From Candidatus Methanomethylophilaceae archaeon (GTDB taxonomy: Archaea > Thermoplasmatota > Thermoplasmata > Methanomassiliicoccales > Methanomethylophilaceae): a stretch of DNA of 64,000 bases. A model generated the notes under the pieces. That model searched no databases, was not told where the DNA came from, and worked only from the letters and a program-made list of their open reading frames with translations. Location: positions 62,001 to 126,000 of the forward strand of contig JAFXUX010000008.1 of assembly GCA_017524805.1 (NCBI GenBank). Direction: 5' to 3'. Both the position numbers and the translations under genes were made by a program. Shown in pieces: positions 1 through 64,000 of the stretch. Numbering within the stretch: position 1 is the stretch's first letter; the number at the start of each line of letters is the position of its first letter.

Positions 1-302
1 AGGACGTTCTTGTCCATCAGGCTTTTCTGGACGTCGGGATTCAGGATGCTGCTGAATTTGTCCAGAATCACGGGTTCGTCGACGACGCCCCTCACTATGT
101 TGCCTTGCGCGTCCCTCTGGGATCTGAAGTATTTCGAGAAGGTCGCATCCCTCCCGCGCTGGCATATCGCAACGGTCCTGAACCCTTCGGATATGGCTCC
201 GTCGCAGGTGTCCAGCGCCGAATGGGATGCTACGACCCCAATCTTGGCATCTTTGAGATTGTATCTCTCAAGGTTGCCGAGAATTTCATCTCTGCTGATC
301 AT
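1..302 (-). CDS. purP: PurP, FAICAR synthetase (N-terminal part, cut by window edge)
   Basis: The first about 100 residues of a formate-dependent 5-formaminoimidazole-4-carboxamide ribonucleotide synthetase, an ATP-grasp-like ligase that makes FAICAR in archaeal purine synthesis. The start MISRDEILGNLERY followed by IGVVASHSALD and GAISEGFRTVAIC matches the family's N-terminal nucleotide-binding region. The rest lies beyond position 1. Its ATG overlaps the TGA of the upstream AAA ATPase (ATGA, 299-302), so translation is probably coupled. The purine pathway also appears here as purF. Confidence 0.8.
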   Translation of the reverse strand, partial: MISRDEILGNLERYNLKDAKIGVVASHSALDTCDGAISEGFRTVAICQRGRDATFSKYFRSQRDAQGNIVRGVVDEPVILDKFSSILNPDVQKSLMDKNV

Positions 303-1576
303 TTATCATTCCTCTGTTGTGTGATTGCCCATTCGTTATATGATGTTCGCGTTCGGCTCTGGCGGTATTTGGAAGCCAGATCGGCCAGATTCGCCGGCTC
401 AGACTTGGGTATCGCTCCGAAGACCCCTTTGAAATATCTGTTGCGGTTGTTGTGGTTCCTCTGGGTGCGCTCTATCTCGGTGATAGGTATGATCTTCCCG
501 TTTTTCGCCATGAATACGCTGCGGGGGTTGGCGCTCTCCAGCATGATCGTGTCATGCGTGGATGCGATCAGCTGCCCTTCCATGCCGTTCAGGCCGATGC
601 AGAATATGTTGTCGAGTATCACTTCGTGGAATCCGTACTCTATGTCGTCGACGAGCGCCACGCCGCCTCCGGCTCCTTTCAGGAGGGCGGGGAGTATGCG
701 CACAGCTTCGCGGACCCCCAAGCATTCGTCCTCTATCGGCACTTCGATCTCGCCGTTCGCGTCTTTCCTGGTTACCATCATCATGTAAGCAGTGGTTTGG
801 CCGTCATCCTCGGTTTCGTATCTGACTCCAGAAACATCTCCGAATGCTGACGATAGGAAAGCTTCCGCGGCTTCAGCGAAAGCGGATAGGCTATCGGTTT
901 CCGATGAATCGATGACTCCTGCGTCCGGCATCCTGTCGATGACGGTTCCTCCCAGGCTTTCCAGTCCGGGGCGGCAGATAAGAATCCCGTCCAAGTAATC
1001 CAGAACATCCATTATCCCCGTTCCGAGCAGCTGATCAAGATATTCCGGGTTCAGGCCAGACATCTCGTTCCTGAGTATCGACAGGAATGTGTGCTTCCCC
1101 CAGTACTTGACGATGCCGTGGTCCATTATGCCTTTGGAGGGCCCGTTTTTGTATAGCTGTCTGCTGTAAATTGCGGTCGGATTCCCGTTTTCGGCCGATA
1201 TCTCAAAAATGTTTCCGGCGTTTTTGTTTATGGTATAATCCAGTTTCTCTCTGATCAGGTTTCCGTCGGGGTCGAATTCCATCAGGTATTCTCCGTCCTC
1301 GGAGCCGTTGGTGAACCGGAACTCCAAGGCCATAGGTCCTTCGGAGCCCTTTGCCCTCACAGAGGCCGCCAATTTGGACACGTCCGGGGAATCGCCGTCG
1401 ATGGTATGGGAAGACATTTTCAGGAAGGCTACGGCATCCATCAGATTCGATTTGCCGCTTCCGTTGGTCCCATATATCAAAGCTAGATTGTTGGCTTTCC
1501 CGATGTTGCCCTCTGTCAGGTCAAAGTCCATTTTTCTAAACGATTTGAAATTGGCTAAGGATATTCTTCTGAACAT
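299..1576 (-). CDS. AAA15/RecF-like ATPase upstream of purP
   Basis: A 425-residue P-loop ATPase of the AAA15/OLD/SMC-like type. Walker A is GTNGSGKSN near residue 36 after a typical RISLANFKSF start. Walker B is VALVDDIEYGFHE near residue 305, and ASTHD follows as the H-loop. No nuclease (TOPRIM) domain can be seen; the C-terminal tail is basic. Relatives occur in abortive-infection and DNA-repair settings, but the function of this one is unknown. The ATG at 1576 follows an AT-rich promoter region (about 1595-1612). It shares a 4-bp ATGA overlap with purP, an unusual partner for such an ATPase. Confidence 0.75.
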   Translation of the reverse strand: MFRRISLANFKSFRKMDFDLTEGNIGKANNLALIYGTNGSGKSNLMDAVAFLKMSSHTIDGDSPDVSKLAASVRAKGSEGPMALEFRFTNGSEDGEYLMEFDPDGNLIREKLDYTINKNAGNIFEISAENGNPTAIYSRQLYKNGPSKGIMDHGIVKYWGKHTFLSILRNEMSGLNPEYLDQLLGTGIMDVLDYLDGILICRPGLESLGGTVIDRMPDAGVIDSSETDSLSAFAEAAEAFLSSAFGDVSGVRYETEDDGQTTAYMMMVTRKDANGEIEVPIEDECLGVREAVRILPALLKGAGGGVALVDDIEYGFHEVILDNIFCIGLNGMEGQLIASTHDTIMLESANPRSVFMAKNGKIIPITEIERTQRNHNNRNRYFKGVFGAIPKSEPANLADLASKYRQSRTRTSYNEWAITQQRNDK

Positions 1577-1669
1577 GGAATGAATATACGTAAATCAAAA
1601 GTTGATATAATTCTTATGATAACACAGTTAAAATCATGTTCAAAATTGGTATTAAGATTGCTAAAAAAA

Positions 1670-2146
1670 TCAAAATGTTAGTGAAAAACCATCAGAGAAA
1701 ATACCGGGAAAAGAAGAGAGGTAGCCTCGTGCAGATTCGAACTGCAGTCGCAGGATCCAGAGTCCCGCATGATTGACCACTACACTACGAGGCTGATTGA
1801 CACCCTGATTGGATTCTGGTTTTAAAATTTTTCGTTGATCGTAGTTCTCATCCAGGGTTCCGATGCGGTATTCCTCGTCCAAGAGGGATTTCACGCTTTT
1901 CAGGAGGGAGGCGACCTGCATCCCTTTTTGGGTGAGCATATATGTGGTGGCCGGATGCGGGGCTTCCACGCTGTATTTCTTCAGGAGCCCCAAGTCCGTC
2001 AGTTTTTGCGCTCCCTTCTTCACCTTGTCGTAATTGCTGCTGACTCTCAGCAGATCAATCGTGCGTATCTCTTTGAAGTCGAAGACGAGCAGCATAATGC
2101 CGGCCAGATCAGGCTCGCAGAACAGCCATTTGTAATCGGTTTTCAT
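1670..2146 (-). CDS. Winged-helix protein whose reading frame runs through tRNA-Gln
   Basis: A 158-codon frame. Residues 1-105 look like a winged-helix transcription factor: a helix-turn-helix around residues 28-58, then the wing ending in TTYMLTQKGMQVASLL. It starts at 2146, overlapping the 3' end of the preceding winged-helix gene by 38 bp, so the two are probably one operon of related regulators. No stop occurs before the tRNA-Gln gene, and the frame stays open through the whole tRNA (1722-1794) to a TGA at 1670. The last 40-45 residues are therefore probably a read-through tail rather than a domain. The DNA target and ligand are unknown. Confidence 0.6.
   Translation of the reverse strand: MKTDYKWLFCEPDLAGIMLLVFDFKEIRTIDLLRVSSNYDKVKKGAQKLTDLGLLKKYSVEAPHPATTYMLTQKGMQVASLLKSVKSLLDEEYRIGTLDENYDQRKILKPESNQGVNQPRSVVVNHAGLWILRLQFESARGYLSSFPGIFSDGFSLTF
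1722..1794 (-). tRNA. tRNA-Gln (anticodon CTG)
   Basis: A 73-nt cloverleaf with acceptor AGCCTCG/CGAGGCT, anticodon stem CGGGA/TCCTG, loop CTCTGGA giving anticodon CTG, and T-arm TGCAG-TTCGAAT-CTGCA. No CCA is encoded. A TATA-like AAATTTTAAAA lies about 25-35 bp upstream on this strand, inside the coding frame of the winged-helix gene. Confidence 0.9.
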
Positions 2147-2498
2147 CCGTCTTCGCCTCCTTATCCATTTGAGACAGTATTTCGCTGACCTTTTCGTCTA
2201 CCGACTCCGTCTCGAAGCTGAACTCTCCGGAAACGAACTTTTCATTCACGATCTGGAGGGCAGCTACTTTTTTCCCGCGTTCGGTGAGCGCTATTGTGAA
2301 GCATAGCCGAGGTTCGGTCTCCGGTCTGCATTCGACGAGACCCAATGACTCAAGGTTCTACAGCGTTCTCTTTCTCATTGACAGGTTGAGCACTGCTTCT
2401 TTGAGTCCGGAAAGATTGGTCGAGCCTTTTCCAAGGAGCGTAATCAGAATACGTATGCCGTTTCTATCCAAATCAGGGTTTTTGGCATCGATTCCCAT
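2109..2498 (-). CDS. Winged-helix regulator with an in-frame amber codon
   Basis: A 129-residue winged-helix protein that reads without interruption except for one TAG at codon 47 (2358-2360). Before it the protein reads NGIRILITLLGKGSTNLSGL and LNLSMRKRTL; after it NLESLGLVECRPETEP and LTERGKKVAAL. Together these make one ordinary wHTH, with the TAG in the recognition-helix region where relatives often have an aromatic or polar residue. The ATG at 2498 sits about 25 bp from a TATA-like box (about 2519-2530). The amber could be read as pyrrolysine, could be a fresh nonsense mutation, or could be a sequencing error. The second winged-helix gene follows with a 38-bp overlap. Confidence 0.55.
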
Positions 2499-2796
2499 GG
2501 GTTCATAATTATATGGATGATATAATTATCAATTTTTATTCTAATTTATACATTTATACATAATTGGACTTGTATACATTTCAGTACCTAATATATCAAT
2601 TATTAAAATTTATAGGTAAACATGAGTTCATTCGGCGAGAGGGGGATGAGGGCTTTCAGGCTTGGATTCCGGCGATAAATGAAGGTCCCAACCCGGTTGG
2701 ATTAGGAAGGGATCACGCACATCGGATGCCAGATGCACCGGTCCGGCACCGAGAGCAAAAGAATGATGGGCGGCCGAAGCCAGCCCGGAAAAAGGT
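2499..2796. other. Intergenic region, AT-rich promoters and about 180 bp without a gene
   Basis: 2500-2615 is strongly AT-rich and holds the promoter of the winged-helix pair. A further TATA-like run (2598-2612) faces the + strand, followed by about 180 bp of GC-richer sequence up to the adk stop codon. I see no convincing protein in it; a short box C/D-like pattern near 2760-2806 is too weak to call. Confidence 0.4.
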
Positions 2797-3423
2797 TCAC
2801 TGAATGGCTTTCTTGACTTTCTCGAAGATCTCGTCGATGGAACCGACGCCTTCCACGGTCACGAGCTTCCCTTTGCCCTCGTAGTAGCCGATGAGGGGCA
2901 TGGTCTTCTCGCGGTAGGTTTTCAGCCTGTTGAGGACCGTCTCTTCGGTGTCGTCATCCCTCTGGTAAAGGGCGGCGCCGCATTTGTCGCAGACCCCTTC
3001 CTTTTTGGGGGCGTTGTAGAGCAGGTGATAGACCGCGTTGCAAGAGGGGCAGGAGCGCCTCATGGTGATCCTTTTCACGAGCTCCCCATCGTCGACGTCG
3101 AGGTTCAGGGCGATGTCGACGTCCATCTGCTCTCCGAGGGCATCAGCCTGCTCGATGGTCCTGGGGAATCCGTCGAGTATGACTTTTCCGTTTGCGGCGG
3201 CTATTTTCTCTTTCATCAGCCCGATGATCAGGTCGTTGGGCACGAGAGCGCCGGCGTCCATGTACTCTTTCGCCTTTTTCCCGAGTTCGGTCCCGTTCTT
3301 TACGGCTTCGCGGAGCATGTCTCCCGTGGAGAGCTTGACGTATCCGAATTCGGAGCAGAGCTTTTCGCCCTGGGTTCCTTTCCCTGATCCCGGGGGCCCA
3401 AGAAGAACGATGGTGGATTTCAT
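2797..3423 (-). CDS. adk: Adenylate kinase
   Basis: A 208-residue AMP kinase (ATP + AMP to 2 ADP) of the long, bacterial-like type with a zinc-binding LID. The P-loop GPPGSGKGTQ lies at residues 9-18, the AMP-binding STGDMLR at about 32-38 and DGFPRT at about 84-89. The LID carries two Cys pairs, CPSC and CDKC. Length and domain order are normal. It is transcribed alone, divergently from the GlcD-type oxidase; the 130 bp between them hold both promoters. Confidence 0.95.
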   Translation of the reverse strand: MKSTIVLLGPPGSGKGTQGEKLCSEFGYVKLSTGDMLREAVKNGTELGKKAKEYMDAGALVPNDLIIGLMKEKIAAANGKVILDGFPRTIEQADALGEQMDVDIALNLDVDDGELVKRITMRRSCPSCNAVYHLLYNAPKKEGVCDKCGAALYQRDDDTEETVLNRLKTYREKTMPLIGYYEGKGKLVTVEGVGSIDEIFEKVKKAIQ

Positions 3424-3554
3424 AGTATGTCTGAATTTGTCCAGGTATATAAAATATGGATTGGAAGTGGACAGTATCGCATGCGCGTATTGGTGGTATC
3501 AGGCAGGGAATCCGCTATATACGCAGTCAATAATTGAGCATCAGAGGAAACCCC

Positions 3555-4988
3555 ATGGAACAGGAGATAATTGATCGCATTGAGGGAGTGGTCGGAAAGG
3601 ATGGCTATTCCGTCGAGCCTGCGGTGCTCTATACGTACGGGTTCGATGCGTCGATATTCCACAAGACCCCGGACATAGTGGTGCAGCCCAGGACCACCGA
3701 GCAGGTATCCGAGATAATGAAGATCGCTTCCGAATACAAGATTCCGGTCGTTCCGCGCGGGGCGGGCACCGGGCTCTGCGGAGCGGCCGTCCCCATTAAG
3801 GGCGGCATAGTTATGGCGATGCAGAGGATGAACAAAGTCAAAAAGGTCAGCGTCGCGGATCTTTGGGTGGATGTGGAGGCCGGATGCGTCTACAACGACC
3901 TCAACGATACGCTCTCAAAATACGGGTTCTTCTTCCCGCCTTCCCCCGGATCGGCCGAAGCCTGCCAGATCGGCGGGATGGTAGCGACTAACGCTTCGGG
4001 CATGCGCGCGGTGAAATACGGGGCCACCAGGGATTTCGTCCTGGGCATGACGTTCGTGAAAGCCGACGGAGAGATCGTCCGCTGCGGCACCAGGACCATC
4101 AAAGACGCGTCCGGATATCAGCTGGCGCGCCTTCTGTGCGGCTCGGAGGGGACGCTCGGAATCATCACCGAGGTGACCCTGAAGCTCACCACCAAGCCCA
4201 AGAAGTCCGCATCCTGTCTCTGCGCTTTCGAGGACGTGGAGAAGGCCGGGGAATGCATTTCGAACATAATCGCCAAGCCTCTGATACCGGCGTCGTGCGA
4301 GCTCATGGACAGCGTGAGCATCTCCGCCGTCAACAAGGCCCGCGGCAACCCTCTCCCGGATTGCGGCGCGCTATGCATCGTCGAAGTCGACGGGGAGACG
4401 GATGAGATCATCGACAGGGATCTGAAGATCGTAGAGGAGGTGGCCAAATCATCCGGAGCTATAGCAGTCACTCCAACGAAGGACAAGGCGCTCATCGCCA
4501 AGTGGACCGACGCCAGGAAATCTGTCATGGTATCTCTGGCCGCACTCAAGCCTGGATGCTCATCCGTATCGCTGGCTGATGATATGGGAGTCCCGATTTC
4601 CCAGGTTCCCAAAGCCGTCAAAGCTTTCAAGGAGATATCCGAGAGATACAACGTCACCGTTGCTACCTACGGCCACGCATCGGACGGCAACCTCCACACG
4701 AAGATGGTAATCGATCCCACGGACAAAGACGAGTGGGACAGAGGCGTCAAAGCCGTCGACGAGATCTTCGACGTCTGCATCGAGCTTGGCGGGACGGTCA
4801 CCGGGGAGCACGGGGTCGGAATCGCCAAAGCGCCCAACTTCCAGAAGGAGAGGGCCACCGAGCTCTCCACGATCAGGGCCATAAAACAGGCCATGGATCC
4901 GGACAACATTCTGAATCCCGGGAAAGCGGACCAGTGGGCCGGCCCTATCCTCGGGAACCTTAGGTACCCCTGCAAGGAGTACATGTGA
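3555..4988 (+). CDS. glcD: FAD-linked oxidase, GlcD / D-lactate dehydrogenase type
   Basis: A 477-residue flavoprotein of the FAD_binding_4/FAD-oxidase_C family that oxidises 2-hydroxy acids such as glycolate or D-lactate. The FAD-binding PRGAGTGLCGAAVPIKGG lies at about residues 68-85, YGHASDGNLH near 375, and the C-terminal GEHGVGIAK and NPGKADQW are typical. The ATG at 3555 is preceded by GAGGA at 7 bp; an upstream in-frame TTG is less likely. No Fe-S partner is adjacent; the HdrD-like protein at 42.4-43.3 kb is a possible partner, but this is speculative. The physiological substrate cannot be read from the sequence. Confidence 0.85.
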   Translation: MEQEIIDRIEGVVGKDGYSVEPAVLYTYGFDASIFHKTPDIVVQPRTTEQVSEIMKIASEYKIPVVPRGAGTGLCGAAVPIKGGIVMAMQRMNKVKKVSVADLWVDVEAGCVYNDLNDTLSKYGFFFPPSPGSAEACQIGGMVATNASGMRAVKYGATRDFVLGMTFVKADGEIVRCGTRTIKDASGYQLARLLCGSEGTLGIITEVTLKLTTKPKKSASCLCAFEDVEKAGECISNIIAKPLIPASCELMDSVSISAVNKARGNPLPDCGALCIVEVDGETDEIIDRDLKIVEEVAKSSGAIAVTPTKDKALIAKWTDARKSVMVSLAALKPGCSSVSLADDMGVPISQVPKAVKAFKEISERYNVTVATYGHASDGNLHTKMVIDPTDKDEWDRGVKAVDEIFDVCIELGGTVTGEHGVGIAKAPNFQKERATELSTIRAIKQAMDPDNILNPGKADQWAGPILGNLRYPCKEYM

Positions 4989-4993
4989 AAACG

Positions 4994-5011
4994 GGAGGGG
5001 GTTTCCCCTCC
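4994..5011. terminator. Hairpin terminator between convergent genes
   Basis: GGAGGGG/CCCCTCC stem with a GTTT loop, followed by T-rich ATTTATTGTTTTTATTG. It lies right after glcD and 19 bp from the end of the convergent M50 protease gene, so it may serve both. Confidence 0.6.
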
Positions 5012-5029
5012 ATTTATTGTTTTTATTGT

Positions 5030-5716
5030 TCAAAGAGTGTAGTAAAGCCCCATCCTGAAGAGCAGGATGAATTCCGCGGCGGCCACGGCCAAAGCGGCTA
5101 TCCAGATGCCTATGTTCCATCTGAAGATTTTGGATCCGTCAAGCGGCGGGATGGGAATCAGATTGAACAGCGCCAGAGAGGCGTTCAGGCTGGCCAGGAG
5201 GAAGAACGGCACGACGATGACGTTGCCGTTGAAGGCGAAGCATCCGATGAGGCCTATGGCGGCGAAGACTATGTTGACGGCAGGCCCGGCTATGCTTATC
5301 TTCCCGTTGGTCTTGGGGTCCATCTGATTCGCGGCTATCATCACGGCTCCGGGCGCGGCGAACAGGAATCCCGCGAAGGAAAGGATCACAGAGAACATCA
5401 GCCCGGCCGGGAACATGCGGTATTCCGACCAGAGACCGTGCTTCTGGGCGACGAATTTGTGCCCAAGCTCATGCAGCAGAAAGCTGATGACCACGAGAAC
5501 GACGGAAGTCAGGAAAAGGCCGACATATTTTACGGTCCCTTCGCCGAAGAAGTGTTCGAAAGCGGTCATTATGAAACGGTTGTTCCTGGACACATAAATC
5601 AGCGTGAATGACAGCGCAAGGACCAGAACGGAAATCGTGATGTCCCTGAGCTCAACCTTGCTGAAGCGTGGGCTACCGAATCCCGTGTTGACTTGGTATG
5701 TCGCTCCGTTAGCCAT
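5030..5716 (-). CDS. M50 site-2-protease-type membrane metalloprotease
   Basis: A 228-residue integral membrane zinc protease with about six hydrophobic segments. The catalytic HELGH lies near residue 86 and the second zinc motif NLIPIPPLDG near 190, the two hallmarks of the family. It has no PDZ or CBS domain, as in many short archaeal M50 proteins. Such enzymes cleave substrates within the membrane; the substrate here is unknown. I chose the ATG at 5716 over a GTG five codons upstream. Its promoter region lies back-to-back with the PAPS-reductase-like gene. Confidence 0.85.
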   Translation of the reverse strand: MANGATYQVNTGFGSPRFSKVELRDITISVLVLALSFTLIYVSRNNRFIMTAFEHFFGEGTVKYVGLFLTSVVLVVISFLLHELGHKFVAQKHGLWSEYRMFPAGLMFSVILSFAGFLFAAPGAVMIAANQMDPKTNGKISIAGPAVNIVFAAIGLIGCFAFNGNVIVVPFFLLASLNASLALFNLIPIPPLDGSKIFRWNIGIWIAALAVAAAEFILLFRMGLYYTL

Positions 5717-5779
5717 GGACGGCGATTTCACAGCACATTTATAAAAGGTTCACAAGGATGTCCTGACGAGCGGATTGAA

Positions 5780-7705
5780 ATGGCCCAGAAGAACGCTGCC
5801 CACGGGAAGGAGACATGCAGATGGTGCGACAGGTGCGGCACTCTTCTCTTAGGGGATTCCTGTTCGTCATGCGGCTCGGATGGGAGGGAGTTCGAGGTCA
5901 ACAGCCCCGGAGACATCCGCCCGTGCATGGGGGACAGCGCGGATCTGGTTCTCAGGCTTTTCAGGCAGGAGTTCGGAACCGATGCTCCCCTCAGAGGCAA
6001 GGCCATCTTTCTAAACAAAGTGCCCGGCGAGGATCGCGCGGATGAGATCGTCGCCCATGGCGCAGTTCTGGGGCTGCTGAGGTTCGATATCAGGCTGGGC
6101 GACATCGTCCTGGAGATAAGGCAAGCCGGGGCGGAGATTTTCGATGGAAGCGCGACCAAGAACGTCGTGGTCTTCGGCGGGATGTCCGGCCATCTCAAGG
6201 GGAAATCGGTCCCGGGGGCTAACGTATTCGATGTCAAGGGCGAATTCGGGAAGGGAAGCGCGCTCATACTCAGAAAAGGCGGCAAGATAGGCGCAGGGAT
6301 CGCTTTGGCGCCGTCCGACGGAATGAAAGAAGCGGACAAAGCGGTCAAGATACGCGATCTGGACGCTCCATCCGGGATGCCTTTGTCTCCCGATGCGGAC
6401 CTCAGAACTTTCGCCGAATGCAACAAAGGGCACGTCAAGCGCATAGGGCGCCGCGCAGCGCGTGAGATAAGGGAATTCCTGTCCAAATCGGGGCGGGACC
6501 TTCCGGTGACGGTCTCGTTCTCCGGTGGCAAGGATTCTTTGGTAGCTTGCGCTTTGGCCATGGAAGCCGCGGGGAAGCCCGAACTGATGTACATAGACAC
6601 AGGTTTGGAGTTCCCGGAGACGAGGGAATATGTCAGACAATTCGCCGAGAAGAGCGGATGCGCTCTGCATAAGGCATCCGGAGGGAATGGGTTCTGGGAG
6701 AACGTGGATTCCTTCGGCCCCCCAGCCAAGGATTTCCGCTGGTGCTGCAAGGTCTGCAAGCTCGGGCCGGTATCCGAGATGATAGAGCGGGATTTCCCGG
6801 GCGGAGCGATAACCGTCGAAGGGAACCGTTGGCTGGAATCGTACGCCCGTTCGGGAATAGGTTTCGTGTCGAAGAATCCTTTCGTACCGAATCAGGTCAA
6901 TCTGAATCCTATAAGGTCCTGGCGTTTGGCTGATGTTTGGGCATACATATTGGTGCATGGCCTCCAATACAACCCGCTTTACGACAGGGATTTCGAGCGC
7001 ATTGGCTGCTATCTCTGCCCTTCCTGCCTTTCCAGCGAGTGGAAGAACACCGGAAGGATCCATCCCGAGCTTTATGCCAGATGGGAGGGTTATCTGAGGG
7101 ATTACGCGGAAAAGCGCGGGCTTCCCCAGGAATACGTCAGCATGGGATTCTGGAGGTGGAAGGTTCTTCCGCCCAAGATGGTCCAGCTTTCGGAAGGGAT
7201 GGGCCTATGCATGCGCCCGACAGCATCGACCGGTCCAGCCATGGATCTTCTCAAGGGGGCTTCTCCATGCGTCGCGGGAGGGTATTCGATCGAGGCAGTG
7301 ATCCGCGTCCAGAGAAACAGGGATTTCTCATATGTGGAGGACGCACTGAGGACCGCGGGGGACGTGAAGTATTCCCCTGAATACGAGATAGCTCTGCTCA
7401 GGACGCCGATCGGAAGGGCGAAGCTGTTCGGCGGGGGCCAGATATCTGTCACCGCTCCGGACGCGAAGAATGCCAGGAAAGTGTTCGAGACGGCGGCCAA
7501 AGCGCTGATCCGCGCGGAGATGTGCACCGAGTGCGGGATATGCGCCAAGAAATGCCCCAGACATGCGATATCCATATCCGGCGGCATGAGGGTCGATCCC
7601 GGGAGATGCGATTCCTGCGGCGCTTGCGCCAAATCCTGCATGGTCGTCCATTATTACGACAAACTTATGGAAGGGGCTTCGGGGAAGCCGCGAAGCAAGG
7701 AATAA
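5780..7705 (+). CDS. PAPS reductase-like protein fused to zinc ribbon, PUA-like and ferredoxin domains
   Basis: A 641-residue fusion. It begins with a zinc ribbon (CDRCGTLLLGDSCSSCG), continues with a PUA-like region (about 60-190), a PP-loop PAPS-reductase domain with SFSGGKDSL near residue 250, several Cys motifs (WCCKVCK, CYLCPSC) and a two-cluster ferredoxin at the end (CTECGICAKKCP, CDSCGACAKSC). Methanogens carry similar multi-domain proteins of poorly known role, in sulfur metabolism or RNA modification; it is not shown to reduce sulfate. The ATG at 5780 was chosen because upstream codons overlap the divergent M50 promoter. Confidence 0.8.
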   Translation: MAQKNAAHGKETCRWCDRCGTLLLGDSCSSCGSDGREFEVNSPGDIRPCMGDSADLVLRLFRQEFGTDAPLRGKAIFLNKVPGEDRADEIVAHGAVLGLLRFDIRLGDIVLEIRQAGAEIFDGSATKNVVVFGGMSGHLKGKSVPGANVFDVKGEFGKGSALILRKGGKIGAGIALAPSDGMKEADKAVKIRDLDAPSGMPLSPDADLRTFAECNKGHVKRIGRRAAREIREFLSKSGRDLPVTVSFSGGKDSLVACALAMEAAGKPELMYIDTGLEFPETREYVRQFAEKSGCALHKASGGNGFWENVDSFGPPAKDFRWCCKVCKLGPVSEMIERDFPGGAITVEGNRWLESYARSGIGFVSKNPFVPNQVNLNPIRSWRLADVWAYILVHGLQYNPLYDRDFERIGCYLCPSCLSSEWKNTGRIHPELYARWEGYLRDYAEKRGLPQEYVSMGFWRWKVLPPKMVQLSEGMGLCMRPTASTGPAMDLLKGASPCVAGGYSIEAVIRVQRNRDFSYVEDALRTAGDVKYSPEYEIALLRTPIGRAKLFGGGQISVTAPDAKNARKVFETAAKALIRAEMCTECGICAKKCPRHAISISGGMRVDPGRCDSCGACAKSCMVVHYYDKLMEGASGKPRSKE

Positions 7706-7730
7706 AATACTGTCTCGCCGTCAAGCGGGC

Positions 7731-8453
7731 ATGGATTTGACCTTGGGCCTCGCGATGATTCTGGGGATAGGCCCCGCTCTCGCTCTGATGTATCTGATAG
7801 TGAGGGAATACACCTTCCCGAGGGTTGAGCAGCCGTTCTTCAGCGACCCAACGTTCTTCAGCCTGTTCATCGTCGGTCTGGTCGAAGGTTCCGTCCTATT
7901 CGTTCTTCTGAGGATGTTCGGATTCGCGTCCAACATCATCTATATGCTTCTGTTCGCGGCCGTGGAGATTCTGGCTATGTTCGTGGTCATGAATCTGCGT
8001 CGTTTCCGCGGGAAATCGGATTCGGTTTTCTACGGGTTCGGCCTCGGCCTCGGGATGTCCAGCGGTCTGGCCACGGGAATATGCTTCACCCTCGCCAGCG
8101 TTGTCGACCATCTGGACGCGTCGGCCATAACAATGGTCGTGATCTCCGTCTCTCTCGCGCTCATGCTGGGCGCCTGCGGGACCAACGTCGGGGAGGGCAT
8201 CGCCAGGAATTATCCCACCCAGTTCATTCTCCAGGCGCTTCTGATACTCGCGGCCTTCAACATCGCCCTCACCGTGGTCCTCCAGGGAGGAGAGATAGGC
8301 GGGCAGATCACATATTACGCATGCCAGGTCCTGCTCCTTCTGATTTCGGGGTTCTACTTCTACAGGATGATGCGCGTGAAGCTCCCCGGAGTGGTGAAGG
8401 ACGTGCTTAAGATGGAAGGGAAGAAAAGGGATGACATCCCCAGGATGAAATGA
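7731..8453 (+). CDS. Polytopic membrane protein of unknown function
   Basis: A 240-residue protein with about seven hydrophobic segments and a basic cytoplasmic C-terminus (GKKRDDIPRMK). The Gly-rich GFGLGLGMSSGLATG recalls the PrsW/YhfC membrane-protease fold, but I see no matching Glu/His catalytic residues and do not assign that function. It starts 25 bp after the PAPS-reductase-like gene and is probably co-transcribed with it. Confidence 0.7.
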   Translation: MDLTLGLAMILGIGPALALMYLIVREYTFPRVEQPFFSDPTFFSLFIVGLVEGSVLFVLLRMFGFASNIIYMLLFAAVEILAMFVVMNLRRFRGKSDSVFYGFGLGLGMSSGLATGICFTLASVVDHLDASAITMVVISVSLALMLGACGTNVGEGIARNYPTQFILQALLILAAFNIALTVVLQGGEIGGQITYYACQVLLLLISGFYFYRMMRVKLPGVVKDVLKMEGKKRDDIPRMK

Positions 8454-8461
8454 GTTTCCGG

Positions 8462-8899
8462 TCAGGCTTTGTAGACGCCGTGCCTCACTTCGAATATGAT
8501 GCAGCGGTCCAGCATCGCTGATACCATCTTTTCGGCGCGGTCGCCGGCTATCTCCCTGACGTCTTCCATGGTGAACGTACCCTTGATTTCGGTGAGGCCT
8601 TCCGCCAGAATCAGCATTTTGCCGTTCAGATCGGAGCAATGCTCGTACCTGTATACCATGGTCGAGTAAGGGTCCGCTTCGGCTATCTTTTCCCTCTTCT
8701 TGAGCGCGTCCGGCGGAACGAATCCCGTAGCCTGCGCCAAAGCCTCTCTGACCGCTTCCTGGCTTTCTGATCTGTAGAAGATCGAGATCATGTCAGTGCG
8801 GGATTCAGTGCCGCAGTACGGGCACACCGACGCTTTCTTGGAGAGGTCTATGATGCGGGGGCGCTTGCAGCTTCCGCATTGCGCGAGTCCGTATGCCAT
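8462..8899 (-). CDS. Zinc-ribbon / winged-helix protein, archaeal hypothetical
   Basis: 145 residues. An N-terminal zinc ribbon (CGSCKRP at 8-14, CPYCG at 27-31) is followed by a helical linker and a C-terminal winged-helix-like half (GTFTMEDVREIAGDRAEKMV). It resembles small archaeal nucleic-acid-binding or replication-accessory proteins, but no specific function can be assigned. It lies 4 bp downstream of pdaD in a PAC2-pdaD-this gene run. It converges with the membrane-protein gene, whose stop is 8 bp away. Confidence 0.7.
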   Translation of the reverse strand: MAYGLAQCGSCKRPRIIDLSKKASVCPYCGTESRTDMISIFYRSESQEAVREALAQATGFVPPDALKKREKIAEADPYSTMVYRYEHCSDLNGKMLILAEGLTEIKGTFTMEDVREIAGDRAEKMVSAMLDRCIIFEVRHGVYKA

Positions 8900-8903
8900 C
8901 CCA

Positions 8904-9377
8904 TCACCTGTATTCGGTGAAGACGAGGGCGGCCAGGCAGCACCCGTAATTGTCCATGGGTATCGCCAATTCCTCGGTGAGATATTGGATCTCCTCGAAT
9001 TCGACGCCGCGGATGCGGGCCATCTCGTCCATCTTCCATCTCAGAATCTCTTTGAGGGATTCCGCGGAGCCGTGTATGTGGCCTTCCGCGACGTAGCCGC
9101 CTCTGCCGTCCTTCCTGAAGGCGTACGCTATCCCTGCCGCTATGGTTTCGCCCTCGCTTCCGCGCATCTGGGCGAGGACGCAGTGTGTGATGGCGCCCAT
9201 CGGCATCTCGCACACCTTGACGCGCTCAGCTCCCACCGGAATCACCGAGGAAACGGAGACCAGGTTCTGCTCGCCTATGCCCGCTTTTATGAGGGCCTTG
9301 TCGAAGGCGTTGAGGTCGGAAACCTCGCTGAAAGCGGAGCTGCTCGTGATGAAGAATTTGGACGGTACGAGTTCCAT
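8904..9377 (-). CDS. pdaD: Pyruvoyl-dependent arginine decarboxylase
   Basis: A 157-residue proenzyme that decarboxylates arginine to agmatine, the first step of archaeal polyamine and agmatidine synthesis. The self-cleavage site is the Ser-Ser in NLVSVSSVIP (residues 43-44), which yields a beta chain and a pyruvoyl-capped alpha chain. The conserved Glu-rich part follows (GSEGETIAAGIAYAF). Length is normal for the family. It is embedded between a PAC2 protein and a zinc-ribbon protein on the same strand. Confidence 0.92.
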   Translation of the reverse strand: MELVPSKFFITSSSAFSEVSDLNAFDKALIKAGIGEQNLVSVSSVIPVGAERVKVCEMPMGAITHCVLAQMRGSEGETIAAGIAYAFRKDGRGGYVAEGHIHGSAESLKEILRWKMDEMARIRGVEFEEIQYLTEELAIPMDNYGCCLAALVFTEYR

Positions 9378-9413
9378 ATGCTTGCATCTCCCTCGGATAA
9401 TTATCTGTGTCGG

Positions 9414-10145
9414 TCATCCGTAGATCATCTTGTTGGAATCGGGCTCCTGCGGGATCCTTATGCTGAGATGCTTGTCAATCTCCTCGGCTTCTTTGAACAG
9501 CATATCCGGATCGACTTTCAGCCCGGGTATTATCCTGGAGATGGGGCCGATTATTCCAGCGGCCGCGCCGGGGTCGGGTATGTTCTGGTTCGCCGGAACT
9601 ATCAGGGACATGACGTTGAACCCATAGAGCGGCCCCTCGTACATCATCACGCCGCTGGTCCCTCTGATCATCCCGCTTTCCATGGATGGGACCTTGGATT
9701 TTCTCACCATTTCCATGGAGCCGGGACCGGACCCGCAGGCTATTATGGAATCCTCCGGGCTCATGCGCGGCACGCCTTCGATGCAGATCACCTCTTTGGT
9801 CCCGAGGGAGCGCAGATATTCTCCGAGGGATTGGACGACATCGAAGCATTGCTCCGGTTTCGGGGCGTATTCGGAGAGGCAGATAACGACGTCTTTCTCC
9901 TTCTTTCCCCTCCTGACTTTGCCCTTGTGCCCGTACATACGGATGGGCGGGTAGGCGTTGCCGCCGGACAGGAAGCAATATGGCGGCAGTTCCGGGCCGG
10001 ATAGGCCTGCGATGACCGGCATTTTCAATTGTGAAACGTAATAATTGGCGGCGATGGAGCTGACCAGCCCGCTGCTGGGGAACCCTATTATCGCCGACGG
10101 CTCGTCCAGGTCCAGCGCGGAATATCTGACGGTCCTTATGTCCAT
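9414..10145 (-). CDS. PAC2-family protein (proteasome assembly chaperone-like)
   Basis: A 243-residue PAC2-domain protein. Signature stretches are IIGFPSSGLVSSIAANYY near the N-terminus, CIEGVPRMSPEDS in the middle and IPDPGAAAGIIGPISRI near the C-terminus. Eukaryotic PAC2 proteins assist proteasome assembly; the archaeal role is not established. It heads the operon with pdaD. The 50 bp to the divergent M16 gene hold both promoters. Confidence 0.85.
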   Translation of the reverse strand: MDIRTVRYSALDLDEPSAIIGFPSSGLVSSIAANYYVSQLKMPVIAGLSGPELPPYCFLSGGNAYPPIRMYGHKGKVRRGKKEKDVVICLSEYAPKPEQCFDVVQSLGEYLRSLGTKEVICIEGVPRMSPEDSIIACGSGPGSMEMVRKSKVPSMESGMIRGTSGVMMYEGPLYGFNVMSLIVPANQNIPDPGAAAGIIGPISRIIPGLKVDPDMLFKEAEEIDKHLSIRIPQEPDSNKMIYG

Positions 10146-10195
10146 GCCCCGTCATAGTGCCAAAAGTAATAATGGGTTTCGCGGTTCGGGTCCGC

Positions 10196-11470
10196 ATGAG
10201 CGGGCATACCATAGGTATCTCGAAGACTTCGGGCGGAATTCCGGTGGTCACGGAATACATTCCGGGGAGCCAAAGCGCCGGATATATGATCGGCGTCGCC
10301 ACCGGATCGCGCGACGAATGCGGCAGGATATTCGGGCTGTCCCATCTTCTGGAGCATACCGTGTTCAGGGAGACCGAATCCAGGGATTCCTACCAGATGG
10401 CGAAGGAGATCGAGGGCGCCGGCGGGGAGCTGAACGCCTTCACGGCCAAGGAGATGACCGCTTTCTACGGTATCACCATCAAAGAGACCGCGGACGTCGC
10501 CATGGACATAGTCGGGGACATAGTGGCCAACCCGAAGATAAACGAGAAGGATACCGAGCTGGAGAAGAAGATCGTGCTCCAGGAGCTCAGCATGATAAAG
10601 AACGAGCCTGAGAGCTACATCCACGATCTCTTCGAGTCGCAGCTCTGGAGGGGCCATCCCCTATCCCAGGACGAGGGCGGCCTGGAATCCATAGTAGAAG
10701 GCCTGACCCACGAGGATCTGAGGGAATATTACGAGGAGAAGTACAGGATCCCGAACCTCGCGGTGTATGCGGTGGGGGCAGTGGATCCCGGGGAGACGGC
10801 GGAATGGGCCGAGAGAACCTTGGATGGGATGTCCGGCGGCGCCAGGAACCGCAGGGAAGCCCCGGCCACATCGGAATCAGGATACAGATTCGTGGAGAAC
10901 GATGCCGACCACTACCAGATAGCCATGGGATTCCAGGCTTACGGCGCTTCCCACAAAGACAGGATGGCGGTCTCGCTGCTGGCCGCTGTGCTCGGGTCCG
11001 GGACCAGCTCCAGGCTGTTCCAAGGCGTCAGGGAGAAGAAGGCATTGGTCTACTCGGTTTATTCCAACGTCTCCCAATACAGCGATTCGTCCTGTCTGGC
11101 GACTTACATGTCATGCACCGGCCCCAACGTGGCCGAGGCTTTGGGAACAGCCGCGTCGGAGATCGGAAGGCTCGTGAAAGAAGGCTTGGAGGAGGGCGAG
11201 CTGGAGCGCACCAAGAGGCTTCTGAAGGGCGCAAACGTCCGCGCCATGGAATCGACCGACAGCAGGCTCTACAGGCTGGGCGTGAACCATATGCTCAACG
11301 GCACCGCGGAGACCTTGGAGAGCCGTCTCGCCAGGATAGACGCGGTGACCGGCGACGATGTGATGCGCGCGGCAGAGGATATTCTCCTCCAGGAGAGGCT
11401 GAACGTCGTGATCCTTGGGAAGAAAAGCAGGAAGATCAGGGATTTCGATCTGAATTCCCTTTCTTTCTGA
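10196..11470 (+). CDS. M16-family zinc metallopeptidase
   Basis: A 424-residue processing-peptidase-like protein. The inverted zinc motif HLLEH is at residues 50-54, with the third ligand Glu in the downstream VLQELSM helix, so the active site is intact. The second M16 half (about 200-420) lacks the motif, as expected. The ATG at 10196 lies about 30 bp after the TATA-like AAAGTAATAA (10161-10170); upstream in-frame GTG and ATG codons overlap that box. The last 35 bp overlap the convergent hydrogenase-maturation-type gene. Confidence 0.85.
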   Translation: MSGHTIGISKTSGGIPVVTEYIPGSQSAGYMIGVATGSRDECGRIFGLSHLLEHTVFRETESRDSYQMAKEIEGAGGELNAFTAKEMTAFYGITIKETADVAMDIVGDIVANPKINEKDTELEKKIVLQELSMIKNEPESYIHDLFESQLWRGHPLSQDEGGLESIVEGLTHEDLREYYEEKYRIPNLAVYAVGAVDPGETAEWAERTLDGMSGGARNRREAPATSESGYRFVENDADHYQIAMGFQAYGASHKDRMAVSLLAAVLGSGTSSRLFQGVREKKALVYSVYSNVSQYSDSSCLATYMSCTGPNVAEALGTAASEIGRLVKEGLEEGELERTKRLLKGANVRAMESTDSRLYRLGVNHMLNGTAETLESRLARIDAVTGDDVMRAAEDILLQERLNVVILGKKSRKIRDFDLNSLSF

Positions 11471-11951
11471 ACTGCTCTATCAGATGGAGGACGGCGTTCG
11501 CGCCGCTCTCCACGGCCTCTTCCACCGGCGGCGTCATAGTCTCAGACATGGTGCGGATGTCCGCCACCTCTATCGCCACGAATCTGACCTCCTCAGGCAT
11601 TATCTCCGGGTCCATCTGGCGTCCGATCTTCATCGCAGTGGGGAGATTGACATCGTGGCATGACGATCCGGCGATAACATCGTCGAAATCTGATTCGCTG
11701 TAAAGCATCACCGTACCCGGCTCGTATTGCATGGTCTGTATCGCGTCGACGATGACCGCGAATCTGTAGCCGTGTATCGCCGGCAATATGTCCAGGCCTC
11801 CGACGGCCTCCTGGGCGCAATCGACGTCCGGAAGGTTCATGCTCTCTATTCTTTCCGATATCCTCAGTCCGACCGCATCATCGCACATTATGGGGCTCCC
11901 CAGCCCGACGACTACGACGCTGGAACCGCGCCTGCAGAATTCTTTGTCCAT
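11436..11951 (-). CDS. Hydrogenase maturation-type endopeptidase
   Basis: A 171-residue protein of the HyaD/HycI/HupD family, which cleaves the C-terminus of [NiFe]-hydrogenase large subunits after nickel insertion. VVVVGLGSPIMCDDAVGLRI near the start holds the conserved acidic nickel-sensing position, followed by AVIVDAIQTM and SCHDVNLP, where Asp and His positions are kept. No hydrogenase gene lies in the window, so its client is elsewhere. I start at ATG 11951; a further 26 in-frame codons upstream look non-homologous. It overlaps the convergent M16 gene by 35 bp. Confidence 0.8.
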   Translation of the reverse strand: MDKEFCRRGSSVVVVGLGSPIMCDDAVGLRISERIESMNLPDVDCAQEAVGGLDILPAIHGYRFAVIVDAIQTMQYEPGTVMLYSESDFDDVIAGSSCHDVNLPTAMKIGRQMDPEIMPEEVRFVAIEVADIRTMSETMTPPVEEAVESGANAVLHLIEQFRKKGNSDRNP

Positions 11952-12091
11952 CGGGTGGGCGTATCGCAACCATGCTTTATCGTTTGGCCGTCGGTCCGCA
12001 TTCTTTCCTATGCTTCCGATAAGGCACATCCTCAGGAGACAAGAAGAACAGTTATCTGGGCGTTGGCCAGTCCGAGTGTCAGAGCGATGCG

Positions 12092-12409
12092 ATGCCGTCC
12101 GATGTCAGTTCTCTGCAAGCGATAGAAGCCCTGCTTCCCGGTGTAACGTCCCGCAAGATGATGGGTGAGTATCTGCTTTACATGGATGGCAAACTCTTCG
12201 GAGGGATATACGACGACAGGCTTCTTCTGAAGATCACCAAGGCATCCGCGGGGATGCTCAGGGATTTCCCGTCCGATTTTCCGTATGAGGGCGGATCGGA
12301 GATGATCCGTTTCACTGGGCCTTATGATGCGGGCCTCCTCAGAAAGGTCGTGGCGGCCATGTGCGAGGAGCTTCCAGCTCGTAAGCGAGGCCTTTCCGTC
12401 TTCGTTTGA
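12092..12409 (+). CDS. TfoX N-terminal domain protein
   Basis: 105 residues covering the TfoX_N fold (VTSRKMMGEYLLYMDGK, GGIYDDRLLLK, ending AAMCEELPARKR). In bacteria TfoX proteins regulate competence; stand-alone archaeal TfoX_N proteins have no known role. It is a single small gene between two divergent or independent units. A promoter probably lies in the 140 bp separating it from the protease start. Confidence 0.8.
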   Translation: MPSDVSSLQAIEALLPGVTSRKMMGEYLLYMDGKLFGGIYDDRLLLKITKASAGMLRDFPSDFPYEGGSEMIRFTGPYDAGLLRKVVAAMCEELPARKRGLSVFV

Positions 12410-12457
12410 TCGCCGGTCTTCCGAACAGATTAAACGCGCGCATCCATTCCGTCCATC

Positions 12458-13258
12458 ATGGACATAAAGGCTCAGGTTTCGCTGGAGATAAACGGCACTT
12501 TGGTGACCTTCCGCCAATTGGAGGCGCTTCTGGCGGTCCAGGACTACGGCAGCCAAGCATCCGCAGCCAGAAAACTTGGGATTTCCGCGCCTGTCCTTAA
12601 CAAATATATTTCATCTATATCCGCGGCGGCGGGGGCAGACGTTCTGAAGACGACGCCTTCCGGCTCGGTGCTGACCGCCGAAGGCGCTGAGATAGCGGCC
12701 ATCGCCCGTTCGATGGGGCGCAGATGCGAGACCGGACGCCCGTTCACGGTATGCTGCAGTCCTGTGACCGAGGAGATGGTCCTGTCGGCCATGTCTTCGG
12801 CAAACATCCCCAGATCCAGGGTCGTGATATCGGACGACGAGAACAGCATCATGATGATGAGGGAGAGGAGGGCCGATTTCGCGGTCATCGACGATCCCCT
12901 CTATCTGTTCGACGCCGATGATTTCGAGATGCAGGAGATAGCCTATATGGGTATGGTATTCGTGGACAACGGCCCATCCTTCATGAAATACGCCTACGGG
13001 GCCCAGAGGGTGGCCTATATGTTCCTCGATTCCACGGGAAGGAGGTATACGGTGGATTCCGTCACGCAATCCCTGCAGGAACTGGTGAACTCCGGGAAGA
13101 GCTTTTTCGTCGATGAGGCCGCTCTGGCCAGGAAAAACATCCGCTATAAAAGCGCCATAGACCCCAAGATGCTCAGGCATGCGGTCACCGCCATATACAA
13201 GAAAGAAACCCGCAACATATCCCGTCTGATGAAGGCGCTCGCCTCCATGCCGTTCTGA
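12458..13258 (+). CDS. ModE/LysR-type HTH regulator with a substrate-binding-like domain
   Basis: 266 residues. A LysR/ModE-like helix-turn-helix occupies residues 15-65 (TFRQLEALLAVQDYGSQASA, ISAPVLNKYIS), followed by a periplasmic-binding-protein-like half (about 85-260). The effector is unknown. The ATG at 12458 is about 30 bp downstream of the TATA-like GATTAAAC (12428-12435), so the mRNA is probably leaderless. It stands directly upstream of hdrCB in the same direction but has a separate promoter between; regulation of hdrCB is possible but unproven. Confidence 0.75.
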   Translation: MDIKAQVSLEINGTLVTFRQLEALLAVQDYGSQASAARKLGISAPVLNKYISSISAAAGADVLKTTPSGSVLTAEGAEIAAIARSMGRRCETGRPFTVCCSPVTEEMVLSAMSSANIPRSRVVISDDENSIMMMRERRADFAVIDDPLYLFDADDFEMQEIAYMGMVFVDNGPSFMKYAYGAQRVAYMFLDSTGRRYTVDSVTQSLQELVNSGKSFFVDEAALARKNIRYKSAIDPKMLRHAVTAIYKKETRNISRLMKALASMPF

Positions 13259-13300
13259 GCATTACCCTTAAGGATAACACATCCGAGTTATCGACTGTCT

Positions 13301-13310
13301 GTATTATATA
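13301..13310 (+). promoter_or_regulatory. TATA box of hdrCB
   Basis: GTATTATATA lies 30-39 bp upstream of the hdrC ATG. It predicts a start of transcription near 13332 and an almost leaderless mRNA for the two genes. Confidence 0.6.
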
Positions 13311-13339
13311 CGGAATATTCAATCCAACTTTCGGATACT

Positions 13340-13834
13340 ATGGTTACGCCCAACCCCGATTTTGCAAGGCAGATCGCCGAGGCCGGCGGAGAAGAAGTCA
13401 AAATGTGCTTCCAGTGCGGTACTTGCACCGCTGGATGCCCCTCCGGCAGGCAGACCTCCTATAGAGTCAGAAAGCTCATGAGGATGGCACAGCTCGGGCT
13501 GAAAGACGAGATCGTCAACAGCGAGGAACTCTGGGAGTGCAGCACTTGCTACACCTGCGTCGAGAGATGCCCCCGTCAGGTCCCCATCGTCGACATCGTC
13601 ATCGCCCTCAGGAACATCGCCGTTTCGGAAGGCCACATGTTCGACGCCCACAAGAAGACCGCCCAGAACCTCTCCAAATTCGGGCACACTGTCTCGGTCT
13701 CCGACAAAGTTTCCGCTCTCAGGAAAGAGATGGGCCTCCCCGAGGTTCCCCCGACTGTCCTGGCCAACCCCGCAGCCAAAGCCGACCTTGACAAGATCCT
13801 CAAGGCAACCGGATTCTGCAAGATCGTGGAGTGA
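13340..13834 (+). CDS. hdrC: Heterodisulfide reductase subunit C
   Basis: A 164-residue subunit with two [4Fe-4S] clusters (CFQCGTCTAGCPSG near residue 28 and CSTCYTCVERCP near 70). With HdrB and HdrA it reduces the CoM-S-S-CoB heterodisulfide in the cytoplasm, the last step of methanogenesis. hdrB follows 6 bp later. As is common, hdrA is not adjacent. Runs of preferred C-ending codons suggest high expression. Confidence 0.95.
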   Translation: MVTPNPDFARQIAEAGGEEVKMCFQCGTCTAGCPSGRQTSYRVRKLMRMAQLGLKDEIVNSEELWECSTCYTCVERCPRQVPIVDIVIALRNIAVSEGHMFDAHKKTAQNLSKFGHTVSVSDKVSALRKEMGLPEVPPTVLANPAAKADLDKILKATGFCKIVE

Positions 13835-13839
13835 TTTCA

Positions 13840-14685
13840 ATGGCAAAATACGCGTTTTTCCTCGGATGCATCGCACCCCTCAGATACCCCGGAATCGAGA
13901 AATCCACCAGGGAAGTTTGCAAAGCGCTGGACATCGAGCTCGTCGACCTCAAAGATGCGAGCTGCTGCCCCGCTCCCGGAGTCATCAGGGCTTTCAACAA
14001 GAAGACCTGGCTCGCCGCCGCGGCCAGGAACCTCGCTCTCGCCGAGAAAGAGGGCCTCCCCATCGTCACCATCTGCAACGGATGCTACGGATCCCTCTTC
14101 GACGCCGCCCACGAGCTCAAAGAGAACCCCGAACTCCTCAAAGAGGTCAACACGATCCTCGCCCAGGTCGGCATGGAGTACAAGGGAACCGCCGTCGTCC
14201 GCCACTTCGCCGAGGTTCTGTACAACGAGGTCGGAGTCGACAAGATCAAAGCCAAGATCACCAACCCCCTCAGCTACAAGGTTGCGGCCTTCTACGGGTG
14301 CCACTTCCTCAAGCCCAGCGCGATCAAGAACGTCGACGACCCTGAGAACCCCCACATCCTGGACGACCTCATCGAGGCCACCGGAGCCAAGAGCATGCCC
14401 AGGCAGAACAAGATGCTCTGCTGCGGAGCCGGAGGAGGTCTCAAAGCCGCTTTCGGAGATGTCGCCAAGAAGTTCACCCAGACCAACCTGGAGAACATGA
14501 AGGCGTCCGGAGCCCAGTACATCATCGATGTCTGCCCGTTCTGCCACCTGCAGTTCGACGGCGTTCAGAAGGACCTCGGATACGCCATACCCGTGCTCCA
14601 CCTGTCCCAGCTTATGGGCCTCGCCATGGGCATGAACGCGAAAGACCTCGCGCTTTCCGCTCACGTCACCCCTGTGACGCTCTGA
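13840..14685 (+). CDS. hdrB: Heterodisulfide reductase subunit B
   Basis: A 281-residue catalytic subunit with two CCG domains that bind the non-cubane [4Fe-4S] clusters of heterodisulfide cleavage: SCCPAPG near residue 42 with GCYG further on, and KMLCCGAGGG with CPFCH in the second half. The start at ATG 13840 (MAKYAFFLGC) matches the family, with GGAGTGA just upstream; a GTG at 13831 overlapping the hdrC stop is less likely. It forms an operon with hdrC that ends in a hairpin terminator. Confidence 0.95.
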   Translation: MAKYAFFLGCIAPLRYPGIEKSTREVCKALDIELVDLKDASCCPAPGVIRAFNKKTWLAAAARNLALAEKEGLPIVTICNGCYGSLFDAAHELKENPELLKEVNTILAQVGMEYKGTAVVRHFAEVLYNEVGVDKIKAKITNPLSYKVAAFYGCHFLKPSAIKNVDDPENPHILDDLIEATGAKSMPRQNKMLCCGAGGGLKAAFGDVAKKFTQTNLENMKASGAQYIIDVCPFCHLQFDGVQKDLGYAIPVLHLSQLMGLAMGMNAKDLALSAHVTPVTL

Positions 14686-14693
14686 AACTTTTG

Positions 14694-14712
14694 AGAGGGG
14701 TCTGACCCCTCT
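14694..14712 (+). terminator. Terminator of hdrCB
   Basis: AGAGGGGT/ACCCCTCT stem with a CTG loop, nine bases after the hdrB stop, followed by T-rich sequence (TTTTCTTGTTTTT). Confidence 0.65.
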
Positions 14713-14869
14713 TCATCTCATTTTCTTGTTTTTCAGCATCTTTTTCTTCCTGCTTCGTCCGTCCGGCTTCGGCTCGGGGCTTTCAATTTTTACAGCTAAT
14801 ATTATATATAAGCGGTACTATTTTTTCAAGGATAATTTTATCCTGATAGTGATAATAAAAAAAATCTGG

Positions 14870-14925
14870 CCAATGTTGTTTTTCAATAAACCAATGTTGG
14901 CGCCATATGAACAATGTTTTAATAG
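14870..14925 (+). promoter_or_regulatory. Triple CCAATGTT repeat overlapping the eS3ae promoter
   Basis: CCAATGTTG occurs at 14870-14878 and 14891-14899, and ACAATGTTT at 14911-14919, spaced 21 and 20 bp apart, about two helical turns each. The last copy runs into the TATA-like TTTTAATAG (14917-14925), 41 bp before the rps3ae ATG. The phased spacing suggests a binding site for a regulator or activator. Confidence 0.5.
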
Positions 14926-14965
14926 GGCTAGTGAATCGCATCGAACAGTAAAAGGAGCTGCAAAA

Positions 14966-15685
14966 ATGGCACCAGCAAAGAAACCCAAGGCTTCGGCAGG
15001 CCGCAAAGTGAAGGACAAGTGGAAAGCAAAGGAGTGGTACAAGATCCACGCGCCTCGCATGTTCAACGAGGCTGAAGTCGGAGAGACCCCTTCCGCGGAT
15101 CCCGATTACGTCATCGGCCGTACCGTCGAAGTCACCGTCCAGGACCTTACCGGAGACTTCTCCAAGATGCACATCAAGCTGAAGTTCAGGGTCGCTTCTG
15201 TCGACGGACACGACGCCAAGACCGTCTTCATCGGCCATGACCTGACCAGCGACTACGTCAGGAGGCTGACCCGCAGGAGAAAGACCAAGACCGACCACGT
15301 CGTGGACATCACCACCAAGGACGGCTTCATCTACAGGATCAAGACCATGTCCATCGCCGAGAGGAGGATCCAGTCCTCTCAGGAAGAGGGCATGAGAGCC
15401 GTCATCGGCGAAACCCTGAAGAAGATCGGAGCCGAGAGGACCCTTTCCGAGATCGTGAAGGACATCGTTTCCGGAGACCTCGCCAAGGAGCTCGCCAGAG
15501 CATGCCGCGTCGTCATCCCCATCAAGAGGATCGAAATCCGCAAGTCCGAGGTCCTCAAAGAGGGAGAGGGAGAGCCCGAATCCATCATGCCCGCTGCAGA
15601 GCCCGTGGCTGAGGACGCTCCCGCCGAGCCCGCCGCCGAAGAGGCCCCCGCTGAGGAGCCCAAAGCGGAAGAGGCTTCCGAGTGA
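14966..15685 (+). CDS. rps3ae: Ribosomal protein eS3ae
   Basis: A 239-residue small-subunit protein found only in archaea and eukaryotes. It has a basic start (MAPAKKPKASAGRKVKDKWK), WYKIHAP, FRVASVDGHD and YVRRLTRRRKTKTDHVVD. ATG 14966 is preceded by AAAGGAG (14951-14957). The last 35 residues form an acidic Ala/Glu/Pro tail (EPAAEEAPAEEPKAEE) that goes beyond the usual archaeal core. A terminator follows directly, so it is a single-gene unit with its own long AT-rich upstream region. Confidence 0.95.
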   Translation: MAPAKKPKASAGRKVKDKWKAKEWYKIHAPRMFNEAEVGETPSADPDYVIGRTVEVTVQDLTGDFSKMHIKLKFRVASVDGHDAKTVFIGHDLTSDYVRRLTRRRKTKTDHVVDITTKDGFIYRIKTMSIAERRIQSSQEEGMRAVIGETLKKIGAERTLSEIVKDIVSGDLAKELARACRVVIPIKRIEIRKSEVLKEGEGEPESIMPAAEPVAEDAPAEPAAEEAPAEEPKAEEASE

Positions 15686-15692
15686 GTTTTAA

Positions 15693-15720
15693 GGGCCTTC
15701 GGGCCCAATTTTCCTTTTTT
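15693..15720 (+). terminator. Terminator of rps3ae
   Basis: GGGCC-TTCG-GGCCC hairpin eight bases after the stop, followed by AATTTTCCTTTTTT. Confidence 0.7.
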
Positions 15721-15854
15721 CAGTTTACCGATATATCCGGGGTTCTGGATAGTTTCGGCTCAGATTTCACCTCATGGGTGAGCGGCATTCAGACGCCACT
15801 GTGTTCTGCTGCGGAATGGTGTCTGCGTATTCCTCGCACAATCACGATATATTA
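15721..15854 (+). other. Non-coding stretch with hairpins and two TATA-like boxes
   Basis: No protein gene is apparent. A 9-bp stem CAGACGCCA/TGGTGTCTG lies at about 15791-15827, with partial outer pairing GTGAGCGG/CCTCGCAC. CGATATAT appears twice (about 15734 and 15845), suggesting promoters for one or two small RNAs, one of them the candidate directly downstream. Confidence 0.35.
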
Positions 15855-16082
15855 GGGCCCAGCTGGGCGGCCGCCAGGGAGGGAGTCCGGCACATAGGGC
15901 CCCCTTTGCGCCGGTCCCGACCTGAGTAATCGAAAAGGAGGTGAGAGTCCTGGACGATAAAAAAAGACCAGGGGCGTCCTGCAAAATTGACCCTGCCCCT
16001 CGAAGTGATCCGGCTCATCGCCGAGTTGCTGAGATTGCCCCTCATATGAAGGCGACAAACCTCTTACGGCCGTTTTGGGGCC
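15855..16082 (+). ncRNA. Structured RNA candidate (RNase P RNA-like arrangement, unproven)
   Basis: About 230 bases without a convincing gene. The ends can pair: GGCCC near 15856-15860 with GGGCC at 16078-16082, and CGGCCG near 15868-15873 with CGGCCG at 16067-16072. Just inside, GGGAGGGAGTCCGG (15879 on) and ACAAACCTCTTA (16055-16066) sit where RNase P RNA has its two conserved P4 strands, and GGGAG can pair with CTCTT. The match to the near-universal GAGGAAAGTCC is imperfect and the size is small. A different structured RNA is equally possible. Confidence 0.3.
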
Positions 16083-16337
16083 GGCAGAAGTTATGCATCT
16101 ATCTTGGTCTTAAGATTCAATCCCATCGCATCGTCTCGATAATACATGGCATTATAATGGTCAACGTCTCGAATTCTGTATTTCAGGCAATAGAATTGTT
16201 ACTCTGAGTGCTCTTTTTCATGCGCTAAAAAGCTCTTCCGGCCAATGGGTTTTGGATTGCACCCATTCCTGGCGATTAGCCGTCCAGAAGCCACACGTAG
16301 AAACCGATATAAACCAGAACCCAATGCTCCGTTCAAG

Positions 16338-16442
16338 GCCGGGGTGGCTCAGCCTGGTGGAGCGTCGGACTCATAGGGTTCTGGTCAATAGACCTCTTCC
16401 AGGGAAATCCGAAGGTCATGGGTTCGAACCCCATTCCCGGCA
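16338..16442 (+). tRNA. tRNA-Met (CAT), elongator type, with a 31-nt intron
   Basis: Exon 1 is 16338-16375 and exon 2 is 16407-16442; CCA follows at 16443-16445. Acceptor GCCGGGG/TCCCGGC, anticodon stem TCGGA/TCCGA, loop CTCATAA with anticodon CAT. The intron (16376-16406) sits after position 37, the canonical archaeal site for the bulge-helix-bulge endonuclease. It lacks initiator features. A tRNA-Ile2 with modified C34 cannot be excluded, but the sequence resembles elongator Met. Confidence 0.9.
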
Positions 16443-16509
16443 CCATATTTTTCTATCTCGGAAGAACCTTTGTGGGATTCTTATTAAGCTGTTATTGGAT
16501 TCCCTATGC

Positions 16510-17682
16510 ATGCGTCTGATCATCTATACCGGGAAGGGGGGCGTCGGGAAGACGTCCACGTCGGCGGCCACGGCATATAGGCTATCCAAGCTGGGCTACC
16601 GCACAATACTGATGAGCTCTGATTCGGCGCATTCGCTCGGGGATTCGTTGGGCATGAAGCTCGGCAACGAGATAACCCATGTGGCCGACAATTTCGACGC
16701 ATTCGAGATCGACGTCATCTATGAGATGCGCAACCACTGGAGCGAAATCCAGGATTATGTCTCCGCATTCATGCTTTCTCAGGGGATGGGCGAGATCTCA
16801 GCGGAAGAGATGGCGATATTCCCGGGGATGGAGATGATTTCGGCTCTTCTTTATCTCAACACGTTCAGGAAAGAGAATTCCTATGATGCCGTCGTGCTGG
16901 ATACTGCTCCCACCGGCGAGACGCTGAGGCTGCTGAGCTTCCCGGACGTATCCAATTGGTATATGGATCGCATGTTCTCGGTGGTGAAGAAGCTCCTGGG
17001 ATTCGCCAGATTCACCGTCGGGAAGTTCATGGAAATGCCTCTGCCGTCGAAAGAGGTCATGAATTCTCTCGAAGTCATCAAGAAGAACATGACCGAGGTC
17101 AAAGATGTCCTTGAGGATCCGAAGAGCACTACGGTCAGGCTTGTTCTCAATCCAGAGAGGATGGTCATAAAGGAGACGATGAGGGCATACACTTACCTGT
17201 GCCTGTACAACAAGAATGTCGAGGGCATAGTCGTAAACAAGGTCATCCCCAAGGAAGCCGGGACGGATGGTTTCCTGGCGGAGAAGCTCTTGGAACAGGA
17301 AGCTTACATGCAGGAGATACACGACACGTTCGATCCGCTGGAGATGAAGCAGTGCGAGATGATGCGCACGGAGCTCCGCGGACTCGACAAGCTGGACAGG
17401 ATGGCCGACATGATCTTCGGGGATGAGGACCCTGCCAAAGTCTATTCCGCCAGCAGTCCGATGAGCTTCGAAACTATCGATGGCGAGCACTATCTGAAGA
17501 TGAAGATGCCGTTCGTGGATGGCGGGGACGTGGAGCTTTTCCGCTTGGACCAGGCCACCGTCATGGTCCATGTGGGAAGCCAGAAGCGCAACATACAGCT
17601 CCCAGACACGTTGGTGCACGCGGAGATAGAAGGCGCCGAATTCAAAGACGGAACTCTTAAGATCAAATTCAGGAGGAACTGA
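16510..17682 (+). CDS. Get3/ArsA-family ATPase with HSP20-like C-terminal domain
   Basis: A 390-residue SIMIBI ATPase. The deviant P-loop GKGGVGKTST is at residues 8-17, switch I has SSDSAHSLGD, switch II DTAPTGETLRLL near 135. The C-terminal 80 residues (LKMKMPFVDGG to LKIKFRRN) match the ArsA HSP20-like domain. No CxxC zinc motif is visible. It may target tail-anchored membrane proteins; arsenite transport is less likely without arsB. ATG 16510 follows a TATA-like TTATTAAG at about 27 bp, so the mRNA is probably leaderless. Confidence 0.85.
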   Translation: MRLIIYTGKGGVGKTSTSAATAYRLSKLGYRTILMSSDSAHSLGDSLGMKLGNEITHVADNFDAFEIDVIYEMRNHWSEIQDYVSAFMLSQGMGEISAEEMAIFPGMEMISALLYLNTFRKENSYDAVVLDTAPTGETLRLLSFPDVSNWYMDRMFSVVKKLLGFARFTVGKFMEMPLPSKEVMNSLEVIKKNMTEVKDVLEDPKSTTVRLVLNPERMVIKETMRAYTYLCLYNKNVEGIVVNKVIPKEAGTDGFLAEKLLEQEAYMQEIHDTFDPLEMKQCEMMRTELRGLDKLDRMADMIFGDEDPAKVYSASSPMSFETIDGEHYLKMKMPFVDGGDVELFRLDQATVMVHVGSQKRNIQLPDTLVHAEIEGAEFKDGTLKIKFRRN

Positions 17683-17683
17683 A

Positions 17684-18187
17684 ATGCAGCACACAGACGA
17701 GGAGATATACAGATTTGTGGAGGAGAACAGGGACCTCATCGAGGCGATGATCGATCGCGCCGAGGGGAGAGATCCCTTCGGCATGGGAAGCTACCGCGAT
17801 TACCGGGGAAGGGAAGACGATCGCAGCCATCCCGGAAGGTTCACCGAATACGCCCGCCGCAGAGCCGCGGAGGATGTATATTGGGCCAGGGAGAGAGCGG
17901 CCTATGACAGGATGAGGTGCGAAGATTCGCTGCGCTCGTCCATAGATGCTTTCAACGACCCGGAGGTCCAGAAGTACTTCATGACGATGGGGATGAACCT
18001 GATCATGGGATTGTCCGCCCTCATGCAGAAGATGCCGGGGCCAGAGATCATGAAGAACGCGGCCTCAGGCATGGAAGACAGCTGGAGGGAGGTTTCTCGC
18101 GCCGCCCCCAAGCAGAGAAAGACCGAAGGCGATGACGGGGAGACCCCAGGCAAAGTTCCGATCAAGTTCGACACCGACGGAGAGTGA
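17684..18187 (+). CDS. Hypothetical protein, charged helical
   Basis: 167 residues, not recognised. It starts 1 bp after the Get3-like gene (GGAGG upstream), so both are surely co-transcribed. The first half is rich in Arg/Glu/Asp and probably helical; the middle has an amphipathic stretch (YFMTMGMNLIMGLSALMQKM) that could contact a membrane or a client. A role with the ATPase is a guess from position only. Confidence 0.65.
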   Translation: MQHTDEEIYRFVEENRDLIEAMIDRAEGRDPFGMGSYRDYRGREDDRSHPGRFTEYARRRAAEDVYWARERAAYDRMRCEDSLRSSIDAFNDPEVQKYFMTMGMNLIMGLSALMQKMPGPEIMKNAASGMEDSWREVSRAAPKQRKTEGDDGETPGKVPIKFDTDGE

Positions 18188-18782
18188 TTCCGCGGATACC
18201 GCGTCCGGAGCCATAGCCGTCGGATACGCCAGAGCCTGCGTCATGGCGGCGGTCTCAGGGGGCCCGGAGCCAAAGCCCCCAGAAGGCGGATGCTTCGCCG
18301 AGAACAGGGGAGTCTTCGTCACCCTGAGCGAATATCCTTCCGGATATCTCAGGGGATGCATCGGGTTCCCATACCCATACATGCCGCTTTCTAAGGCCAT
18401 AGCGGAGGCTGCGCAGGCGGCCTGCCACGATCCCCGTTTCCCGGCTCTGTCCGCGGAAGAGGCGAAATCGGTCACCGTGGAGGTCACAGTTCTGACCGTG
18501 CCCGAGGCCATCGAAGCGGATTCGCCTGATGGCATCATGGCCGCGGTGCGCATAGGCGTGGACGGTCTCATGCTGGATCTGATGGGATATCGCGGGCTGT
18601 TTCTGCCACAGGTGCCTACGGAGCAGGGATGGGACGTCCGCCAGTATCTGGATCATCTGTCGTACAAAGCTGGGCTGCCAGCCGGATCGTGGAAGGATCC
18701 GGACGCGAGGATAAGCAGGTTCCAAGGGGAGATATTCTCGGAGAAGACTCCGTTCGGACCGGCGGAGAGAAGGGACCCATGA
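18132..18782 (+). CDS. AMMECR1-domain protein
   Basis: 216 residues with the conserved LRGCIGFPYP motif near residue 74 and the family's C-terminal GLFLPQVPTEQGWD. AMMECR1 proteins are universal in archaea and have no settled biochemical function; they often neighbour radical-SAM AmmeMemoRadiSam and Memo proteins, which are absent here. The frame overlaps the preceding gene by 56 bp and the ATG of pyrC by 4 bp, so the whole run is an operon. Confidence 0.85.
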   Translation: MTGRPQAKFRSSSTPTESDSADTASGAIAVGYARACVMAAVSGGPEPKPPEGGCFAENRGVFVTLSEYPSGYLRGCIGFPYPYMPLSKAIAEAAQAACHDPRFPALSAEEAKSVTVEVTVLTVPEAIEADSPDGIMAAVRIGVDGLMLDLMGYRGLFLPQVPTEQGWDVRQYLDHLSYKAGLPAGSWKDPDARISRFQGEIFSEKTPFGPAERRDP

Positions 18783-20065
18783 CATTCGATCTCGTCGTCC
18801 GTGGGAAGGCCTATGTCGATGGCAAGCTGTCGTATCAGGAGATCGGCATAGAAGATGGCGTCATAACCGCCGTATCCAAGAGCCTTGGAAGGTGCGACAG
18901 CGCAATCGATATCGGCTCCAACGGGATGATTCTGCCTGGGTTCACCGACCCTCACGTTCATTTCCGCGATCCCGGGATGACTTACAAGGAAGATTTCTCG
19001 ACCGGCACTCTGGCTGCCGTCCACGCCGGCGTGACCTGCGTGCTGGACATGCCCAACACCAAGCCTCCCGTCGTCGACGTCCAATCGCTGAGAGAGAAGA
19101 AATCCGCCGTCCGCGGAAAGGCGCATGTCGATTACGGGCTTTTCGCGGCAGTGACCGCAGGCTGCAACGCCGCCCCCATCGCGCCGATGGTCCCCGGATT
19201 CAAGCTTTTCATGGGATCCACCACCGGGAACATACTGCTGAATGACGATGAGGAGCTCGTCCCGGCGGTGAGGAGCGTCCTGGCCACCGGAAAGCGCATG
19301 AGCGTTCACGCCGAAGACGATTCGATGATATCCAAAGGCGAAGAGTTCTGCGCAAGGGACCATCTCCGCAACCGTCCGGCATCCGCGGAGCACAGCGCCA
19401 TCAGAAGGCTGGCATCCAGATTCGCCGGATCAAAGATCAATATATGCCATCTGACCACTTCGGAAGGTTTGGACATCGCGAAAAACGCCGGCTTCTCGAC
19501 GGAAACGACTTTGCACCATCTCCTTTTCGACGCGGACCGGAACCCAACCTCCGAGTACAAGACCAACCCCCCGATACGCGATTCAAAAACGAGGGAAGCC
19601 CTGTACAGAAGGTTCCTGTCCGGAGATATAGACATGTTCGGATCGGACCACGCGCCGCATTCCGTGGAGGACAAGGCCCAGGAGTTCTCCGCCGCGCCGG
19701 GAGGGATCCCCGGGGTGGAGACAACCATCCCGATGGCCATGGAGATGGTCAGGAAGCAGGAGATCTCCCTTCAAACGGCGGTCCGCATGGGTGCGGAGAG
19801 GCCGGCGGAGCTGTTCTCCATCGGCAAGGGAAAAATCGCGAAGGGATACGACGCGGATTTTTGCGTCTTCGATTTCCATCGGCAGTCAGTCATAGACGTC
19901 AGAAGGCTGCACAGCAAGTGCGGGCATTCGCCTTACGGCGGCTTCCCGGCGGTCTTCCCCGAAACAGTCATAATCAGGGGCGAAATACAGGTGGACAGCG
20001 GCGAATTCTGCGGCGAACGCATGGGGAAAGATATCTGTGGCCGATTACGAAGTCGATTATTCTGA
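18779..20065 (+). CDS. pyrC: Dihydroorotase
   Basis: A 428-residue amidohydrolase of pyrimidine synthesis (carbamoyl-aspartate to dihydroorotate). The metal motif HVHFRDPG is near residue 61, GFKLFMGSTTG carries the probable carboxylated-lysine region, and SDHAPHS near 292 supplies the catalytic Asp. It belongs to the allantoinase-like class I type. The ATG overlaps the AMMECR1 stop (ATGA), and its own end overlaps the YkgJ-type gene by 29 bp. Confidence 0.92.
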   Translation: MTFDLVVRGKAYVDGKLSYQEIGIEDGVITAVSKSLGRCDSAIDIGSNGMILPGFTDPHVHFRDPGMTYKEDFSTGTLAAVHAGVTCVLDMPNTKPPVVDVQSLREKKSAVRGKAHVDYGLFAAVTAGCNAAPIAPMVPGFKLFMGSTTGNILLNDDEELVPAVRSVLATGKRMSVHAEDDSMISKGEEFCARDHLRNRPASAEHSAIRRLASRFAGSKINICHLTTSEGLDIAKNAGFSTETTLHHLLFDADRNPTSEYKTNPPIRDSKTREALYRRFLSGDIDMFGSDHAPHSVEDKAQEFSAAPGGIPGVETTIPMAMEMVRKQEISLQTAVRMGAERPAELFSIGKGKIAKGYDADFCVFDFHRQSVIDVRRLHSKCGHSPYGGFPAVFPETVIIRGEIQVDSGEFCGERMGKDICGRLRSRLF

Positions 20066-21152
20066 GGTTGCCGGGAGGAAGATCGGATGCCCGGACGGGT
20101 GCGGCATGTGCTGCCTCTGCCAGCCGGAGGTGCTTCCCGAGGAGCGGGAATTCTTCAGGAAGAACCATCCGCGCGCTCTCGTCAGGGTGGGCTCCCCAGA
20201 GCCGCATCAGGCTTTGGCGCTGAAGAAAGGGTGCGGTTCCTGCGTCTTCCTCAATGACAGGCGCTGCTCGGTCTATGACCATCGGACGGCCTATTGCAGG
20301 CAGTTCCCGTTCCATCTGTACGCCAGCGACCGCGTTAAGGTTGAGCTGGACCTTTCGTGCAGAGGGGTCTGGGACAGCCAGGATGCCGACGCATTGGCCG
20401 AGGCGAAGGATCTGGTCGCCCGCGCCGAGCCGAGGATAATCCCCGCGCTGGAGGAATCCCAGGCGGTGTACAAGGAATTCTATGCAAATTGCCGCGAGGC
20501 CGGCGTGATGTCCGACCCTTCGAGGCTACGCATGTCTGTGTCCGAGAACATATCGATGTTCACCGATCTGGCTTATCTCAGCAGGATAATGGATATGTCC
20601 GAGATCGAGCCGGTGATGTCGCTGGCAGGGCTGTCCCCGGAGACCCGTCTGGATATGCCTTCGCTGGAAGAGGCAGGCAGGGATCTCGCCATGGATTCCA
20701 TGTCGTCGTCGGATCCGCTCAGCGTACCCGTATATTGCGATGCCGAGTGGAATTGGAACATGTTCATGACCTCAGGCGGGAAGCTCAGGTGGAAGGTCAT
20801 GGACGACGGGGGCGATCTCTTCGAGAGAGGTTCCGCCAAGCCCGAAGACATCCAGCTCAAAGTCCCGGACGAATCCGGCAGGAAAGTCCTAGCGGATTAC
20901 GTCAGCACGCTGAACGGCAGGGACAGCTTCATGGGGAGCGTATTCTCGATGATGGACGCCAGCGGGTACGAGGACGACATGGCCAACGCATACTACGGGT
21001 CCCTCTCTGTATCCGTCATGGATCTGCTGTGGCGCATGTCAATGCTCGACCATTTCATGGGCATAGGATGCGGCGCGGAAGGCGTGAAAGAAGCCATAAT
21101 CTTCTACGACATGGATCGCCTCGACGCTCCGGCCATAGGGGCTTTCATCTGA
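20037..21152 (+). CDS. YkgJ-family cysteine-cluster protein
   Basis: 371 residues. The N-terminal third has the zinc- or iron-binding Cys cluster CPDGCGMCCLCQPEV near residue 18, then CGSCVFLNDRRCSVYDHRTAYC and CRQFPF, typical of the family. The remaining 250 residues are a helical extension I do not recognise. The start is a GTG at 20037 inside the pyrC end. Relatives have been linked to Fe-S or metal handling, but the function is unknown. Confidence 0.75.
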   Translation: MADYEVDYSEVAGRKIGCPDGCGMCCLCQPEVLPEEREFFRKNHPRALVRVGSPEPHQALALKKGCGSCVFLNDRRCSVYDHRTAYCRQFPFHLYASDRVKVELDLSCRGVWDSQDADALAEAKDLVARAEPRIIPALEESQAVYKEFYANCREAGVMSDPSRLRMSVSENISMFTDLAYLSRIMDMSEIEPVMSLAGLSPETRLDMPSLEEAGRDLAMDSMSSSDPLSVPVYCDAEWNWNMFMTSGGKLRWKVMDDGGDLFERGSAKPEDIQLKVPDESGRKVLADYVSTLNGRDSFMGSVFSMMDASGYEDDMANAYYGSLSVSVMDLLWRMSMLDHFMGIGCGAEGVKEAIIFYDMDRLDAPAIGAFI

Positions 21153-21168
21153 TCCGTATCTGGGCGCT

Positions 21169-21347
21169 CTATATAATAAGACAGATACGTTCTTATATCG
21201 ATTGCAGTATGGGCAACCCAGAACATAGCCCGTGGCATGTGAAGCGCCCGATTATTCCCTCTTCGCAGGGAAAAAGGACCGGGAAGCCGCGGAGTGCCCT
21301 CCAACAGCAGGGCAAGGCATCACTATCAATTCCAGGAGACATCGATC
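21169..21347 (+). promoter_or_regulatory. Promoter and 5' leader of rpl37e-purF, with a doubtful small frame
   Basis: TATATAATAA (21168-21177) and TTATATCG (about 21194) are TATA-like. A frame from ATG 21209 ([17 protein letters not shown]) runs 60 codons to 21391, past the rpl37e start in another register. It has the right distance from the first TATA box for a leaderless gene but matches no known protein. An LSm gene, often found here in other archaea, is absent. A long 5' leader is the simpler reading. Confidence 0.4.
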
Positions 21348-21518
21348 ATGGGAACCGGAACAGCCGCGCAGGGAAGACACAACAAGCATAAGACTCACAT
21401 CCCATGCCGCAGGTGCGGAAAGCGCTCTTACCACATCAGAAAGGGCGCTTGCGCTTCTTGCGGGTACGGGAAGACCACCACCATCAGGTCTTACCAGTGG
21501 GCGAAGCTTCGCGATTGA
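21348..21518 (+). CDS. rpl37e: Ribosomal protein eL37
   Basis: 56 residues, the usual length. The zinc finger is [20 protein letters not shown], and both flanks match archaeal eL37 ([18 protein letters not shown] at the start, SYQWAKLRD at the end). AGGAGA precedes the ATG at a suitable distance. purF follows 9 bp later. Confidence 0.95.
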
Positions 21519-21527
21519 GCTGATATC

Positions 21528-22913
21528 ATGGCAGGGCCGAAGCACAGCTGCGGTGTCGTGGGCATTTCCGCCGGTTCCGGCGTCGCGCATCCGCTGCGCA
21601 CAGCCCTCATGATTCTTCAGCACCGCGGGCAGGAGAGCGCCGGGATTTCCGTATTCGACGGGAATTCCATCGATAGCGTCAAAGGGGACGGGCTCGTTGA
21701 GACGGCCATACCCGCGGACAAAGCCGGATGCATGAGGGGAACGGCTGGGATAGGGCATGTCAGATATGCCACCACCGGATCCAAAGGCGTGATAAACGCG
21801 CAGCCCATAACGGTCAAAATCGCTTCGGGGATGCTTTCCGTAGCCCATAACGGGGACATCACCAATTTTTCGGTCCTAAGGGACAGATACATGAGAGAAG
21901 GCAGGACCTTCCTCACCGATTCGGACAGCGAGCTGATTCTCAAGCTAATTTCCAAGCATCTGTCGGAGTCCGGCGACATCGTGAAGGCCATCCGCGCCTC
22001 CATGGGCGAGCTGGATGGCGCCTATTCCCTCGCAGTCCTTTACAACGGCAGGGTATTCGCCGCCAGGGATCCGTTCGGGTTCCATCCGATCTGCCTCGGC
22101 AAAGTCGAAGGCGGGCACATGTTCGCGTCGGAGAGCACGGCCATAGACGCTCTCAAAGGCGAATTCATCAGGGACATCCAACCCGGCGAGATATGCGAGA
22201 TCACCAAGGATGGGTACGTAATCCACGCGATGGAAGGCACCCACGCCCATTCGAGATGCATGTTCGAGTGGGTCTATTTCGCAAGGCCCGATTCCGTGAT
22301 CGACGGCAAGGAAGTCTACGAGGTCCGCAAGAGGATCGGGATGGTTCTGGCGAGGGAGTGCCCCGCAGACGTCGATCTGGTCATGCCGATACCCGATTCC
22401 GGGCGCGCGCACGCCATAGGATACGCTCTCGCCGCGGGCATACCTTACGAGGAAGGCTTCATGAAGAACCGCTTCGCCGGAAGGACGTTCATCCTGCCGG
22501 AGCAGAAGCTCAGAGAGGCCGCCGTGTCCACGAAGATGATTCCGATCCGCAGCACCGTCTCTGGCAAGCGCATAATCATTATCGACGACAGCATCGTTAG
22601 AGGTACTACTCTGAAAATCTTGGTCTCCATGCTCAGGGACGCGGGAGCCAAAGAGGTCCACGTCCGCATCGGAAGCCCTCCGATCATCGCCCCGTGCTAT
22701 TACGGCGTCGACATGAAGACCAGGGACCAGTTCATCGCCAACCATTATTCCATCGACGGCATCAGGGAGCAGATAGGGGCAGACAGCCTCGGTTACATCA
22801 GCCTCGAGGGTCTGGTCGAAGCCATCGGGATGCCGGCCGACGAGCTCTGTCTCGCGTGCACCAACGGCAAGTATCCCACCCATATCAGCGGAGAGGAATA
22901 CAGGTTTTCCTGA
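21528..22913 (+). CDS. purF: Amidophosphoribosyltransferase
   Basis: A 461-residue enzyme making phosphoribosylamine from PRPP and glutamine, the first step of purine synthesis. A seven-residue propeptide precedes the N-terminal nucleophile Cys8 (CGVVGI). HRGQESAGI and HNGDITNF belong to the glutaminase half, and the PRPP-binding IIIIDDSIVRGTTLK is near residue 347. Cysteines suited to an Fe-S cluster are present. It is co-transcribed with rpl37e. Confidence 0.95.
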   Translation: MAGPKHSCGVVGISAGSGVAHPLRTALMILQHRGQESAGISVFDGNSIDSVKGDGLVETAIPADKAGCMRGTAGIGHVRYATTGSKGVINAQPITVKIASGMLSVAHNGDITNFSVLRDRYMREGRTFLTDSDSELILKLISKHLSESGDIVKAIRASMGELDGAYSLAVLYNGRVFAARDPFGFHPICLGKVEGGHMFASESTAIDALKGEFIRDIQPGEICEITKDGYVIHAMEGTHAHSRCMFEWVYFARPDSVIDGKEVYEVRKRIGMVLARECPADVDLVMPIPDSGRAHAIGYALAAGIPYEEGFMKNRFAGRTFILPEQKLREAAVSTKMIPIRSTVSGKRIIIIDDSIVRGTTLKILVSMLRDAGAKEVHVRIGSPPIIAPCYYGVDMKTRDQFIANHYSIDGIREQIGADSLGYISLEGLVEAIGMPADELCLACTNGKYPTHISGEEYRFS

Positions 22914-22954
22914 TACAAACCTTTTTAAACCATGAGAATATCATGGTCTTTGCT

Positions 22955-23027
22955 GGGCAGGTAGATCAGTTGGAAGATCGTTACCTTGGCATGGTAGAGG
23001 CCGCGAGTTCGAATCTCGCCCTGTCCA
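22955..23027 (+). tRNA. tRNA-Ala (anticodon GGC)
   Basis: A 73-nt cloverleaf. Acceptor GGGCAGG/CCTGTCC, anticodon stem TTACC/GGTAG, loop TTGGCAT with anticodon GGC, T-arm GCGAG-TTCGAAT-CTCGC. A TATA-like CTTTTTAAAC ends 25 bp upstream (22921-22930). Confidence 0.9.
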
Positions 23028-23069
23028 CCTTTTGATTTTTCCCATTAAATTATGCGGCCAGTCTGCGGT

Positions 23070-23615
23070 TTATCTCGGCACAGCGCTCGACGGCTTTTCC
23101 GCTGCGGCGTCTCCTTCCCTGACAAACTCGAAGTCGGCCTCCTTGAACAGCGGCATCACGAAGATGTATCCTATCCAGCGGGTCAGCGGGGGGTTCTCGG
23201 TCATCGGAGGGAGGTAGAACCTGCGTACGGACGGGAGCATCATCATGATCATGGTGAGAGCGGTAATGATGATGAGGACGGTGTCGTCGATGGTCACCCC
23301 GGTCATGCCGATGATGTCGCGGGCTTTGTTGATCACCAGCAGAATAATGGACGTCCTCATGACCTTCCTCCACGAGCTCGGTTTGGCCGAGGCTATGCCG
23401 ATGACGGAGCTGACGATCAACAGCAGCATGACGATGGAGAACACCATGGCGAACGCCCTGCTGGCGATTTCGTCCGCCTCATCCGTTATGATGTGGAGAT
23501 AGAAGCAGAAGTTGAGGATGTAGCGGATTATGACTAAGGTGAGGAGTATCTCGCCCATGATCACTGGGGCCGGCACCTTCGTCTTGTTCTGCCCTTTGCC
23601 CTTCCGCAGCTCCAT
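23070..23615 (-). CDS. Small membrane protein, PsiE-like topology
   Basis: 181 residues, not firmly recognised. A basic N-terminus (KGKGQNKTK) is followed by about four hydrophobic segments; ILLTLVIIRYILNFCFYLH and the next segments recall PsiE-type proteins, but I cannot confirm it. It is transcribed alone, divergently from the next membrane protein. Confidence 0.55.
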   Translation of the reverse strand: MELRKGKGQNKTKVPAPVIMGEILLTLVIIRYILNFCFYLHIITDEADEIASRAFAMVFSIVMLLLIVSSVIGIASAKPSSWRKVMRTSIILLVINKARDIIGMTGVTIDDTVLIIITALTMIMMMLPSVRRFYLPPMTENPPLTRWIGYIFVMPLFKEADFEFVREGDAAAEKPSSAVPR

Positions 23616-23658
23616 AGGGGAGGTTATAGGCTTATAGGATTAAACCGATGCCTATGGC

Positions 23659-24522
23659 ATGAGCGCGAACGCGGCCGACCGTTTCCTGAATTGCGTCATG
23701 AAGCGCTCGGACAGTGACTCCCTATTCCGCATCGGCGCGTTCCTGATGATCACGATTCTGGCTCCTGCTATCGCGATCGTCGTGATGCACGAATTCCTTG
23801 GCAGCGGTTCGAGCATCGCAGACACTGGCGTCGAACTGGTGGCATGGACGGCGATTCTCTACGCCCTTTATCTGGAAGTGAAGGGCCTAAACTTGCATCT
23901 CGCCCGCGATGCGGAATGGGCGGACTCTCTCGCATCTTATGCCAGGTTCCGCGGGCGCGGTTCGGATGAGATCGATTCGCTTGCCGGTTCAATGCGCGAC
24001 GCAGGAAACGGGCGCGCTATGCAGGTCACCAAATACACATTCTTAGCTATGGCCGTCGTCAACATTGCGGCGGCTGTCTTAACCGGAAACCGCGATATCG
24101 GCGTGACATCCCAATCCATCCTGACATGGGCGGCGCTGATCCTGACCGTGGTGGAGATGGCTTTCACGTCCGCATACATTCTTGAGACTATTACCAAGCA
24201 CAACTTCCAGCAGTGCAAATTAACATCGCTGTTCGTGGAGAGCATGGGCGGCATCATCAATATCGGGGAGATGTCAACCGGAGCTGCCAAGGAGAAAATC
24301 GATCTGTTGCCGCACATCATTCTGCTGATGATCACGCTGGGCGTTTATTCGCTGTTCTTCAACCTGTTCGTCTTGCACAGGATGAACAATCACATCTCAT
24401 GCCAATGGGAGTACGAGGAAAGGCTCCTGGAAGAGATCGCGAAGGCCGAAGGCGCAACGGACGTGCGGAGAATCGAGGTGGAGCGGAAGAAAGTGAAAGC
24501 GATCTTGGGCATCTTCCAATGA
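23659..24522 (+). CDS. Membrane protein of unknown function
   Basis: 287 residues with two hydrophobic segments in residues 25-75, two more at 125-180 and one near 225-245, and a charged C-terminal coiled-coil-like helix (EYEERLLEEIAKAEGA). The last part resembles DUF4234-type proteins, but this is weak. No catalytic motif is visible. It sits alone between divergent neighbours. Confidence 0.6.
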   Translation: MSANAADRFLNCVMKRSDSDSLFRIGAFLMITILAPAIAIVVMHEFLGSGSSIADTGVELVAWTAILYALYLEVKGLNLHLARDAEWADSLASYARFRGRGSDEIDSLAGSMRDAGNGRAMQVTKYTFLAMAVVNIAAAVLTGNRDIGVTSQSILTWAALILTVVEMAFTSAYILETITKHNFQQCKLTSLFVESMGGIINIGEMSTGAAKEKIDLLPHIILLMITLGVYSLFFNLFVLHRMNNHISCQWEYEERLLEEIAKAEGATDVRRIEVERKKVKAILGIFQ

Positions 24523-24663
24523 TATGCGGTTGCATATCGGATTTCAGTGTTTCTTTCATCATCGAAGATGGGTTTTGCGCATCCAGCCAGGCTATTGTCA
24601 TCGTCTGTGCAATCGGACGGAAATCCCGACAGATTTAATATCCATATGCAAGATTTATTCGGT

Positions 24664-25509
24664 ATGACAAGCGGAATCCTTTGCGCCATCGCGTGTCCGA
24701 TGCTGGAGAATGAGCTCCTGCACAGCCTCATGTCCGATCCGGAGGAAAAAACGGTATACGTCATCGACAACGATGATGCGGTGACATTCAGGAGGAAGGC
24801 TGACAGGCGCGGGTTCCGCTATGAGCTCATCCCAGATTGGAAATTCTATTCGGATCACCAAGACATAGACCGCACCAAGTTCAATGTCGTGATCCATTTC
24901 AACCCGATGGCTCTCCATGAGTTCCCGGACAAACTCAAGAGCCAGGTGGAAGAGCAGGTGTCAAAGGTTCAGCCATACTGCGATTCGGTGGCTGTGTATT
25001 ATGGAATGTGCGGGTCCTTCGGCTGGGACATACAGAATTGGGCAGCCGAAAAAGGGTTCAAACCGACGTCCACAATGAAATGCCCGGACGGAAAGGTCTG
25101 CGACGATTGCGTCGGGGTTGCGATCGGAGGCGGCACCAATTACACCAGGCTCACCAAGGAATACACTGGGATGCTCTATCTCATACCCACGGTCGCATCC
25201 AATTGGAAGGAATTCTTCGGCGGATTCAAAATGCGCGAGGAATTGGAAAGCATGACTTCGGACATCAAGGAGTACTTCGGGATCACCGACCCGGACAGCT
25301 ACATGAAATGGATGTTCTCCATAGCGGGATATCAAAACGGTCTCATCATTGATACCGGGTTAGAGGACGACAGGGAAGAGTTCGTGGGGCAATGCAACAG
25401 CATCTGCGAGAAGATGGAGCTGGAACCTTTGGAGATATCCGAGGGCTGGGTAACTTTGCAGCCGGCGGACGATATCTATCGCGGCGCTAAAGCGGCCCTC
25501 CAATCATGA
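24664..25509 (+). CDS. DUF1638 protein
   Basis: 281 residues of the DUF1638 family (ACPMLENELLHSL near the start, YYGMCGSFGWD in the middle, ending in a Trp/Gln-rich segment). The family is frequent in methylotrophic methanogens near methylamine and methanol methyltransferases or corrinoid proteins, but its activity is unknown. Several Cys residues (GMCGS, CPDGKVCDDC) could bind metal. No methyltransferase lies nearby. ATG 24664 is about 28 bp from the TATA-like ATTTAATATC. Confidence 0.8.
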   Translation: MTSGILCAIACPMLENELLHSLMSDPEEKTVYVIDNDDAVTFRRKADRRGFRYELIPDWKFYSDHQDIDRTKFNVVIHFNPMALHEFPDKLKSQVEEQVSKVQPYCDSVAVYYGMCGSFGWDIQNWAAEKGFKPTSTMKCPDGKVCDDCVGVAIGGGTNYTRLTKEYTGMLYLIPTVASNWKEFFGGFKMREELESMTSDIKEYFGITDPDSYMKWMFSIAGYQNGLIIDTGLEDDREEFVGQCNSICEKMELEPLEISEGWVTLQPADDIYRGAKAALQS

Positions 25510-25535
25510 TCTCAACGTTTCTTTGCCGATCGGCC

Positions 25536-26780
25536 TCAGTTATTGGGGCCGTCATCCGGCATTCTGCCTGAGCCGGTCATCTCCAGGCCCTTCAGGCTCC
25601 CGCCTCCTGCTTTTATTATTCCCCACAGGGCGCAGAATGTTATCCCGCCTATGGCCATCAGGCTCCCGAGTGCGACGGTGTATGAAGGGAAGGGAAGCGT
25701 AGACGCTATCATCCCGATGCAGCCGATCGTGAAGTAGACGAAATTGATCAGCCCGGACAGCACGCCGTTGTCCCCTTCATGGCTTGCCATCATGGCCGCC
25801 ATGCCCCAGGGGCTCATAGAAGCCAATCCCACTACGAACGGCAGGAACAGCAGGAAGAAAACCCACCACGACTGGTCTCCGAACAGAATTATCAGAATCC
25901 CCGGAATCGTCTCTAGAGCGGTATACAACGGGATCCGCTTGTAGTTGGGCACGTCTTTCGTCGCACGGTTTATGCAGATCATCCCAAAAGAGCCGATAAG
26001 CATCGCCGATGCCAGAGCCAACGAGTATTCGGACTCCGCGAATCCGAACATGCCCTCATAGATGTACGACGATACCGACAGGTATCCCATGAATGCGAAA
26101 CTCATCATGCTGGACATGACCATGAAGATCATCAGAGAGCGGTCCGACAGGATGGACTTCGTTCCGATGGCGACATCCTTGAATCCCTTTCCTTTCCTGT
26201 TCTCTTCCGGAAGCGTCTCCGTCGTCAGGAACGCCAGCGCAAGGCATATCAGCGAAGCGACGGCGGTAACGTAAAATGTGGTCCTCCATCCCGATACGGA
26301 GATTATGGCGGCGCCGACGATCGGCGAAAGCATCGGCCCCAGGGCGCGGAATATGGCGTTCATGTTCAGCACCCGTACGCGCACGCTGCCCTCATAGGAA
26401 TCTTTGATGAATGCCGCGGACATCGTGATGGACGCTCCCGCGCCTATCGATTGGATCACTCTGAAAATAATCAGCGACCATACGTCTCCCGTAAGTCCGC
26501 ATGCTATGGACGCAGCGGCATGCATCGACAGACAGACGATTAACGGCTTTTTCCTTCCGTGCCTATCGCTGAGAGGCCCGATCAGGAGCATTGATACGGC
26601 CATCCCGAATATGAATCCGTACAGCGTAGCGTTGAGAGAAGCGGCGTCGGCGCTCAGATCAGAGGCCATGTCCGGCAGAGCGGGAAGATACATGTCCGTG
26701 GAGATGGGTCCGAACATCCCCAGAAGGATGACCATCCCCAAAAACGTCTTCGGACCCAAGACCATTTGCTTCGGCGCCAT
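25536..26780 (-). CDS. MFS multidrug exporter, Bcr/CflA type
   Basis: A 414-residue 12-TM drug:H+ antiporter. The signature GPLSDRHGRKKPL follows TM2, and the start (GPISTDMYLPALPDM) is typical of Bcr/CflA proteins. The substrate is unknown. I use the internal ATG at 26780 (MAPKQM). It is divergent from a small metal-binding protein. Confidence 0.85.
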   Translation of the reverse strand: MAPKQMVLGPKTFLGMVILLGMFGPISTDMYLPALPDMASDLSADAASLNATLYGFIFGMAVSMLLIGPLSDRHGRKKPLIVCLSMHAAASIACGLTGDVWSLIIFRVIQSIGAGASITMSAAFIKDSYEGSVRVRVLNMNAIFRALGPMLSPIVGAAIISVSGWRTTFYVTAVASLICLALAFLTTETLPEENRKGKGFKDVAIGTKSILSDRSLMIFMVMSSMMSFAFMGYLSVSSYIYEGMFGFAESEYSLALASAMLIGSFGMICINRATKDVPNYKRIPLYTALETIPGILIILFGDQSWWVFFLLFLPFVVGLASMSPWGMAAMMASHEGDNGVLSGLINFVYFTIGCIGMIASTLPFPSYTVALGSLMAIGGITFCALWGIIKAGGGSLKGLEMTGSGRMPDDGPNN

Positions 26781-26833
26781 TCTATACCGCAAGACATTGC
26801 TGTATAATAAGCGGATTGCACTATGTGCTCAGT

Positions 26834-27073
26834 ATGAAGATGGTTCTTTTCATGGCCGGATTGGAATGCCAGGACTGCGCCGACAAGATAGAGGCGCACA
26901 TACAGAGGCGCCCCGGGGTGAACGGCGCCGCGCTGATGTTCCAGACCAAGAGGTTCATCATCGATTGCGACCCGTCCAAGGCGGATGAGATCGTCGAAGA
27001 GGTGAGAAGGAGCGCGGCCAAAGCCCAGGGGAACGTCACTGTGTCGAGGATAGAGCGAGGTTCACACCTCTGA
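26834..27073 (+). CDS. Heavy-metal-associated (HMA) domain protein
   Basis: 79 residues with the ferredoxin-like HMA fold. GLECQDCADKIE (residues 9-20) holds the metal-binding CxxC, and RRPGVNGAAL and KADEIVEEV match the rest. These proteins chaperone copper or similar ions. No P-type ATPase lies near. Confidence 0.85.
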   Translation: MKMVLFMAGLECQDCADKIEAHIQRRPGVNGAALMFQTKRFIIDCDPSKADEIVEEVRRSAAKAQGNVTVSRIERGSHL

Positions 27074-27133
27074 AACTATTCCTCGGAAAACGACAGGCTT
27101 AAAGCGAAACCTAGCTGTGGTTCGGCCGGTATC

Positions 27134-27502
27134 ATGAAGATAGCTGTGACGTACGAGAACGGCGAAGTGTTCCAGCACTTCGGAAGGACAGAGAACTTCA
27201 AGATTTACGACATCAAAGACGGGAAGATAGAATCCTCCGAGGTCATCGGGAACGGAGGCTTCTCCCACGGCGGGCTCGTCCAGGTCCTTCTGGATAACGG
27301 AGTGGACACATTCATCTGCGGAGGCATCGGCGGCGGAGCCAGAGATATGATCGAAAGCCGCGGGATCAAGCTCCTCCCGGGGGCGAGCGGAAACGCCGAC
27401 GCATGCGTGCAGGCCTATCTCGACGGAAAGCTGGATTACGACCCAGATACGGAATGCCACCACCACGAAGGCGAAGGGCATTCGTGCAACTGCGGCCACT
27501 GA
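27134..27502 (+). CDS. NifX/NifB-C-type cofactor-binding protein
   Basis: 122 residues of the dinitrogenase iron-molybdenum cofactor family: MKIAVTYENGEVFQHFGR at the start, CGGIGGGARDMIESRGI in the middle. A short His/Cys tail (ECHHHEGEGHSCNCGH) is added, likely metal-binding. Stand-alone members are common in methanogens without nitrogenase and may handle Fe-S or Mo/Fe clusters. A second member lies at 62.9 kb next to an Mrp ATPase. A hairpin terminator follows. Confidence 0.85.
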   Translation: MKIAVTYENGEVFQHFGRTENFKIYDIKDGKIESSEVIGNGGFSHGGLVQVLLDNGVDTFICGGIGGGARDMIESRGIKLLPGASGNADACVQAYLDGKLDYDPDTECHHHEGEGHSCNCGH

Positions 27503-27513
27503 AGATGCAAAAA

Positions 27514-27541
27514 CCGGAGCGGGAGTTTTTCCCTGCTCCGG
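27514..27541. terminator. Terminator between convergent nifX-like and nadE
   Basis: CCGGAGC/GCTCCGG outer stem with GGGA/CCC inner pairs around a TTTTT loop, between the two stop codons 46 bp apart. Confidence 0.55.
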
Positions 27542-27548
27542 GCCGATC

Positions 27549-28334
27549 TCAGAAATCGTCCGGGCGGATAGGCAGGAGCCTCTTGTGCTCCATGGATTCC
27601 ACCTGGGCGCGGATCCCCGCGACGACGTCCTTGGGGATGCCTGTATCCGCCTCTATCTGCGCGTCGGTCCTGTCCTGTTCCATCGAGTACAGTATCCTGT
27701 CCAGATCCGCGTACTTTATACCCATATCCGATTCGTCGGTCTGGCCTTCCCAGAGCCCAGCCGATGGTGGCTTATCGATTATTTCCTGCGGGATCCCGAT
27801 GAGCTTCGCGATCTGCCTGACCTCTGTCTTATACATGTTCGCCAGAGGGGTCATGTCGCACGCTCCGTCGCCGAATTTGGTGAAGTATCCCATCATAATC
27901 TCGCTCTGATTCGATGTCCCCACGACGATGCTGTCCCTTTTCTTGGCGAGGTTGTACAGCACGATCATCCTGCATCTGGCGGAGATGTTGCCTCTCTCCA
28001 ACGGAGTCTCTTTTCCCGACAGGAGAACGGCCGCGAGAGCGTCTACGGCAGGCTGGATGTCTATCACCTTGTATTCGGTCCCGAAATCGGAGCAGAGCTC
28101 GGCGGTGGTCTTGTAGTCCGCGGCGGGAGTCACCCTCGACGGCATGAAAACGTTGAGGACCTTGTCCGGGCCTATGGCATCGACGCACAATTTGGTCACC
28201 ACAGCGGAGTCAATCCCTCCGCTTATGCCTATTACCACGCCTTTGCAACCTATTTTCTCAACTGCCTTCCTGATGAAACCGAGAATCCCGTCGACATCCT
28301 CGGGCGTTATGTTAGGTATGCTGACTCCGGACAT
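27549..28334 (-). CDS. nadE: NAD+ synthetase (ammonia-dependent type)
   Basis: A 261-residue adenylyltransferase/amidase that amidates nicotinic acid adenine dinucleotide. The PP-loop GISGGIDSAVV is near residue 37, GTSNQSE and CDMTPLANMYKTEV are conserved, and no glutaminase domain is fused. ATG 28334 gives the usual archaeal length. The divergent neighbour is a nitrilase, which could in principle supply ammonia, but this is conjecture. Confidence 0.92.
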   Translation of the reverse strand: MSGVSIPNITPEDVDGILGFIRKAVEKIGCKGVVIGISGGIDSAVVTKLCVDAIGPDKVLNVFMPSRVTPAADYKTTAELCSDFGTEYKVIDIQPAVDALAAVLLSGKETPLERGNISARCRMIVLYNLAKKRDSIVVGTSNQSEIMMGYFTKFGDGACDMTPLANMYKTEVRQIAKLIGIPQEIIDKPPSAGLWEGQTDESDMGIKYADLDRILYSMEQDRTDAQIEADTGIPKDVVAGIRAQVESMEHKRLLPIRPDDF

Positions 28335-28385
28335 CGTTACCTTATCGGAACACAATCTTATAAGATGTCCGCAGGTCTGGTTGGC

Positions 28386-29237
28386 ATGATCGTGAAGATG
28401 GGGCTCTGCCAACTGGTTCCGGAGCCAGGAAATCCCGCGGCCAACGCCGAAGCCGTCTGCGAGCTGCTGGCGACGATGGACGCCGATGTGCTGGCATTCC
28501 CGGAGATGTTCCTGACCGGCTACGGCTCCGACATCAGCGGACTGAAAGATGATACGGAGGCGGCATTGGACAAGATTCTCGCCGCCTGCAAGAGCGCGGA
28601 TAAGGCTGTGGCGATCGGCGCCCCAAGATGGGATGGCGGCAGGATATACAACGGATACTTTTTCCTGTCTCCAGATGGTGTCGCGTGCTATGACAAAGCC
28701 CATCTGGCGAAATTCGGGATCTATTCCGAGGACGGATTCGATGAGGGGAACCACCGCGTCATGGGAACTTACAAAGGGATTCTGTTCGGGATGTGCGTAT
28801 GCTACGACATCTTCTTCCCTGAGATCCTGCATGGCTGCTCTTTGAATGGAGCTTCGGTGAACATCTGCTGCGCCGCATCGGCCAAACCTTCGAAGCCGTT
28901 TTTGGACGCTGTGCTCCCGGCCAGGGCGGTCGAGAATGTCACATATATGGTTTACATCAACAACGTGGGGCCAATGGCGGGCCTCGATATGCATGGCTGT
29001 TCCCGCGGATTGGACCCTTTGGGCAACACCATCGCGGATTGCGGGGATGACGTGTGCGTCTCGATCATGTGGATCGACACCGATCACATCAGGAAATGCA
29101 GGGACATCAGACGGCATCTCGAGGATTTCCGTTCGGATGTGGACTGGCTGGGGGAACCGCGATCAAGCTACTGTGCAAAAAGTATTAATGCAACTATAAG
29201 TTCCTCCCATCGAAGCCGAGGTGGTCCAGCCCGGTAA
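28386..29237 (+). CDS. Carbon-nitrogen hydrolase (nitrilase superfamily)
   Basis: 283 residues with the Glu-Lys-Cys triad: Glu in FPEMFLTGY, Lys in YDKAHLAKFG, Cys in GMCVCYDIFFPEI. Likely an amidase; substrate unknown (carbamoyl- or omega-amides are typical). ATG 28386 lies 26 bp after the TATA-like CTTATAAG, so the mRNA is probably leaderless; an ATG at 28365 overlaps that box. The frame finds no stop until TAA at 29235-29237, inside tRNA-Ser, so coding sequence overlaps the tRNA and its promoter by 23 bp or more. Confidence 0.82.
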   Translation: MIVKMGLCQLVPEPGNPAANAEAVCELLATMDADVLAFPEMFLTGYGSDISGLKDDTEAALDKILAACKSADKAVAIGAPRWDGGRIYNGYFFLSPDGVACYDKAHLAKFGIYSEDGFDEGNHRVMGTYKGILFGMCVCYDIFFPEILHGCSLNGASVNICCAASAKPSKPFLDAVLPARAVENVTYMVYINNVGPMAGLDMHGCSRGLDPLGNTIADCGDDVCVSIMWIDTDHIRKCRDIRRHLEDFRSDVDWLGEPRSSYCAKSINATISSSHRSRGGPAR

Positions 29238-29299
29238 GGCGCGAGCCTGGAAAGCTCGTGGGAGTCTATCCCTCGGGAGTTCAAATCTCCCCCTCGGCG
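29215..29299 (+). tRNA. tRNA-Ser (anticodon GGA)
   Basis: An 85-nt class II tRNA with a long variable arm. Acceptor GCCGAGG/CCTCGGC, anticodon stem CGAGC/GCTCG, loop CTGGAAA with anticodon GGA, discriminator G. A TATA-like AAAAGTATTAATG lies about 30 bp upstream, within the nitrilase reading frame. Confidence 0.92.
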
Positions 29300-29361
29300 C
29301 TTCTTCTAAGCCACAGATTATTAATCCGTTCGGACATGGGGAAAGCATATCGGTGCGGAAT

Positions 29362-29856
29362 ATGATTGTGAACGCCGAACTCTTCGTGAAAGACCTTCCA
29401 GGACAATTGGTAGGGTCTCTGGAGCCTATCTCCCTTCTCGACGGGAACATAGTGGAAGTCGTCCACAACCGCGAGAAAATAGTGAACCACAGGATATGCA
29501 TCAACGTCACCTTCGAGATCGAGGACCAAGAGCAGCTCTGCAGGCTGAAGGACGTCTGGAAATCCAAGGACATAATCATATCCAGGTTGGGCTCGGTTTA
29601 TCAGACGTATTCCATGGAATACATGCTCATAGGGGATTTCGACGGGAAGGGAATAGAGGATCTCATCGGCGAGGCATCCAAAAACGTGAATCTGGATGCC
29701 ACGGACATCAGATACTCGTCCAAAGCCGGGAACTCGTCCAAGCGCACGGCGATGGTGGCCGTCAAGACCCGCAGCGAAGAGGACTTGGAGATGCTGGACA
29801 GATTCCTTGACAAGAGATGCAAGGAATCCAAGATAACATACGTGAGAGGCGTTTGA
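29362..29856 (+). CDS. ACT-domain protein upstream of homoserine dehydrogenase
   Basis: 164 residues with an N-terminal ACT domain (NAELFVKDLPGQLVGSLEPI, VVHNREKIVNHR) and a second mixed alpha/beta half (MLIGDFDGKGIEDLI). ACT domains bind amino acids, and the gene is 1 bp upstream of hom, so it is probably a threonine- or methionine-sensing regulatory partner; this comes from context. ATG 29362 was chosen; a GTG three codons earlier is possible. Confidence 0.75.
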   Translation: MIVNAELFVKDLPGQLVGSLEPISLLDGNIVEVVHNREKIVNHRICINVTFEIEDQEQLCRLKDVWKSKDIIISRLGSVYQTYSMEYMLIGDFDGKGIEDLIGEASKNVNLDATDIRYSSKAGNSSKRTAMVAVKTRSEEDLEMLDRFLDKRCKESKITYVRGV

Positions 29857-29857
29857 G

Positions 29858-30910
29858 ATGAGGATTTTCATATGCGGTTTCGGCACCGTCGGCCAAGGCT
29901 TCGCGGAAGTCCTCGCATCAAGGAAGGAGTTCCTCGAAAAAAGGTACGGCGAAGGCGTTTCGATCGTCGGCGCGATGGATTCCAGAACTTTTGCGTATGA
30001 TCCGGACGGTTTGGATCCCCTTTCGCTCGTGTCCCGCAAAAAAGAGAGCGGAAGAGTCGGCAGCAACAGCTATTCCGATCCGAAAAAAGTTCTGTCCGAG
30101 TGCGAATACGATCTGATCGTAGAGGTCAGCCCCACTGACGTGAAGACCGGGGGTGCCGGGCTCGGCAACATAATCTGCGCTCTGGAACGCGGGAAGGATG
30201 TCATAACCGTGAACAAAGGGCCTCTGGCTCTCAAATACGCGGAGCTCACCGGCTTGGCGAAGAAAAACGGATGCTATCTCAGATACGAAGGGTCCGTCGG
30301 AGGGGCTATGCCCATCATCAACCTGTGCACCGAGGGTTTGGTGGGGGAGAGGATAACCTCCATTCGCGGGATATTCAACGGCACATGCAACTACATACTG
30401 AGCAAGATGGACAAAGGCCAGCCCTTCGACCAAGCGCTCAAAGAGGCGCAGCAGCTGGGCTACGCCGAGACCGATCCGACCAACGACATCGAGGGATATG
30501 ACGCGGCCTGCAAGGTCGTCATCCTGGCGAACTCGGTATTCGGCAGGGATGTGAAATTCGACGACGTCAGGATCACGGGGATCACGTCGATAACCGAGGA
30601 GGCCGTGGCCATGGCCGCCGCCCGCAACATGGTCATAAGGCTCATAGGCGAAGTGACGGAGAGCAAATTGGAGGTCGGCCCCAGGCTGATTCCCAAGGGG
30701 CATCCCCTCAGCATCTCCGGCACGCTGAATACTGCTCAGATAATAACCGATCTCGCCGGGCCAGTGACTGTATCCGGCAGAGGCGCTGGGCGCACGGAGA
30801 CGGCTTCGGCGATACTCAGCGACCTCATAGCCATCGCTGACAGAAGGCTCCGAGCCGATGGGAAGAGTTTACATCTACGACACGACTCTCAGGGACGGCT
30901 CCCAGACTGA
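29858..30910 (+). CDS. hom: Homoserine dehydrogenase
   Basis: A 350-residue NAD(P)-dependent enzyme (aspartate semialdehyde to homoserine) for threonine and methionine. The Rossmann start is FICGFGTVGQGF; TVNKGPLAL, YEGSVGGAMPII and GIFNGTCNYIL are catalytic-domain hallmarks. No C-terminal ACT domain is fused, matching the separate ACT gene upstream. The last 53 bp overlap the next gene. Confidence 0.92.
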   Translation: MRIFICGFGTVGQGFAEVLASRKEFLEKRYGEGVSIVGAMDSRTFAYDPDGLDPLSLVSRKKESGRVGSNSYSDPKKVLSECEYDLIVEVSPTDVKTGGAGLGNIICALERGKDVITVNKGPLALKYAELTGLAKKNGCYLRYEGSVGGAMPIINLCTEGLVGERITSIRGIFNGTCNYILSKMDKGQPFDQALKEAQQLGYAETDPTNDIEGYDAACKVVILANSVFGRDVKFDDVRITGITSITEEAVAMAAARNMVIRLIGEVTESKLEVGPRLIPKGHPLSISGTLNTAQIITDLAGPVTVSGRGAGRTETASAILSDLIAIADRRLRADGKSLHLRHDSQGRLPD

Positions 30911-32426
30911 GGGGGTATCATTCTCCAGCGGAGACAAGTTGGACATACTGGAAAGGCTGGACGACTTCGGGATGGATTTCGTCGAGGGAGGATGGCCCAG
31001 ATCCAATCCCAAGGACGACGAATTCTTCGATAAAGCTTCGAAGAGAAATCTGAGGAATTCGGAGCTGGTAGCTTTCGGGAGCACAGCCAGACCCGGGGTT
31101 CCGTTCGGAGACGATCCCAATCTCAAAGCGCTGGCCGCATGCGAGGCTGAATGGTGCTGCATCGTGGGGAAGGCATGGGATTTCCACGTCACCGAAGCCC
31201 TCGGGATAGGTCTGGAAGAGAATCTCCGCATGATATCCGGGAGCGTATCTTTCCTCAGGGGCGCTGGGAAGAGGGTGATGTTCGATGCGGAGCATTTCTT
31301 CGATGGGTACAGGTCGAACCCGGAATACGCGATGGAAGCCGTTTCGGCGGCGGAAAAGGCGGGCGCGGAATGGGTCGTGCTCTGCGACACCAACGGAGGT
31401 TCTCTGCCCGAAGAGATCGGAGCGACAGTGTCGTCCGTATCCCAAAAGATGGAGGCCAGGCTGGGGATACATTGCCACAACGATTCCGACATGGCCACGT
31501 CATGCTCATTGGCGGCCGTCCGCGCCGGATGCGAGATGGTACAAGGGACAGTGAACGGCATAGGGGAAAGATGCGGCAATGCCAACCTGTGCGCCGTCAT
31601 ACCCAATCTGGCTTTCAAGATGGGCGCCGACATCGGAAGGATAGACGTGTCGAAGATGACCGATCTGTCCAGATGCATCGGCGAGATCGCAAACATGGTC
31701 CCGAACCCGGGGATGCCTTACGTCGGGAGCAGGGCATTCGCGCACAAAGGCGGCCTGCATGCATCTGCGCTGTCCAAAGACCCCCGCACATACGAGCACA
31801 TAGATCCCAGATCCGTCGGCAACAGCCGCAGGATATTGGTCTCGGACATGGGCGGCAGGGCAAGCGTCGCCGAGAAGCTGAGGCAGCTAGGATTGAGGGA
31901 AGGCGACGACGACGCCAAGATCATGGGCATAGTCAAAGACTTGGAATCAAGGGGTTACCAGTTCGAGGGCGCAGACGCCAGCTTCGAGCTTCTGGTCAAG
32001 AGGCTCAGGGACGAGATAGAGCCGATGTTCGATATCGTCGGCTTCAGGGTATACACCGATGACGGCATAGGCGATGGGACGCTGTCCGAAGCGAGCGTCA
32101 AAGTGTCCGACGGGAAAGGCCACATCGAGCATACGGCCGCGGATGGGAACGGCCCTGTGAACGCATTGGACAACGCCCTGAGGAAAGCTCTGAGATGCTT
32201 CTATCCGGAGCTGGCGAACATCAGGCTCACCGACTACAAAGTTCGCGTGCTGGACGAGAGAGGAGGCACCGGGACCGGGGTACGCGTCCTCATAAGGTCC
32301 ACAGACGGCAGGGAGGACTGGACCACCGTCGGGGTTTCAGTGAACATAATAGAGGCAAGTCTGGCGGCTCTGAAGGATTCCTTGGAATACGCACTTATAA
32401 GACGTTCGGAATCTGACGCCCAATGA
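30858..32426 (+). CDS. cimA: (R)-citramalate synthase
   Basis: 522 residues of the CimA (GSU1798-like) branch of the isopropylmalate synthase family, joining pyruvate and acetyl-CoA for isoleucine synthesis. DTTLRDGSQTEGVSFS begins the TIM barrel, HCHNDSDMA carries metal ligands, HKGGLHASAL is the linker motif, and the last about 150 residues form the LeuA allosteric dimer domain. DGSQTEG distinguishes it from LeuA proper, but homocitrate or isopropylmalate activity cannot be excluded. It overlaps hom and the next ACT gene (ATGA). Confidence 0.85.
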   Translation: MGRVYIYDTTLRDGSQTEGVSFSSGDKLDILERLDDFGMDFVEGGWPRSNPKDDEFFDKASKRNLRNSELVAFGSTARPGVPFGDDPNLKALAACEAEWCCIVGKAWDFHVTEALGIGLEENLRMISGSVSFLRGAGKRVMFDAEHFFDGYRSNPEYAMEAVSAAEKAGAEWVVLCDTNGGSLPEEIGATVSSVSQKMEARLGIHCHNDSDMATSCSLAAVRAGCEMVQGTVNGIGERCGNANLCAVIPNLAFKMGADIGRIDVSKMTDLSRCIGEIANMVPNPGMPYVGSRAFAHKGGLHASALSKDPRTYEHIDPRSVGNSRRILVSDMGGRASVAEKLRQLGLREGDDDAKIMGIVKDLESRGYQFEGADASFELLVKRLRDEIEPMFDIVGFRVYTDDGIGDGTLSEASVKVSDGKGHIEHTAADGNGPVNALDNALRKALRCFYPELANIRLTDYKVRVLDERGGTGTGVRVLIRSTDGREDWTTVGVSVNIIEASLAALKDSLEYALIRRSESDAQ

Positions 32427-32695
32427 ACAGAGTGATAGTCACGCTCATAGGCAAAGATAGGGTCGGCCTGATCGCCGCGGTTTGCACCTATTTCGCGGAC
32501 AACGGCATCAATATCCTCGATATCAAGCAGACCACGGTCCAGGAGTTCATCAACATGATGATGATCGTCGACATCGACGGTTACAAAGGCACCTTCAAGG
32601 ATATGTCTGAGGGGCTGGAAAAAGTCGGTAAGGACATCGGCTGCATTATCAGGGCCCAGCGCGAAGACATTTTCGACATGATGTACAAGGTCTGA
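32423..32695 (+). CDS. Small ACT-domain protein (UPF0237)
   Basis: A 90-residue single ACT domain ([28 protein letters not shown]). It is the usual companion of DUF711 proteins: the same pair occurs in many bacteria and archaea. It overlaps the cimA stop by 4 bp and the DUF711 gene follows 5 bp later, so translation is tightly linked. Ligand unknown. Confidence 0.85.
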
Positions 32696-32700
32696 GGCCC

Positions 32701-34065
32701 ATGACCGAGCTAAAGGAAGTCTTCGAAGCCAACGACATGGTCCTCCATGAGAATCTGGACGTCAGAACCATCACCATGGGGATCAGCCTCCTGGATTGCA
32801 TCGATCCGGATTTGGAAAGGCTTTGCGAGAAGATATACGGCAAAATCACTGAGTACGCCAAGGATCTGGTCTCCGTCGGCGACGAGATCGGATTGGAATT
32901 CGGGGTTCCCGTGATCAACAAGAGGATATCCATCACTCCCGCCGCAATCGTGGGCGGAGCGGCATGCAAATCGCCGGAGGATTTCGTAAGGATAGCGGAG
33001 ACATTGGACAGGGCCGCGAAAGATGTCGGCGTCAATTTCATAGGCGGATTCTCCGCGCTGGTCCAGAAAGGGATGACCCCCGCAGACATGAACCTCATCC
33101 TTTCAATACCGGAAGCTCTGGCCAAAACTGAGAGGGTCTGCTCATCGGTCAGCCTGGGATCCACGAAAGCCGGAATCAACATGGATGCCGTCAGGCTCAT
33201 GGGGGAGATCGTGAAGAAGACGGCGGAGCGCACCGCGGATAATGATTCTCTCGGATGCGCCAAGCTGGTGGTTTTCTGCAATCCTACCGACGACAACCCC
33301 TTCATGGCGGGAGCCTTCCACGGCGTGACCGAGGCGGACTGCGTTCTGAACGTCGGGGTAAGCGGACCCGGAGTCGTGAAGACTGCGCTCTCAAAAGTCA
33401 GGGGAGAGAATTTCGAGATCCTGTGCGAAACCATAAAGAAAACCGCGTTCAAAATCACCAGGGTGGGGCAGCTTTACGCCAAAGAGGCCTCCGAAAGGCT
33501 GGGAGTCCCATTCGGCATCGTCGATCTCTCGCTCGCCCCTACGCCCGCCGTCGGGGACAGCATCGCCGACATCATCTGCGAGATGGGGATGGAATATGCT
33601 GGTGCGCCCGGGACCACCGCAGCACTTGCGATCCTCAATGATCAGGTCAAAAAAGGCGGGGTCATGGCTTCCTCTTACGTCGGAGGTCTGAGCGGAGCGT
33701 TCATACCGGTCAGCGAAGACAGCTCCATGGCCGAAGCCGCCGACATAGGAGCTCTGACCCTCGAGAAATTGGAGGCAATGACATGCGTCTGCTCCGTCGG
33801 GCTCGATATGATCGCTATTCCCGGGGAAACCCCTGCGACAACAATCTCGGGGATAATCGCCGATGAGATGGCCATAGGCATGATCAACCAGAAAACCACG
33901 GCTGTCAGGGTCATACCTGTCATCGGCAAAGGCGTCGGTGATGTCGCAGAATTCGGCGGGCTTCTGGGCGAGGCTAAAATCATGCCCGTGAACAGATTCG
34001 GATGCGCCGATTTCGTGAACCGCGGCGGAAGGATTCCCGCTCCGGTGCACAGCTTCAAAAACTGA
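32701..34065 (+). CDS. DUF711 / UPF0210 (PFL-like) protein
   Basis: A 454-residue protein of the DUF711 family, whose fold resembles glycyl-radical-type barrels but without the radical motifs. [14 protein letters not shown] near the start and [17 protein letters not shown] in the middle are typical. The function is unknown. It is the last gene of the ACT-hom-cimA-ACT-DUF711 run and is followed by a terminator. Confidence 0.85.
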
Positions 34066-34070
34066 ACAAA

Positions 34071-34088
34071 CCGCCTCGTCAGGGGCGG
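34071..34088 (+). terminator. Terminator after DUF711
   Basis: CCGCC/GGCGG hairpin six bases after the stop, followed by AACATTCTTTTC. Confidence 0.5.
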
Positions 34089-34229
34089 AACATTCTTTTC
34101 AATACGATTCTGCGCAATCCGTTAGATCAGTCTTTTCCAAAAAGCGTACGCTCTCAAAAAATCAGCAAAAATAAATAAAAAAGGTTGGGAGGCACATGAA
34201 GTGCCCGAGAACCAGTGAAGATGCGTAGG

Positions 34230-34402
34230 TGGGGGCAGAGGGATTTGAACCCTCGTCAGCGGGTTTCCACTGTGAGGGGAGCTACCCCCCACGGAATTGA
34301 ATGAGTCATCGCTCCAGTTATTCATCATAACTTCAGCAAACCCATTTACAATCACTCTCAATAACTGGAGCCCACCAGTCTGCCAGGTTAGCCTATACCC
34401 CC
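34230..34402 (-). tRNA. tRNA-Trp (CCA) with a 100-nt intron
   Basis: Exon 1 is 34402-34365 and exon 2 is 34264-34230, giving a 73-nt mature tRNA. Acceptor GGGGGTA/TGCCCCC, anticodon stem GTGGG/CCCGC, loop CTCCAGA with anticodon CCA, T-arm GAGGG-TTCAAAT-CCCTC. The intron lies after position 37. There are only 23 bp between it and the eL41 stop, so it has no room for its own promoter outside that gene and is probably co-transcribed. Confidence 0.92.
34265..34364 (-). ncRNA. Box C/D guide RNA within the tRNA-Trp intron
   Basis: Box C ATGATGA (34322-34328) and box D CTGA (34333-34336) are clear. The guide ATAACTGGAGC pairs with GCTCCAGTTAT of the exon 1/intron junction, and the fifth base upstream of a degenerate D-like ATGA (34306-34309) faces C34. 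The guide ending GGGTTTG before CTGA pairs with AAACCC of the intron/exon 2 junction, with its fifth base facing C39. This is the arrangement known in other euryarchaea, where the intron directs 2'-O-methylation at positions 34 and 39. Confidence 0.75.
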
Positions 34403-34425
34403 TTGAGTGTGATGGCGAGTTGCGA

Positions 34426-34533
34426 TCACTTCTTACGCATCTTCGCTGCTCTCTTTCTTCTTCTCATTTTTTTCTTGCGCCATTTCCAACGCTGGTTGCC
34501 GCGTTTCTTCCAGGCGCGTGAGCCTCTCTTCAT
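34426..34533 (-). CDS. rpl41e: Ribosomal protein eL41
   Basis: A 35-residue, extremely basic peptide: MKRGSRAWKKRGNQRW, then WRKKKMRRRKRAAKMRKK. The second part matches the WRKKRMRRLKRKRR core of eukaryotic and archaeal eL41, which sits at the subunit interface. A GGAAGG purine-rich site precedes the ATG by 7 bp. It lies between tRNA-Arg and tRNA-Trp on the same strand. Genes this small are often missed. Confidence 0.8.
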   Translation of the reverse strand: MKRGSRAWKKRGNQRWKWRKKKMRRRKRAAKMRKK

Positions 34534-34582
34534 GTGACTTCCTTCCTTGAATGCGTCATCACCGAGGGTGATGCATCCTTGG

Positions 34583-34657
34583 CGGGCCCGTCGGGATTCG
34601 AACCCGAGGCGTCTGGCTTAGAAGGCCAGCGCTATATCCTGGCTAAGCCACGAGCCC
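34583..34657 (-). tRNA. tRNA-Arg (anticodon TCT)
   Basis: A 75-nt cloverleaf. Acceptor GGGCTCG/CGGGCCC, anticodon stem CTGGC/GCCAG, loop CTTCTAA with anticodon TCT, T-arm CTCGG-GTTCGAAT-CCCGA. A TATA-like CCTTTAAATC lies about 30-38 bp upstream and probably drives this tRNA, eL41 and tRNA-Trp together. A 7-bp hairpin (34557-34573) separates it from eL41. Confidence 0.9.
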
Positions 34658-34756
34658 ACTCTAACCCAGCCATCATCTCATACGATTTAAAGGTTTAGTT
34701 GAGTTGTGGAACGGGACGATGCTAAATACGGGTGTAATCTCGCATCGATTCTGCTC

Positions 34757-35362
34757 TCAAAATCCCAATCTTGTACGCAGCGATTCGAAATCCATGAAAT
34801 CGGATACGGAGCCCACTCCGGCAAACATCATGACAGCCTCCGCCACGCATGTGATTCCGAGCAGAAGGAGAATCGGCCACAGGTTCAGCAATTTTCCGAA
34901 AAGCTTCACCAAAGACTCTGCAAATCTGCACAACCCATAGACTATGGCGCCGACGATCAGCGAAATGATGATGCGGGGCCAGCCTTCCGACAGAAACGTC
35001 AGGTCTATGGCATCGGCTATCATAACCCCGTTCAAACCGCCCAGTGCGATATAGACGATCGCCATCAGCAGCAAAGCGGCAATCGCGGAGAAATTGACGT
35101 TGCGGAAAGGCCTTATGATCAGCGCGAAAGCCGTAATCGCAATCAGAATGGCGGCGAACGTGCTCCACTCTGAATAGCGGGCCACCGCTTCGATGAGCAT
35201 GCCCACTCCGAATATGAAGCCGGCGGCGGTCAAAACGACGTACTTCCCATCCTTATCTTTGGCATATTTGATGGCTATGGCCATCGCCAGAATGCCGCCT
35301 ATAAGAAGTATCGTCTGAGGCAGATTGCCCTGGATCCAAGCTATGGCCTCATCAATTTCCAT
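34757..35362 (-). CDS. Polytopic membrane protein of unknown function
   Basis: 201 residues with about six to seven hydrophobic segments (first ones at about 17-30 and 45-60) and a short charged tail (DFMDFESLRTRLGF). No motif recognised. It is transcribed alone upstream of the tRNA-Arg unit. Confidence 0.6.
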   Translation of the reverse strand: MEIDEAIAWIQGNLPQTILLIGGILAMAIAIKYAKDKDGKYVVLTAAGFIFGVGMLIEAVARYSEWSTFAAILIAITAFALIIRPFRNVNFSAIAALLLMAIVYIALGGLNGVMIADAIDLTFLSEGWPRIIISLIVGAIVYGLCRFAESLVKLFGKLLNLWPILLLLGITCVAEAVMMFAGVGSVSDFMDFESLRTRLGF

Positions 35363-35439
35363 TGGATTCCAGATGCAGCTGCAACCTAAAAATGTTGTTG
35401 GAAGGGGAAAGATGCCGCCTCAAACGGGCGGCTTTGATT

Positions 35440-35841
35440 TCAAGCGATCCTTGTTCCTGCGGCAGGTGTCGCACTCTGGTCATAAATCGCGACTGTGTTG
35501 AAGCACCAAACCGCGTTGGCTTTCAGCCCTATCGCAGAAAGCTTGAGATTCATTTTGTCCACTGCGCGACCGCTGGTGAGACGCTCCGGATTCTCCAGAA
35601 TCAACTCATAGGAAGTCGTGCCAGAAGTCAGAAGGATCGAAGCTTTTTTGGTGGTGCGAAGGTTTTCGGCAGCTTTCTTCATGAGAATTTCTCCTACCAA
35701 AACCTTCCCTACCTCGAGAGGGCAGAGATCAATGCTTCCGCATGCTATTGCATGGGGCTGTCCTGCGCGGTCGCAGGTGACTAAAACTTTGACTGTGTCG
35801 GGGACGAAAAGGTCAGCGACGTTTTTGGGAATTACAACCAT
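35440..35841 (-). CDS. Pyridoxamine 5'-phosphate oxidase-like flavin-binding protein
   Basis: 133 residues with the split-barrel FMN-binding fold: VKVLVTCDRAGQPHAIACG near the start, then EILMKKAAENLRTTKKASIL. Such short proteins bind FMN, F420 or haem; the substrate is unknown. A strongly AT-rich 190 bp lies upstream. Confidence 0.75.
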   Translation of the reverse strand: MVVIPKNVADLFVPDTVKVLVTCDRAGQPHAIACGSIDLCPLEVGKVLVGEILMKKAAENLRTTKKASILLTSGTTSYELILENPERLTSGRAVDKMNLKLSAIGLKANAVWCFNTVAIYDQSATPAAGTRIA

Positions 35842-36029
35842 CCATATTCACCTAACGCAATAATTATCTCCAACAATATTTATAATAATCGATTATCTGA
35901 TGGAATATTAAAATATTGATAGATACAACAAATAGTAATGGAGGATATTTATATTGACAATATAGCCACCACTAATAACCTTAAATCAACATAATATTGC
36001 CTATATTAATTCAAGTATAATATGTCAGT

Positions 36030-36908
36030 ATGGACGAATCATTCGACAGCAAAGAGTCGCCTTTACAAAATATTACATTTACTTACACAGAAAAGAAAGT
36101 GTGGGAAAAGGTCCGCATGGATTACGCAGGCATAGCTGAGTTGCGTACTGAAAACGGAAAATACAGCAATCTTGCCTTGATGCTGTCTGACCAATGCCCT
36201 TGGACAACAGAAATAGAAATAAGCGGACGGAAGGGAACCATCGGCGGCCCTGTATTGAAGCAGTATTATGAGATTTTGGATGCTATCTGCAATATCGAGA
36301 AACCCAATCCCGAAAAGAAATACACTGTGGAACGGTATCCGAAAAGGGTGATCAGAGAGGCTGCCGTCAATGCCGTCGTCCATCGCGATTATGGCATGGA
36401 CGAACCGATAACCGTATGCGCAGATCTGGAATCGGCGAACATAACTTCGCCGGGGGGCGTATGGGTCACCGACAAGAAGGAAAACGGCCCACTAGCCAGA
36501 AACTCCGGGCTGGCCAAATTTTTCCGCGCTTTGGAGGGATTCAGCTTCCGCGGGAATGGAATAACATCAATCAAACACTGCTACAGGATGACGCCGCAGA
36601 TGCCTTCCGCATCGTTTACCGACAGCCATTTCGCCATAAATCTCCCGGCCATCAGCGTGGTATCTTCAGCATACGAAATTCGCAAAGAGAAAATCGAGAA
36701 CATAATAGCCGCTTTCAATGGCGCTTCTGTAAGCACAATTGCCGAGAATACGATGCTTTCGCCGCAGTATACGAGGCGCATCCTGAAAAGGATGGAAGGT
36801 GAAAGGATCATATTCTGCACAGGATGCGGCAGAAAAAACATTTATTACCTCTGTTCTAAAAGAGACAATGGCAGGCAAACCAGAACGATGCGATGGATAA
36901 CGGTTTAA
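36030..36908 (+). CDS. RecG-like/Schlafen-AlbA-type ATPase, N-terminally short
   Basis: 292 residues. KRVIREAAVNAVVHRDYGM (about 110-130) is the HATPase_c_4 motif of the AlbA_2/'RecG-like' transcriptional-regulator family, and a winged helix lies at the end (VSTIAENTMLSPQYTRRILK). The AlbA_2 domain that normally precedes is missing; a stop codon lies shortly upstream in frame, so the gene is either a short variant or a 5'-truncated remnant. The surrounding 35.85-36.05 kb is very AT-rich, which suggests acquired DNA. Confidence 0.65.
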   Translation: MDESFDSKESPLQNITFTYTEKKVWEKVRMDYAGIAELRTENGKYSNLALMLSDQCPWTTEIEISGRKGTIGGPVLKQYYEILDAICNIEKPNPEKKYTVERYPKRVIREAAVNAVVHRDYGMDEPITVCADLESANITSPGGVWVTDKKENGPLARNSGLAKFFRALEGFSFRGNGITSIKHCYRMTPQMPSASFTDSHFAINLPAISVVSSAYEIRKEKIENIIAAFNGASVSTIAENTMLSPQYTRRILKRMEGERIIFCTGCGRKNIYYLCSKRDNGRQTRTMRWITV

Positions 36909-36936
36909 TCGCATCAGCAAATTAGGGTCTGATAGC

Positions 36937-36972
36937 ATGGATTCAATCTGCGACAAGGAGGAAAGCCTTTGA
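36937..36972 (+). CDS. 11-codon leader peptide overlapping the dapB start
   Basis: ATG at 36937 begins MDSICDKEESL and ends TGA at 36970-36972, which overlaps the TTG start of dapB (TTGA). A TATA-like GGTTTAATC lies about 31 bp upstream, so the leader ATG would be leaderless. The leader contains the dapB Shine-Dalgarno AAGGAGG. It could couple dapB translation by termination-reinitiation. It has no run of Lys codons (one AAG), so classical attenuation is not evident. Confidence 0.45.
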   Translation: MDSICDKEESL

Positions 36973-37769
36973 CCAATGTAAGAGTGGGGCTTGTCGGCGC
37001 ATGCGGAAGGATGGGGACTCTCATCATACGCCGCGTCTTGGCTACCGAAGGTATGGAAATAGCTTCCGCATTCGACATCGTGAACATCGGAAAAGATATC
37101 GGGGATGTCGTCGGAGTGGGAGCTTTGGGGGTTCCGGTATCTGATTCTTCCGAATTGGCAGCCGTTCTCAAAGAAAGCAAGACCGACGTTCTGATAGATT
37201 TCACCATAGCCAAGGCTACCGCTGTCAACGCTCCGATCGCAGCGTCGGCTGGGGTCAATCTCATCATAGGGACTACCGGCCTCAGCGCAGAGCAGAAGAC
37301 TGCGATCACCGACGCCGTGATAAAGAACAACGTCGCCGCTGTGATCTCATCCAACTACTCCATCGGAGTCGGGGTCTTCTTCAAGCTGATCAGGGATGCC
37401 GCCGGATACCTAGGTAACGAGTACGACGTCGAGATAATAGAGGCCCATCACAACCAGAAAAAGGACGCGCCCAGCGGGACTGCCATGACTGCCGCCGAGA
37501 TAATCAGCAAGGCCATGGGCGGAAAAGAGCTCATCTGCGGAAGAGAAGGCGTATGCCCCCGCGGGAAAGAGATCGGCATCCATTCGATCAGAGGCGGAGA
37601 CATCGTCGGAGATCACACCGTCATGTTCATCGGGAACTCGGAGCGCATCGAAATCCGCCATCAGGCCCATTCCAGGGAGATTTTCGTAGGCGGCGCTGTG
37701 ATGGCTGCCAAGTGGGTAGTCTCCCAGAAAAAAGGAATCGTTTACGGCATGGAAGACGTGCTGAGCTGA
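36969..37769 (+). CDS. dapB: 4-hydroxy-tetrahydrodipicolinate reductase
   Basis: A 266-residue NAD(P)H-dependent enzyme of lysine synthesis. The Rossmann motif GLVGACGRMG is at residues 7-16, FTIAKATAVNAPIA and IIGTTGLS follow, and EAHHNQKKDAPSGTA holds the catalytic His and the substrate-binding Lys. Length is normal. The start is a TTG with a strong Shine-Dalgarno AAGGAGG (36954-36960) 8 bp before it; no ATG fits the conserved N-terminus. A hairpin terminator follows. Confidence 0.93.
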   Translation: MTNVRVGLVGACGRMGTLIIRRVLATEGMEIASAFDIVNIGKDIGDVVGVGALGVPVSDSSELAAVLKESKTDVLIDFTIAKATAVNAPIAASAGVNLIIGTTGLSAEQKTAITDAVIKNNVAAVISSNYSIGVGVFFKLIRDAAGYLGNEYDVEIIEAHHNQKKDAPSGTAMTAAEIISKAMGGKELICGREGVCPRGKEIGIHSIRGGDIVGDHTVMFIGNSERIEIRHQAHSREIFVGGAVMAAKWVVSQKKGIVYGMEDVLS

Positions 37770-37777
37770 AACTACAA

Positions 37778-37799
37778 GCCGGCGGCCTGCCGGCCTTTT
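37778..37799 (+). terminator. Terminator of dapB
   Basis: GCCGGC-GGCCT-GCCGGC hairpin nine bases after the stop, then CTTTTC. Confidence 0.6.
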
Positions 37800-37875
37800 C
37801 TATTCAATATGTCGGCTGGACATGTGTCAGACTGATCGAACGCAACAGTATTAAATACGGATATAGGCAATTACT

Positions 37876-38070
37876 ATGATGGTCTGAGGCTTAGCTCGCA
37901 AGATCTGGCTGAAGACCACTTTTAGCTTTTCTGTTTCATTATCTGCGGGGTTGTCATAGCAATACCGCGAGCATTTTTCGGTTTTTGGCAAGGCAGTCAG
38001 AAAATTCGGCATCAGCTATGGAAACGTCCGGTAAAAGTCGCTCAGGATACAGTGCGAAGCTGAAAGAATA
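37876..38070 (+). ncRNA. Candidate structured small RNA
   Basis: About 190 bases without a plausible gene, preceded by TATA-like TTAAATAC (about 37850). Near the 5' end GGTCT/AGACC encloses tandem GA-like steps that resemble a kink-turn. The ends can also pair alternatively (AGCT-CGCA near 37892 with TGCG-AAGCT near 38055). It matches no RNA family that I know by eye. It may be an archaeal guide RNA or a regulatory RNA. Confidence 0.3.
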
Positions 38071-38076
38071 GATGAG

Positions 38077-38149
38077 TGCTCGCGACGGGATTCGAACCCG
38101 TGTTGAAGCCTCGAGAGGGCTTCATGATTGGCCGCTACACCACACGAGC
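38077..38149 (-). tRNA. tRNA-Glu (anticodon CTC)
   Basis: A 73-nt cloverleaf. Acceptor GCTCGTG/CGCGAGC, anticodon stem AAGCC/GGCTT, loop CTCTCGA with anticodon CTC, T-arm ACGGG-TTCGAAT-CCCGT. It borders the accessory island that begins about 200 bp away. Confidence 0.92.
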
Positions 38150-38358
38150 ACAGGCAATCCGCCCATCGATTGATAATATATAAAAGTTTTTAGTGATGGC
38201 GTTCAATCTGATTTCTATTTCAGGCTTGCAGATCCATCCGCGGAGGTTCAGTCCATTTCAGACGCCCAACAATTGTCTTGCGAGGATGTCTTAGCATAGG
38301 CAGTCGCCACGTCCGACCGTATGCGCGGAGCCACCGGGATGTCGATTCATTGGTGTCA
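38150..38358. other. Gene-free stretch between tRNA-Glu and the MITE-like element
   Basis: The first 30 bp hold the AT-rich promoter of tRNA-Glu. The rest has no open frame of note, no clear repeat and no recognisable RNA; I see nothing further in it. Confidence 0.4.
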
Positions 38359-38427
38359 GGTAACTATTCAGGACCTTCGTAGTAGCACTATAGTAAAATA
38401 TCATTACGATAGGTCCTGAATAGTTAC
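38359..38427. mobile_element. 69-bp MITE-like element related to the IS66-type right end
   Basis: It begins GGTAACTATTCAGGACCT and ends AGGTCCTGAATAGTTAC, a terminal inverted repeat of about 17 bp. Its reverse complement matches the last about 60 bp of the IS66-type element at 42261-42322 with only two or three differences, but the inner boundary is converted into a second terminal repeat. That is how non-autonomous miniature elements look. The sequence up to the QueC-like gene (38428-38604) shows no other feature. Confidence 0.75.
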
Positions 38428-38604
38428 AAACAATTCATGATGGCCTGTGCCTCAGCGCCCGGCCGAAGACTGGGATTCTTCACTGTCTGGCGGAGAGGTC
38501 CAAACTACAACTTATTGCAGGGAAAAAAAGGTTTAGGGCTGTTCGCGAAGGCCTTTGGCCGCCGATACCGCTCCGATTGCAAGACATCGGAGTGGGATCG
38601 GCTT

Positions 38605-40110
38605 TCAGTTCGTTTTTCTGAGGCAATCATCGAGATATATCACAGGCTTATCGTAAGTGAACATAATTTCTTTGACGATGCCTATGGAATAGGACGTTGA
38701 ATTGCAGACTACAACTGCATCGAACTCGGAATCGTTCTGATTCATCAGCGATATGAGATCTGATGTTGTAGATATGGCCGAATGGATTTTGATTCCCATA
38801 TCCTCCAATAAGCGATTCACCATATCCGTGCTGTAATTGTCGCCGTATACCATCACAGAACGATACTTTCCTTCTGCCAAAGAATCTGACAGTTTCTTCA
38901 ATGCTTGTTTGGAGTTTTTCTTCCATTTCTTCTGGTTCTGAGTGTATTCAGCTTTGTTATTGATGGAATGACGCTCTTGGAACAGATCTTTAATCGCTAC
39001 CTGGATTCCGACCTTGTCCTTGAGGTATTTGCATTTCTTCTTTTCGGCCAGCTGCAGAATGTCTTTGCAATAATAGTCGTTGTTCTGCGCATTCAATTGC
39101 AGCCACTCGAAGTAGCTCGACCTATTTTTCTTATAGTAATCGATGTTGAAGACGTCGGAGAAGTTATCCAATTTGCCTATGAGATCCAGCGTGGTCAGAG
39201 TACGCCTGCATTTCTTGCACAGCCCGCAATTGAACGGTTCCCTCATGCACACATGCAGATATTTTTGGGCGATCTCATAATCGGCCAATTCTATGGTCTT
39301 CTCGATTCTGGAAGCTTCGACAGGCAAGGGGAATATCGAAACCTCTTTGGTCGAAAATACCGTCGCCAAGAACATCTCAGCGTATTCGCCGCCTTTCGAA
39401 TTGTTCACCAGATCCAGGTCCTGTATGGTGTACGTGGTTGCAGAATAATATCTCCCAATGAATTTCTTTACCAGATTGACGCAAGCTATGTGATAATATG
39501 TCAGTCTGGTGCCTCTTTCTCCGGGGAAAATCGATGCTATATTCGATTTGATATAAACCAACGGAAGATCTATTTCGTTGACGAGTTTCTCGACCTTCTT
39601 CAGCAGATAGTCTTCGGTCTTATCGTGGTTGCGATAGACGTTGAAATCCCCCACATCGAATACGAAACTGCAATCAATCTTAGAATCCTCGGAGTTCCCA
39701 TATTTTTCCAGAACATACAAAGAATCGATTCCCATTGACAACCCTGCGCCGGTCATCTTCTGGGTGCGGTTGCTCTTTGCGGCGATTTTGGATTTGGCAA
39801 CCACATTGATCTCGCTTAAGGTCCTGTCATATTTCACGACAGCCGGTATGAATATGTTTCTGATATTGAACAGGAGATCCTCCGACACATCGCCCTCGCA
39901 CACTATATCGTGGTGGTGTTTGATGGCGCCAGGAAGAAGGGATATAAGAAAAGGGTCGCAGTCCTCGCTGGGCTTCATCTTTTTTACCCAATCTCTCCCT
40001 CCCTCATATTTGACCTCTATCTCGAAAAAACACTCATGCTCATTGTTATCCACGACAATCTTCGATGTGACCTTATTCTTCTGGATGGTGGGGCGGCCTA
40101 TTGTTATCAT
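38605..40110 (-). CDS. QueC-like PP-loop ATPase, accessory, unknown function
   Basis: 501 residues. TGAGLSMGIDSLYVLEKYG (about 125-143) is a variant PP-loop (usual SGGxDS), and CMREPFNCGLCKKCRRTL (about 300) matches the Cys-rich end of QueC-like domains. A further about 190 residues follow, ending in a Rossmann-like half (SVMVYGDNYSTDMVNRLLED). Such proteins occur in variable loci and may adenylate or amidate a substrate. Coding DNA is clearly AT-richer than its neighbours. ATG 40110 lies about 26 bp from ATAATAAATAG; the gene stands alone between the MITE and the IS. Confidence 0.65.
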   Translation of the reverse strand: MITIGRPTIQKNKVTSKIVVDNNEHECFFEIEVKYEGGRDWVKKMKPSEDCDPFLISLLPGAIKHHHDIVCEGDVSEDLLFNIRNIFIPAVVKYDRTLSEINVVAKSKIAAKSNRTQKMTGAGLSMGIDSLYVLEKYGNSEDSKIDCSFVFDVGDFNVYRNHDKTEDYLLKKVEKLVNEIDLPLVYIKSNIASIFPGERGTRLTYYHIACVNLVKKFIGRYYSATTYTIQDLDLVNNSKGGEYAEMFLATVFSTKEVSIFPLPVEASRIEKTIELADYEIAQKYLHVCMREPFNCGLCKKCRRTLTTLDLIGKLDNFSDVFNIDYYKKNRSSYFEWLQLNAQNNDYYCKDILQLAEKKKCKYLKDKVGIQVAIKDLFQERHSINNKAEYTQNQKKWKKNSKQALKKLSDSLAEGKYRSVMVYGDNYSTDMVNRLLEDMGIKIHSAISTTSDLISLMNQNDSEFDAVVVCNSTSYSIGIVKEIMFTYDKPVIYLDDCLRKTN

Positions 40111-40358
40111 GTGGCTGCCTAATAAGATGCACCTATTTATTATGACCTTCAAACGTATTATGTTTGAATGGTTTATGCGTCATTGCCATGTCCGCTATAA
40201 TAAATAACGTCAAGATAATACGGCTTCCATCTACTCTTTTAAAGAAACCGACCATGACGCTCGCTCTTTCAGCATGCGATATTATTTTCTTTTGGTAACT
40301 ATTCAGAACCCATCTTCACTATAGTTTTACATGCGCCGATCAGAGTGGTAGACAAATA

Positions 40359-40384
40359 CATAGGCATAATATATTATGCCTATG
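40359..40384. repeat. 26-bp perfect palindrome in the IS upstream region
   Basis: CATAGGCATAAT and its exact reverse complement, with no central gap. It lies 55 bp upstream of the first IS gene. A second perfect palindrome follows 10 bp later; both share ATAGG...CCTAT. Likely operator or transposase-binding sites. Confidence 0.8.
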
Positions 40385-40394
40385 GAGATAAGTA

Positions 40395-40414
40395 ATAGGT
40401 ATATATATACCTAT
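40395..40414. repeat. 20-bp perfect palindrome containing the IS promoter
   Basis: ATAGGTATATATATACCTAT reads the same on both strands. Its TATATATATA centre is 25-35 bp before ATG 40439 and is therefore probably the TATA box itself; a protein bound to the palindrome would block it. Confidence 0.75.
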
Positions 40415-40438
40415 GCATATGTGGATTCGAAGATAGCC

Positions 40439-40834
40439 ATGTCCATAGTGAAGATGAAGAACAAGAAGACGGGGGTGACCTACGTCTATGAATCCACATC
40501 GTACTGGGATAAGGAAAAGCGCCAGCCTCGCAACAAGCGCAGGCTCATCGGGAAGCTGGATCCAGCCACAGGCGAGATTGTCCCCACCGGGAGGAGAGAG
40601 CCGGCCAAAGGGCCTGTTTCGATGGGCGGCGGCACGCCCGAACCATCGGACTTCGGGCCCGATATGGGAGCATCCATCGACGAGAGGGAGGCCGAGATAC
40701 TCGAGCTCAGGAAAAGGGTCCTCGAGCTCGAGATCCAGCTCGGGAAAAAGACTGCGGCGCTGGAAAGGATCAGGCGCGCCCTAGACTCCTGCTCTGAGCG
40801 AGAACATGAGCGGATCCGAGAACGCACGTCCTGA
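40439..40834 (+). CDS. IS66-type accessory protein
   Basis: 131 residues. The N-terminal part (KNKKTGVTYVYESTSYWD, KRRLIGKLDPATGEIVP) resembles the N-terminus found in transposases of archaeal IS1634/IS4-like and IS66-like elements. The C-terminal 45 residues form a coiled coil (EAEILELRKRVLELEIQLGK). The gene is intact and overlaps the transposase start by 29 bp. It is probably a DNA-binding or regulatory partner of the transposase. Confidence 0.65.
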   Translation: MSIVKMKNKKTGVTYVYESTSYWDKEKRQPRNKRRLIGKLDPATGEIVPTGRREPAKGPVSMGGGTPEPSDFGPDMGASIDEREAEILELRKRVLELEIQLGKKTAALERIRRALDSCSEREHERIRERTS

Positions 40835-42277
40835 TGCCAGCAGAGAGGAGCTGCTTGCGGAAATCGAGTCCCTGAGACTGGAGTGCAGGGCCAAGGACGA
40901 GACGATCAAGGCCCTCCAGGAGAGGATCAAGGAGTTCGAGGGTAGGGTGAGGATGAACTCCGCGAACAGCTCCAAGCCCCCTTCCAGCGACGGCTTCATG
41001 TAGCCGTCGCCCAAGAGCCAGCGCGTAAGGAGCGGAAAAAGGCCAGGCGGGCAGCAGGGGCATGAGAGGCACAACATGAAGCTCCCGGCTGAGCCGGACG
41101 AGGTGATTCGCTGCATCCCCAATAGGTGCTCGGGATGCCAAGGCCTGGCCGGATGCATCTCCGGCCAGGCTTTCGAAGTGGCGGAGAGCAGATATGTGGT
41201 CGACGCCGTGATGGAAGTGAGGGTGCGCGAGTACAGGGCGATGCGCGTGAAGTCGTGCCCCGTGGACGGGCGTCGCGGCGTGTCGATTGGGAGCTGCGGC
41301 CAATTCCCAGAGGGGGTGAGAGCGCACGTCCAGTACGGCGATTCCTTCGCTGCTGTGGCCGGGATTCTCAACACCTACGGAGCGGTCAGCACATCCCGCG
41401 TCAGCGACCTGATACGCAGCATGTTCGGGGTCTCCTTGTCCGTCGGGACTGTGGATTCCATGTTGCGCAGATGCGCGGAGTGCGCCGAAGAAAGCCTGGA
41501 GGGCGTCAGTGAAAAATCGTCGAATGCGACGTCTCCAACTCGACGAGACCGGAGTGAGATGCGGTGGCAAGCTGATGTGGGTCCACAGTTCCTCGACGCC
41601 GCAGTTCACCTACCAGACTGTCAGCGAGAAGCGCGGGACAGAAGGCATATACGACAACGGGGTCCTCAAGGATTTCCGGGGGATAGCGGTCCATGACTGC
41701 TGGCACCCTTACTGGAATTTCTGGAGGGCGAAGCACGCTGTCTGCTGCGCGCATCTGCTGAGGGAGCTTACGGGTGTGGAGGAGATGGAGCCGGGCCATG
41801 AATGGCCACGGCGTTTCAGAAGCCTTCTCCTGGACATGAAGTCCGAAAAAGAGGCAGCCCAAGCCGATGGGAAGGATTCTCTGGACGCGAAGCAACTGCA
41901 GCGTTTCGACGATCTGTACGACGAGATCATCCAATTGGCAGATTCCGAGCGCCCTCCCCCGCCGGGACCCCGGAGTGAAAAGGAGGGGAAAACGCAAGCT
42001 GGGGAAGGAGCGCGCTCTCATAGAGCGCCTCCGCGCCTTGAAGGGGTCCGTGACCCTCTTCGTCCATGATTTCAGGGCTCCATTTGACAACAACCAGGCG
42101 GAACGCGATGTTCGCAATCTGAAGACGAAGGTCAAGGTCAGCGGATGCTTCCGCACCAAGGAAGGGGCTAGGAGGCATCTGCAGGTGATGTCGTACATCA
42201 GTACGGCCAGGAAGCAAGGCGGGAACGCCTTCGAATCATTGGTGACGGCTCTTTCGAACCATCAGGACCTATCGTAA
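40806..42277 (+). pseudogene. IS66-type transposase, broken
   Basis: IS66 homology is continuous only across three frames. An N-terminal coiled coil and NSSKPPSSDGF are followed by TAG at 41001-41003; the same frame continues PSPKSQRVRSGKRPGGQQGH. A +1 shift near 41505-41515 (after ECAEESLEG) leads to LQLDETGVRCGGKLMWVH, the catalytic region. A second +1 shift near a C-rich run (about 41955-41975) leads to NNQAERDVRNLKTKVKVSGC and the end. One amber plus two shifts indicate decay. The last codons coincide with the inner part of the right inverted repeat. Confidence 0.8.
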
Positions 42278-42364
42278 TGATATTTTACTATAGTACTACT
42301 GCGAAGGTCCTGAATAGTTACCAAACTACAAACGTTAATTTAGAATGAAAGTAGAACTATAGTT

Positions 42365-43333
42365 TCACGGTTTTATCTTGTGGTATTCCAAGGTCGTCCA
42401 GTCTCCGGCAGACATAGCGACAAGCTCGGCGATATGCACTGTTGGCAGGCCTTCCGGGCAGTCCTCGTATCTTATGAGGCACATCGGGCATCCAACCACG
42501 ATGAATTCGGCGCCGGCGCATTCCGCCTCGCGCTCTTCCATCAGTTTTTCTGATTGGGGAGAATACTTTCCGCAGCATCCCATTTTCGAGTTCACAACCT
42601 TGCATCCCATAGATTCCACGATGGCTCTCATCTCTTTGCCGAATCTCATCGCGGAGCATCCGGGCTCGATGGCGACTTTCACAGAATCGCTGAATTTGGG
42701 CAGGGAATCCAAGCGCTCCGCCAGATACGGAATGATGTGGACCGCATCTACACCCGATTCATTCAGATCGTCGCTGCATCCGCAGCATAGGGCTATCAAA
42801 CTCTTGCCTTTCGCAGCGGCTCCCATTGAGCTCTTGTATCTCCGTCTCTCGAACTCTGTCATCTCGCGGAATTGCGGGGGATGCATGCAGCAGGTATTCC
42901 CTTCGAGTTCTCTGCATCCGACACCGATGGCTTTCATGGCTTTGGACGCCGCGTATTCCACATATGGGACTTTGCATTTGACCATGCACCCCGGCATGAT
43001 GTACGCGTCGTCTCCTGTCCATTCGGGCTTCAACTCTCTTGAGGGGACGTCATCCATGGGTTGGGCATACCCTGTATCCTTGAAAGCCTGGGATACGCGC
43101 AGTCCTTTCGCGATGCTGATCAAATCCCTCATGACGGTGAAGGGATCGGTTCTGCGGCAGACTCTGGAGCAATTCCCGCAGGCGATGCATTGGAGGATGT
43201 CGCGGTCGTTTCCGATCATGATCTCTTTCGGGTCGCACCCCCCGTGCTTCAGCGACGGGCATACCAGGGAGCATTTCCCGCATCCGATGCATTTCATGCG
43301 GAGAGAATCGATCTCATCCTGCAGCGTATTCAT
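42365..43333 (-). CDS. HdrD/GlcF-like iron-sulfur protein
   Basis: 322 residues. Two [4Fe-4S] motifs near the start (CIGCGKCSLVCP, CIACGNCSRVC) are followed by two CCG-type domains (CMVKC with NTCCMHPP, and PGCSAMRF with GCCGKYS and CPMC). This is the layout of HdrD, GlcF and related electron-transfer subunits; it is shorter than methanogen HdrD. It could be a second heterodisulfide-type subunit or the partner of a flavoprotein such as the GlcD-like enzyme. ATG 43333 gives a normal N-terminus. It starts 43 bp beyond the IS right end. Confidence 0.78.
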   Translation of the reverse strand: MNTLQDEIDSLRMKCIGCGKCSLVCPSLKHGGCDPKEIMIGNDRDILQCIACGNCSRVCRRTDPFTVMRDLISIAKGLRVSQAFKDTGYAQPMDDVPSRELKPEWTGDDAYIMPGCMVKCKVPYVEYAASKAMKAIGVGCRELEGNTCCMHPPQFREMTEFERRRYKSSMGAAAKGKSLIALCCGCSDDLNESGVDAVHIIPYLAERLDSLPKFSDSVKVAIEPGCSAMRFGKEMRAIVESMGCKVVNSKMGCCGKYSPQSEKLMEEREAECAGAEFIVVGCPMCLIRYEDCPEGLPTVHIAELVAMSAGDWTTLEYHKIKP

Positions 43334-43480
43334 GGAGATGCCATCGCGAATCACCGTATAAACTGATGGCTCAGAAAGGCATGGCCGCACACCGCTGTGT
43401 TTTGGCCCATCCAAATTATTAATAAAATGGCACGATATTATTAACTCAGAGATTTCCGATGGAATCGGGGGAGTTTTACG

Positions 43481-43864
43481 ATGGGAATAGTCAGCATCTC
43501 GTTGAACGATGAGAATCTGGATGCTCTTGAGAGGATTCAGAAGGCATATGGTCTCAGCGGACGGTCAGAGGCGGTCCGCGCATCGATAGGGGCCGCTTTG
43601 GCGGATATCCGCGAGATAGAAGAGATGGAAGGGCAGGTGGAGGGGGTTCTCGTCATAGTCCGCAGGAACCACGACGATCCGTGGATGATACGTCTGCAGG
43701 CGAAGTATGAGCGGGCCATCAAGACCCAGTTGCATTCGCATCTGCGGGATCACAAATGCCTTGAGGTCATGGTCATCTCATGCGACTCTCCCGATCTCAG
43801 CAAAATGCTCCGGGACATCAATTCCGAAGGAAAAGCCGATTATGTGAAATTCGTACGCGGATGA
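43481..43864 (+). CDS. nikR: NikR-type nickel-responsive regulator
   Basis: 127 residues. A ribbon-helix-helix DNA-binding part (SISLNDENLDALERI, SGRSEAVRASI) is joined to an ACT-like metal-binding domain. The nickel ligands are visible: HSH in QLHSHLRDHKCLEV and the Cys of HKCLE. It probably represses nickel uptake genes, which are not in the window. GGGGGAG precedes the ATG. The palindromic NikR operator (GTATGA...TCATAC) is not seen nearby. Confidence 0.88.
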   Translation: MGIVSISLNDENLDALERIQKAYGLSGRSEAVRASIGAALADIREIEEMEGQVEGVLVIVRRNHDDPWMIRLQAKYERAIKTQLHSHLRDHKCLEVMVISCDSPDLSKMLRDINSEGKADYVKFVRG

Positions 43865-43955
43865 GGTTTACCATATTTTATTAATAAAGAACGTGTTCAC
43901 CTCCAAGGGGATAATCTTGCGCAATGGGAGGGATGCGATTGAACGTTCCAAATCT

Positions 43956-45791
43956 ATGCTCAGCTTTCTTGGCGGCGCTCTCAATAAAGGCAAGCAGATG
44001 CTAGGCGGAGGCATCAGAGAAGGCAGCGCAAACAAAAAGTTTCAGGATATTCTGCCGAATCCGAGCGATTACAAAACTATAAGCACTCCTGCAGGCGACA
44101 TCTTCACCCACAAAGATCCTTCTGCGGAGATCATTTACCAGACCTTCACAGAAGCTCCTATTCCGCCGGAGACGCAAGTGGTGAAGGATAAATCCACGCA
44201 GAAGAAGGATTCCATTTCCAAAAAGGGGAGGGATTACGTCCCCAAAGGCAAAGGCTTCGAGGTCTCCACTCTCTTAGACAGCCTTCCGCAGAGGTCCAGG
44301 ACTTCAAACTGCGATGACCTGCTGAAGGATGGCAATCCGTTCGCGGAGTCAAAAAAGGCCGATGACGGAAAACTCTCTGCCAATGATCATTCAACCGATA
44401 ACACTGGCATAAGGAGCGGCCCGGAAATCTCAGACCATCAGGTCTTTTCGGCAGGCGGCACTGCCATCAACGCCACGGCGCAGACGGGGGCAGCGACTAA
44501 TATGAGAGTCAATCCCGGCCTCTCCAAGATTAAGGACGATGCCGAGGCTGTCCGGAGCGTGCCCACCGAAAAGGTGGAGGCCCCGGCCATTGCGAAGGCC
44601 GACGATGAAACCGTCGAGGCCGTGGCTGTCCGGAACGTACCCATCGAAAAGGTGGAAACTTCAGTCATCGATAAAGACGCCGATGAAATCGTCGAGGACA
44701 CGCCGGTGCCAGCGGCTCCGAAGCCCGATGCTGAGAAGAAGGAAGAGCCTGTTTCGAAGGGTTCTGAATCGATCTGGAAGAAGATGGTCATTCCCAAGCT
44801 CAGGACCATATTCTTGCCGGCATCCTGCGGCATCCTCATGCTTTCTCCTCCAACCTCCAATTTCGTCGCGCCAAAGGAAAATGCGCATACGGGAAGGGTG
44901 ATCAAGCTTGGGCCGGCGGCAGTCATGCAGGCCACTCAAAATGTCATCATAATTGATCCCGTGAAGGTTCCGGACCCCCCTATCAAGGATCCCGGGCTCA
45001 ATACGGTGAAGCTGACATCCAAGAACGGCGAAAAAGCAGTCGTTCCCGAAGACAGCGACGAGATAATCGTTCCCAAAGATCTCAAGGAAAAGGATCTCTC
45101 GAAAGGCAAGGGAGAGGAAAAAGCTACCAAACCTAGCAAACCGCAAAAACCCGTTCATATCAATGGGACAAAGCCTGTGTTGCCGGAAAAGATTCCGACG
45201 GATCCGCTTAAGACCGAAAAGACGGACGCAACCAAAGCAATCAAAAAGCATGATGATGGCGCCGTAATTTACCAGACGATCGAGACGATCAAGCTGACGC
45301 CTCCGAAGAGACGCAGATGCAAAGCCAACACCGCGCCTCCAAAGAGCATAATAGAGTTGGAAAAGGAACGCATCAAATCGATGACCGAGACGATTAATAC
45401 CGCAAAGACAGATGACGTCGAGAAACCCAAGGAATCTCTCAACAAGATAATGGCCGACTCCAAGAAGAATGAAGAGGTCTCGAAGAAACAGGCCGAAGTT
45501 CCCGAGATCAAGCAGACGCTTCCGGAGGAGGATGCCAAATCTGTCCCCGCCGTATCCGTCGCCAAGCTTCCGCCAATTATAATCGATGACGAGGTCGCCG
45601 ACATCATGCGCATCGTGGTCCCCGATCTGGATCCTGCGGACATAGTGGAAGAGGATGACTGCTGGGCTTTCAGCGATGGCATAGAGGAATCCATATTTGC
45701 CATCCCGAAGAAAGAGAGCTCAGGCGTCGTATTCTCATTCGGCGGCACCGAAGGGGAAGGCTGCGTTCGCTTCAGCTTCGGATGCATGTGA
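43956..45791 (+). CDS. Large low-complexity lysine-rich protein, unknown
   Basis: About 611 residues, mostly Lys/Glu/Asp/Pro/Ala and probably disordered; not recognised. VRSVPTEKVEAPAIAK and VRNVPIEKVETSVIDK (about 190-240) form a 26-residue tandem repeat. EIIYQTFTEAPIPPE near the N-terminus is echoed by AVIYQTIETIKLTPP near 430, and VVFSFGG/VRFSFG closes the protein. One hydrophobic segment (IFLPASCGILMLSPP) could touch a membrane. In-frame GTG 43893 and TTG 43917 are alternative starts; 43893 is too near the TATA-like TTTTATTAATAAAG. Confidence 0.6.
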   Translation: MLSFLGGALNKGKQMLGGGIREGSANKKFQDILPNPSDYKTISTPAGDIFTHKDPSAEIIYQTFTEAPIPPETQVVKDKSTQKKDSISKKGRDYVPKGKGFEVSTLLDSLPQRSRTSNCDDLLKDGNPFAESKKADDGKLSANDHSTDNTGIRSGPEISDHQVFSAGGTAINATAQTGAATNMRVNPGLSKIKDDAEAVRSVPTEKVEAPAIAKADDETVEAVAVRNVPIEKVETSVIDKDADEIVEDTPVPAAPKPDAEKKEEPVSKGSESIWKKMVIPKLRTIFLPASCGILMLSPPTSNFVAPKENAHTGRVIKLGPAAVMQATQNVIIIDPVKVPDPPIKDPGLNTVKLTSKNGEKAVVPEDSDEIIVPKDLKEKDLSKGKGEEKATKPSKPQKPVHINGTKPVLPEKIPTDPLKTEKTDATKAIKKHDDGAVIYQTIETIKLTPPKRRRCKANTAPPKSIIELEKERIKSMTETINTAKTDDVEKPKESLNKIMADSKKNEEVSKKQAEVPEIKQTLPEEDAKSVPAVSVAKLPPIIIDDEVADIMRIVVPDLDPADIVEEDDCWAFSDGIEESIFAIPKKESSGVVFSFGGTEGEGCVRFSFGCM

Positions 45792-45812
45792 GGCGGGGGA
45801 GATCCCCTCGCC
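45792..45812 (+). terminator. Hairpin after the lysine-rich protein gene
   Basis: GGCG-GGGG paired with CCCC-T-CGCC around AGAT, immediately after the stop; the following bases are only moderately T-rich. Confidence 0.45.
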
Positions 45813-46013
45813 CACTAAATCCCTTTTCTGGATCACATTATTGCAAGTCCGACGCGCTGTATGGTGTGATAAACTCGTTCCAGCAATTTTTCGATGCAGA
45901 TCAGTGCTCCGCAATCACGATCCGCAGTTTTCTGGCATGCGCGGAAAGCCCCTGTTCGCAATCCGCTTGATTTGCCGTAAGAATCTTTTTTATGTTTAAC
46001 CCAATGCCACAGC

Positions 46014-47309
46014 ATGGAATTCATGCTTCAGCTCCTGTTCACGATGGCGGTGCTGTTCATATGCGCCCGCATAGGTTCCGCCATCGTAAGCAAGTTCGGA
46101 TTGCCGGGGCTGATCGGAGAGATCGTCATGGGAATCGTGATAGCCAACCTTTCCTTCGGGGATTGGTCTCTGCTCTCCGTTCTCGACATATCCATCCCGG
46201 GTCCGGGCGAAGAGGCGACATCGGGAAGCGACGTATATACGGTCATCAAAGTATTCGCCGAACTCGGCGTTATATTTCTGCTGTTCTCCGTCGGTTTGGA
46301 GACTAAGGTGAGCGATCTGCTCGGCTCGGGTAAGGCTGCGCTTCTGGCTGCGGTTCTGGGGGTTCTCCTCCCGTTCATGTGCGGGATCGCCATAATAATG
46401 GTCATGGATGGCAACATGAACCACGCCTTGTTCATGGGTGCGGCCATGGTAGCAACATCTGTGGGGATTACCGCGCGTATCATCAAAGATATGAAACTGA
46501 TGGATACCCGCGAGGCGCGCATCATCATAGCTGCAGCGGTCATAGATGATGTGTTGGGGATGATAGTGCTTGCGGTAGTCAATGGGATCGCGGGTTCCGG
46601 AGAGATCTCCATCGTAGACATTATTCTCATCACCCTGCAGGCAGTCGCGTTCGTCGTCGCGGTCATACTCATCTGCAAGCACCTGATCCCGAGGATCTAC
46701 GATTATCGCCGCAGCAAGCATGACAGCAAGGTCAACCAGGGGAAAGTCCCGTATTCGTTCAATAAGCTGGTTCTAGCCATAATCGTCTGTCTTGCGATGT
46801 CCGCTTTCGCCGAATTCATAGGTCTCGCGGCGATCATCGGTGCGTTCCTTGCCGGAATGCTGTTTGCGGAGTACGCGTGGGAATGGGACTTAGAGCACAA
46901 AGTGGAATCCATTACCACTTTCCTCATATCGTTCTTCTTCCTCAATGTCGGCCTTCAGGTAGACGTCTTTGCGTTGACGGATGTCAGTGTTCTCGTGCTG
47001 ACGATCATAATCATCGCCGCCGCTCTCCTCACGAAGTATGTGGGATGCGGGATGGGAGCCAAGCTCGGGGACAAAGATCTAGACAAGGATGGAATGAACA
47101 TCATAGGCGTAGGCATGATGCCCAGAGGCGAGGTCGGAATAATAGTCGCATCGATCGGTCTCGCCAGCGGTGCGATGTCCATGGAGCTTTACGCTGTCGT
47201 GGTTCTGATGTCCGTCCTGACGACCATCATAGCTCCTCCCATGCTGTCCAAGCTGTTCAGGAGGAAGTACCAGGAACAGTACAGAATAATGCCGGATGAC
47301 CGCATCTGA
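46014..47309 (+). CDS. Cation:proton antiporter, CPA2 family
   Basis: A 431-residue membrane transporter of the KefB/NapA type with about 12-13 hydrophobic segments and no C-terminal nucleotide-binding domain. FGLPGLIGEIVMGIVIANL near the start and AAAVIDDVLGMIVLA, which holds the paired acidic residues of the ion site, are characteristic. It exchanges Na+ or K+ for H+. A TATA-like TTTTTTATGTTTAA lies about 25-35 bp upstream. Confidence 0.88.
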   Translation: MEFMLQLLFTMAVLFICARIGSAIVSKFGLPGLIGEIVMGIVIANLSFGDWSLLSVLDISIPGPGEEATSGSDVYTVIKVFAELGVIFLLFSVGLETKVSDLLGSGKAALLAAVLGVLLPFMCGIAIIMVMDGNMNHALFMGAAMVATSVGITARIIKDMKLMDTREARIIIAAAVIDDVLGMIVLAVVNGIAGSGEISIVDIILITLQAVAFVVAVILICKHLIPRIYDYRRSKHDSKVNQGKVPYSFNKLVLAIIVCLAMSAFAEFIGLAAIIGAFLAGMLFAEYAWEWDLEHKVESITTFLISFFFLNVGLQVDVFALTDVSVLVLTIIIIAAALLTKYVGCGMGAKLGDKDLDKDGMNIIGVGMMPRGEVGIIVASIGLASGAMSMELYAVVVLMSVLTTIIAPPMLSKLFRRKYQEQYRIMPDDRI

Positions 47310-47317
47310 TTTTTAAT

Positions 47318-47336
47318 GGGGGAGGGGCCCTCCCCC
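47318..47336 (+). terminator. Terminator of the antiporter gene
   Basis: GGGGGAGGG/CCCTCCCCC hairpin eight bases after the stop; T-rich sequence lies before it and TTTACTT just after. Confidence 0.6.
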
Positions 47337-47504
47337 AGCCTTTACTTAAAAAACGTCTATCATCTTTTTCGAAGCCGAATTCCGTAGGAACGATGCCGGC
47401 ATCTCGTTTGTCGGCGTCAATACTGATAAATCGGTAGAAGGCCATGCGAATCCGTTGCGCCGCCGCGAACACCGAATCGGCGCATCATATGCAGAGTGAT
47501 CGCC

Positions 47505-48974
47505 ATGGCCAATCTGAAGAAGCTTACGCTGCTGCATTCCAACGATATGCACGGCGATTTTTTAGCCGAGAACGTCGACGAGAATCTTATCGGAGGGGTC
47601 TCCATGCTCTCCGGGTATGTGAACAAGGTCCGCCAGGAAGAGAAGAACGTGATCTATGCCATCGCAGGGGACATGTTCAGAGGCTCCATCATCGATTCGG
47701 AATACCGTGGCATCTCAACCGTCGAGATCATGAACCTTCTGGGCCCGGACATAGTCACCGTCGGAAACCATGAGGTGGATTATGGCGTGGCGCATCTGCT
47801 TTTCCTCGAGAAATGCGCCGAGTTCCCGATCATCAACGCCAACCTCCACATCAAGACCAACCACAAGCGTCTGTTCGAGCCTTGCCACATCATACAGATC
47901 GATGGGATGAAGATCCTTTTCATAGGGGTACTCACCGAGAACGTTTTGGCGCAATGCAAAACCGACGGGATAATCGGGACGTTCATCAACGTCGAGGATG
48001 CGGCCGAGGAGATCGGGAGGATCTGCAACACATACAATTCCATCGACATCGACTTCACGGTGCTGCTGACACATATCGGCTTCGAGGAGGACAAGAAGCT
48101 AGCGTCCCTGCTCGATCCCGCATGGGGAGTCGACGTCATCATAGGCGGGCATTCCCACACGTTCCTCGAGGAGCCTTTCGTGGTCAACGGCATCCCGATA
48201 GTCCAGGCCGGGGTGGGAACGGATCAGATCGGCCGTTTCGACATAACCATAGACACGGACAACAACTGCATCGATTCGTATATCTGGCGCCCTATCCCGA
48301 TAACATCCGATAATTGTCCCAAAGACCCCTCCATCGACGAGATTCTGGGATCCTACAAATCCCGTACCGACGAGAAATACGGCAGAATCATCACCAAGTT
48401 CGTGAGGCAGCTGACGCATCCGACCAGGATAAGGGAGACCGAGCTCGGAGATCTGTTCAGCGACGTCATGAAGGACGCCCTCGGAGTGGACATATTCCTG
48501 ATGGGTTCCGGAAGCATCCGCAACGAGCAGCTGGGTCCTGTCGTCACGAAAAGGGATCTGCGCGAGTGCTTCCCATACGACGACGAGGTCCACATGATAT
48601 ACGTCACCGGCGCCCAGCTGAAGCACATGATCATGCGCATGCTCAGGGACGAGGTGTGGGAAGGCGCCCACTGCGAGTTCTATCAGCTCTCAAGGGGCCT
48701 CCTGGTGGAATACGACCAAGCCACCCATTCATTCCTCAGATTCGAATTCGAAGGTAAGCCTGTCGAGGACCAGGAAGTGTTCAGCGTCGGGCTTCAGCAT
48801 TTCCATTTCCTGAACATGAAGGATTCCTTCGACATAACTTTGGAGGAGGTAAGCGTCAACCGCAAACCCCGCGTGGTATCCACGTCATGCACGCAGGTCA
48901 TCGAAGAGGCGCTGCAGGCTGGTCAGCACCAGAATGCGGAAGGAAAAGGAAGGCTTATATTGCACCTTCTGTAA
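47505..48974 (+). CDS. 5'-nucleotidase / UshA-like metallophosphoesterase
   Basis: 489 residues. The N-terminal metallophosphoesterase domain has HSNDMHGD, AGDMFRGS, GNHEVDYG and GGHSHTF in order; the C-terminal 5'-nucleotidase domain (about 295-460) has GSGSIRNEQLG and the substrate-binding region. UshA relatives hydrolyse nucleotides or UDP-sugars. No signal peptide is seen, so it is probably cytoplasmic, unlike bacterial UshA. ATG 47505 is preferred over a GTG three codons upstream. Confidence 0.88.
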   Translation: MANLKKLTLLHSNDMHGDFLAENVDENLIGGVSMLSGYVNKVRQEEKNVIYAIAGDMFRGSIIDSEYRGISTVEIMNLLGPDIVTVGNHEVDYGVAHLLFLEKCAEFPIINANLHIKTNHKRLFEPCHIIQIDGMKILFIGVLTENVLAQCKTDGIIGTFINVEDAAEEIGRICNTYNSIDIDFTVLLTHIGFEEDKKLASLLDPAWGVDVIIGGHSHTFLEEPFVVNGIPIVQAGVGTDQIGRFDITIDTDNNCIDSYIWRPIPITSDNCPKDPSIDEILGSYKSRTDEKYGRIITKFVRQLTHPTRIRETELGDLFSDVMKDALGVDIFLMGSGSIRNEQLGPVVTKRDLRECFPYDDEVHMIYVTGAQLKHMIMRMLRDEVWEGAHCEFYQLSRGLLVEYDQATHSFLRFEFEGKPVEDQEVFSVGLQHFHFLNMKDSFDITLEEVSVNRKPRVVSTSCTQVIEEALQAGQHQNAEGKGRLILHLL

Positions 48975-48981
48975 ACTTAAT

Positions 48982-48997
48982 GAGGGCTTCTGCCCTC
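48982..48997. terminator. Terminator after the nucleotidase gene
   Basis: GAGGGC-TTCT-GCCCTC hairpin seven bases after the stop, followed by TCTTATTG. Confidence 0.6.
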
Positions 48998-49062
48998 TCT
49001 TATTGAAATTGGTATTGTTATCGAAGCCATTCAGAATGGCGGATCGTATCTCGCAATCTGGC

Positions 49063-49230
49063 TCAGATGGGGGCCAGAGTGTTGGCGAGGAGCACTATGA
49101 CGGTTGCCGCGATGGCAAGTCCTATGACAGTCCTGGGGCTTATCTTGAGGCCTTTGTCGTCTTCGGTATCGAAGTACCTCATAAGACCTGCGGAAGATTG
49201 GAACCCGGTGTCGTTTTTCTTGGAGGCCAT
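49063..49230 (-). CDS. secG: Preprotein translocase subunit Sec61-beta
   Basis: 55 residues. The conserved SSAGLMRYFDTED precedes a single C-terminal TM segment (TVIGLAIAATVIVLLANTL), the archaeal Sec61-beta layout, part of the SecYE-beta channel. GGGGGAG precedes ATG 49230; longer starts overlap the TATA-like TTATATAA. It is divergent from lysK and convergent with the nucleotidase gene. Confidence 0.93.
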   Translation of the reverse strand: MASKKNDTGFQSSAGLMRYFDTEDDKGLKISPRTVIGLAIAATVIVLLANTLAPI

Positions 49231-49334
49231 GTTCTCCCCCATCAAACGATGGTTATATAATCTTTTGTCGGGCCGTTTCAAGTTTTTATTACCGAAAATC
49301 TCTTTTATAAGAGACCGATAGAGGCGCGATTAAT

Positions 49335-50888
49335 ATGCACTGGGCAGAGGTTATTGCGGAGAAAATAGCCGATAACTGCGACAATCCGGTTATCGCCACG
49401 GGCATCAGTCCCACAGGGATCATACACGTGGGGAGCCTGAGAGAACCGATCACTGGCGAGGCGGTCCGCAGCGCCGTGGAAGCCAAAGGGAAAAAAGCCA
49501 GGCTCATCTATCTCATCGATTCCTTCGACCCTCTCAGGGAGTGCTATCCGTTCCTGCCCAAAGAGTATGAGAAATACGTCGGAATGCCGATCTCCAGGAT
49601 TCCCTGCCCATGCGGCAAGCACAGGAATTACGCCCATCATTTCGTGCAGCCTTTCCTGGATGCCGTCAAATCCCTTGAGATCAACTGCGAAGTCATATGG
49701 ACCCACGAGCTGTATTCCGAGGGGAAATTCACCAAGTGCATCGACGACGCGATGACCAAGAGGGAGGAAGTCGTCAAGATTCTCCATGAGGTCACGGGGA
49801 AAGAGGAGAACAACAATTACGCCCCGTTCAAGCCGGTCTGCGAGAAGTGCGGAAGGTTTGCCGACCCTGTTTTGGACACTTACAAGTTCCCGACCGTGGA
49901 GTACTATTGCAAATGCGGTTTCCACGGATTCTGCGACATCAGGACCGGAGAGGGGAAGCTCACTTGGAGGCTGGAATGGCCTGCAAAATGGACCATTTTC
50001 GGCACATCGGCCGAACCGTTCGGAAAGGACCACGCGGCCGCCGGCGGGTCCTACGATTCCGGGAAGAGGATCGTTTCCGAGATCTACGGCGGCGAAGCGC
50101 CCATACCAATCCCATACGAATTCGTCCAGCTCAAGAACGGCGGCGGCGTCGTCCAGATGCACAAGTCTAAGGGATGCCCGGTCACCGGTCTCGACGCGAT
50201 CCAGATGACTCCTCCTGAGGTCCTCAACTACATGTTCCTAAGGGTCCTGCCGTCAAGGACCATCGATTACGACTACGGCATGGGAATCCTGGATATGGCT
50301 GACGAGTATGACAGGATGGAGCAGAAATACTTCGCAAAGGAGTGGAAGGAGAGCGAGGACAACACGGTCAGGGCGTACGAGATAGCCCAGCACAACCATG
50401 TTCCCGCCAAGATGCCCATCCAGGTCCCGTACAGGCATCTGGTGAGCATAGTCCAGATGACCACGAATTTCAAGGAGGTTTTGGACGTCCTTTCCAGGAA
50501 TACCAGCTTCCAGGGCGCCACGGATGAGGACATCAAGAGGCTCTGGCGCAGATGCGAATGCGTCAAATTCTGGCTCAACGGTTTCGCGCCGGATGCGGTG
50601 AAGTTCACCGTCCTCCAAACTGTCCCGAACACGGATTCCATATCCATGAACGAGAAGATATTCTTCCAGGCGTTGGTCGAGAGGATGAACGACTGCAACT
50701 GGACCGCCGAGGAGATAAACGACATAATCTCGGAGAAGTCCAAGAGCACCCCCATCGGATCCAAAAGCGCTTACGCTTCCCTGTACAGGATTTTCATCGG
50801 CAAAGACAGGGGCCCGAGGCTGGGATTCTTCCTGTCGAGCCTGGACAAGAAATTCGTCATAAACAGGCTGGTCCAGGCCAGCGTCTGA
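49335..50888 (+). CDS. lysK: Lysyl-tRNA synthetase, class I
   Basis: A 517-residue archaeal-type class I LysRS. The HIGH-like signature is in TGIIHVGSLRE (about 27-37), the KMSKS counterpart in VQMHKSKG (about 274), and zinc-type Cys pairs occur in between (CEKCG, CKCGFHGFC). The C-terminal helical anticodon-binding part is complete. This enzyme charges ordinary tRNA-Lys; the separate PylRS expected in this group is not in the window. Confidence 0.95.
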   Translation: MHWAEVIAEKIADNCDNPVIATGISPTGIIHVGSLREPITGEAVRSAVEAKGKKARLIYLIDSFDPLRECYPFLPKEYEKYVGMPISRIPCPCGKHRNYAHHFVQPFLDAVKSLEINCEVIWTHELYSEGKFTKCIDDAMTKREEVVKILHEVTGKEENNNYAPFKPVCEKCGRFADPVLDTYKFPTVEYYCKCGFHGFCDIRTGEGKLTWRLEWPAKWTIFGTSAEPFGKDHAAAGGSYDSGKRIVSEIYGGEAPIPIPYEFVQLKNGGGVVQMHKSKGCPVTGLDAIQMTPPEVLNYMFLRVLPSRTIDYDYGMGILDMADEYDRMEQKYFAKEWKESEDNTVRAYEIAQHNHVPAKMPIQVPYRHLVSIVQMTTNFKEVLDVLSRNTSFQGATDEDIKRLWRRCECVKFWLNGFAPDAVKFTVLQTVPNTDSISMNEKIFFQALVERMNDCNWTAEEINDIISEKSKSTPIGSKSAYASLYRIFIGKDRGPRLGFFLSSLDKKFVINRLVQASV

Positions 50889-50895
50889 AACCTAT

Positions 50896-50909
50896 GGGCC
50901 TTAGGGCCC
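50896..50909 (+). terminator. Terminator of lysK
   Basis: GGGCC/GGCCC hairpin with a TTAG loop seven bases after the stop, followed by TTATTATAT, which may also be the promoter of the next small gene. Confidence 0.5.
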
Positions 50910-50941
50910 CTTATTATATCATACGTGCCGATTCCCCTGCC

Positions 50942-51124
50942 ATGGACAGAAAGCTGCTCTCTTTGGTTCTGTGCGTCGCGGGGTTCGTCATAATGCTCGC
51001 CACAGGCGTGGCATACATGTTAAACTCCATCGGAACGTCCATCCCATTCATCATAGGGATGGCGGTAATGATAGCGGGATACGCTATGATGGTGATGGAC
51101 AGCAGGGAACATGCGTCGAGATGA
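50942..51124 (+). CDS. Small two-TM membrane protein
   Basis: 60 residues starting MDRKLLSLVLCVAGF, with two hydrophobic segments (about 5-26 and 33-52) and a basic end (MDSREHASR). No known family. The TATA-like TTATTATATC lies about 25-30 bp before the ATG, so it is probably leaderless; it ends 4 bp before the HD-domain gene. Confidence 0.6.
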   Translation: MDRKLLSLVLCVAGFVIMLATGVAYMLNSIGTSIPFIIGMAVMIAGYAMMVMDSREHASR

Positions 51125-51128
51125 TCCT

Positions 51129-52268
51129 ATGCCGGCGCTGAACGCGAACATAATGTATCTTTTCTTCGAGTCGGCGAACATGCATCGCTGGAACGACCAT
51201 ATCCGCCCTCTGGATCTGACGGAATTGGATAAGCAGGCCCATAAGGCCGCCATAGCCTGGGTTCTGGGGAAGACCGAGGAGAGCGCTGGGAATCCGGTTT
51301 CCTGGAGGAAGATCATCGAGAATACGATGTTCTCGTTCATCCAAAGGTCGGTCCTGACCGATCTCAAGCCTCAGGTATTCTACAAGATAACGCAGGAGAA
51401 ATCCGCAGAGGTGAACGCGTTCATCATTTCCGAGGTCCGCCGTTCGGTGCCGGATTTCGATTCGGATCTGCTCTCGCGTTTCGAGGAGTTCCTCGGCTCG
51501 GATCAGAAGTCCCTCGAGGACGACATCATCCGCGCCGCACATTATCTTGCCACCCGCTGGGAGTTCGAACTGATATACGAATCCAATCGTTCCCTGTACG
51601 GGATAGACCAGACCCGCAAGGAGATATCGCAGCAGATAGGGCAGTTCATCCATCTCAAAGGCGTCAGCGAGATCCTCGCCGAAGGCCATCCTTACGATTT
51701 CATAGACCTCGTAGGGCAGCTCAGATTCCAGCAGCGCTGGGCGAGAACCCCCCGCATCCCCAGGACCTCTGTATTGGGGCATTCCCTGATGGTGGCCGAC
51801 GCCATGTATCTGGCCGACGTGGACGCCAAGGAAGACGAGAGGACCGTCTACAACGACTTCTACACCGCTTTGTTCCACGATCTCCCCGAGGTCCTCACAA
51901 AGGACGTAATCTCTCCGATAAAGGCCAGCATAGGCGGCTTGGAAAGCATCCTCCAGGAATATGAGCACGAGCAGATCGACAATGTGATCATGCCTCTTCT
52001 CAACCCGGATTGGAGGGACGAATTCAGGTTCATGGTATACGATCCGTTCCATGACGAGGAAGGCGGGAGATTCGGCAGAAGGAAAGGCTACGACATCAAG
52101 ACGTGCGACCTTTACGCCGCATACATGGAAGCCATGATATCCCGCAGCTACGGCGTGACTTCGAACTCTTTGGCCCAAGGGGAGACCCAGCTCCGCGAAA
52201 AACTGATGTCAAGGAAAGGTTTGGATGCCAAGGCCCTCGTGGAAGGCCTCGGCAAGATGCAGATCTGA
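51129..52268 (+). CDS. HD-domain phosphohydrolase
   Basis: 379 residues. The metal-dependent HD motif is complete: His in TSVLGHSLMVAD and the His-Asp pair in ALFHDLPEVLTKD (about residues 250-260), resembling YfbR/YGK1-type nucleotidases. A 180-residue helical N-terminal part is added (begins MPALNANIMYLFFESAN). The substrate is unknown. An ATG at 51111 within the previous gene is an alternative start. Its stop abuts the serS stop on the other strand. Confidence 0.8.
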   Translation: MPALNANIMYLFFESANMHRWNDHIRPLDLTELDKQAHKAAIAWVLGKTEESAGNPVSWRKIIENTMFSFIQRSVLTDLKPQVFYKITQEKSAEVNAFIISEVRRSVPDFDSDLLSRFEEFLGSDQKSLEDDIIRAAHYLATRWEFELIYESNRSLYGIDQTRKEISQQIGQFIHLKGVSEILAEGHPYDFIDLVGQLRFQQRWARTPRIPRTSVLGHSLMVADAMYLADVDAKEDERTVYNDFYTALFHDLPEVLTKDVISPIKASIGGLESILQEYEHEQIDNVIMPLLNPDWRDEFRFMVYDPFHDEEGGRFGRRKGYDIKTCDLYAAYMEAMISRSYGVTSNSLAQGETQLREKLMSRKGLDAKALVEGLGKMQI

Positions 52269-53540
52269 TCAGCGCCTGCCGATGGTCTCTTGGCCTCTCA
52301 TGTAATGCCTGAGGACTTCAGGGACCGTCACGGTGCCGTCTTTGTTCTGGTAGTTCTCCAGGATGGCGACCATGGTCCTGGGCAGCGCAAGCCCGGATCC
52401 GTTGAGGGTATGCACGAACTCGCTCTTGAGGTGGGGTTCGGGCCTGTATTTTATCCTGGCTCTTCTGGCCTGGAAGTCGGTGAAGTTGGAGCACGAGGAT
52501 GCCTCCAGCCACGCGTCCTTTCCGGGGGCGTAGAGCTCGAGATCGTAGCATTTGGAGCATGAGAAGCTCATGTCCCCGGTGCACAGCAGGAGCACCCTGT
52601 AAGGAAGCCTGAGACCGTTGATTATGTCCTCCGCATTCTTCCTCAGCTCTTCGAGCCTGGCGTAGGAGTTCTCCGGCAGGACGAAATTGACCATCTCCAC
52701 TTTGTTGAATTCGTGGACCCTGATGATTCCCCTGGTATCGGCGTGCTTGCCGACTTCGCGCCTGAACGACGGAAGATACGCGGTGTAGTAGATGGGAAGC
52801 TGGGATTTCTCGAGGATCTCGTCCTGAAGCAGGTTGGTGACGGGAACTTCTGCTGTAGGGTTGAGGAACATGTCGTCCCTCTCCAGGTAGTACATGTCGT
52901 CCTTGAGGTTGGGGTACTGTCCGGTCCCGATTACGGCGTTCTTGTTGACGATTACCGGCGGGAAAAGCTCGGTGTATCCCTGATCCTGATGGGTGTCGAG
53001 GAAATAGTTGATGAGGGCGCGCTCGAGCCTGGCTCCGTCGCCTTTCAGGCAGTAGAATCCGCTTCCGGCGACCTTCGTCCCGCGCTCGAAATCGATGATG
53101 CCCAGGTCTTCTCCGATTTCCCAGTGCTCCTTGGGCTTGAAGTCGAACTTCCTCCTTTCCCCGGCTTCGTAAACTACGACGTTGTCGTTCTCGTCCTTTC
53201 CGATGGGGACGGATTCGTGGGGGATGTTGGGGATGTTGAGGACGCATTCCTGCCTGATCTCCTCCAGCTCCGCCATCCTGTCGTCATTCTTCTTGATGCT
53301 CTCGGACACCTCGCGCATCTCGGCGATCTTGGCGTCTTTCTCGTCTCCTTTGGGCATCTTGGAGATCTGAAGCGAGACCTCGTTCCTGATCTTCCTCAGG
53401 CGGTTGTTCTCTCCGGTGAGGTCCCTCCATTCCTGGTCGGCCGCCAGGAATCTGTCCAGAATGGCATCGTCTTTGTTTCTGTTCTTCAGCATCGACCTGA
53501 TCTTCTCAGGTTCCGCTCTAATAACGTTCACGTCAAGCAT
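52269..53540 (-). CDS. serS: Seryl-tRNA synthetase
   Basis: 423 residues of the common (bacterial-type) class II SerRS, not the rare methanogen form. The N-terminal coiled-coil arm (about 20-100) grips the long variable arm of tRNA-Ser; motif 2 (FRREVGKHADTRGIIRVHEF) and motif 3 (GSGLALPRTMVAILEN) are intact. It overlaps the end of the YhbY-like gene by 8 bp in an rnp4-yhbY-serS operon. Confidence 0.95.
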   Translation of the reverse strand: MLDVNVIRAEPEKIRSMLKNRNKDDAILDRFLAADQEWRDLTGENNRLRKIRNEVSLQISKMPKGDEKDAKIAEMREVSESIKKNDDRMAELEEIRQECVLNIPNIPHESVPIGKDENDNVVVYEAGERRKFDFKPKEHWEIGEDLGIIDFERGTKVAGSGFYCLKGDGARLERALINYFLDTHQDQGYTELFPPVIVNKNAVIGTGQYPNLKDDMYYLERDDMFLNPTAEVPVTNLLQDEILEKSQLPIYYTAYLPSFRREVGKHADTRGIIRVHEFNKVEMVNFVLPENSYARLEELRKNAEDIINGLRLPYRVLLLCTGDMSFSCSKCYDLELYAPGKDAWLEASSCSNFTDFQARRARIKYRPEPHLKSEFVHTLNGSGLALPRTMVAILENYQNKDGTVTVPEVLRHYMRGQETIGRR

Positions 53541-53841
53541 CTGTGCACCTTCGGAATTTCTTCTGGCATAGGGAATTCCATGTCCTTTTGTCTGTGAGGA
53601 CTATCATGCCTCCGCGGACGTCCACGGCAACGGAGTCTGTGGCCTCTTCGATGGACGAGGCCATGGATCTGGTATCTTCGTCCCTGGACAGGACCTTTAC
53701 CTTTATCAGGCGGTTCTTTTTGAGCTGGTTCTTTATCTCTTCGAACAGCCCCTCGTCGAGTCCGTCCTTTCCGACATGGACGGTAGGGCTCAGATCGTTG
53801 GCCCTCCTCATGAGTTCCTTTCTTGCGTCCTTTTCCGTCAT
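53533..53841 (-). CDS. YhbY/CRM-domain RNA-binding protein
   Basis: 102 residues covering one CRM domain: LSPTVHVGKDGLDEGLFEEI and IKVKVLSR match the fold, whose GxxG-like loop binds RNA. Bacterial YhbY associates with pre-50S ribosomes; the archaeal role is inferred. ATG 53841 overlaps the rnp4 stop (ATGA). Confidence 0.88.
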   Translation of the reverse strand: MTEKDARKELMRRANDLSPTVHVGKDGLDEGLFEEIKNQLKKNRLIKVKVLSRDEDTRSMASSIEEATDSVAVDVRGGMIVLTDKRTWNSLCQKKFRRCTDA

Positions 53842-54158
53842 TTCCTCTGCTCCTTCAGATATGGCATGCGCTTTATCGCGCCGCATCTCCCGCATGTTGT
53901 TATCAGCCTGTGGTCCGACAGCCTCACCGTGCAGTTTATCCCGGGCATCATCGGCAGGAGGCAGCCTTTGCAGAAAGGCCTGTCTTTAGGCATCCTTACG
54001 CGGGTCTTCATGCCGATGGCCCTTGCGATCTCCACGTACCTGCGGGCGCGGTCGTCCCTTCCCATGCGAACGGCCTCTTCCGAAAGGTCAAGCAGGCGCT
54101 TCATGCGCTCGGCGCCTATTTCGGATAGAGCCTTCTGGGAAAGGTGCCTTTTCGACAT
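53838..54158 (-). CDS. rnp4: RNase P protein component 4 (Rpp21)
   Basis: 106 residues. N-terminal helices (LSEIGAERMKRLLDLSEEA) precede a zinc ribbon with CKGC and CGRC, as in archaeal Rpp21, which with Rpp29 supports the RNase P RNA in tRNA 5' processing. It heads the rnp4-yhbY-serS operon. Confidence 0.92.
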   Translation of the reverse strand: MSKRHLSQKALSEIGAERMKRLLDLSEEAVRMGRDDRARRYVEIARAIGMKTRVRMPKDRPFCKGCLLPMMPGINCTVRLSDHRLITTCGRCGAIKRMPYLKEQRK

Positions 54159-54224
54159 GGCAAACAGTCCAGCCGACGGCGCATAATCTATAAAAAGAGT
54201 TGCCGGACGAATATCCCAACGTTT

Positions 54225-55214
54225 TCATTCGACCGGCAGGAAAGTCAGCAGGAAGTCTCTGTTATCCTTGGCTTCGCCCACGAGCTCTCTGTCGCTTTCC
54301 ACGTACTGCTCCCATAGGAACGCGAAATATTCGTGGAAGGAGCATACGCATTCGTCCCATGACTGCTTTGCTATGTCTATGCCCAAAGGCGGGTAGGATA
54401 TCATCCACATTTTTGAGGATGGGACATAGGAAGGCGTGGCTTCCACCGCGCTGAGGAGCGGGATGTCTTTCTTGGAGGTGATTATCCTGCTGAACGAGAC
54501 CTTCCTGATCGTCGAGAATCTTTCGACGCCGCTCAGCGAGAGCAATTTGCCCCCGTAGTTTCTGCTCACGTTTCCGCGAAGCCAAACGAGCCCCATTTTC
54601 GACGCGTTCTCGGCGGCGTCTTTCGTCATGCTCTTGGAGAGCGTCATAGGGACTTCATTGCGGGAGTTTCTGAACGTCCAATGTCCCTTGATCTTCGGGT
54701 CCGCCGAAACGATCCCGAGGGCTATCCAGCTGCAGGATCCGCTTATGATGTGCTTCGACAGATACTTGCGATCGAGATTCCTGAATTCCCTTTGATAGCC
54801 GGGCGCTCCATAGACCAGCGTGTATCCGGCTATGTGGTCGGTCAGCGCTATGAGATCGGAAGCCACGGCGCTGCGCTCGAACGGATCCTTGAATTTGTCC
54901 TCCATCCATGTTCCCGTGGCGCCGGTGCCAAGGTAATCCAGGGTACCGCCCAGCATCGCGAGAGCGTCTTCCACGATGGTTTCGGATCCCGCTTCCGCCA
55001 AGGATCCCAGCCCGTCGCTGGAAGAGCCGCCGATTTTGAGGGTGAATTTCTCCAACAGTCCTTCTGGTATCTCATTTTGGAGCCACATTTCGGATCTGAT
55101 CATCGATCTTCCGATGTCAGTGATGAGTTTTTGGACGTCGACCATGGTTTGGCCCGCCACCGCTATTGGGACCTGCCCTTCATCCGAAACGACGCTGAAG
55201 ACGAACTGTTGCAT
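54225..55214 (-). CDS. Hypothetical protein
   Basis: 329 residues, not recognised. It has no signal peptide or membrane segment. The last 50 residues (YPPLGIDIAKQSWDECVCSF, then HEYFAFLWEQY) read like a degenerate HicB-type antitoxin or prefoldin-like strand, but the rest has no toxin-antitoxin match. It stands alone, with about 210 bp of gene-poor sequence on its upstream side. Confidence 0.6.
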   Translation of the reverse strand: MQQFVFSVVSDEGQVPIAVAGQTMVDVQKLITDIGRSMIRSEMWLQNEIPEGLLEKFTLKIGGSSSDGLGSLAEAGSETIVEDALAMLGGTLDYLGTGATGTWMEDKFKDPFERSAVASDLIALTDHIAGYTLVYGAPGYQREFRNLDRKYLSKHIISGSCSWIALGIVSADPKIKGHWTFRNSRNEVPMTLSKSMTKDAAENASKMGLVWLRGNVSRNYGGKLLSLSGVERFSTIRKVSFSRIITSKKDIPLLSAVEATPSYVPSSKMWMISYPPLGIDIAKQSWDECVCSFHEYFAFLWEQYVESDRELVGEAKDNRDFLLTFLPVE

Positions 55215-55424
55215 ATCGGCTAGGTAATATGCGACTGACTAATTAGCATTGGCGGTCTGGTTGCATCTGAAGGCGGTCCGAAATGATGTATAGAAGCCTA
55301 TTCTGCCATTTTATCTGACGAAACTATTATATTGAGGGTGATAATGGCACCTCATTAGTCAGGGCAGCAGCTTTCTGATCAGCAAGCCGCCGACCCATGA
55401 CGCATTCCAATCAAGGTGGTTTAA

Positions 55425-55943
55425 ATGGTTAGAAAGCCCGCATCAATGTACAGGCAAATCAAAGGACAGGCGTACACCCGTCGCGAATACATGGGAGGAG
55501 TCCCCGCGAGCAGGGTAAGCCAATACGAGATGGGAAACCTCAGGGCTGATTTTCCCGTGACCCTCACTCTCAGGGTGGAGAATCGCGTCCAAGTCAGGCA
55601 CATCGCCATCGAAGCAGGCCGTATCGCAGCCAACAAGGTGCTCAACTCCCAGGCTGGGACGGCAAACTACCACATGACGGTCAGGGCATACCCCCACGTC
55701 GTGTTGAGGGAGAACAAATTGGCTACCGGCGCAGGAGCGGACCGTGTTTCCAGTGGAATGCGCCAGGGATTCGGCAAAACTGTTGGTACTGCGGCCAGGC
55801 TAGAGCGCAACCAGGCGATTCTGACCGTGCGCGTGCCCGCAGAGAAAGCTGCCGTCGCCAAGGACGCTCTCTGGAGAGCCTCAATGAAGTTCCCTTCCCC
55901 CTGCTATATCGACGTGGAGAAAGGGGCCGACCTCATAAGGTAA
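55425..55943 (+). CDS. rpl10e: Ribosomal protein uL16 (archaeal L10e)
   Basis: 172 residues, full length. MVRKPASMYRQIKGQAYTRR at the start, GVPASRVSQYEMGN and GADRVSSGMRQGFG are family hallmarks. It precedes dph2 with no gap. The 210 bp upstream hold a TATA-like ACTATTATATTG (about 55324-55335), leaving a leader of about 70 bases before the ATG. Confidence 0.95.
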   Translation: MVRKPASMYRQIKGQAYTRREYMGGVPASRVSQYEMGNLRADFPVTLTLRVENRVQVRHIAIEAGRIAANKVLNSQAGTANYHMTVRAYPHVVLRENKLATGAGADRVSSGMRQGFGKTVGTAARLERNQAILTVRVPAEKAAVAKDALWRASMKFPSPCYIDVEKGADLIR

Positions 55944-56930
55944 ATGTTCGATTTCGAATTGGACCGCGCTTCGGCGTGGATAAGCGGCGGAGGATTCTCT
56001 TCCGTCGCCCTCCAACTTCCCGAAGGCCTGAAAATCCGGGCCACGGAGATTTCTGAGAAACTGTTTTCTGAGACGGGCGCCGAGATTATCATTGCCGGAC
56101 GCCCCTGTTATGGCGCCTGCGATCTGATGGATTACAGAGGCATAGCCGATGCGCTAATCCATTTCGGGCACTCGCCGATACCTTCCCAGGGCGAAGACCC
56201 CAACGTCCTATACATAGAGGCGCGCTCGGACGCGGACATAGATGCTTCCGTCATGGAAAAACTGGCTTCCCTTCCGAAAAGGGTCGGATTGCTGGCTACG
56301 GTCCAGTATCTGGGTCTGATACCCAAGATGAAAGGGATTCTGGAAGGTTCCGGCAGGGAGGTTCTGGTCGGAACCGGAGACAGGCGCATCTGCCATCCCG
56401 GGCAGGTGCTGGGATGCAATTGCACAGCGGCGGAATCGATCTCAGATGGCGTCGATGCGTTCCTTTTCATCGGGGAAGGCGATTTCCATCCTCTTGCCGC
56501 GGCTTTCGGCATGACTCAGCAGGTTCTGGTCCTCAATCCGGTCACCGGAGAGGTCCGCGATATGGCCGAGGCGAGAGACAGGATCCTCAGGAAGAGGTTC
56601 GCGGCGATACAGAGCGCCTCCCAAGCCCAGACGTTTTTGGTGATCGAATGCTCCAAAACGGGGCAATGCAGATCCGAAGAGGCTTCCAGGATCGCTGAAA
56701 TGCTTCGTTCCCATGGGAAAACGGCATTCAAGGTGATTTTGGAGGAGGTAAATCCGATGTCGCTGATGGCCTACAGGGCAGACGCATACGTGAACACGGC
56801 ATGTCCCCGCATAGCCATGGACGATGCCGCGAGATACGATCGCCCTATGCTTACGATCCCGGAGGCTGAAGTCCTACTGGGTGAAAGGCAATGGGGAGGT
56901 TATGAATTCGATCAGATCCGTTCCCCGTAA
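55944..56930 (+). CDS. dph2: 2-(3-amino-3-carboxypropyl)histidine synthase (Dph2)
   Basis: A 328-residue non-canonical radical-SAM enzyme starting diphthamide formation on elongation factor 2. The three cluster cysteines are in separate domains: GRPCYGACD (about 52-60), GQVLGCN (about 155) and ECSKTGQC (about 236). It follows L10e with no gap (TAA then ATG), so the two are co-transcribed, linking translation genes. Confidence 0.92.
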   Translation: MFDFELDRASAWISGGGFSSVALQLPEGLKIRATEISEKLFSETGAEIIIAGRPCYGACDLMDYRGIADALIHFGHSPIPSQGEDPNVLYIEARSDADIDASVMEKLASLPKRVGLLATVQYLGLIPKMKGILEGSGREVLVGTGDRRICHPGQVLGCNCTAAESISDGVDAFLFIGEGDFHPLAAAFGMTQQVLVLNPVTGEVRDMAEARDRILRKRFAAIQSASQAQTFLVIECSKTGQCRSEEASRIAEMLRSHGKTAFKVILEEVNPMSLMAYRADAYVNTACPRIAMDDAARYDRPMLTIPEAEVLLGERQWGGYEFDQIRSP

Positions 56931-56977
56931 ACCATTCGATTGGCTCATTTTTATAGATGAAAAATAATAGGCTGGGC

Positions 56978-57721
56978 ATGTTCACAACCGAGACGCTTCT
57001 GAATTCGGATCTCCCGAAAGTCCGCGTCGGCATCGGCCGCGGGACGGATAGGGGATGCATAGAGAGAAGCGTTGCCGCCATGGATGGGTATGACATAACG
57101 ATTTACGACGATCCCGGCGAGCTCACCGACGATTTCATCTCAGGAAATCTGGAGGCTGCGATACGCGGGGATATGTCTTCCTCAGTCCTTTTGCCTATGG
57201 TCAGGGACGGTCTGGGTCTCAGACGCATGGAAAGGGCGGCGTTCATGGAGCCCTACAACAAAAAGATGTTCATTCTCGCGCCCGTCGGCATAGACGAGGG
57301 GTGGAAGGACGAGCAGAAATTCACGATAGCCAAACGCTCGGCGGATCTGGCTAAGAAGGTCGGCATGGGAACCAAGATAGGCATAATGTCCGGCGGAAGA
57401 TGCGAGGACGTAGGAAGATGCCAGGTTGTGGACAAATCGATCGAGAGCGCCTGCAAAGTGGCCAAGAGGCTTTGCGACAGCGGCTATGACGCTTATCACT
57501 GCCAGATTCTGATAGAGAACGCGGTGGACGAGGCGGACATCATAGTCGCCCCCGAGGGAATCACCGGGAACATAATCTTCAGGACGCTGCATTTCATTGG
57601 CGGCGTGAAGGCTCTGGGCGCCCCCGTCGTCAACACCGACAAGAATTTCATAGACACGTCGCGCGCCAAAGTGGATTACAGGGATTCGCTGGCGCTCGCG
57701 ATGATCCTCACGGAGGATTGA
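56978..57721 (+). CDS. mtxX: Methanogenesis marker protein 4 (MtxX-like)
   Basis: 247 residues of the MtxX/methanogenesis-marker-4 family, distantly like phosphate acetyltransferases. RVGIGRGTDRGCIERSVAA near the start and GIMSGGRCEDVGRC are characteristic. Its biochemical role is unknown, but the family is nearly restricted to methanogens, which supports the organism assignment. The TATA-like TTTTTATAG lies about 26 bp before ATG 56978; an in-frame ATG at 56957 overlaps it. Confidence 0.85.
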   Translation: MFTTETLLNSDLPKVRVGIGRGTDRGCIERSVAAMDGYDITIYDDPGELTDDFISGNLEAAIRGDMSSSVLLPMVRDGLGLRRMERAAFMEPYNKKMFILAPVGIDEGWKDEQKFTIAKRSADLAKKVGMGTKIGIMSGGRCEDVGRCQVVDKSIESACKVAKRLCDSGYDAYHCQILIENAVDEADIIVAPEGITGNIIFRTLHFIGGVKALGAPVVNTDKNFIDTSRAKVDYRDSLALAMILTED

Positions 57722-57723
57722 AC

Positions 57724-58200
57724 ATGTTGCTGGAGATAGACGGAGGTTATTCCGGGATCAGGTTTTCCGCATGCCATTTCATACCGAGGCACGAGAAATG
57801 CTCCAGGCTCCACGGCCATTCGTACATAGTCCGCCTCAGGTTGGAGGGGGACAACGGCCAAGACGGGATGATAATGGATTTCGTCGTTCTGAAGAAGGCT
57901 CTCAGGGCTATGATCGACGAGATGGACCACAGAACGCTCCTGCCTGCGAAATCCCCTGAAGTCAGGATCAAAGAGGACGGCGACTCCGTCGAGGTGGTGA
58001 ACGGATGCAAGCGGTATGTCTTCCCGAAGGAGGATGTCGCCATGCTCGACGTGCCCACCACCACTGCCGAAGAGATGTGCAGGATGATGGCTCTGCGTCT
58101 TGTGAAAGGTATAGAGTTCCCGCCCAACGTTCGTTCCGTATCGGTCGGTCTCGATGAGGAGAGAGGCCAGACGGCTTGGTATACGGAGGAGCTCAGATGA
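57724..58200 (+). CDS. queD: 6-carboxytetrahydropterin synthase (QueD)
   Basis: 158 residues of the 6-pyruvoyltetrahydropterin synthase family. Zinc ligands are in ACHFIPRHEKCSRLHGHSY (His, HGH), with Cys at the usual catalytic position; MDFVVLKKAL and DHRTLLP follow. It makes CPH4 on the way to preQ0, the precursor of archaeosine. It overlaps queC by ATGA. Confidence 0.92.
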   Translation: MLLEIDGGYSGIRFSACHFIPRHEKCSRLHGHSYIVRLRLEGDNGQDGMIMDFVVLKKALRAMIDEMDHRTLLPAKSPEVRIKEDGDSVEVVNGCKRYVFPKEDVAMLDVPTTTAEEMCRMMALRLVKGIEFPPNVRSVSVGLDEERGQTAWYTEELR

Positions 58201-58868
58201 AAGCCGTGGTCCTCCTTTCCGGAGGATTGGATTCGACCACAACTCTCGCTCAGGCCATCGCAGACGGATGCGAACCAACGGCCCTGAGTTTCAGATACGG
58301 CCAGAGGCACACCAAGGAGCTGGTCTCCGCCGAGAACGTATGCAAGCACTACGGCGTCCCGCACGTCGTGATAGACATGGATCTCAGCCGGTTCCGTTCC
58401 GCCCTCACGCGCCCGGACATAGACGTCCCTCTGGACCGCGAGGGAGAGCTGGACAAGGACATACCGATCACATACGTCCCCGCCAGGAACATAGTCTTCC
58501 TGAGCGTGGCTGCGGGCCTCTGCGAGTCCATAGGCGCCGATAGGATTTACATCGGAGCAAATGCCGTGGACTACTCGGGATACCCGGATTGCCGCCCCGA
58601 ATTCTTCGAGGCATATGAGCGCATGATCAATATAGGCACGAAGGCCGGCGTCGAAGGCCATCCGATAAAGATCATGACTCCGATTATGCACGATTCAAAA
58701 GCCGACATCGTCCGCAGAGGGAAGAAGCTGAACGCTCCGCTGCATCTGACGTGGTCGTGCTACAACGGCGGCGAGAAGGCCTGCGGACATTGCGATTCCT
58801 GCCGCCTCAGGCTCAAAGGCTTCGCCGAGGCCGGATACAAGGACGAGATTGAGTATGAGGATATGTGA
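58197..58868 (+). CDS. queC: 7-cyano-7-deazaguanine synthase (QueC)
   Basis: 223 residues with the PP-loop LLSGGLDSTTTL at residues 6-17 and the zinc-binding CYNGGEKACGHCDSC near 195-210. It converts carboxydeazaguanine to preQ0 with ammonia and ATP. The order queD-queC-queE with overlapping ends indicates one operon. The island gene at 38.6 kb is a distant paralogue that keeps the Cys pattern but alters the PP-loop. Confidence 0.93.
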   Translation: MKAVVLLSGGLDSTTTLAQAIADGCEPTALSFRYGQRHTKELVSAENVCKHYGVPHVVIDMDLSRFRSALTRPDIDVPLDREGELDKDIPITYVPARNIVFLSVAAGLCESIGADRIYIGANAVDYSGYPDCRPEFFEAYERMINIGTKAGVEGHPIKIMTPIMHDSKADIVRRGKKLNAPLHLTWSCYNGGEKACGHCDSCRLRLKGFAEAGYKDEIEYEDM

Positions 58869-59481
58869 GATCTTCAGGTCCATCCAGGGCGAAGGCCTGA
58901 TGATGGGGATTCCCACGACCTTCGTGAGGACCGTCGGCTGCAACCTGCGTTGCTCCTGGTGCGATACCCAATATTCCATGTCCGGAGGGACGGAGATGAC
59001 CTTGGACGAGATCATGGAATCCGTAGGGGATTCGAAGCACGTGTGCGTCACCGGAGGGGAGCCCATGATCCAGCCAGATATGCCGGAGCTGCTACGCAGA
59101 ATGGTGGCTGCCGGGATCCAGATCGTTTTGGAGACGAACGGGGCCGCAGACCTGTCTCAGGTCCCTGAAGACCCTCTCATACTGATAAGCATGGATGTCA
59201 AGTGCCCCTCCTCCGGGATGTCGGAATGGATGCTGCCGGGCAATCTCAGGTTCTTATCCAAGAAAGATCAGATCAAATTCGTGGTGAAGGACGACGCTGA
59301 TTTCGATTATGCCGTCAATTTCCTTAGGGAGAATCCTGTGGATTCCAATCTGATCTTCGGCCCCGTTGGAGGCACAGGCAAGCTGGAATGGCTGGTCTCC
59401 CGCGTCTTGGACTCAGGGTTGGACGCAAGGGTTCTGCCCCAGCTCCATAAGATAATCTGGGGGGACCGCAGGTCGGTCTGA
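58855..59481 (+). CDS. queE: 7-carboxy-7-deazaguanine synthase (QueE)
   Basis: A 208-residue radical-SAM enzyme. SIQGEGLMMGIPTTFVR and the cluster motif CNLRCSWC (CxxxCxxC pattern present as GCNLRCSWC) are near the start, and VTGGEPMIQPD follows. It makes 7-carboxy-7-deazaguanine. ATG 58855 overlaps the end of queC by 14 bp. It is convergent with the LRR gene, 21 bp apart. Confidence 0.92.
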   Translation: MRICEIFRSIQGEGLMMGIPTTFVRTVGCNLRCSWCDTQYSMSGGTEMTLDEIMESVGDSKHVCVTGGEPMIQPDMPELLRRMVAAGIQIVLETNGAADLSQVPEDPLILISMDVKCPSSGMSEWMLPGNLRFLSKKDQIKFVVKDDADFDYAVNFLRENPVDSNLIFGPVGGTGKLEWLVSRVLDSGLDARVLPQLHKIIWGDRRSV

Positions 59482-59502
59482 TCCCGCCCAAGTTTTATGT
59501 CT

Positions 59503-62500
59503 TCACTTCACCAGACGCAGGTATCCTCCGACCTTCGAGAACGAATGTCCTGTGAGGTTTTCGGGCGAAACCGTCAAGGCGTTACCTTGTGTGTCCTGGA
59601 ACTTCAGCCCGTAGAACGCGTTGTTACCGACCATCGACAGCCCATCTGCGAATGTGATGGACTCTATCGGTTTGCATCCTGAGAAAGCGCTGGTTCCGAT
59701 GTATTTGGTCGCTGATAAGTCGATGCTCCTAAGGGAAACGCATCCGGTGAACGACCATCCTTTGATTTTGAACGCCGATATCGACGCGGTCTTGAGGGAG
59801 ACGCAATTGGCGAACGATTTGGTCCCGATCTCCGCCAGATTGTCGAGGCTTACAGATTCCAGGGCGCTGCATCCATAGAACGCTTTGTCCCCGAGGGAAG
59901 AGACGTTTCTGAGGTCTGCGCTCGCGAGTGATGTGCATCCGGAGAACGCGCTGGTTCCGATGGAGACGGACGAGGACAGATTGACGGCCCACAGAGAAGC
60001 GCATCCGGTGAAAGCCCAATCTCCGACCTTCGTCGGCGTCCCTATCACCGCCTTCAGTTCGGGGCAGTTCGCGAACGCCTTGAGCCCGATGTCGTAGACG
60101 TTCCCGATGTCCGCGAGAGTCAGTTTGGAGCAGCCATAGAGCGCCTTCGTCCCGATGGAAGTGACCTTCAGTTCGATGCCTCTGACGTATACGGTCTTCG
60201 GAACCGTGATGGACGTGGGGGTGCCGGAATATCCGGTGACCGAAGCGGTGTTTTTCCCTGTGACGGTGAACACCAGTCCGCCGGAAGTCATTTTGTCTCC
60301 GGTCTTCGGCAGGTCCCTGAGCGTTTTGCCTCTCAGCTCAGACACTGTCTGCTGGACGGTTTTCCCGCTCTCGTCGGTGAACGCAGTGCCATAGAAGGCG
60401 TTGCTGCCGACATACGACAGATTCTTCGAGAATGCGGCGCTCCAAAGCTTGCATCCGGAGAACGCACTGGCTCCGATGTATTCGGCGTCGGAGATGTCTA
60501 TTTCCTTCAGGGAAACGCAGCCAAGGAATGCCCATCCCCCGATCTTCTTGGCGGACATGGCAACCGATGACAGCGATGAGCAGTTGGCGAAGGCTTTGGT
60601 TCCCACATCTTTCAGGCCGCCCAGATCTATTGACCTCAGGGAAGAGCAGCTATAGAATGCCTTCTCGCCCAGACTTGCGAGGTCCTCTGAGAGCTTGGCG
60701 GTTGTCAATCTGGAGCATCCGGAGAACGCGCTGGTGCCGATGGTCTCAACAGAAGGCGCATCGACTTCGGCCAGGTATGTGCAGCTCATGAATGCCCAGG
60801 CTTTGATCTCCTTGACGCCGGGCATGTCCGCGGATCTCAGCGATTGGCATCCGGCGAAAGCCTTCGATCCTATCTCTTTAACGCCCGCGCCCAGAGTTAT
60901 GGATGTTATCCCTTCGCCCATGAACGCTTTTTCGCCGATCCCGATGATGGAATATTCCCAAAGCATATACAGGATAGAAGACGGGATTTCGACGGCTCCG
61001 GAGATTCCCTGCTTGCATCCGACCGCGATGGCTGTCCCTTTCCCGACCACGGAATAGCGTATGTCGCCCCAGGTGAAGGATGATATCTGCGGCGAGGACC
61101 CGTTCACTATGTATGTGATATGCGCGGTCTTGTTCGCATAATTGTCGAGGAAATTGAGCGAAGCGGCTTTAGAGGTGGTGTACACGTTCAGATAGGTTGT
61201 GACTTCCTTCCTCGTTTCGGCATCATATCCGACATAAAACGCATGATTCTCGATTTTGCATCCGTCTTTCGGTTCGAAAATCATGCTTCCCAGATTATTG
61301 CAGCCGTAAAACGCATAGTATCCGATGCGGGAGACGGATTTCCCTATCTTGGCGTACTCCATCGAGGAGCATCCGTAGAATGCGCGGTCGCCTATCGTCT
61401 CCGTGGAATCCGGGATCGAAATCGAAGCCAGCGATTTGCACCCATAGAAAGCGGATTCGCCGATGGTTTTGACGGAGGACCCGATGCTTACCGAAATCAG
61501 ATTCGAGCACCCGTAGAACGCCCCTATGCCTATGGACGTAACGGTGTCGGGAACGTAATAGGATGTCGCCTTTTTCGCTTGGGGGTAGATGATCAGGGAT
61601 TTGCCATCGCGGGTCATCAAGACGCCGTTAGGGGCCTTGTACGCCGTGTTGTCGGGGCTCACCGAGAAAGACTCCATCCCTGTGCATCCTTCGAACGCAT
61701 GCTCCCTTATCGCGATGACGAGGCTGGGTATGTGGAACGAAGTGATCAGCTTGCATCCGGAGAACGCATACGTTCCGATCGTTCTGACGGATTTGCCCAG
61801 GGTGACGCCTCTGAGCGAAGAGCAGCCGTCGAAAGCGTGGCTTCCTATCGTTGTCACAGAATCCGGGATGTAGATAGATGGGAGCGATACGCATCCATAG
61901 AAAGCGGAATCGCCTATCATGGTGACCGAGCAGCCCATGGTTATCGAGGACAAGGATTCGCATACGCTGAACGCAGATGCGCCGATGCGCGTAACCGTAT
62001 CCGGGATAGAAACGCGGGACATGGATTTGCACTCGAAGAACGCGTAATCCCCTATGGCCGTCACGCCGTTCGGTATGCTGATGGAAATCAATGACGGGCA
62101 TCTGCTGAACGCGTAGTTCTTTATCTCGGTCAGCGACGCGGGAATATTGGCCGATGCCAGCGAGGAGCATCTGCTGAACGCATAGGTCCCGATGTAGGAC
62201 ACCGAATCGGGGATGCTGATGGAGTAGAGGGTCGCGCACCCATAGAAAGCGTAATCCCCTATCGTTTTCAGGGAACCGGGAAGAATAACGGACCGCAATG
62301 ATATGCATCCGCTGAATGCGTCGTTCCCTATCCCCGTCACGGAATTCGGAATCGTTATCGATGCCAAGCTTGGGCAGCCGTTGAACGCATGATATTCTAT
62401 GCCGACCAAGGAATCGGGGAGTTTCACTGTCCTCAGAGAGTCGCATCCATAGAATGCATAGCCCCCAATTGTTGTCACGGAATCGCCTATAAGGACTGAG

Positions 62501-62796
62501 GTCAGGGAATCGCACCCATCGAATGCGTAGGATCCGATGGACGTTACGCGGTACGTTCTTTTGCTGAACTCGACCGAGGACGGTATCTCAAGAGTCCCTG
62601 AAGGCTCTTTCTGATATCCGATCACGGAAGCATTGACGCCATCGGAGCTTTTGTATTCCAGCCCTTCGGAATTGAATGTCACAGCTCCGTCAGTATCAAT
62701 CGTCGTCGCGAACAGCATCGCCGCCAGAGCGACCGCCAAAGATGCGGCGAACATCAGGCATCTGGCATTTTTCCTCAGGTTTTCCGTGGCGTTCAT
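59503..62796 (-). CDS. BspA-type leucine-rich-repeat surface protein
   Basis: About 1097 residues. A signal peptide (basic NLRKNARC then LMFAASLAVALAAML) is followed by several tens of LRR_5 repeats of about 23 residues with the core IGxxAFxGCxSL and IPxSV. Repeat blocks are separated by two non-LRR inserts (about 540-620 and 800-850) with SYxVxG-like strands. No C-terminal anchor or sortase motif is visible. Such proteins are common in gut archaea and bacteria and probably bind host or microbial surfaces. ATG 62796 was chosen for the signal peptide; ATG 62814 is possible. Confidence 0.88.
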   Translation of the reverse strand: MNATENLRKNARCLMFAASLAVALAAMLFATTIDTDGAVTFNSEGLEYKSSDGVNASVIGYQKEPSGTLEIPSSVEFSKRTYRVTSIGSYAFDGCDSLTSVLIGDSVTTIGGYAFYGCDSLRTVKLPDSLVGIEYHAFNGCPSLASITIPNSVTGIGNDAFSGCISLRSVILPGSLKTIGDYAFYGCATLYSISIPDSVSYIGTYAFSRCSSLASANIPASLTEIKNYAFSRCPSLISISIPNGVTAIGDYAFFECKSMSRVSIPDTVTRIGASAFSVCESLSSITMGCSVTMIGDSAFYGCVSLPSIYIPDSVTTIGSHAFDGCSSLRGVTLGKSVRTIGTYAFSGCKLITSFHIPSLVIAIREHAFEGCTGMESFSVSPDNTAYKAPNGVLMTRDGKSLIIYPQAKKATSYYVPDTVTSIGIGAFYGCSNLISVSIGSSVKTIGESAFYGCKSLASISIPDSTETIGDRAFYGCSSMEYAKIGKSVSRIGYYAFYGCNNLGSMIFEPKDGCKIENHAFYVGYDAETRKEVTTYLNVYTTSKAASLNFLDNYANKTAHITYIVNGSSPQISSFTWGDIRYSVVGKGTAIAVGCKQGISGAVEIPSSILYMLWEYSIIGIGEKAFMGEGITSITLGAGVKEIGSKAFAGCQSLRSADMPGVKEIKAWAFMSCTYLAEVDAPSVETIGTSAFSGCSRLTTAKLSEDLASLGEKAFYSCSSLRSIDLGGLKDVGTKAFANCSSLSSVAMSAKKIGGWAFLGCVSLKEIDISDAEYIGASAFSGCKLWSAAFSKNLSYVGSNAFYGTAFTDESGKTVQQTVSELRGKTLRDLPKTGDKMTSGGLVFTVTGKNTASVTGYSGTPTSITVPKTVYVRGIELKVTSIGTKALYGCSKLTLADIGNVYDIGLKAFANCPELKAVIGTPTKVGDWAFTGCASLWAVNLSSSVSIGTSAFSGCTSLASADLRNVSSLGDKAFYGCSALESVSLDNLAEIGTKSFANCVSLKTASISAFKIKGWSFTGCVSLRSIDLSATKYIGTSAFSGCKPIESITFADGLSMVGNNAFYGLKFQDTQGNALTVSPENLTGHSFSKVGGYLRLVK

Positions 62797-62908
62797 AGCG
62801 TTTCGCCACCCCATGGCGCTCACCAAAATTAAGGGTTGGGTGGCGGCTATGATTATTGAGGTTTATTGCGGGGGCAGACCCGCGGGAATCGGGCGGGGAG
62901 AACGCCGT

Positions 62909-63247
62909 TCAGATGTCCCCGTCCCTTCCGCGGCGCCTCATGTAATCGCGCACGCACTCTTCCACGGTCCCGTCCTCGTCCGCGGACACGCGTATGCCCG
63001 CTTTCTGAAGGATCTGGATCCCGTGCATGCCAATCCCTCCGGTCAGGACGGCGTCCACGCATCCGAGGGAAACGATGGCTTCCGCCACGGCGACCCCGGC
63101 CCCCGAGGGCGAATCCATGAATTCGTTGGCTATTACCCTGTAATCCAGGCTTTCGGAGTCCACCAGAAGGAAGAAAGGGGCATGCCCGAAGTCGTCCGCT
63201 ATGTACGAATCCAGGCTTTCCCCCTCGGAAACGGCTATTATCTTCAT
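62909..63247 (-). CDS. NifX/NifB-C-type cofactor-binding protein
   Basis: 112 residues of the dinitrogenase cofactor-binding family (IADDFGHAPFFLLVD, LTGGIGMHGIQILQKAGI). Its ATG overlaps the stop of the Mrp ATPase (ATGA). Mrp/NifX-like pairs are frequent in archaea and suggest Fe-S cluster carriage rather than nitrogen fixation. It differs from the member at 27.1 kb in lacking the His-rich tail. Confidence 0.85.
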   Translation of the reverse strand: MKIIAVSEGESLDSYIADDFGHAPFFLLVDSESLDYRVIANEFMDSPSGAGVAVAEAIVSLGCVDAVLTGGIGMHGIQILQKAGIRVSADEDGTVEECVRDYMRRRGRDGDI

Positions 63248-64000
63248 TCTACCGTCTTGATGACTTTGTCGGCGATCTCTTTGAAGGCTTTGGCGGACGG
63301 CGAGTCGGGGTATCCGAGGACTATCGGAACTCCTTTGTCTCCGGAATCCACGATGCCGGGCTCTATCGGGATGCGGCCGAGGAACTGGGCGTTCATCTCT
63401 TTGGCGGTGGCTTCCCCTCCGCCGGTCTTGAAGATGTTCGTGATCTCGCCGCAATGGGGGCAGACGAACCCGCTCATGTTCTCGATTATGCCTATGATCG
63501 GAATCTTGGTCTCCGCCCCGAAGACGAGGGATTTCCTGCTGTCCAGAAGGGCGACGTCCTGAGGCGTGGTGACGATGATCATCCCATCCGCCTTGGGTAT
63601 GAGCTGGACGATGGAGATGGCTTCGTCACCGGTTCCCGGAGGCATGTCTATGACAAGGTAATCGAGTTCGCCCCAGTTCACGTCCTCGATGAACTGTTTC
63701 ACAGCACCCATCTTCACGGGTCCGCGCCACATTACGGGGGTATCTTTGCTCTGGAGAAGGAAAGCCAGAGACATGAGCTTGATGGACGGGGGTATCTCCA
63801 CCGGGATGAGCTTCCCGTTCTCGACGTTGAGCTGATCGTCTTCGGCGGCGAACATCTTGGGGATGTTGGGCCCGGTGAGGTCCAGGTCCATTATCCCGGT
63901 TTTGTATCCTTTCATCGAGAGGGTCATGGCCAGGTTGGATGAGACCGTGCTTTTTCCGACCCCTCCTTTCCCGCTCATGACGATGATGACGTGCTTGATG
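63244..64000 (-). CDS. mrp: Mrp/ApbC/NBP35-type Fe-S cluster carrier ATPase (N-terminus beyond window)
   Basis: At least 252 residues in the window. The deviant Walker A SGKGGVGKST is near the cut end; LDLTGPNIPKMF, IDMPPGTGDEAI and the cluster-binding CPHCG (in GFVCPHCGEITNIF) follow. It transfers [4Fe-4S] clusters to apo-proteins. The start lies beyond position 64000. It is coupled to the NifX-like gene. Confidence 0.92.
   Translation of the reverse strand, partial: IKHVIIVMSGKGGVGKSTVSSNLAMTLSMKGYKTGIMDLDLTGPNIPKMFAAEDDQLNVENGKLIPVEIPPSIKLMSLAFLLQSKDTPVMWRGPVKMGAVKQFIEDVNWGELDYLVIDMPPGTGDEAISIVQLIPKADGMIIVTTPQDVALLDSRKSLVFGAETKIPIIGIIENMSGFVCPHCGEITNIFKTGGGEATAKEMNAQFLGRIPIEPGIVDSGDKGVPIVLGYPDSPSAKAFKEIADKVIKTVE

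Follow-up and report, generated by a model that had tools for sequence, protein, structure and literature searches.

The winged-helix regulator gene wHTH1, found in a 64,000-nucleotide stretch of archaeal DNA (the window), very probably encodes one full-length MarR/HxlR-like protein whose residue 47 is pyrrolysine, since TAG serves this organism as a sense codon for that amino acid. Ribosomes would insert pyrrolysine at codon 47 and thereby complete a single DNA-binding protein. The source, a methanogenic gut archaeon, belongs to the Methanomethylophilaceae, and its close relatives come mostly from ruminants: six relatives with an identical tRNA-Gln sequence are metagenome-assembled Methanomassiliicoccaceae, Candidatus Methanomethylophilaceae or Thermoplasmata, several of them from sheep omasum, colon or rumen. 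A TAG of this kind is expected for these archaea; its use for pyrrolysine in additional genes has already been published for close relatives. The unexpected part is that regulators at the adk/tRNA-Gln(CTG) locus apparently picked up TAG unusually often.

An in-frame TAG in the winged-helix gene wHTH1

The gene extends from an ATG at 2498 to a TGA stop at 2109-2111 and encodes 129 residues including one pyrrolysine (Table 1). The dicodon score of its frame is 13.4 before the TAG and 21.9 after it, indicating coding on both sides; homologues align across the codon, and the translation with TAG written as O (MGIDAKNPDLDRNGIRILITLLGKGSTNLSGLKEAVLNLSMRKRTLONLESLGLVECRPETEPRLCFTIALTERGKKVAALQ...) is that of a single winged-helix protein. 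Frame, dicodon score and alignment thus bear out the original prediction that codon 47 is a TAG inside one winged-helix reading frame.

Table 1. Features of the locus and TAG sites discussed in the text (G000, genome of the window; other G numbers, relatives)
Feature	Location	Strand	Basis or remark
wHTH1, winged-helix regulator gene with in-frame TAG	window 2109..2498	minus	dicodon score, homologues, structure model
Codon 47, TAG, probably read as pyrrolysine, in the modelled recognition helix	window 2358..2360	minus	TAG likewise in G030; model
wHTH2, second winged-helix gene	window 1670..2146	minus	start inside wHTH1 (38 nt overlap)
tRNA-Gln(CTG)	window 1722..1794	minus	constant neighbour of winged-helix gene(s) in most of the genus
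adk (adenylate kinase)	window 2797..3423	minus	upstream neighbour of the locus in most of the genus
Two operator-like sites upstream of wHTH1	window 2557..2586	minus	one mismatch each to TACA-N4-TGTA, 18 bp apart
TAG sites	G000 and G030, codon 47; G001, helix 1		
TAG sites, second gene	G010, recognition helix (equivalent site); G022, helix 2		
TAG site	G009, recognition helix, three residues later		
TetR regulator with in-frame TAG	G000 C8:179331-179999		
MarR regulator with in-frame TAG	G000 C8:15649-16392		
Ribbon-helix-helix regulator with in-frame TAG	G000 C23:59839-60525		

Fold and profile searches with wHTH1 led to MarR-type regulators. An AlphaFold2 model based on a six-row alignment (pLDDT 79.8; the single-sequence model, with pLDDT 41, was not used) displays the helix-helix-recognition helix-wing order of MarR/HxlR regulators, in which residues 39-51 form the helix that directly precedes the wing. 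The model places residue 47 in the recognition helix, as had been predicted, and more exactly in its C-terminal half, beyond the segment with which MarR-type proteins commonly contact bases. Matches to the MarR/HxlR winged-helix structures PDB 3s2w, 1lj9 and 7kjl cover recognition helix and wing at ~20% identity. Since the gathering scores of Pfam HxlR and MarR are not reached (HxlR 16.1 bits, cut-off 20.8), we call the protein MarR/HxlR-like only. With its winged helix it is no member of the MtmB/MtbB/MttB family of classical pyrrolysine methyltransferases, and it presumably works as a DNA-binding regulator.

Six homologues of wHTH1 were found in the genus, while a related-locus search of the genome contigs with the wHTH1 protein alone gave no match. 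Alignment of the homologues, as suggested with the original prediction, revealed TAG at the same codon in G030, a different species whose protein is 53-57% identical; at this position G006 and G032 carry GAG, G001 GAC, G027 CTG and G010 GCA. Downstream of the TAG, synonymous changes between G000 and G030 (27/44) exceed nonsynonymous ones (39/151; P=6e-5), and the same excess is found upstream (P=0.009). Judged by these counts, purifying selection acts on the half after the TAG; the absence of such selection, which the original prediction had named as evidence against pyrrolysine, is not what we find. As characterizes a pyrrolysine-containing protein, the sequence before and after the in-frame TAG of wHTH1 is thus both homologous and constrained. 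The GAG (Glu) codon of two relatives is one substitution from TAG, and pyrrolysine may have replaced a surface Glu at residue 47 by a near-neutral change.

A fresh nonsense mutation, which the original prediction had considered the main alternative, or a pseudogene would fit the mid-gene stop codon and the lack of the gene in some relatives. However, because G030 shares the TAG in spite of the protein divergence and purifying selection acts downstream of it, both were rejected, as was an assembly error. Moreover, no TAA or TGA interruption was seen in the winged-helix genes of the locus, and the chance that mutational routes yield six TAG out of six is about 0.006. Nonsense mutation or gene decay is therefore highly improbable.

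TAG as a sense codon in the genome

The genome of the window (1.95 Mb, 55% G+C) contains tRNA-Pyl(CTA) at C25:7127-7197, followed directly by pylS, pylB, pylC and pylD, each scoring above its NCBIfam curated cut-off, and mtbB and mttB with in-frame TAG are located near these genes. The search for pylTSBCD proposed with the original prediction hence found the full set, and PylS was detected in 29 of the 31 genomes of the genus. PylSn is absent, which is no evidence against pyrrolysine because PylS is shortened in the order Methanomassiliicoccales (PMC3941956).

The cognate tRNA and all Pyl genes also bear on the notion that TAG is decoded by another tRNA, for instance the adjoining tRNA-Gln(CTG), to give Gln. 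This tRNA is a constant neighbour of the gene, but with tRNA-Pyl(CTA) at hand and Glu, Asp, Leu or Ala, not Gln, at the site in relatives, decoding as Gln has hardly any probability. From gene content and codon comparison we infer that the residue inserted at codon 47 is pyrrolysine, and TAG in the whole archaeal group is almost certainly read in this way.

G000 was read in stretches and its genes were called by a dicodon model. With TAG read as a stop, 88 of the 1,558 ORFs end in TAG, and strongly coding extensions follow 56% of the TAG ends compared with 10% of the TGA and 17% of the TAA ends. With TAG read as sense, coding signal both precedes and follows the TAG in ~68 genes, some of which look like gene-calling artefacts; they hold 76 TAG codons in 570,000. 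In citrate synthase, TsaD/Kae1, FeoB and dihydrouridine synthase (Dus), the Pfam domain extends across the TAG. A composite query of TAG-centred segments (the first 32 of 52) was searched in four relatives; here, a shared TAG denotes one within the matched stretch, not always at the exact position. In this sense, G030 also holds TAG at 11 of the 22 matched non-methyltransferase sites, and the other three relatives at 2 to 5 of 15 to 18. As half of the tested sites are common to G030, we rejected the idea that its sharing of the wHTH1 TAG is something special. The pyl set, the ~68 TAG genes and the half of tested sites shared with G030 together indicate that G000 has inherited TAG as a normal sense codon.

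Kivenson and co-workers reportedly described in 2025 an archaeal 'Pyl code' in which all TAG codons stand for pyrrolysine. In G000, too, TAG is in general use as a sense codon: apart from a handful of TAG ends, it is rare as a stop and frequent in housekeeping genes. TAG sites common to several species show that the codon is inherited as a normal one in the genus, and standard annotation would break up or miss dozens of genes per genome, core enzymes included.

Within the window, the 62 standard-code genes stop with TGA (55), TAA (6) and TAG (1). The earlier statement that all window genes stop with TGA or TAA holds in that no TAG stop is convincing, and requires amendment for the one called TAG end. 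This codon (41001-41003) is an internal in-frame TAG of an IS66-type transposase, and a DUF6444 match spans it; the window hence contains two TAGs that are in-frame and lacks a convincing TAG stop. The original prediction does not mention this second site. In the transposase (40806-41696, plus strand) the TAG is codon 66, and the DUF6444 match comprises residues 10-91.

Two further observations concern TAG elsewhere in G000. Codon 100 of C7:52158-53633 apparently is an old pyrrolysine site: each of the four relatives has a TAG in the matched stretch, although identity is only 51-58% in three of them. Furthermore, a TetR, a MarR and a ribbon-helix-helix regulator carry an in-frame TAG outside the DNA-binding domain.

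Comparison with other pyrrolysine-using archaea

In 'Ca. Methanomethylophilus alvus', a member of the same order, in-frame TAG likewise occurs beyond the methyltransferases: Table 7 of Borrel et al. 2014 (PMC4153887) gives 16 such putative pyrrolysine genes, one of them for an Rv0623-like transcription factor. TAG makes up 1.6% of the stops, and the authors argue for constitutive pyrrolysine expression and a stable gain of in-frame TAG. Unlike wHTH1, no winged-helix protein is listed in that table, and the passages on in-frame TAG describe no recurrent gain at one regulator locus. The rumen isolate ISO4-H5 has 46 genes with in-frame amber (PMC5011839) and resembles G000 as a ruminant member of the Methanomassiliicoccales with similar genome size and G+C and with amber codons both in core genes and in insertion elements; in its passages on amber genes that report names no regulator of the wHTH1 kind.

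Set against these systems and the ~68 TAG genes of G000, the novelty originally suggested for a pyrrolysine-containing regulator is not supported as stated, one transcription factor being among the pyrrolysine genes in Table 7 of PMC4153887. The pyrrolysine reading itself gains from the pyl set, the conserved TAG and the downstream selection, whereas its presentation as an isolated new kind of case is not supported. What wHTH1 adds is a regulator with a conserved pyrrolysine codon in its DNA-binding domain.

Recurrent TAG at the adk/tRNA-Gln(CTG) locus

Among the genomes with this tRNA, seven species have a TAG in winged-helix genes of the locus, apparently acquired in six independent events, one common to G000 and G030 and one each in G001, G006, G010, G022 and G009. 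In G006 the homologous pair is located elsewhere on the contig (C88, L011), with the TAG in the C-terminal helix near the gene end; PylS was not detected in this genome, which is 82% complete. At the locus, 1,536 codons hold five independent TAG events, whereas 90 other winged-helix matches with together 7,037 codons hold none (P=2e-4, or 1e-3 without the ascertained event). TAG is likewise absent from 150 HTH_27 and 106 TetR_N matches in the genus, and their inclusion, with an estimated added codon count, results in P of about 2e-6 (3e-5 without the ascertained event). Because we recognized the enrichment post hoc and TAG is more frequent in the short genes of G000 (100-150 aa, 5.2 per 10,000 codons; above 250 aa, 1.05), we treat it as a lead.

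Given the TAG frequency in short genes and the lack of one or both winged-helix genes in several relatives, we favour a neutral form of the full-length pyrrolysine reading, in which a fast-evolving, weakly constrained locus probably collected TAG faster than other places and without any function, even though TAG is lacking in the other winged-helix genes of these genomes and purifying selection between G000 and G030 is clear. Alternatively, pyrrolysine dependence may have been selected here, with TAG kept or regained such that wHTH1 and the overlapping wHTH2 depend on charged tRNA-Pyl and regulator synthesis reports pyrrolysine, hence methylamine, status; this would be an addition to the full-length reading and leave the decoding unchanged. 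The six events at different sites, the enrichment over other winged-helix, HTH_27 and TetR_N matches, and the gene overlap, through which a stop at codon 47 would affect the second gene too, are consistent with such gating. However, the occurrence of TAG in core genes, Kae1 and citrate synthase among them, implies a constant pyrrolysine supply, many orthologues (G027, G032 and wHTH2 in most relatives) have no TAG, and the sites are scattered. We thus consider gating unlikely. The original proposal to tie expression to pyrrolysine supply is weakened accordingly, and the recurrent TAG gain leaves it some room as a testable lead on pyrrolysine supply as a signal.

Two features of wHTH2 are visible in the sequences. 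Its ORF in the window continues without a stop across the tRNA-Gln gene, whereas in G027 and G032 it ends ahead of the tRNA. In G030 (L224, ~5580-5610), ACG instead of ATG occupies the conserved start position, which is either real or a metagenome assembly error.

Upstream of the homologues in G001, G027, G032 and G006, we observe tandem inverted repeats TACA-N4-TGTA with 18-19 bp spacing. The repeat is exact in G001 (three copies) and clearer in relatives than in G000, where it is weak. These repeats are likely operators for the winged-helix pair, and the wHTH1 protein would then probably be autoregulated through them.

Follow-up and report, generated by a model that had tools for sequence, protein, structure and literature searches.

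A 68-bp miniature element probably derived from an IS66-family insertion sequence beside a tRNA-Glu gene in a Methanomethylophilaceae archaeon

In a 64,000-nucleotide stretch of the genome of a gut-type methanogen, a Candidatus Methanomethylophilaceae archaeon (GCA_017524805.1, contig JAFXUX010000008.1, hereafter "the window"), a 68-bp miniature element (MITE) closely matches the right end of an IS66-family insertion sequence (IS) that lies beyond a single low-GC gene, here called the cargo gene. The account that we consider fairly probable is that the MITE was born from such an IS by deletion, was moved in trans, and came to stand beside tRNA-Glu through the stepwise accumulation of separate pieces. 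The original prediction had recognized that the MITE and its parent are related and that the block is inserted, and these parts were supported; its further step, a composite transposon, was not. The features of the locus are as follows.

38076-38149, minus strand: tRNA-Glu (CTC), bounding the ancestral site on the left
38360-38427, no strand assigned: 68-bp MITE with 16-bp perfect TIRs GTAACTATTCAGGACC, no ORF and, from its flanks, no target duplication
38387-38394, no strand assigned: ACTATAGT palindrome inside the MITE
38605-40152, minus strand: cargo gene, low GC, 515-aa PP-loop protein with predicted QueC/QatC fold
40295-42321, plus strand: IS66-family IS, 2027 bp, TIRs at 40295-40310 and 42306-42321, flanks without matching 8 bp
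40303-40310, plus strand: TCAGAACC in the left TIR, putative outer deletion point of MITE birth
40318-40325, no strand assigned: ACTATAGT palindrome, IS left end
40376-40834, plus strand: IS ORF1, 152 aa, with a homologue in the copy on contig C31 (its ORF1), family unassigned
40806-42277, plus strand: IS66 transposase pseudogene, with TAG in frame at 41001-41003 and, compared with the C31 copy, three 1-bp indels (about 41515-41965)
42262-42269, plus strand: TCAGGACC, putative inner deletion point just upstream of the transposase stop, the other TCAG[AG]ACC of the IS
42287-42294, no strand assigned: ACTATAGT palindrome, IS right end
42356-42363, no strand assigned: host ACTATAGT, 34 bp outside the IS
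42365-43414, minus strand: gene for a heterodisulfide-reductase-like Fe-S protein, bounding the ancestral site on the right

The MITE is palindromic, lacks a transposase, and matches the right end of the window IS at 97% over 61 bp (E 2.8e-23), which agrees with the roughly 60 shared bases originally predicted and corrects the predicted length of 69 bp by one. The distance given there, 2 kb, corresponds to 1.9 kb between the MITE and the left end of the IS, the homologous right end being 3.8 kb away. A genome-wide count, which had been proposed as a check, gives two full copies of the MITE: the window copy (contig C8) and a second at C6:3542-3609 that is 97% identical to it and has unrelated flanks. 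Since the second copy is at a separate genomic location, the two point to a small MITE family moved in trans, and because both carry CACTATAG where the IS has TACTATAG, they appear to form a lineage of their own. Their tips also occur on an autonomous IS of the same genome. Internal deletion of insertion sequences is a described general origin of MITEs (PMC3189936), and the elements seen here resemble IS-derived MITEs in being non-coding, shorter than 300 bp, bounded by perfect TIRs shared with an IS of the same genome and present at unrelated sites; they differ in their number, only two, in lacking target duplications, and in having an IS66-family parent in an archaeon. No 8-bp target duplication was found in the flanks of either copy, which counts against simple insertion; the name MITE is kept for structure and origin. 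The literature searched, as far as it was accessible, contained no report of an IS66-derived MITE in this group. A search of viral contigs with the MITE-core pattern gave 0 matches. Another genome of the set (G018) holds a different MITE-like element of 146 bp, the left 37 bp of which match the left end of the window IS at 94.6%.

The parent-like element is of IS66 type, as had been proposed: DDE_Tnp_IS66 (PF03050) is matched in its transposase pieces at 1.7e-13 and 7e-10. Judging from the in-frame TAG and the three 1-bp indels, this copy is dead, although misassembly could account for the indels, the genome being in 47 contigs. The only other IS copy in the genome, on contig C31, is 70% identical to it and encodes an intact transposase of 490 aa (DDE_Tnp_IS66 at E 6.9e-35). 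It is flanked by the direct repeats CCTATAGT, an 8-bp target duplication, and a further 8-bp duplication, ATACTGGG, is found at a contig pair (C4/C30) of genome G013; a reading of the flanks of the window IS revealed no matching 8 bp. IS66-family members ISPpa5a and ISPpa7 are likewise listed with 8-bp repeats (PMC3281130). The elements described here share with the family the DDE_Tnp_IS66 domain, the GTAA... tips, more than one ORF and, at C31 and the G013 contig pair, the 8-bp duplication, whereas they are about 2.0 kb long with two ORFs, compared to 2.7-2.8 kb, and the window copy is dead and without duplication. In place of the accessory ORFs of bacterial IS66 there is a single ORF upstream of the transposase; this ORF1 gave weak Pfam matches below the cut-off and has no confident family match.

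The octamer TCAG[A/G]ACC occurs only twice on the plus strand of the IS, once in the left tip (TCAGAACC) and once, in near-identical form (TCAGGACC), 60 bp from the right tip. A simple deletion between the two is predicted to leave a product of 68 nt, exactly the observed MITE length, with 2 mismatches. Following entry of an IS66-family IS into the lineage, one copy would have dropped its middle between these octamers, yielding a 68-bp MITE with two full tips, which IS66 transposase, possibly supplied by an IS of the C31 type, would then have moved in trans to at least two places. Birth from the right end of the IS alone, by fold-back template switching at the inner GGTCCTGA, gives an identical product, and both MITE tips read GGACC as in the right tip of the IS, its left tip being GAACC; a deletion with its crossover before the A/G difference would also place GGACC at both tips, so the data do not tell the two routes apart, and we regard template switching as possible but the less likely birth step. 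Our preferred reading keeps the two-end deletion as the inferred birth step.

The insertion site is defined by relatives. The tRNA-Glu and the gene at 42365-43414 are kept side by side in five of them, and in all five testable relatives the site is empty and the MITE-cargo-IS block wholly absent, which supports its inserted nature and answers the empty-site check originally proposed. A relative carrying the cargo gene at this locus but neither of the two elements, the case named as refuting, was sought among the testable relatives and not found. On the left, the ancestral flank can be aligned as far as 38267, and on the right to near the IS end. For the 92 bp left of the MITE (38268-38359) no position in the relatives could be assigned, and the left edge of the insertion is therefore uncertain.

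How the block came together is less direct. The prediction that MITE and IS are the ends of a composite transposon would make the MITE outer end and the IS right end an inverted pair that carried the cargo gene to the site within a 3962-bp unit, the transposase acting in trans, and the correct orientation of the ends, the absence of the block as a whole from the five relatives and the alignment of the ancestral flanks are all in its favor. However, the outer flanks (GGTGTCAG and CAAACTAC) differ, so that the block lacks the 8-bp duplication that relatives of this IS make. The transposase is broken, and the closest cargo homologue (46% identity) lies elsewhere without these ends. Across 31 genomes of the genus the TIR pattern occurs at 27 places, where pairs belong to an IS or a MITE only and the rest are single tips, in part at contig edges. 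Other cargo flanked in this way, which the original prediction had suggested looking for, was not seen in these genomes (17 regions read). Lacking duplications and a second case, the composite transposon is rejected as a shown fact, and movement of MITE, cargo and IS as one unit, which these sequences do not support, seems unlikely. TIME-COMPs and the integron mobilization unit, in which MITE ends flank other DNA (PMC13367494), resemble the locus in that a MITE end flanks other DNA; they belong to the Tn3 family rather than IS66, and here one side is a full IS and mobilization is putative.

A shorter unit would begin at a decayed left tip (38509), finish with the right end of the IS and leave the MITE as a bystander; its target duplication would be CAAACTAC at 38501-38508 and 42322-42329. 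This repeat extends exactly over 10 bp (CAAACTACAA), a length at which 0.8% of 10-mers drawn at random from the window recur in that stretch, and the sequence at 38509 is four edits from GTAACTATTCAGG, equaled or bettered at 0.67% of window positions. Against this, the choice was made post hoc, 8.6% of 8-mers drawn at random recur, the tip is seven edits from the full 16-bp TIR (13% of positions equal or better), and the IS already possesses a complete left tip, at 40295; we rejected this duplication candidate as weak and consider the shorter unit very improbable. The MITE and the right end of the IS are inverted repeats, and an inversion across the two was also rejected as an explanation for the missing duplications, as the four outer 8-mers fail the predicted pairing. 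The account that we favor, with MITE, cargo gene and a now-dead IS probably arriving separately and accumulating in one intergenic gap next to tRNA-Glu, has its own difficulty: plain transposition should leave a target duplication. Because the MITEs and the window IS have none, this account has to assume recombination or an adjacent deletion.

The cargo gene is the one AT-rich gene predicted between the elements (44% GC, compared to 55% in the window), and a horizontal origin appears likely. Foldseek alone gave no match for its protein at E 0.001; a second structure aligner, which re-ranks Foldseek's own candidates, returned QatC (Z 14.6, rmsd 5.1, 298 residues), Cap9 and QueC as the best chains. 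On this structural comparison, the protein is a PP-loop protein of the QueC/QatC fold. Its phosphate loop, SMGIDS, is a variant of SGGxDS in which G, D and S are invariant in all 15 aligned sequences, as are C302, C309, C312 and C315. Spaced C-x6-C-x2-C-x2-C, these form a putative four-cysteine zinc-binding motif; the QueC zinc-binding cysteines are spaced C-x8-CxxCxxC (PMC13329287). The protein thus resembles QatC, Cap9 and QueC (PMC13279940, PMC13329287) in its SxGxDS loop, four cysteines and QatC-like N- and C-terminal extensions, whereas identity is about 10%, neither the protein nor the 15 members match PF06508 at E 0.1, and PDB sequence searches yielded no PP-loop match. The only PHROGs match was a weak one to HNH, away from the conserved core. 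Between MITE and IS the gene is the only one, with no operon of QatB and partners recognized alongside, and its bacterial relatives sit in surface-polysaccharide operons. A role in phage defense was rejected, as the gene matched no defense family in PADLOC, Pfam or NCBIfam; among neighbors of the bacterial relatives (n = 56), PADLOC mad2, mad3 and mad8 matched one member each.

Overall, this archaeal locus offers a base-level record of the step from IS66 to MITE: the parent, now dead, is close by, and another contig of the genome carries a live relative. ACTATAGT, which the ends of IS and MITE also contain, is the core of an 18-bp palindrome, GTAAGACTATAGTCTTAC. This palindrome is strongly enriched across seven species that form a clade, four of which have no detectable elements. 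For three of five insertions, a host ACTATAGT copy is found no more than 34 bp away, and the host copy at 42356-42363 has counterparts in G026, which is without the IS. Judged by title, the literature retrieved for ACTATAGT contained nothing related. More speculatively, and in our view doubtful, the IS66 and MITE tips of this clade may have taken over a host DNA-binding site. On this reading GTAAGACTATAGTCTTAC, probably the operator of a clade-specific host protein, is found about 23-33 bp in from the tips and likewise marks insertion places, and a host regulator would steer element activity and targeting. The palindrome may outweigh the MITE/IS block in importance. If it is a host protein's site, it would provide a simple test of host-steered transposition in methanogens.

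The genome (1.95 Mb in 47 contigs, 98% complete), which holds the window as bases 62001-126000 of contig C8, has several mobile pieces crowded beside a tRNA gene. They and related elements elsewhere are:

38076-38149, tRNA-Glu, left anchor of the site
38360-38427, miniature element (MITE), 68 bp, with 16-bp perfect tips
38605-40152, framed gene (cargo) encoding a 515-aa PP-loop protein
40295-42321, IS66-family insertion sequence (IS)
42365-43414, heterodisulfide-reductase-like gene, right anchor
C6:3542-3609 (another contig), second MITE, 97% identical to the window MITE; flanks unrelated
L215:2396-2541, contig C45 of relative G018, 146-bp element with IS66-type tips, distinct from the 68-bp MITE

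The gene to the right of the IS is present in 29 of the 31 genomes of the genus, including our own (G000), and the site was compared across 29 loci, drawn from 28 relatives. In five of them, all from the same clade (seven species, G000 included), this gene has tRNA-Glu as its neighbour; a contig end cuts the locus in a sixth clade relative, G006, and the remaining 23 loci lack tRNA-Glu there and fall outside the test of the site. The gap from tRNA to gene is about 64-195 bp in those five relatives versus about 4.2 kb in the window, and no match to MITE, IS or cargo was detected in any of the 29 relatives' loci. In alignments with clade relative G026, 0/300 shuffles scored as well for the left flank and 2/300 for the right. 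Judged by sequence comparison, ancestral sequence on the left runs at least to 38267, with 38268-38359 left unplaced, and the right flank is probably ancestral as well. The stretches between MITE and cargo and between cargo and IS had no significant match to G026 (43/300 and 134/300 shuffles as good, respectively). Further right, a 632-aa ORF without Pfam match (43893-45791) adjoins a NikR-like regulator (43481-43864).

The original prediction that the IS is parent to the MITE was borne out by their 61-bp match (97% identity to the IS right end, E 2.8e-23) and by a computed joining product. The octamer TCAG[A/G]ACC occurs at two places on the IS plus strand, the left tip (40303) and 42262, shortly ahead of the transposase stop, and joining the IS at both yields a 68-nt product with two mismatches to the MITE. 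When the 84 nt next to the right tip are shuffled, 2.9% of the shuffles contain a near copy of the left-tip octamer (≤1 mismatch). One base is common to both MITEs and absent from the IS. Among 100 genomes (own and relatives), no further full MITE copy was found beyond these two, and matches in three other genomes have just 19-20 bp in common. IS66 tips typically start GTAA. The left end of the 146-bp element is nearly identical to that of the window IS, and the element lacks a target duplication.

In the window IS, ORF1 is open and the transposase is broken. Compared with the copy on contig C31 (70% DNA identity over 2021 aligned bases), whose 490-aa transposase is intact and which is flanked by exact 8-bp repeats, the window copy shows an AAG codon turned into TAG (41001-41003) and, inside the transposase, three indels of one base each. 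The TAG might be a pyrrolysine codon, as a pyrrolysyl-tRNA synthetase (PylS) match above cut-off is present in the genome and 3 of 29 match rows for framed-gene relatives have one in-frame TAG each; the indels would still be fatal, unless they are assembly errors. Across the seven clade genomes, the transposase search returned two copies in G000 (window and C31), one fragment in G018 and nothing in the other five.

The arrangement had also been read as a composite transposon of MITE and IS, which is not shown and not favoured, as no pairing 8-mers surround the block. The outer 8-mers of the window MITE (GGTGTCAG / AAACAATT), window IS (TTCTTTTG / CAAACTAC) and C6 MITE (GGTTCTGA / CTTCCAAC) showed no pairing when compared; thus plain insertion, whether of single pieces or of the whole block, is not visible. 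One 10-bp repeat (38501 and 42322) hints at a duplication, though weakly. At the C6 MITE, the left flank (L106:3519-3560) GAAGGTTCTGA and the MITE's own TCAGGACCTTC form an imperfect inverted repeat with GTAACTAT in between; the flank looks like the trace of a second tip once lying there head to head.

Searches of Pfam, NCBIfam and PADLOC gave the framed protein no match above cut-off. At E 1e-5 it has matches in 9 of 100 genomes (own included), the closest in G006 (46% identity; others ≤34%), where the homologue sits amid unrelated genes and none of the IS/MITE tips was found. Across 15 aligned relatives, G, D and S of an S-x-G-x-D-S motif and four cysteines are invariant; Sel1 repeats are matched in 7 of the 15 but absent from the framed protein. 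Its predicted structure (mean pLDDT 75, pTM 0.69) aligned best with QatC (Z 14.6), Cap9 (Z 13.0) and QueC (Z 12.3) chains, and Foldseek alone returned nothing at E 0.001. QueC-fold tandem paralogues are expanded in the clade (L020-L048, on G000 contigs C33 and C38 and in relatives), several with C-terminal Sel1 repeats.

Relatives of the framed protein occupy 79 loci in named genomes, and named records with related loci include Methanomethylophilaceae and Methanomassiliicoccaceae archaea; with the PylS match, this suggests that the genome is that of a Methanomassiliicoccales methanogen. Neighbours were read at 24 of these loci (93 ORFs, 56 scanned): TupA-like ATP-grasp was commonest (7), followed by polysaccharide synthesis/flippase (5), sugar-transfer ATP-grasp, pyruvyl transferase and F420-dehydrogenase beta-like families (4 each). 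The framed protein probably works as an ATP-dependent ligase, with a surface glycan or glycan carrier as its substrate. A role in defence, by analogy with QatC, is possible; the neighbours give it no support.

The palindrome ACTATAGT, a core common to element tips and host DNA, occurs four times in the window versus 0.12 expected, all inside 4 kb: in the MITE, at both IS ends and, 34 bp beyond the IS, in host flanking DNA (42356-42363). Genome-wide, G000 has 85 copies versus 27 for the reversed control. Counts of ACTATAGTCTTAC against control (≤1 mismatch, both strands) were 33/5 in G000, 30/1 in G018, 32/0 in G026, 25/0 in G027, 23/1 in G001, 14/0 in G002 and 9/3 in G006, and 0-3 in each of the other 24 genomes of the genus. 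The palindrome GTAAGACTATAGTCTTAC / TAGAACTATAGTTCTA (42356-42363 in the window) is clade-specific, enriched in the seven species and near absent from the other 24. Among 72 distinct contexts, a set biased by pre-selection for core or extension matches and including element tips, 34 are intergenic and 38 lie within ORFs by a crude rule; column counts point to the palindrome TARRACTATAGTYYTA, and in some ORFs the copy may reflect nothing more than the coding of Lys-Thr-Ile-Val.

The core (≤1 mismatch) is present in 9 of 12 clade tip matches (chance expectation 1.9% per tip), eight of the nine from G000 and several mutual copies, and in 0 of 15 tips outside the clade, some shortened by contig ends. 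Its presence in G001, G002, G006 and G026, where neither transposase nor tips were found, argues for a putative host protein binding it. Of five insertions examined (C8 MITE and IS, C6 MITE, C31 IS, G018 element), three have a perfect host copy ≤34 bp away (34, 15 and 16 bp), a post hoc count on a small sample. Host ACTATAGT lies 16 bp from the G018 element and 34 bp from the window IS; at C31 the duplication itself, CCTATAGT, differs from the palindrome by one base; neither G000 MITE (C8, C6) has a perfect host copy within 60 bp. As G026 carries the host copies at the window locus without the IS, these copies are, on that comparison, older than the IS. Overall, this is a commonplace accumulation of mobile pieces next to a tRNA; the link to the palindrome is worth separate testing.
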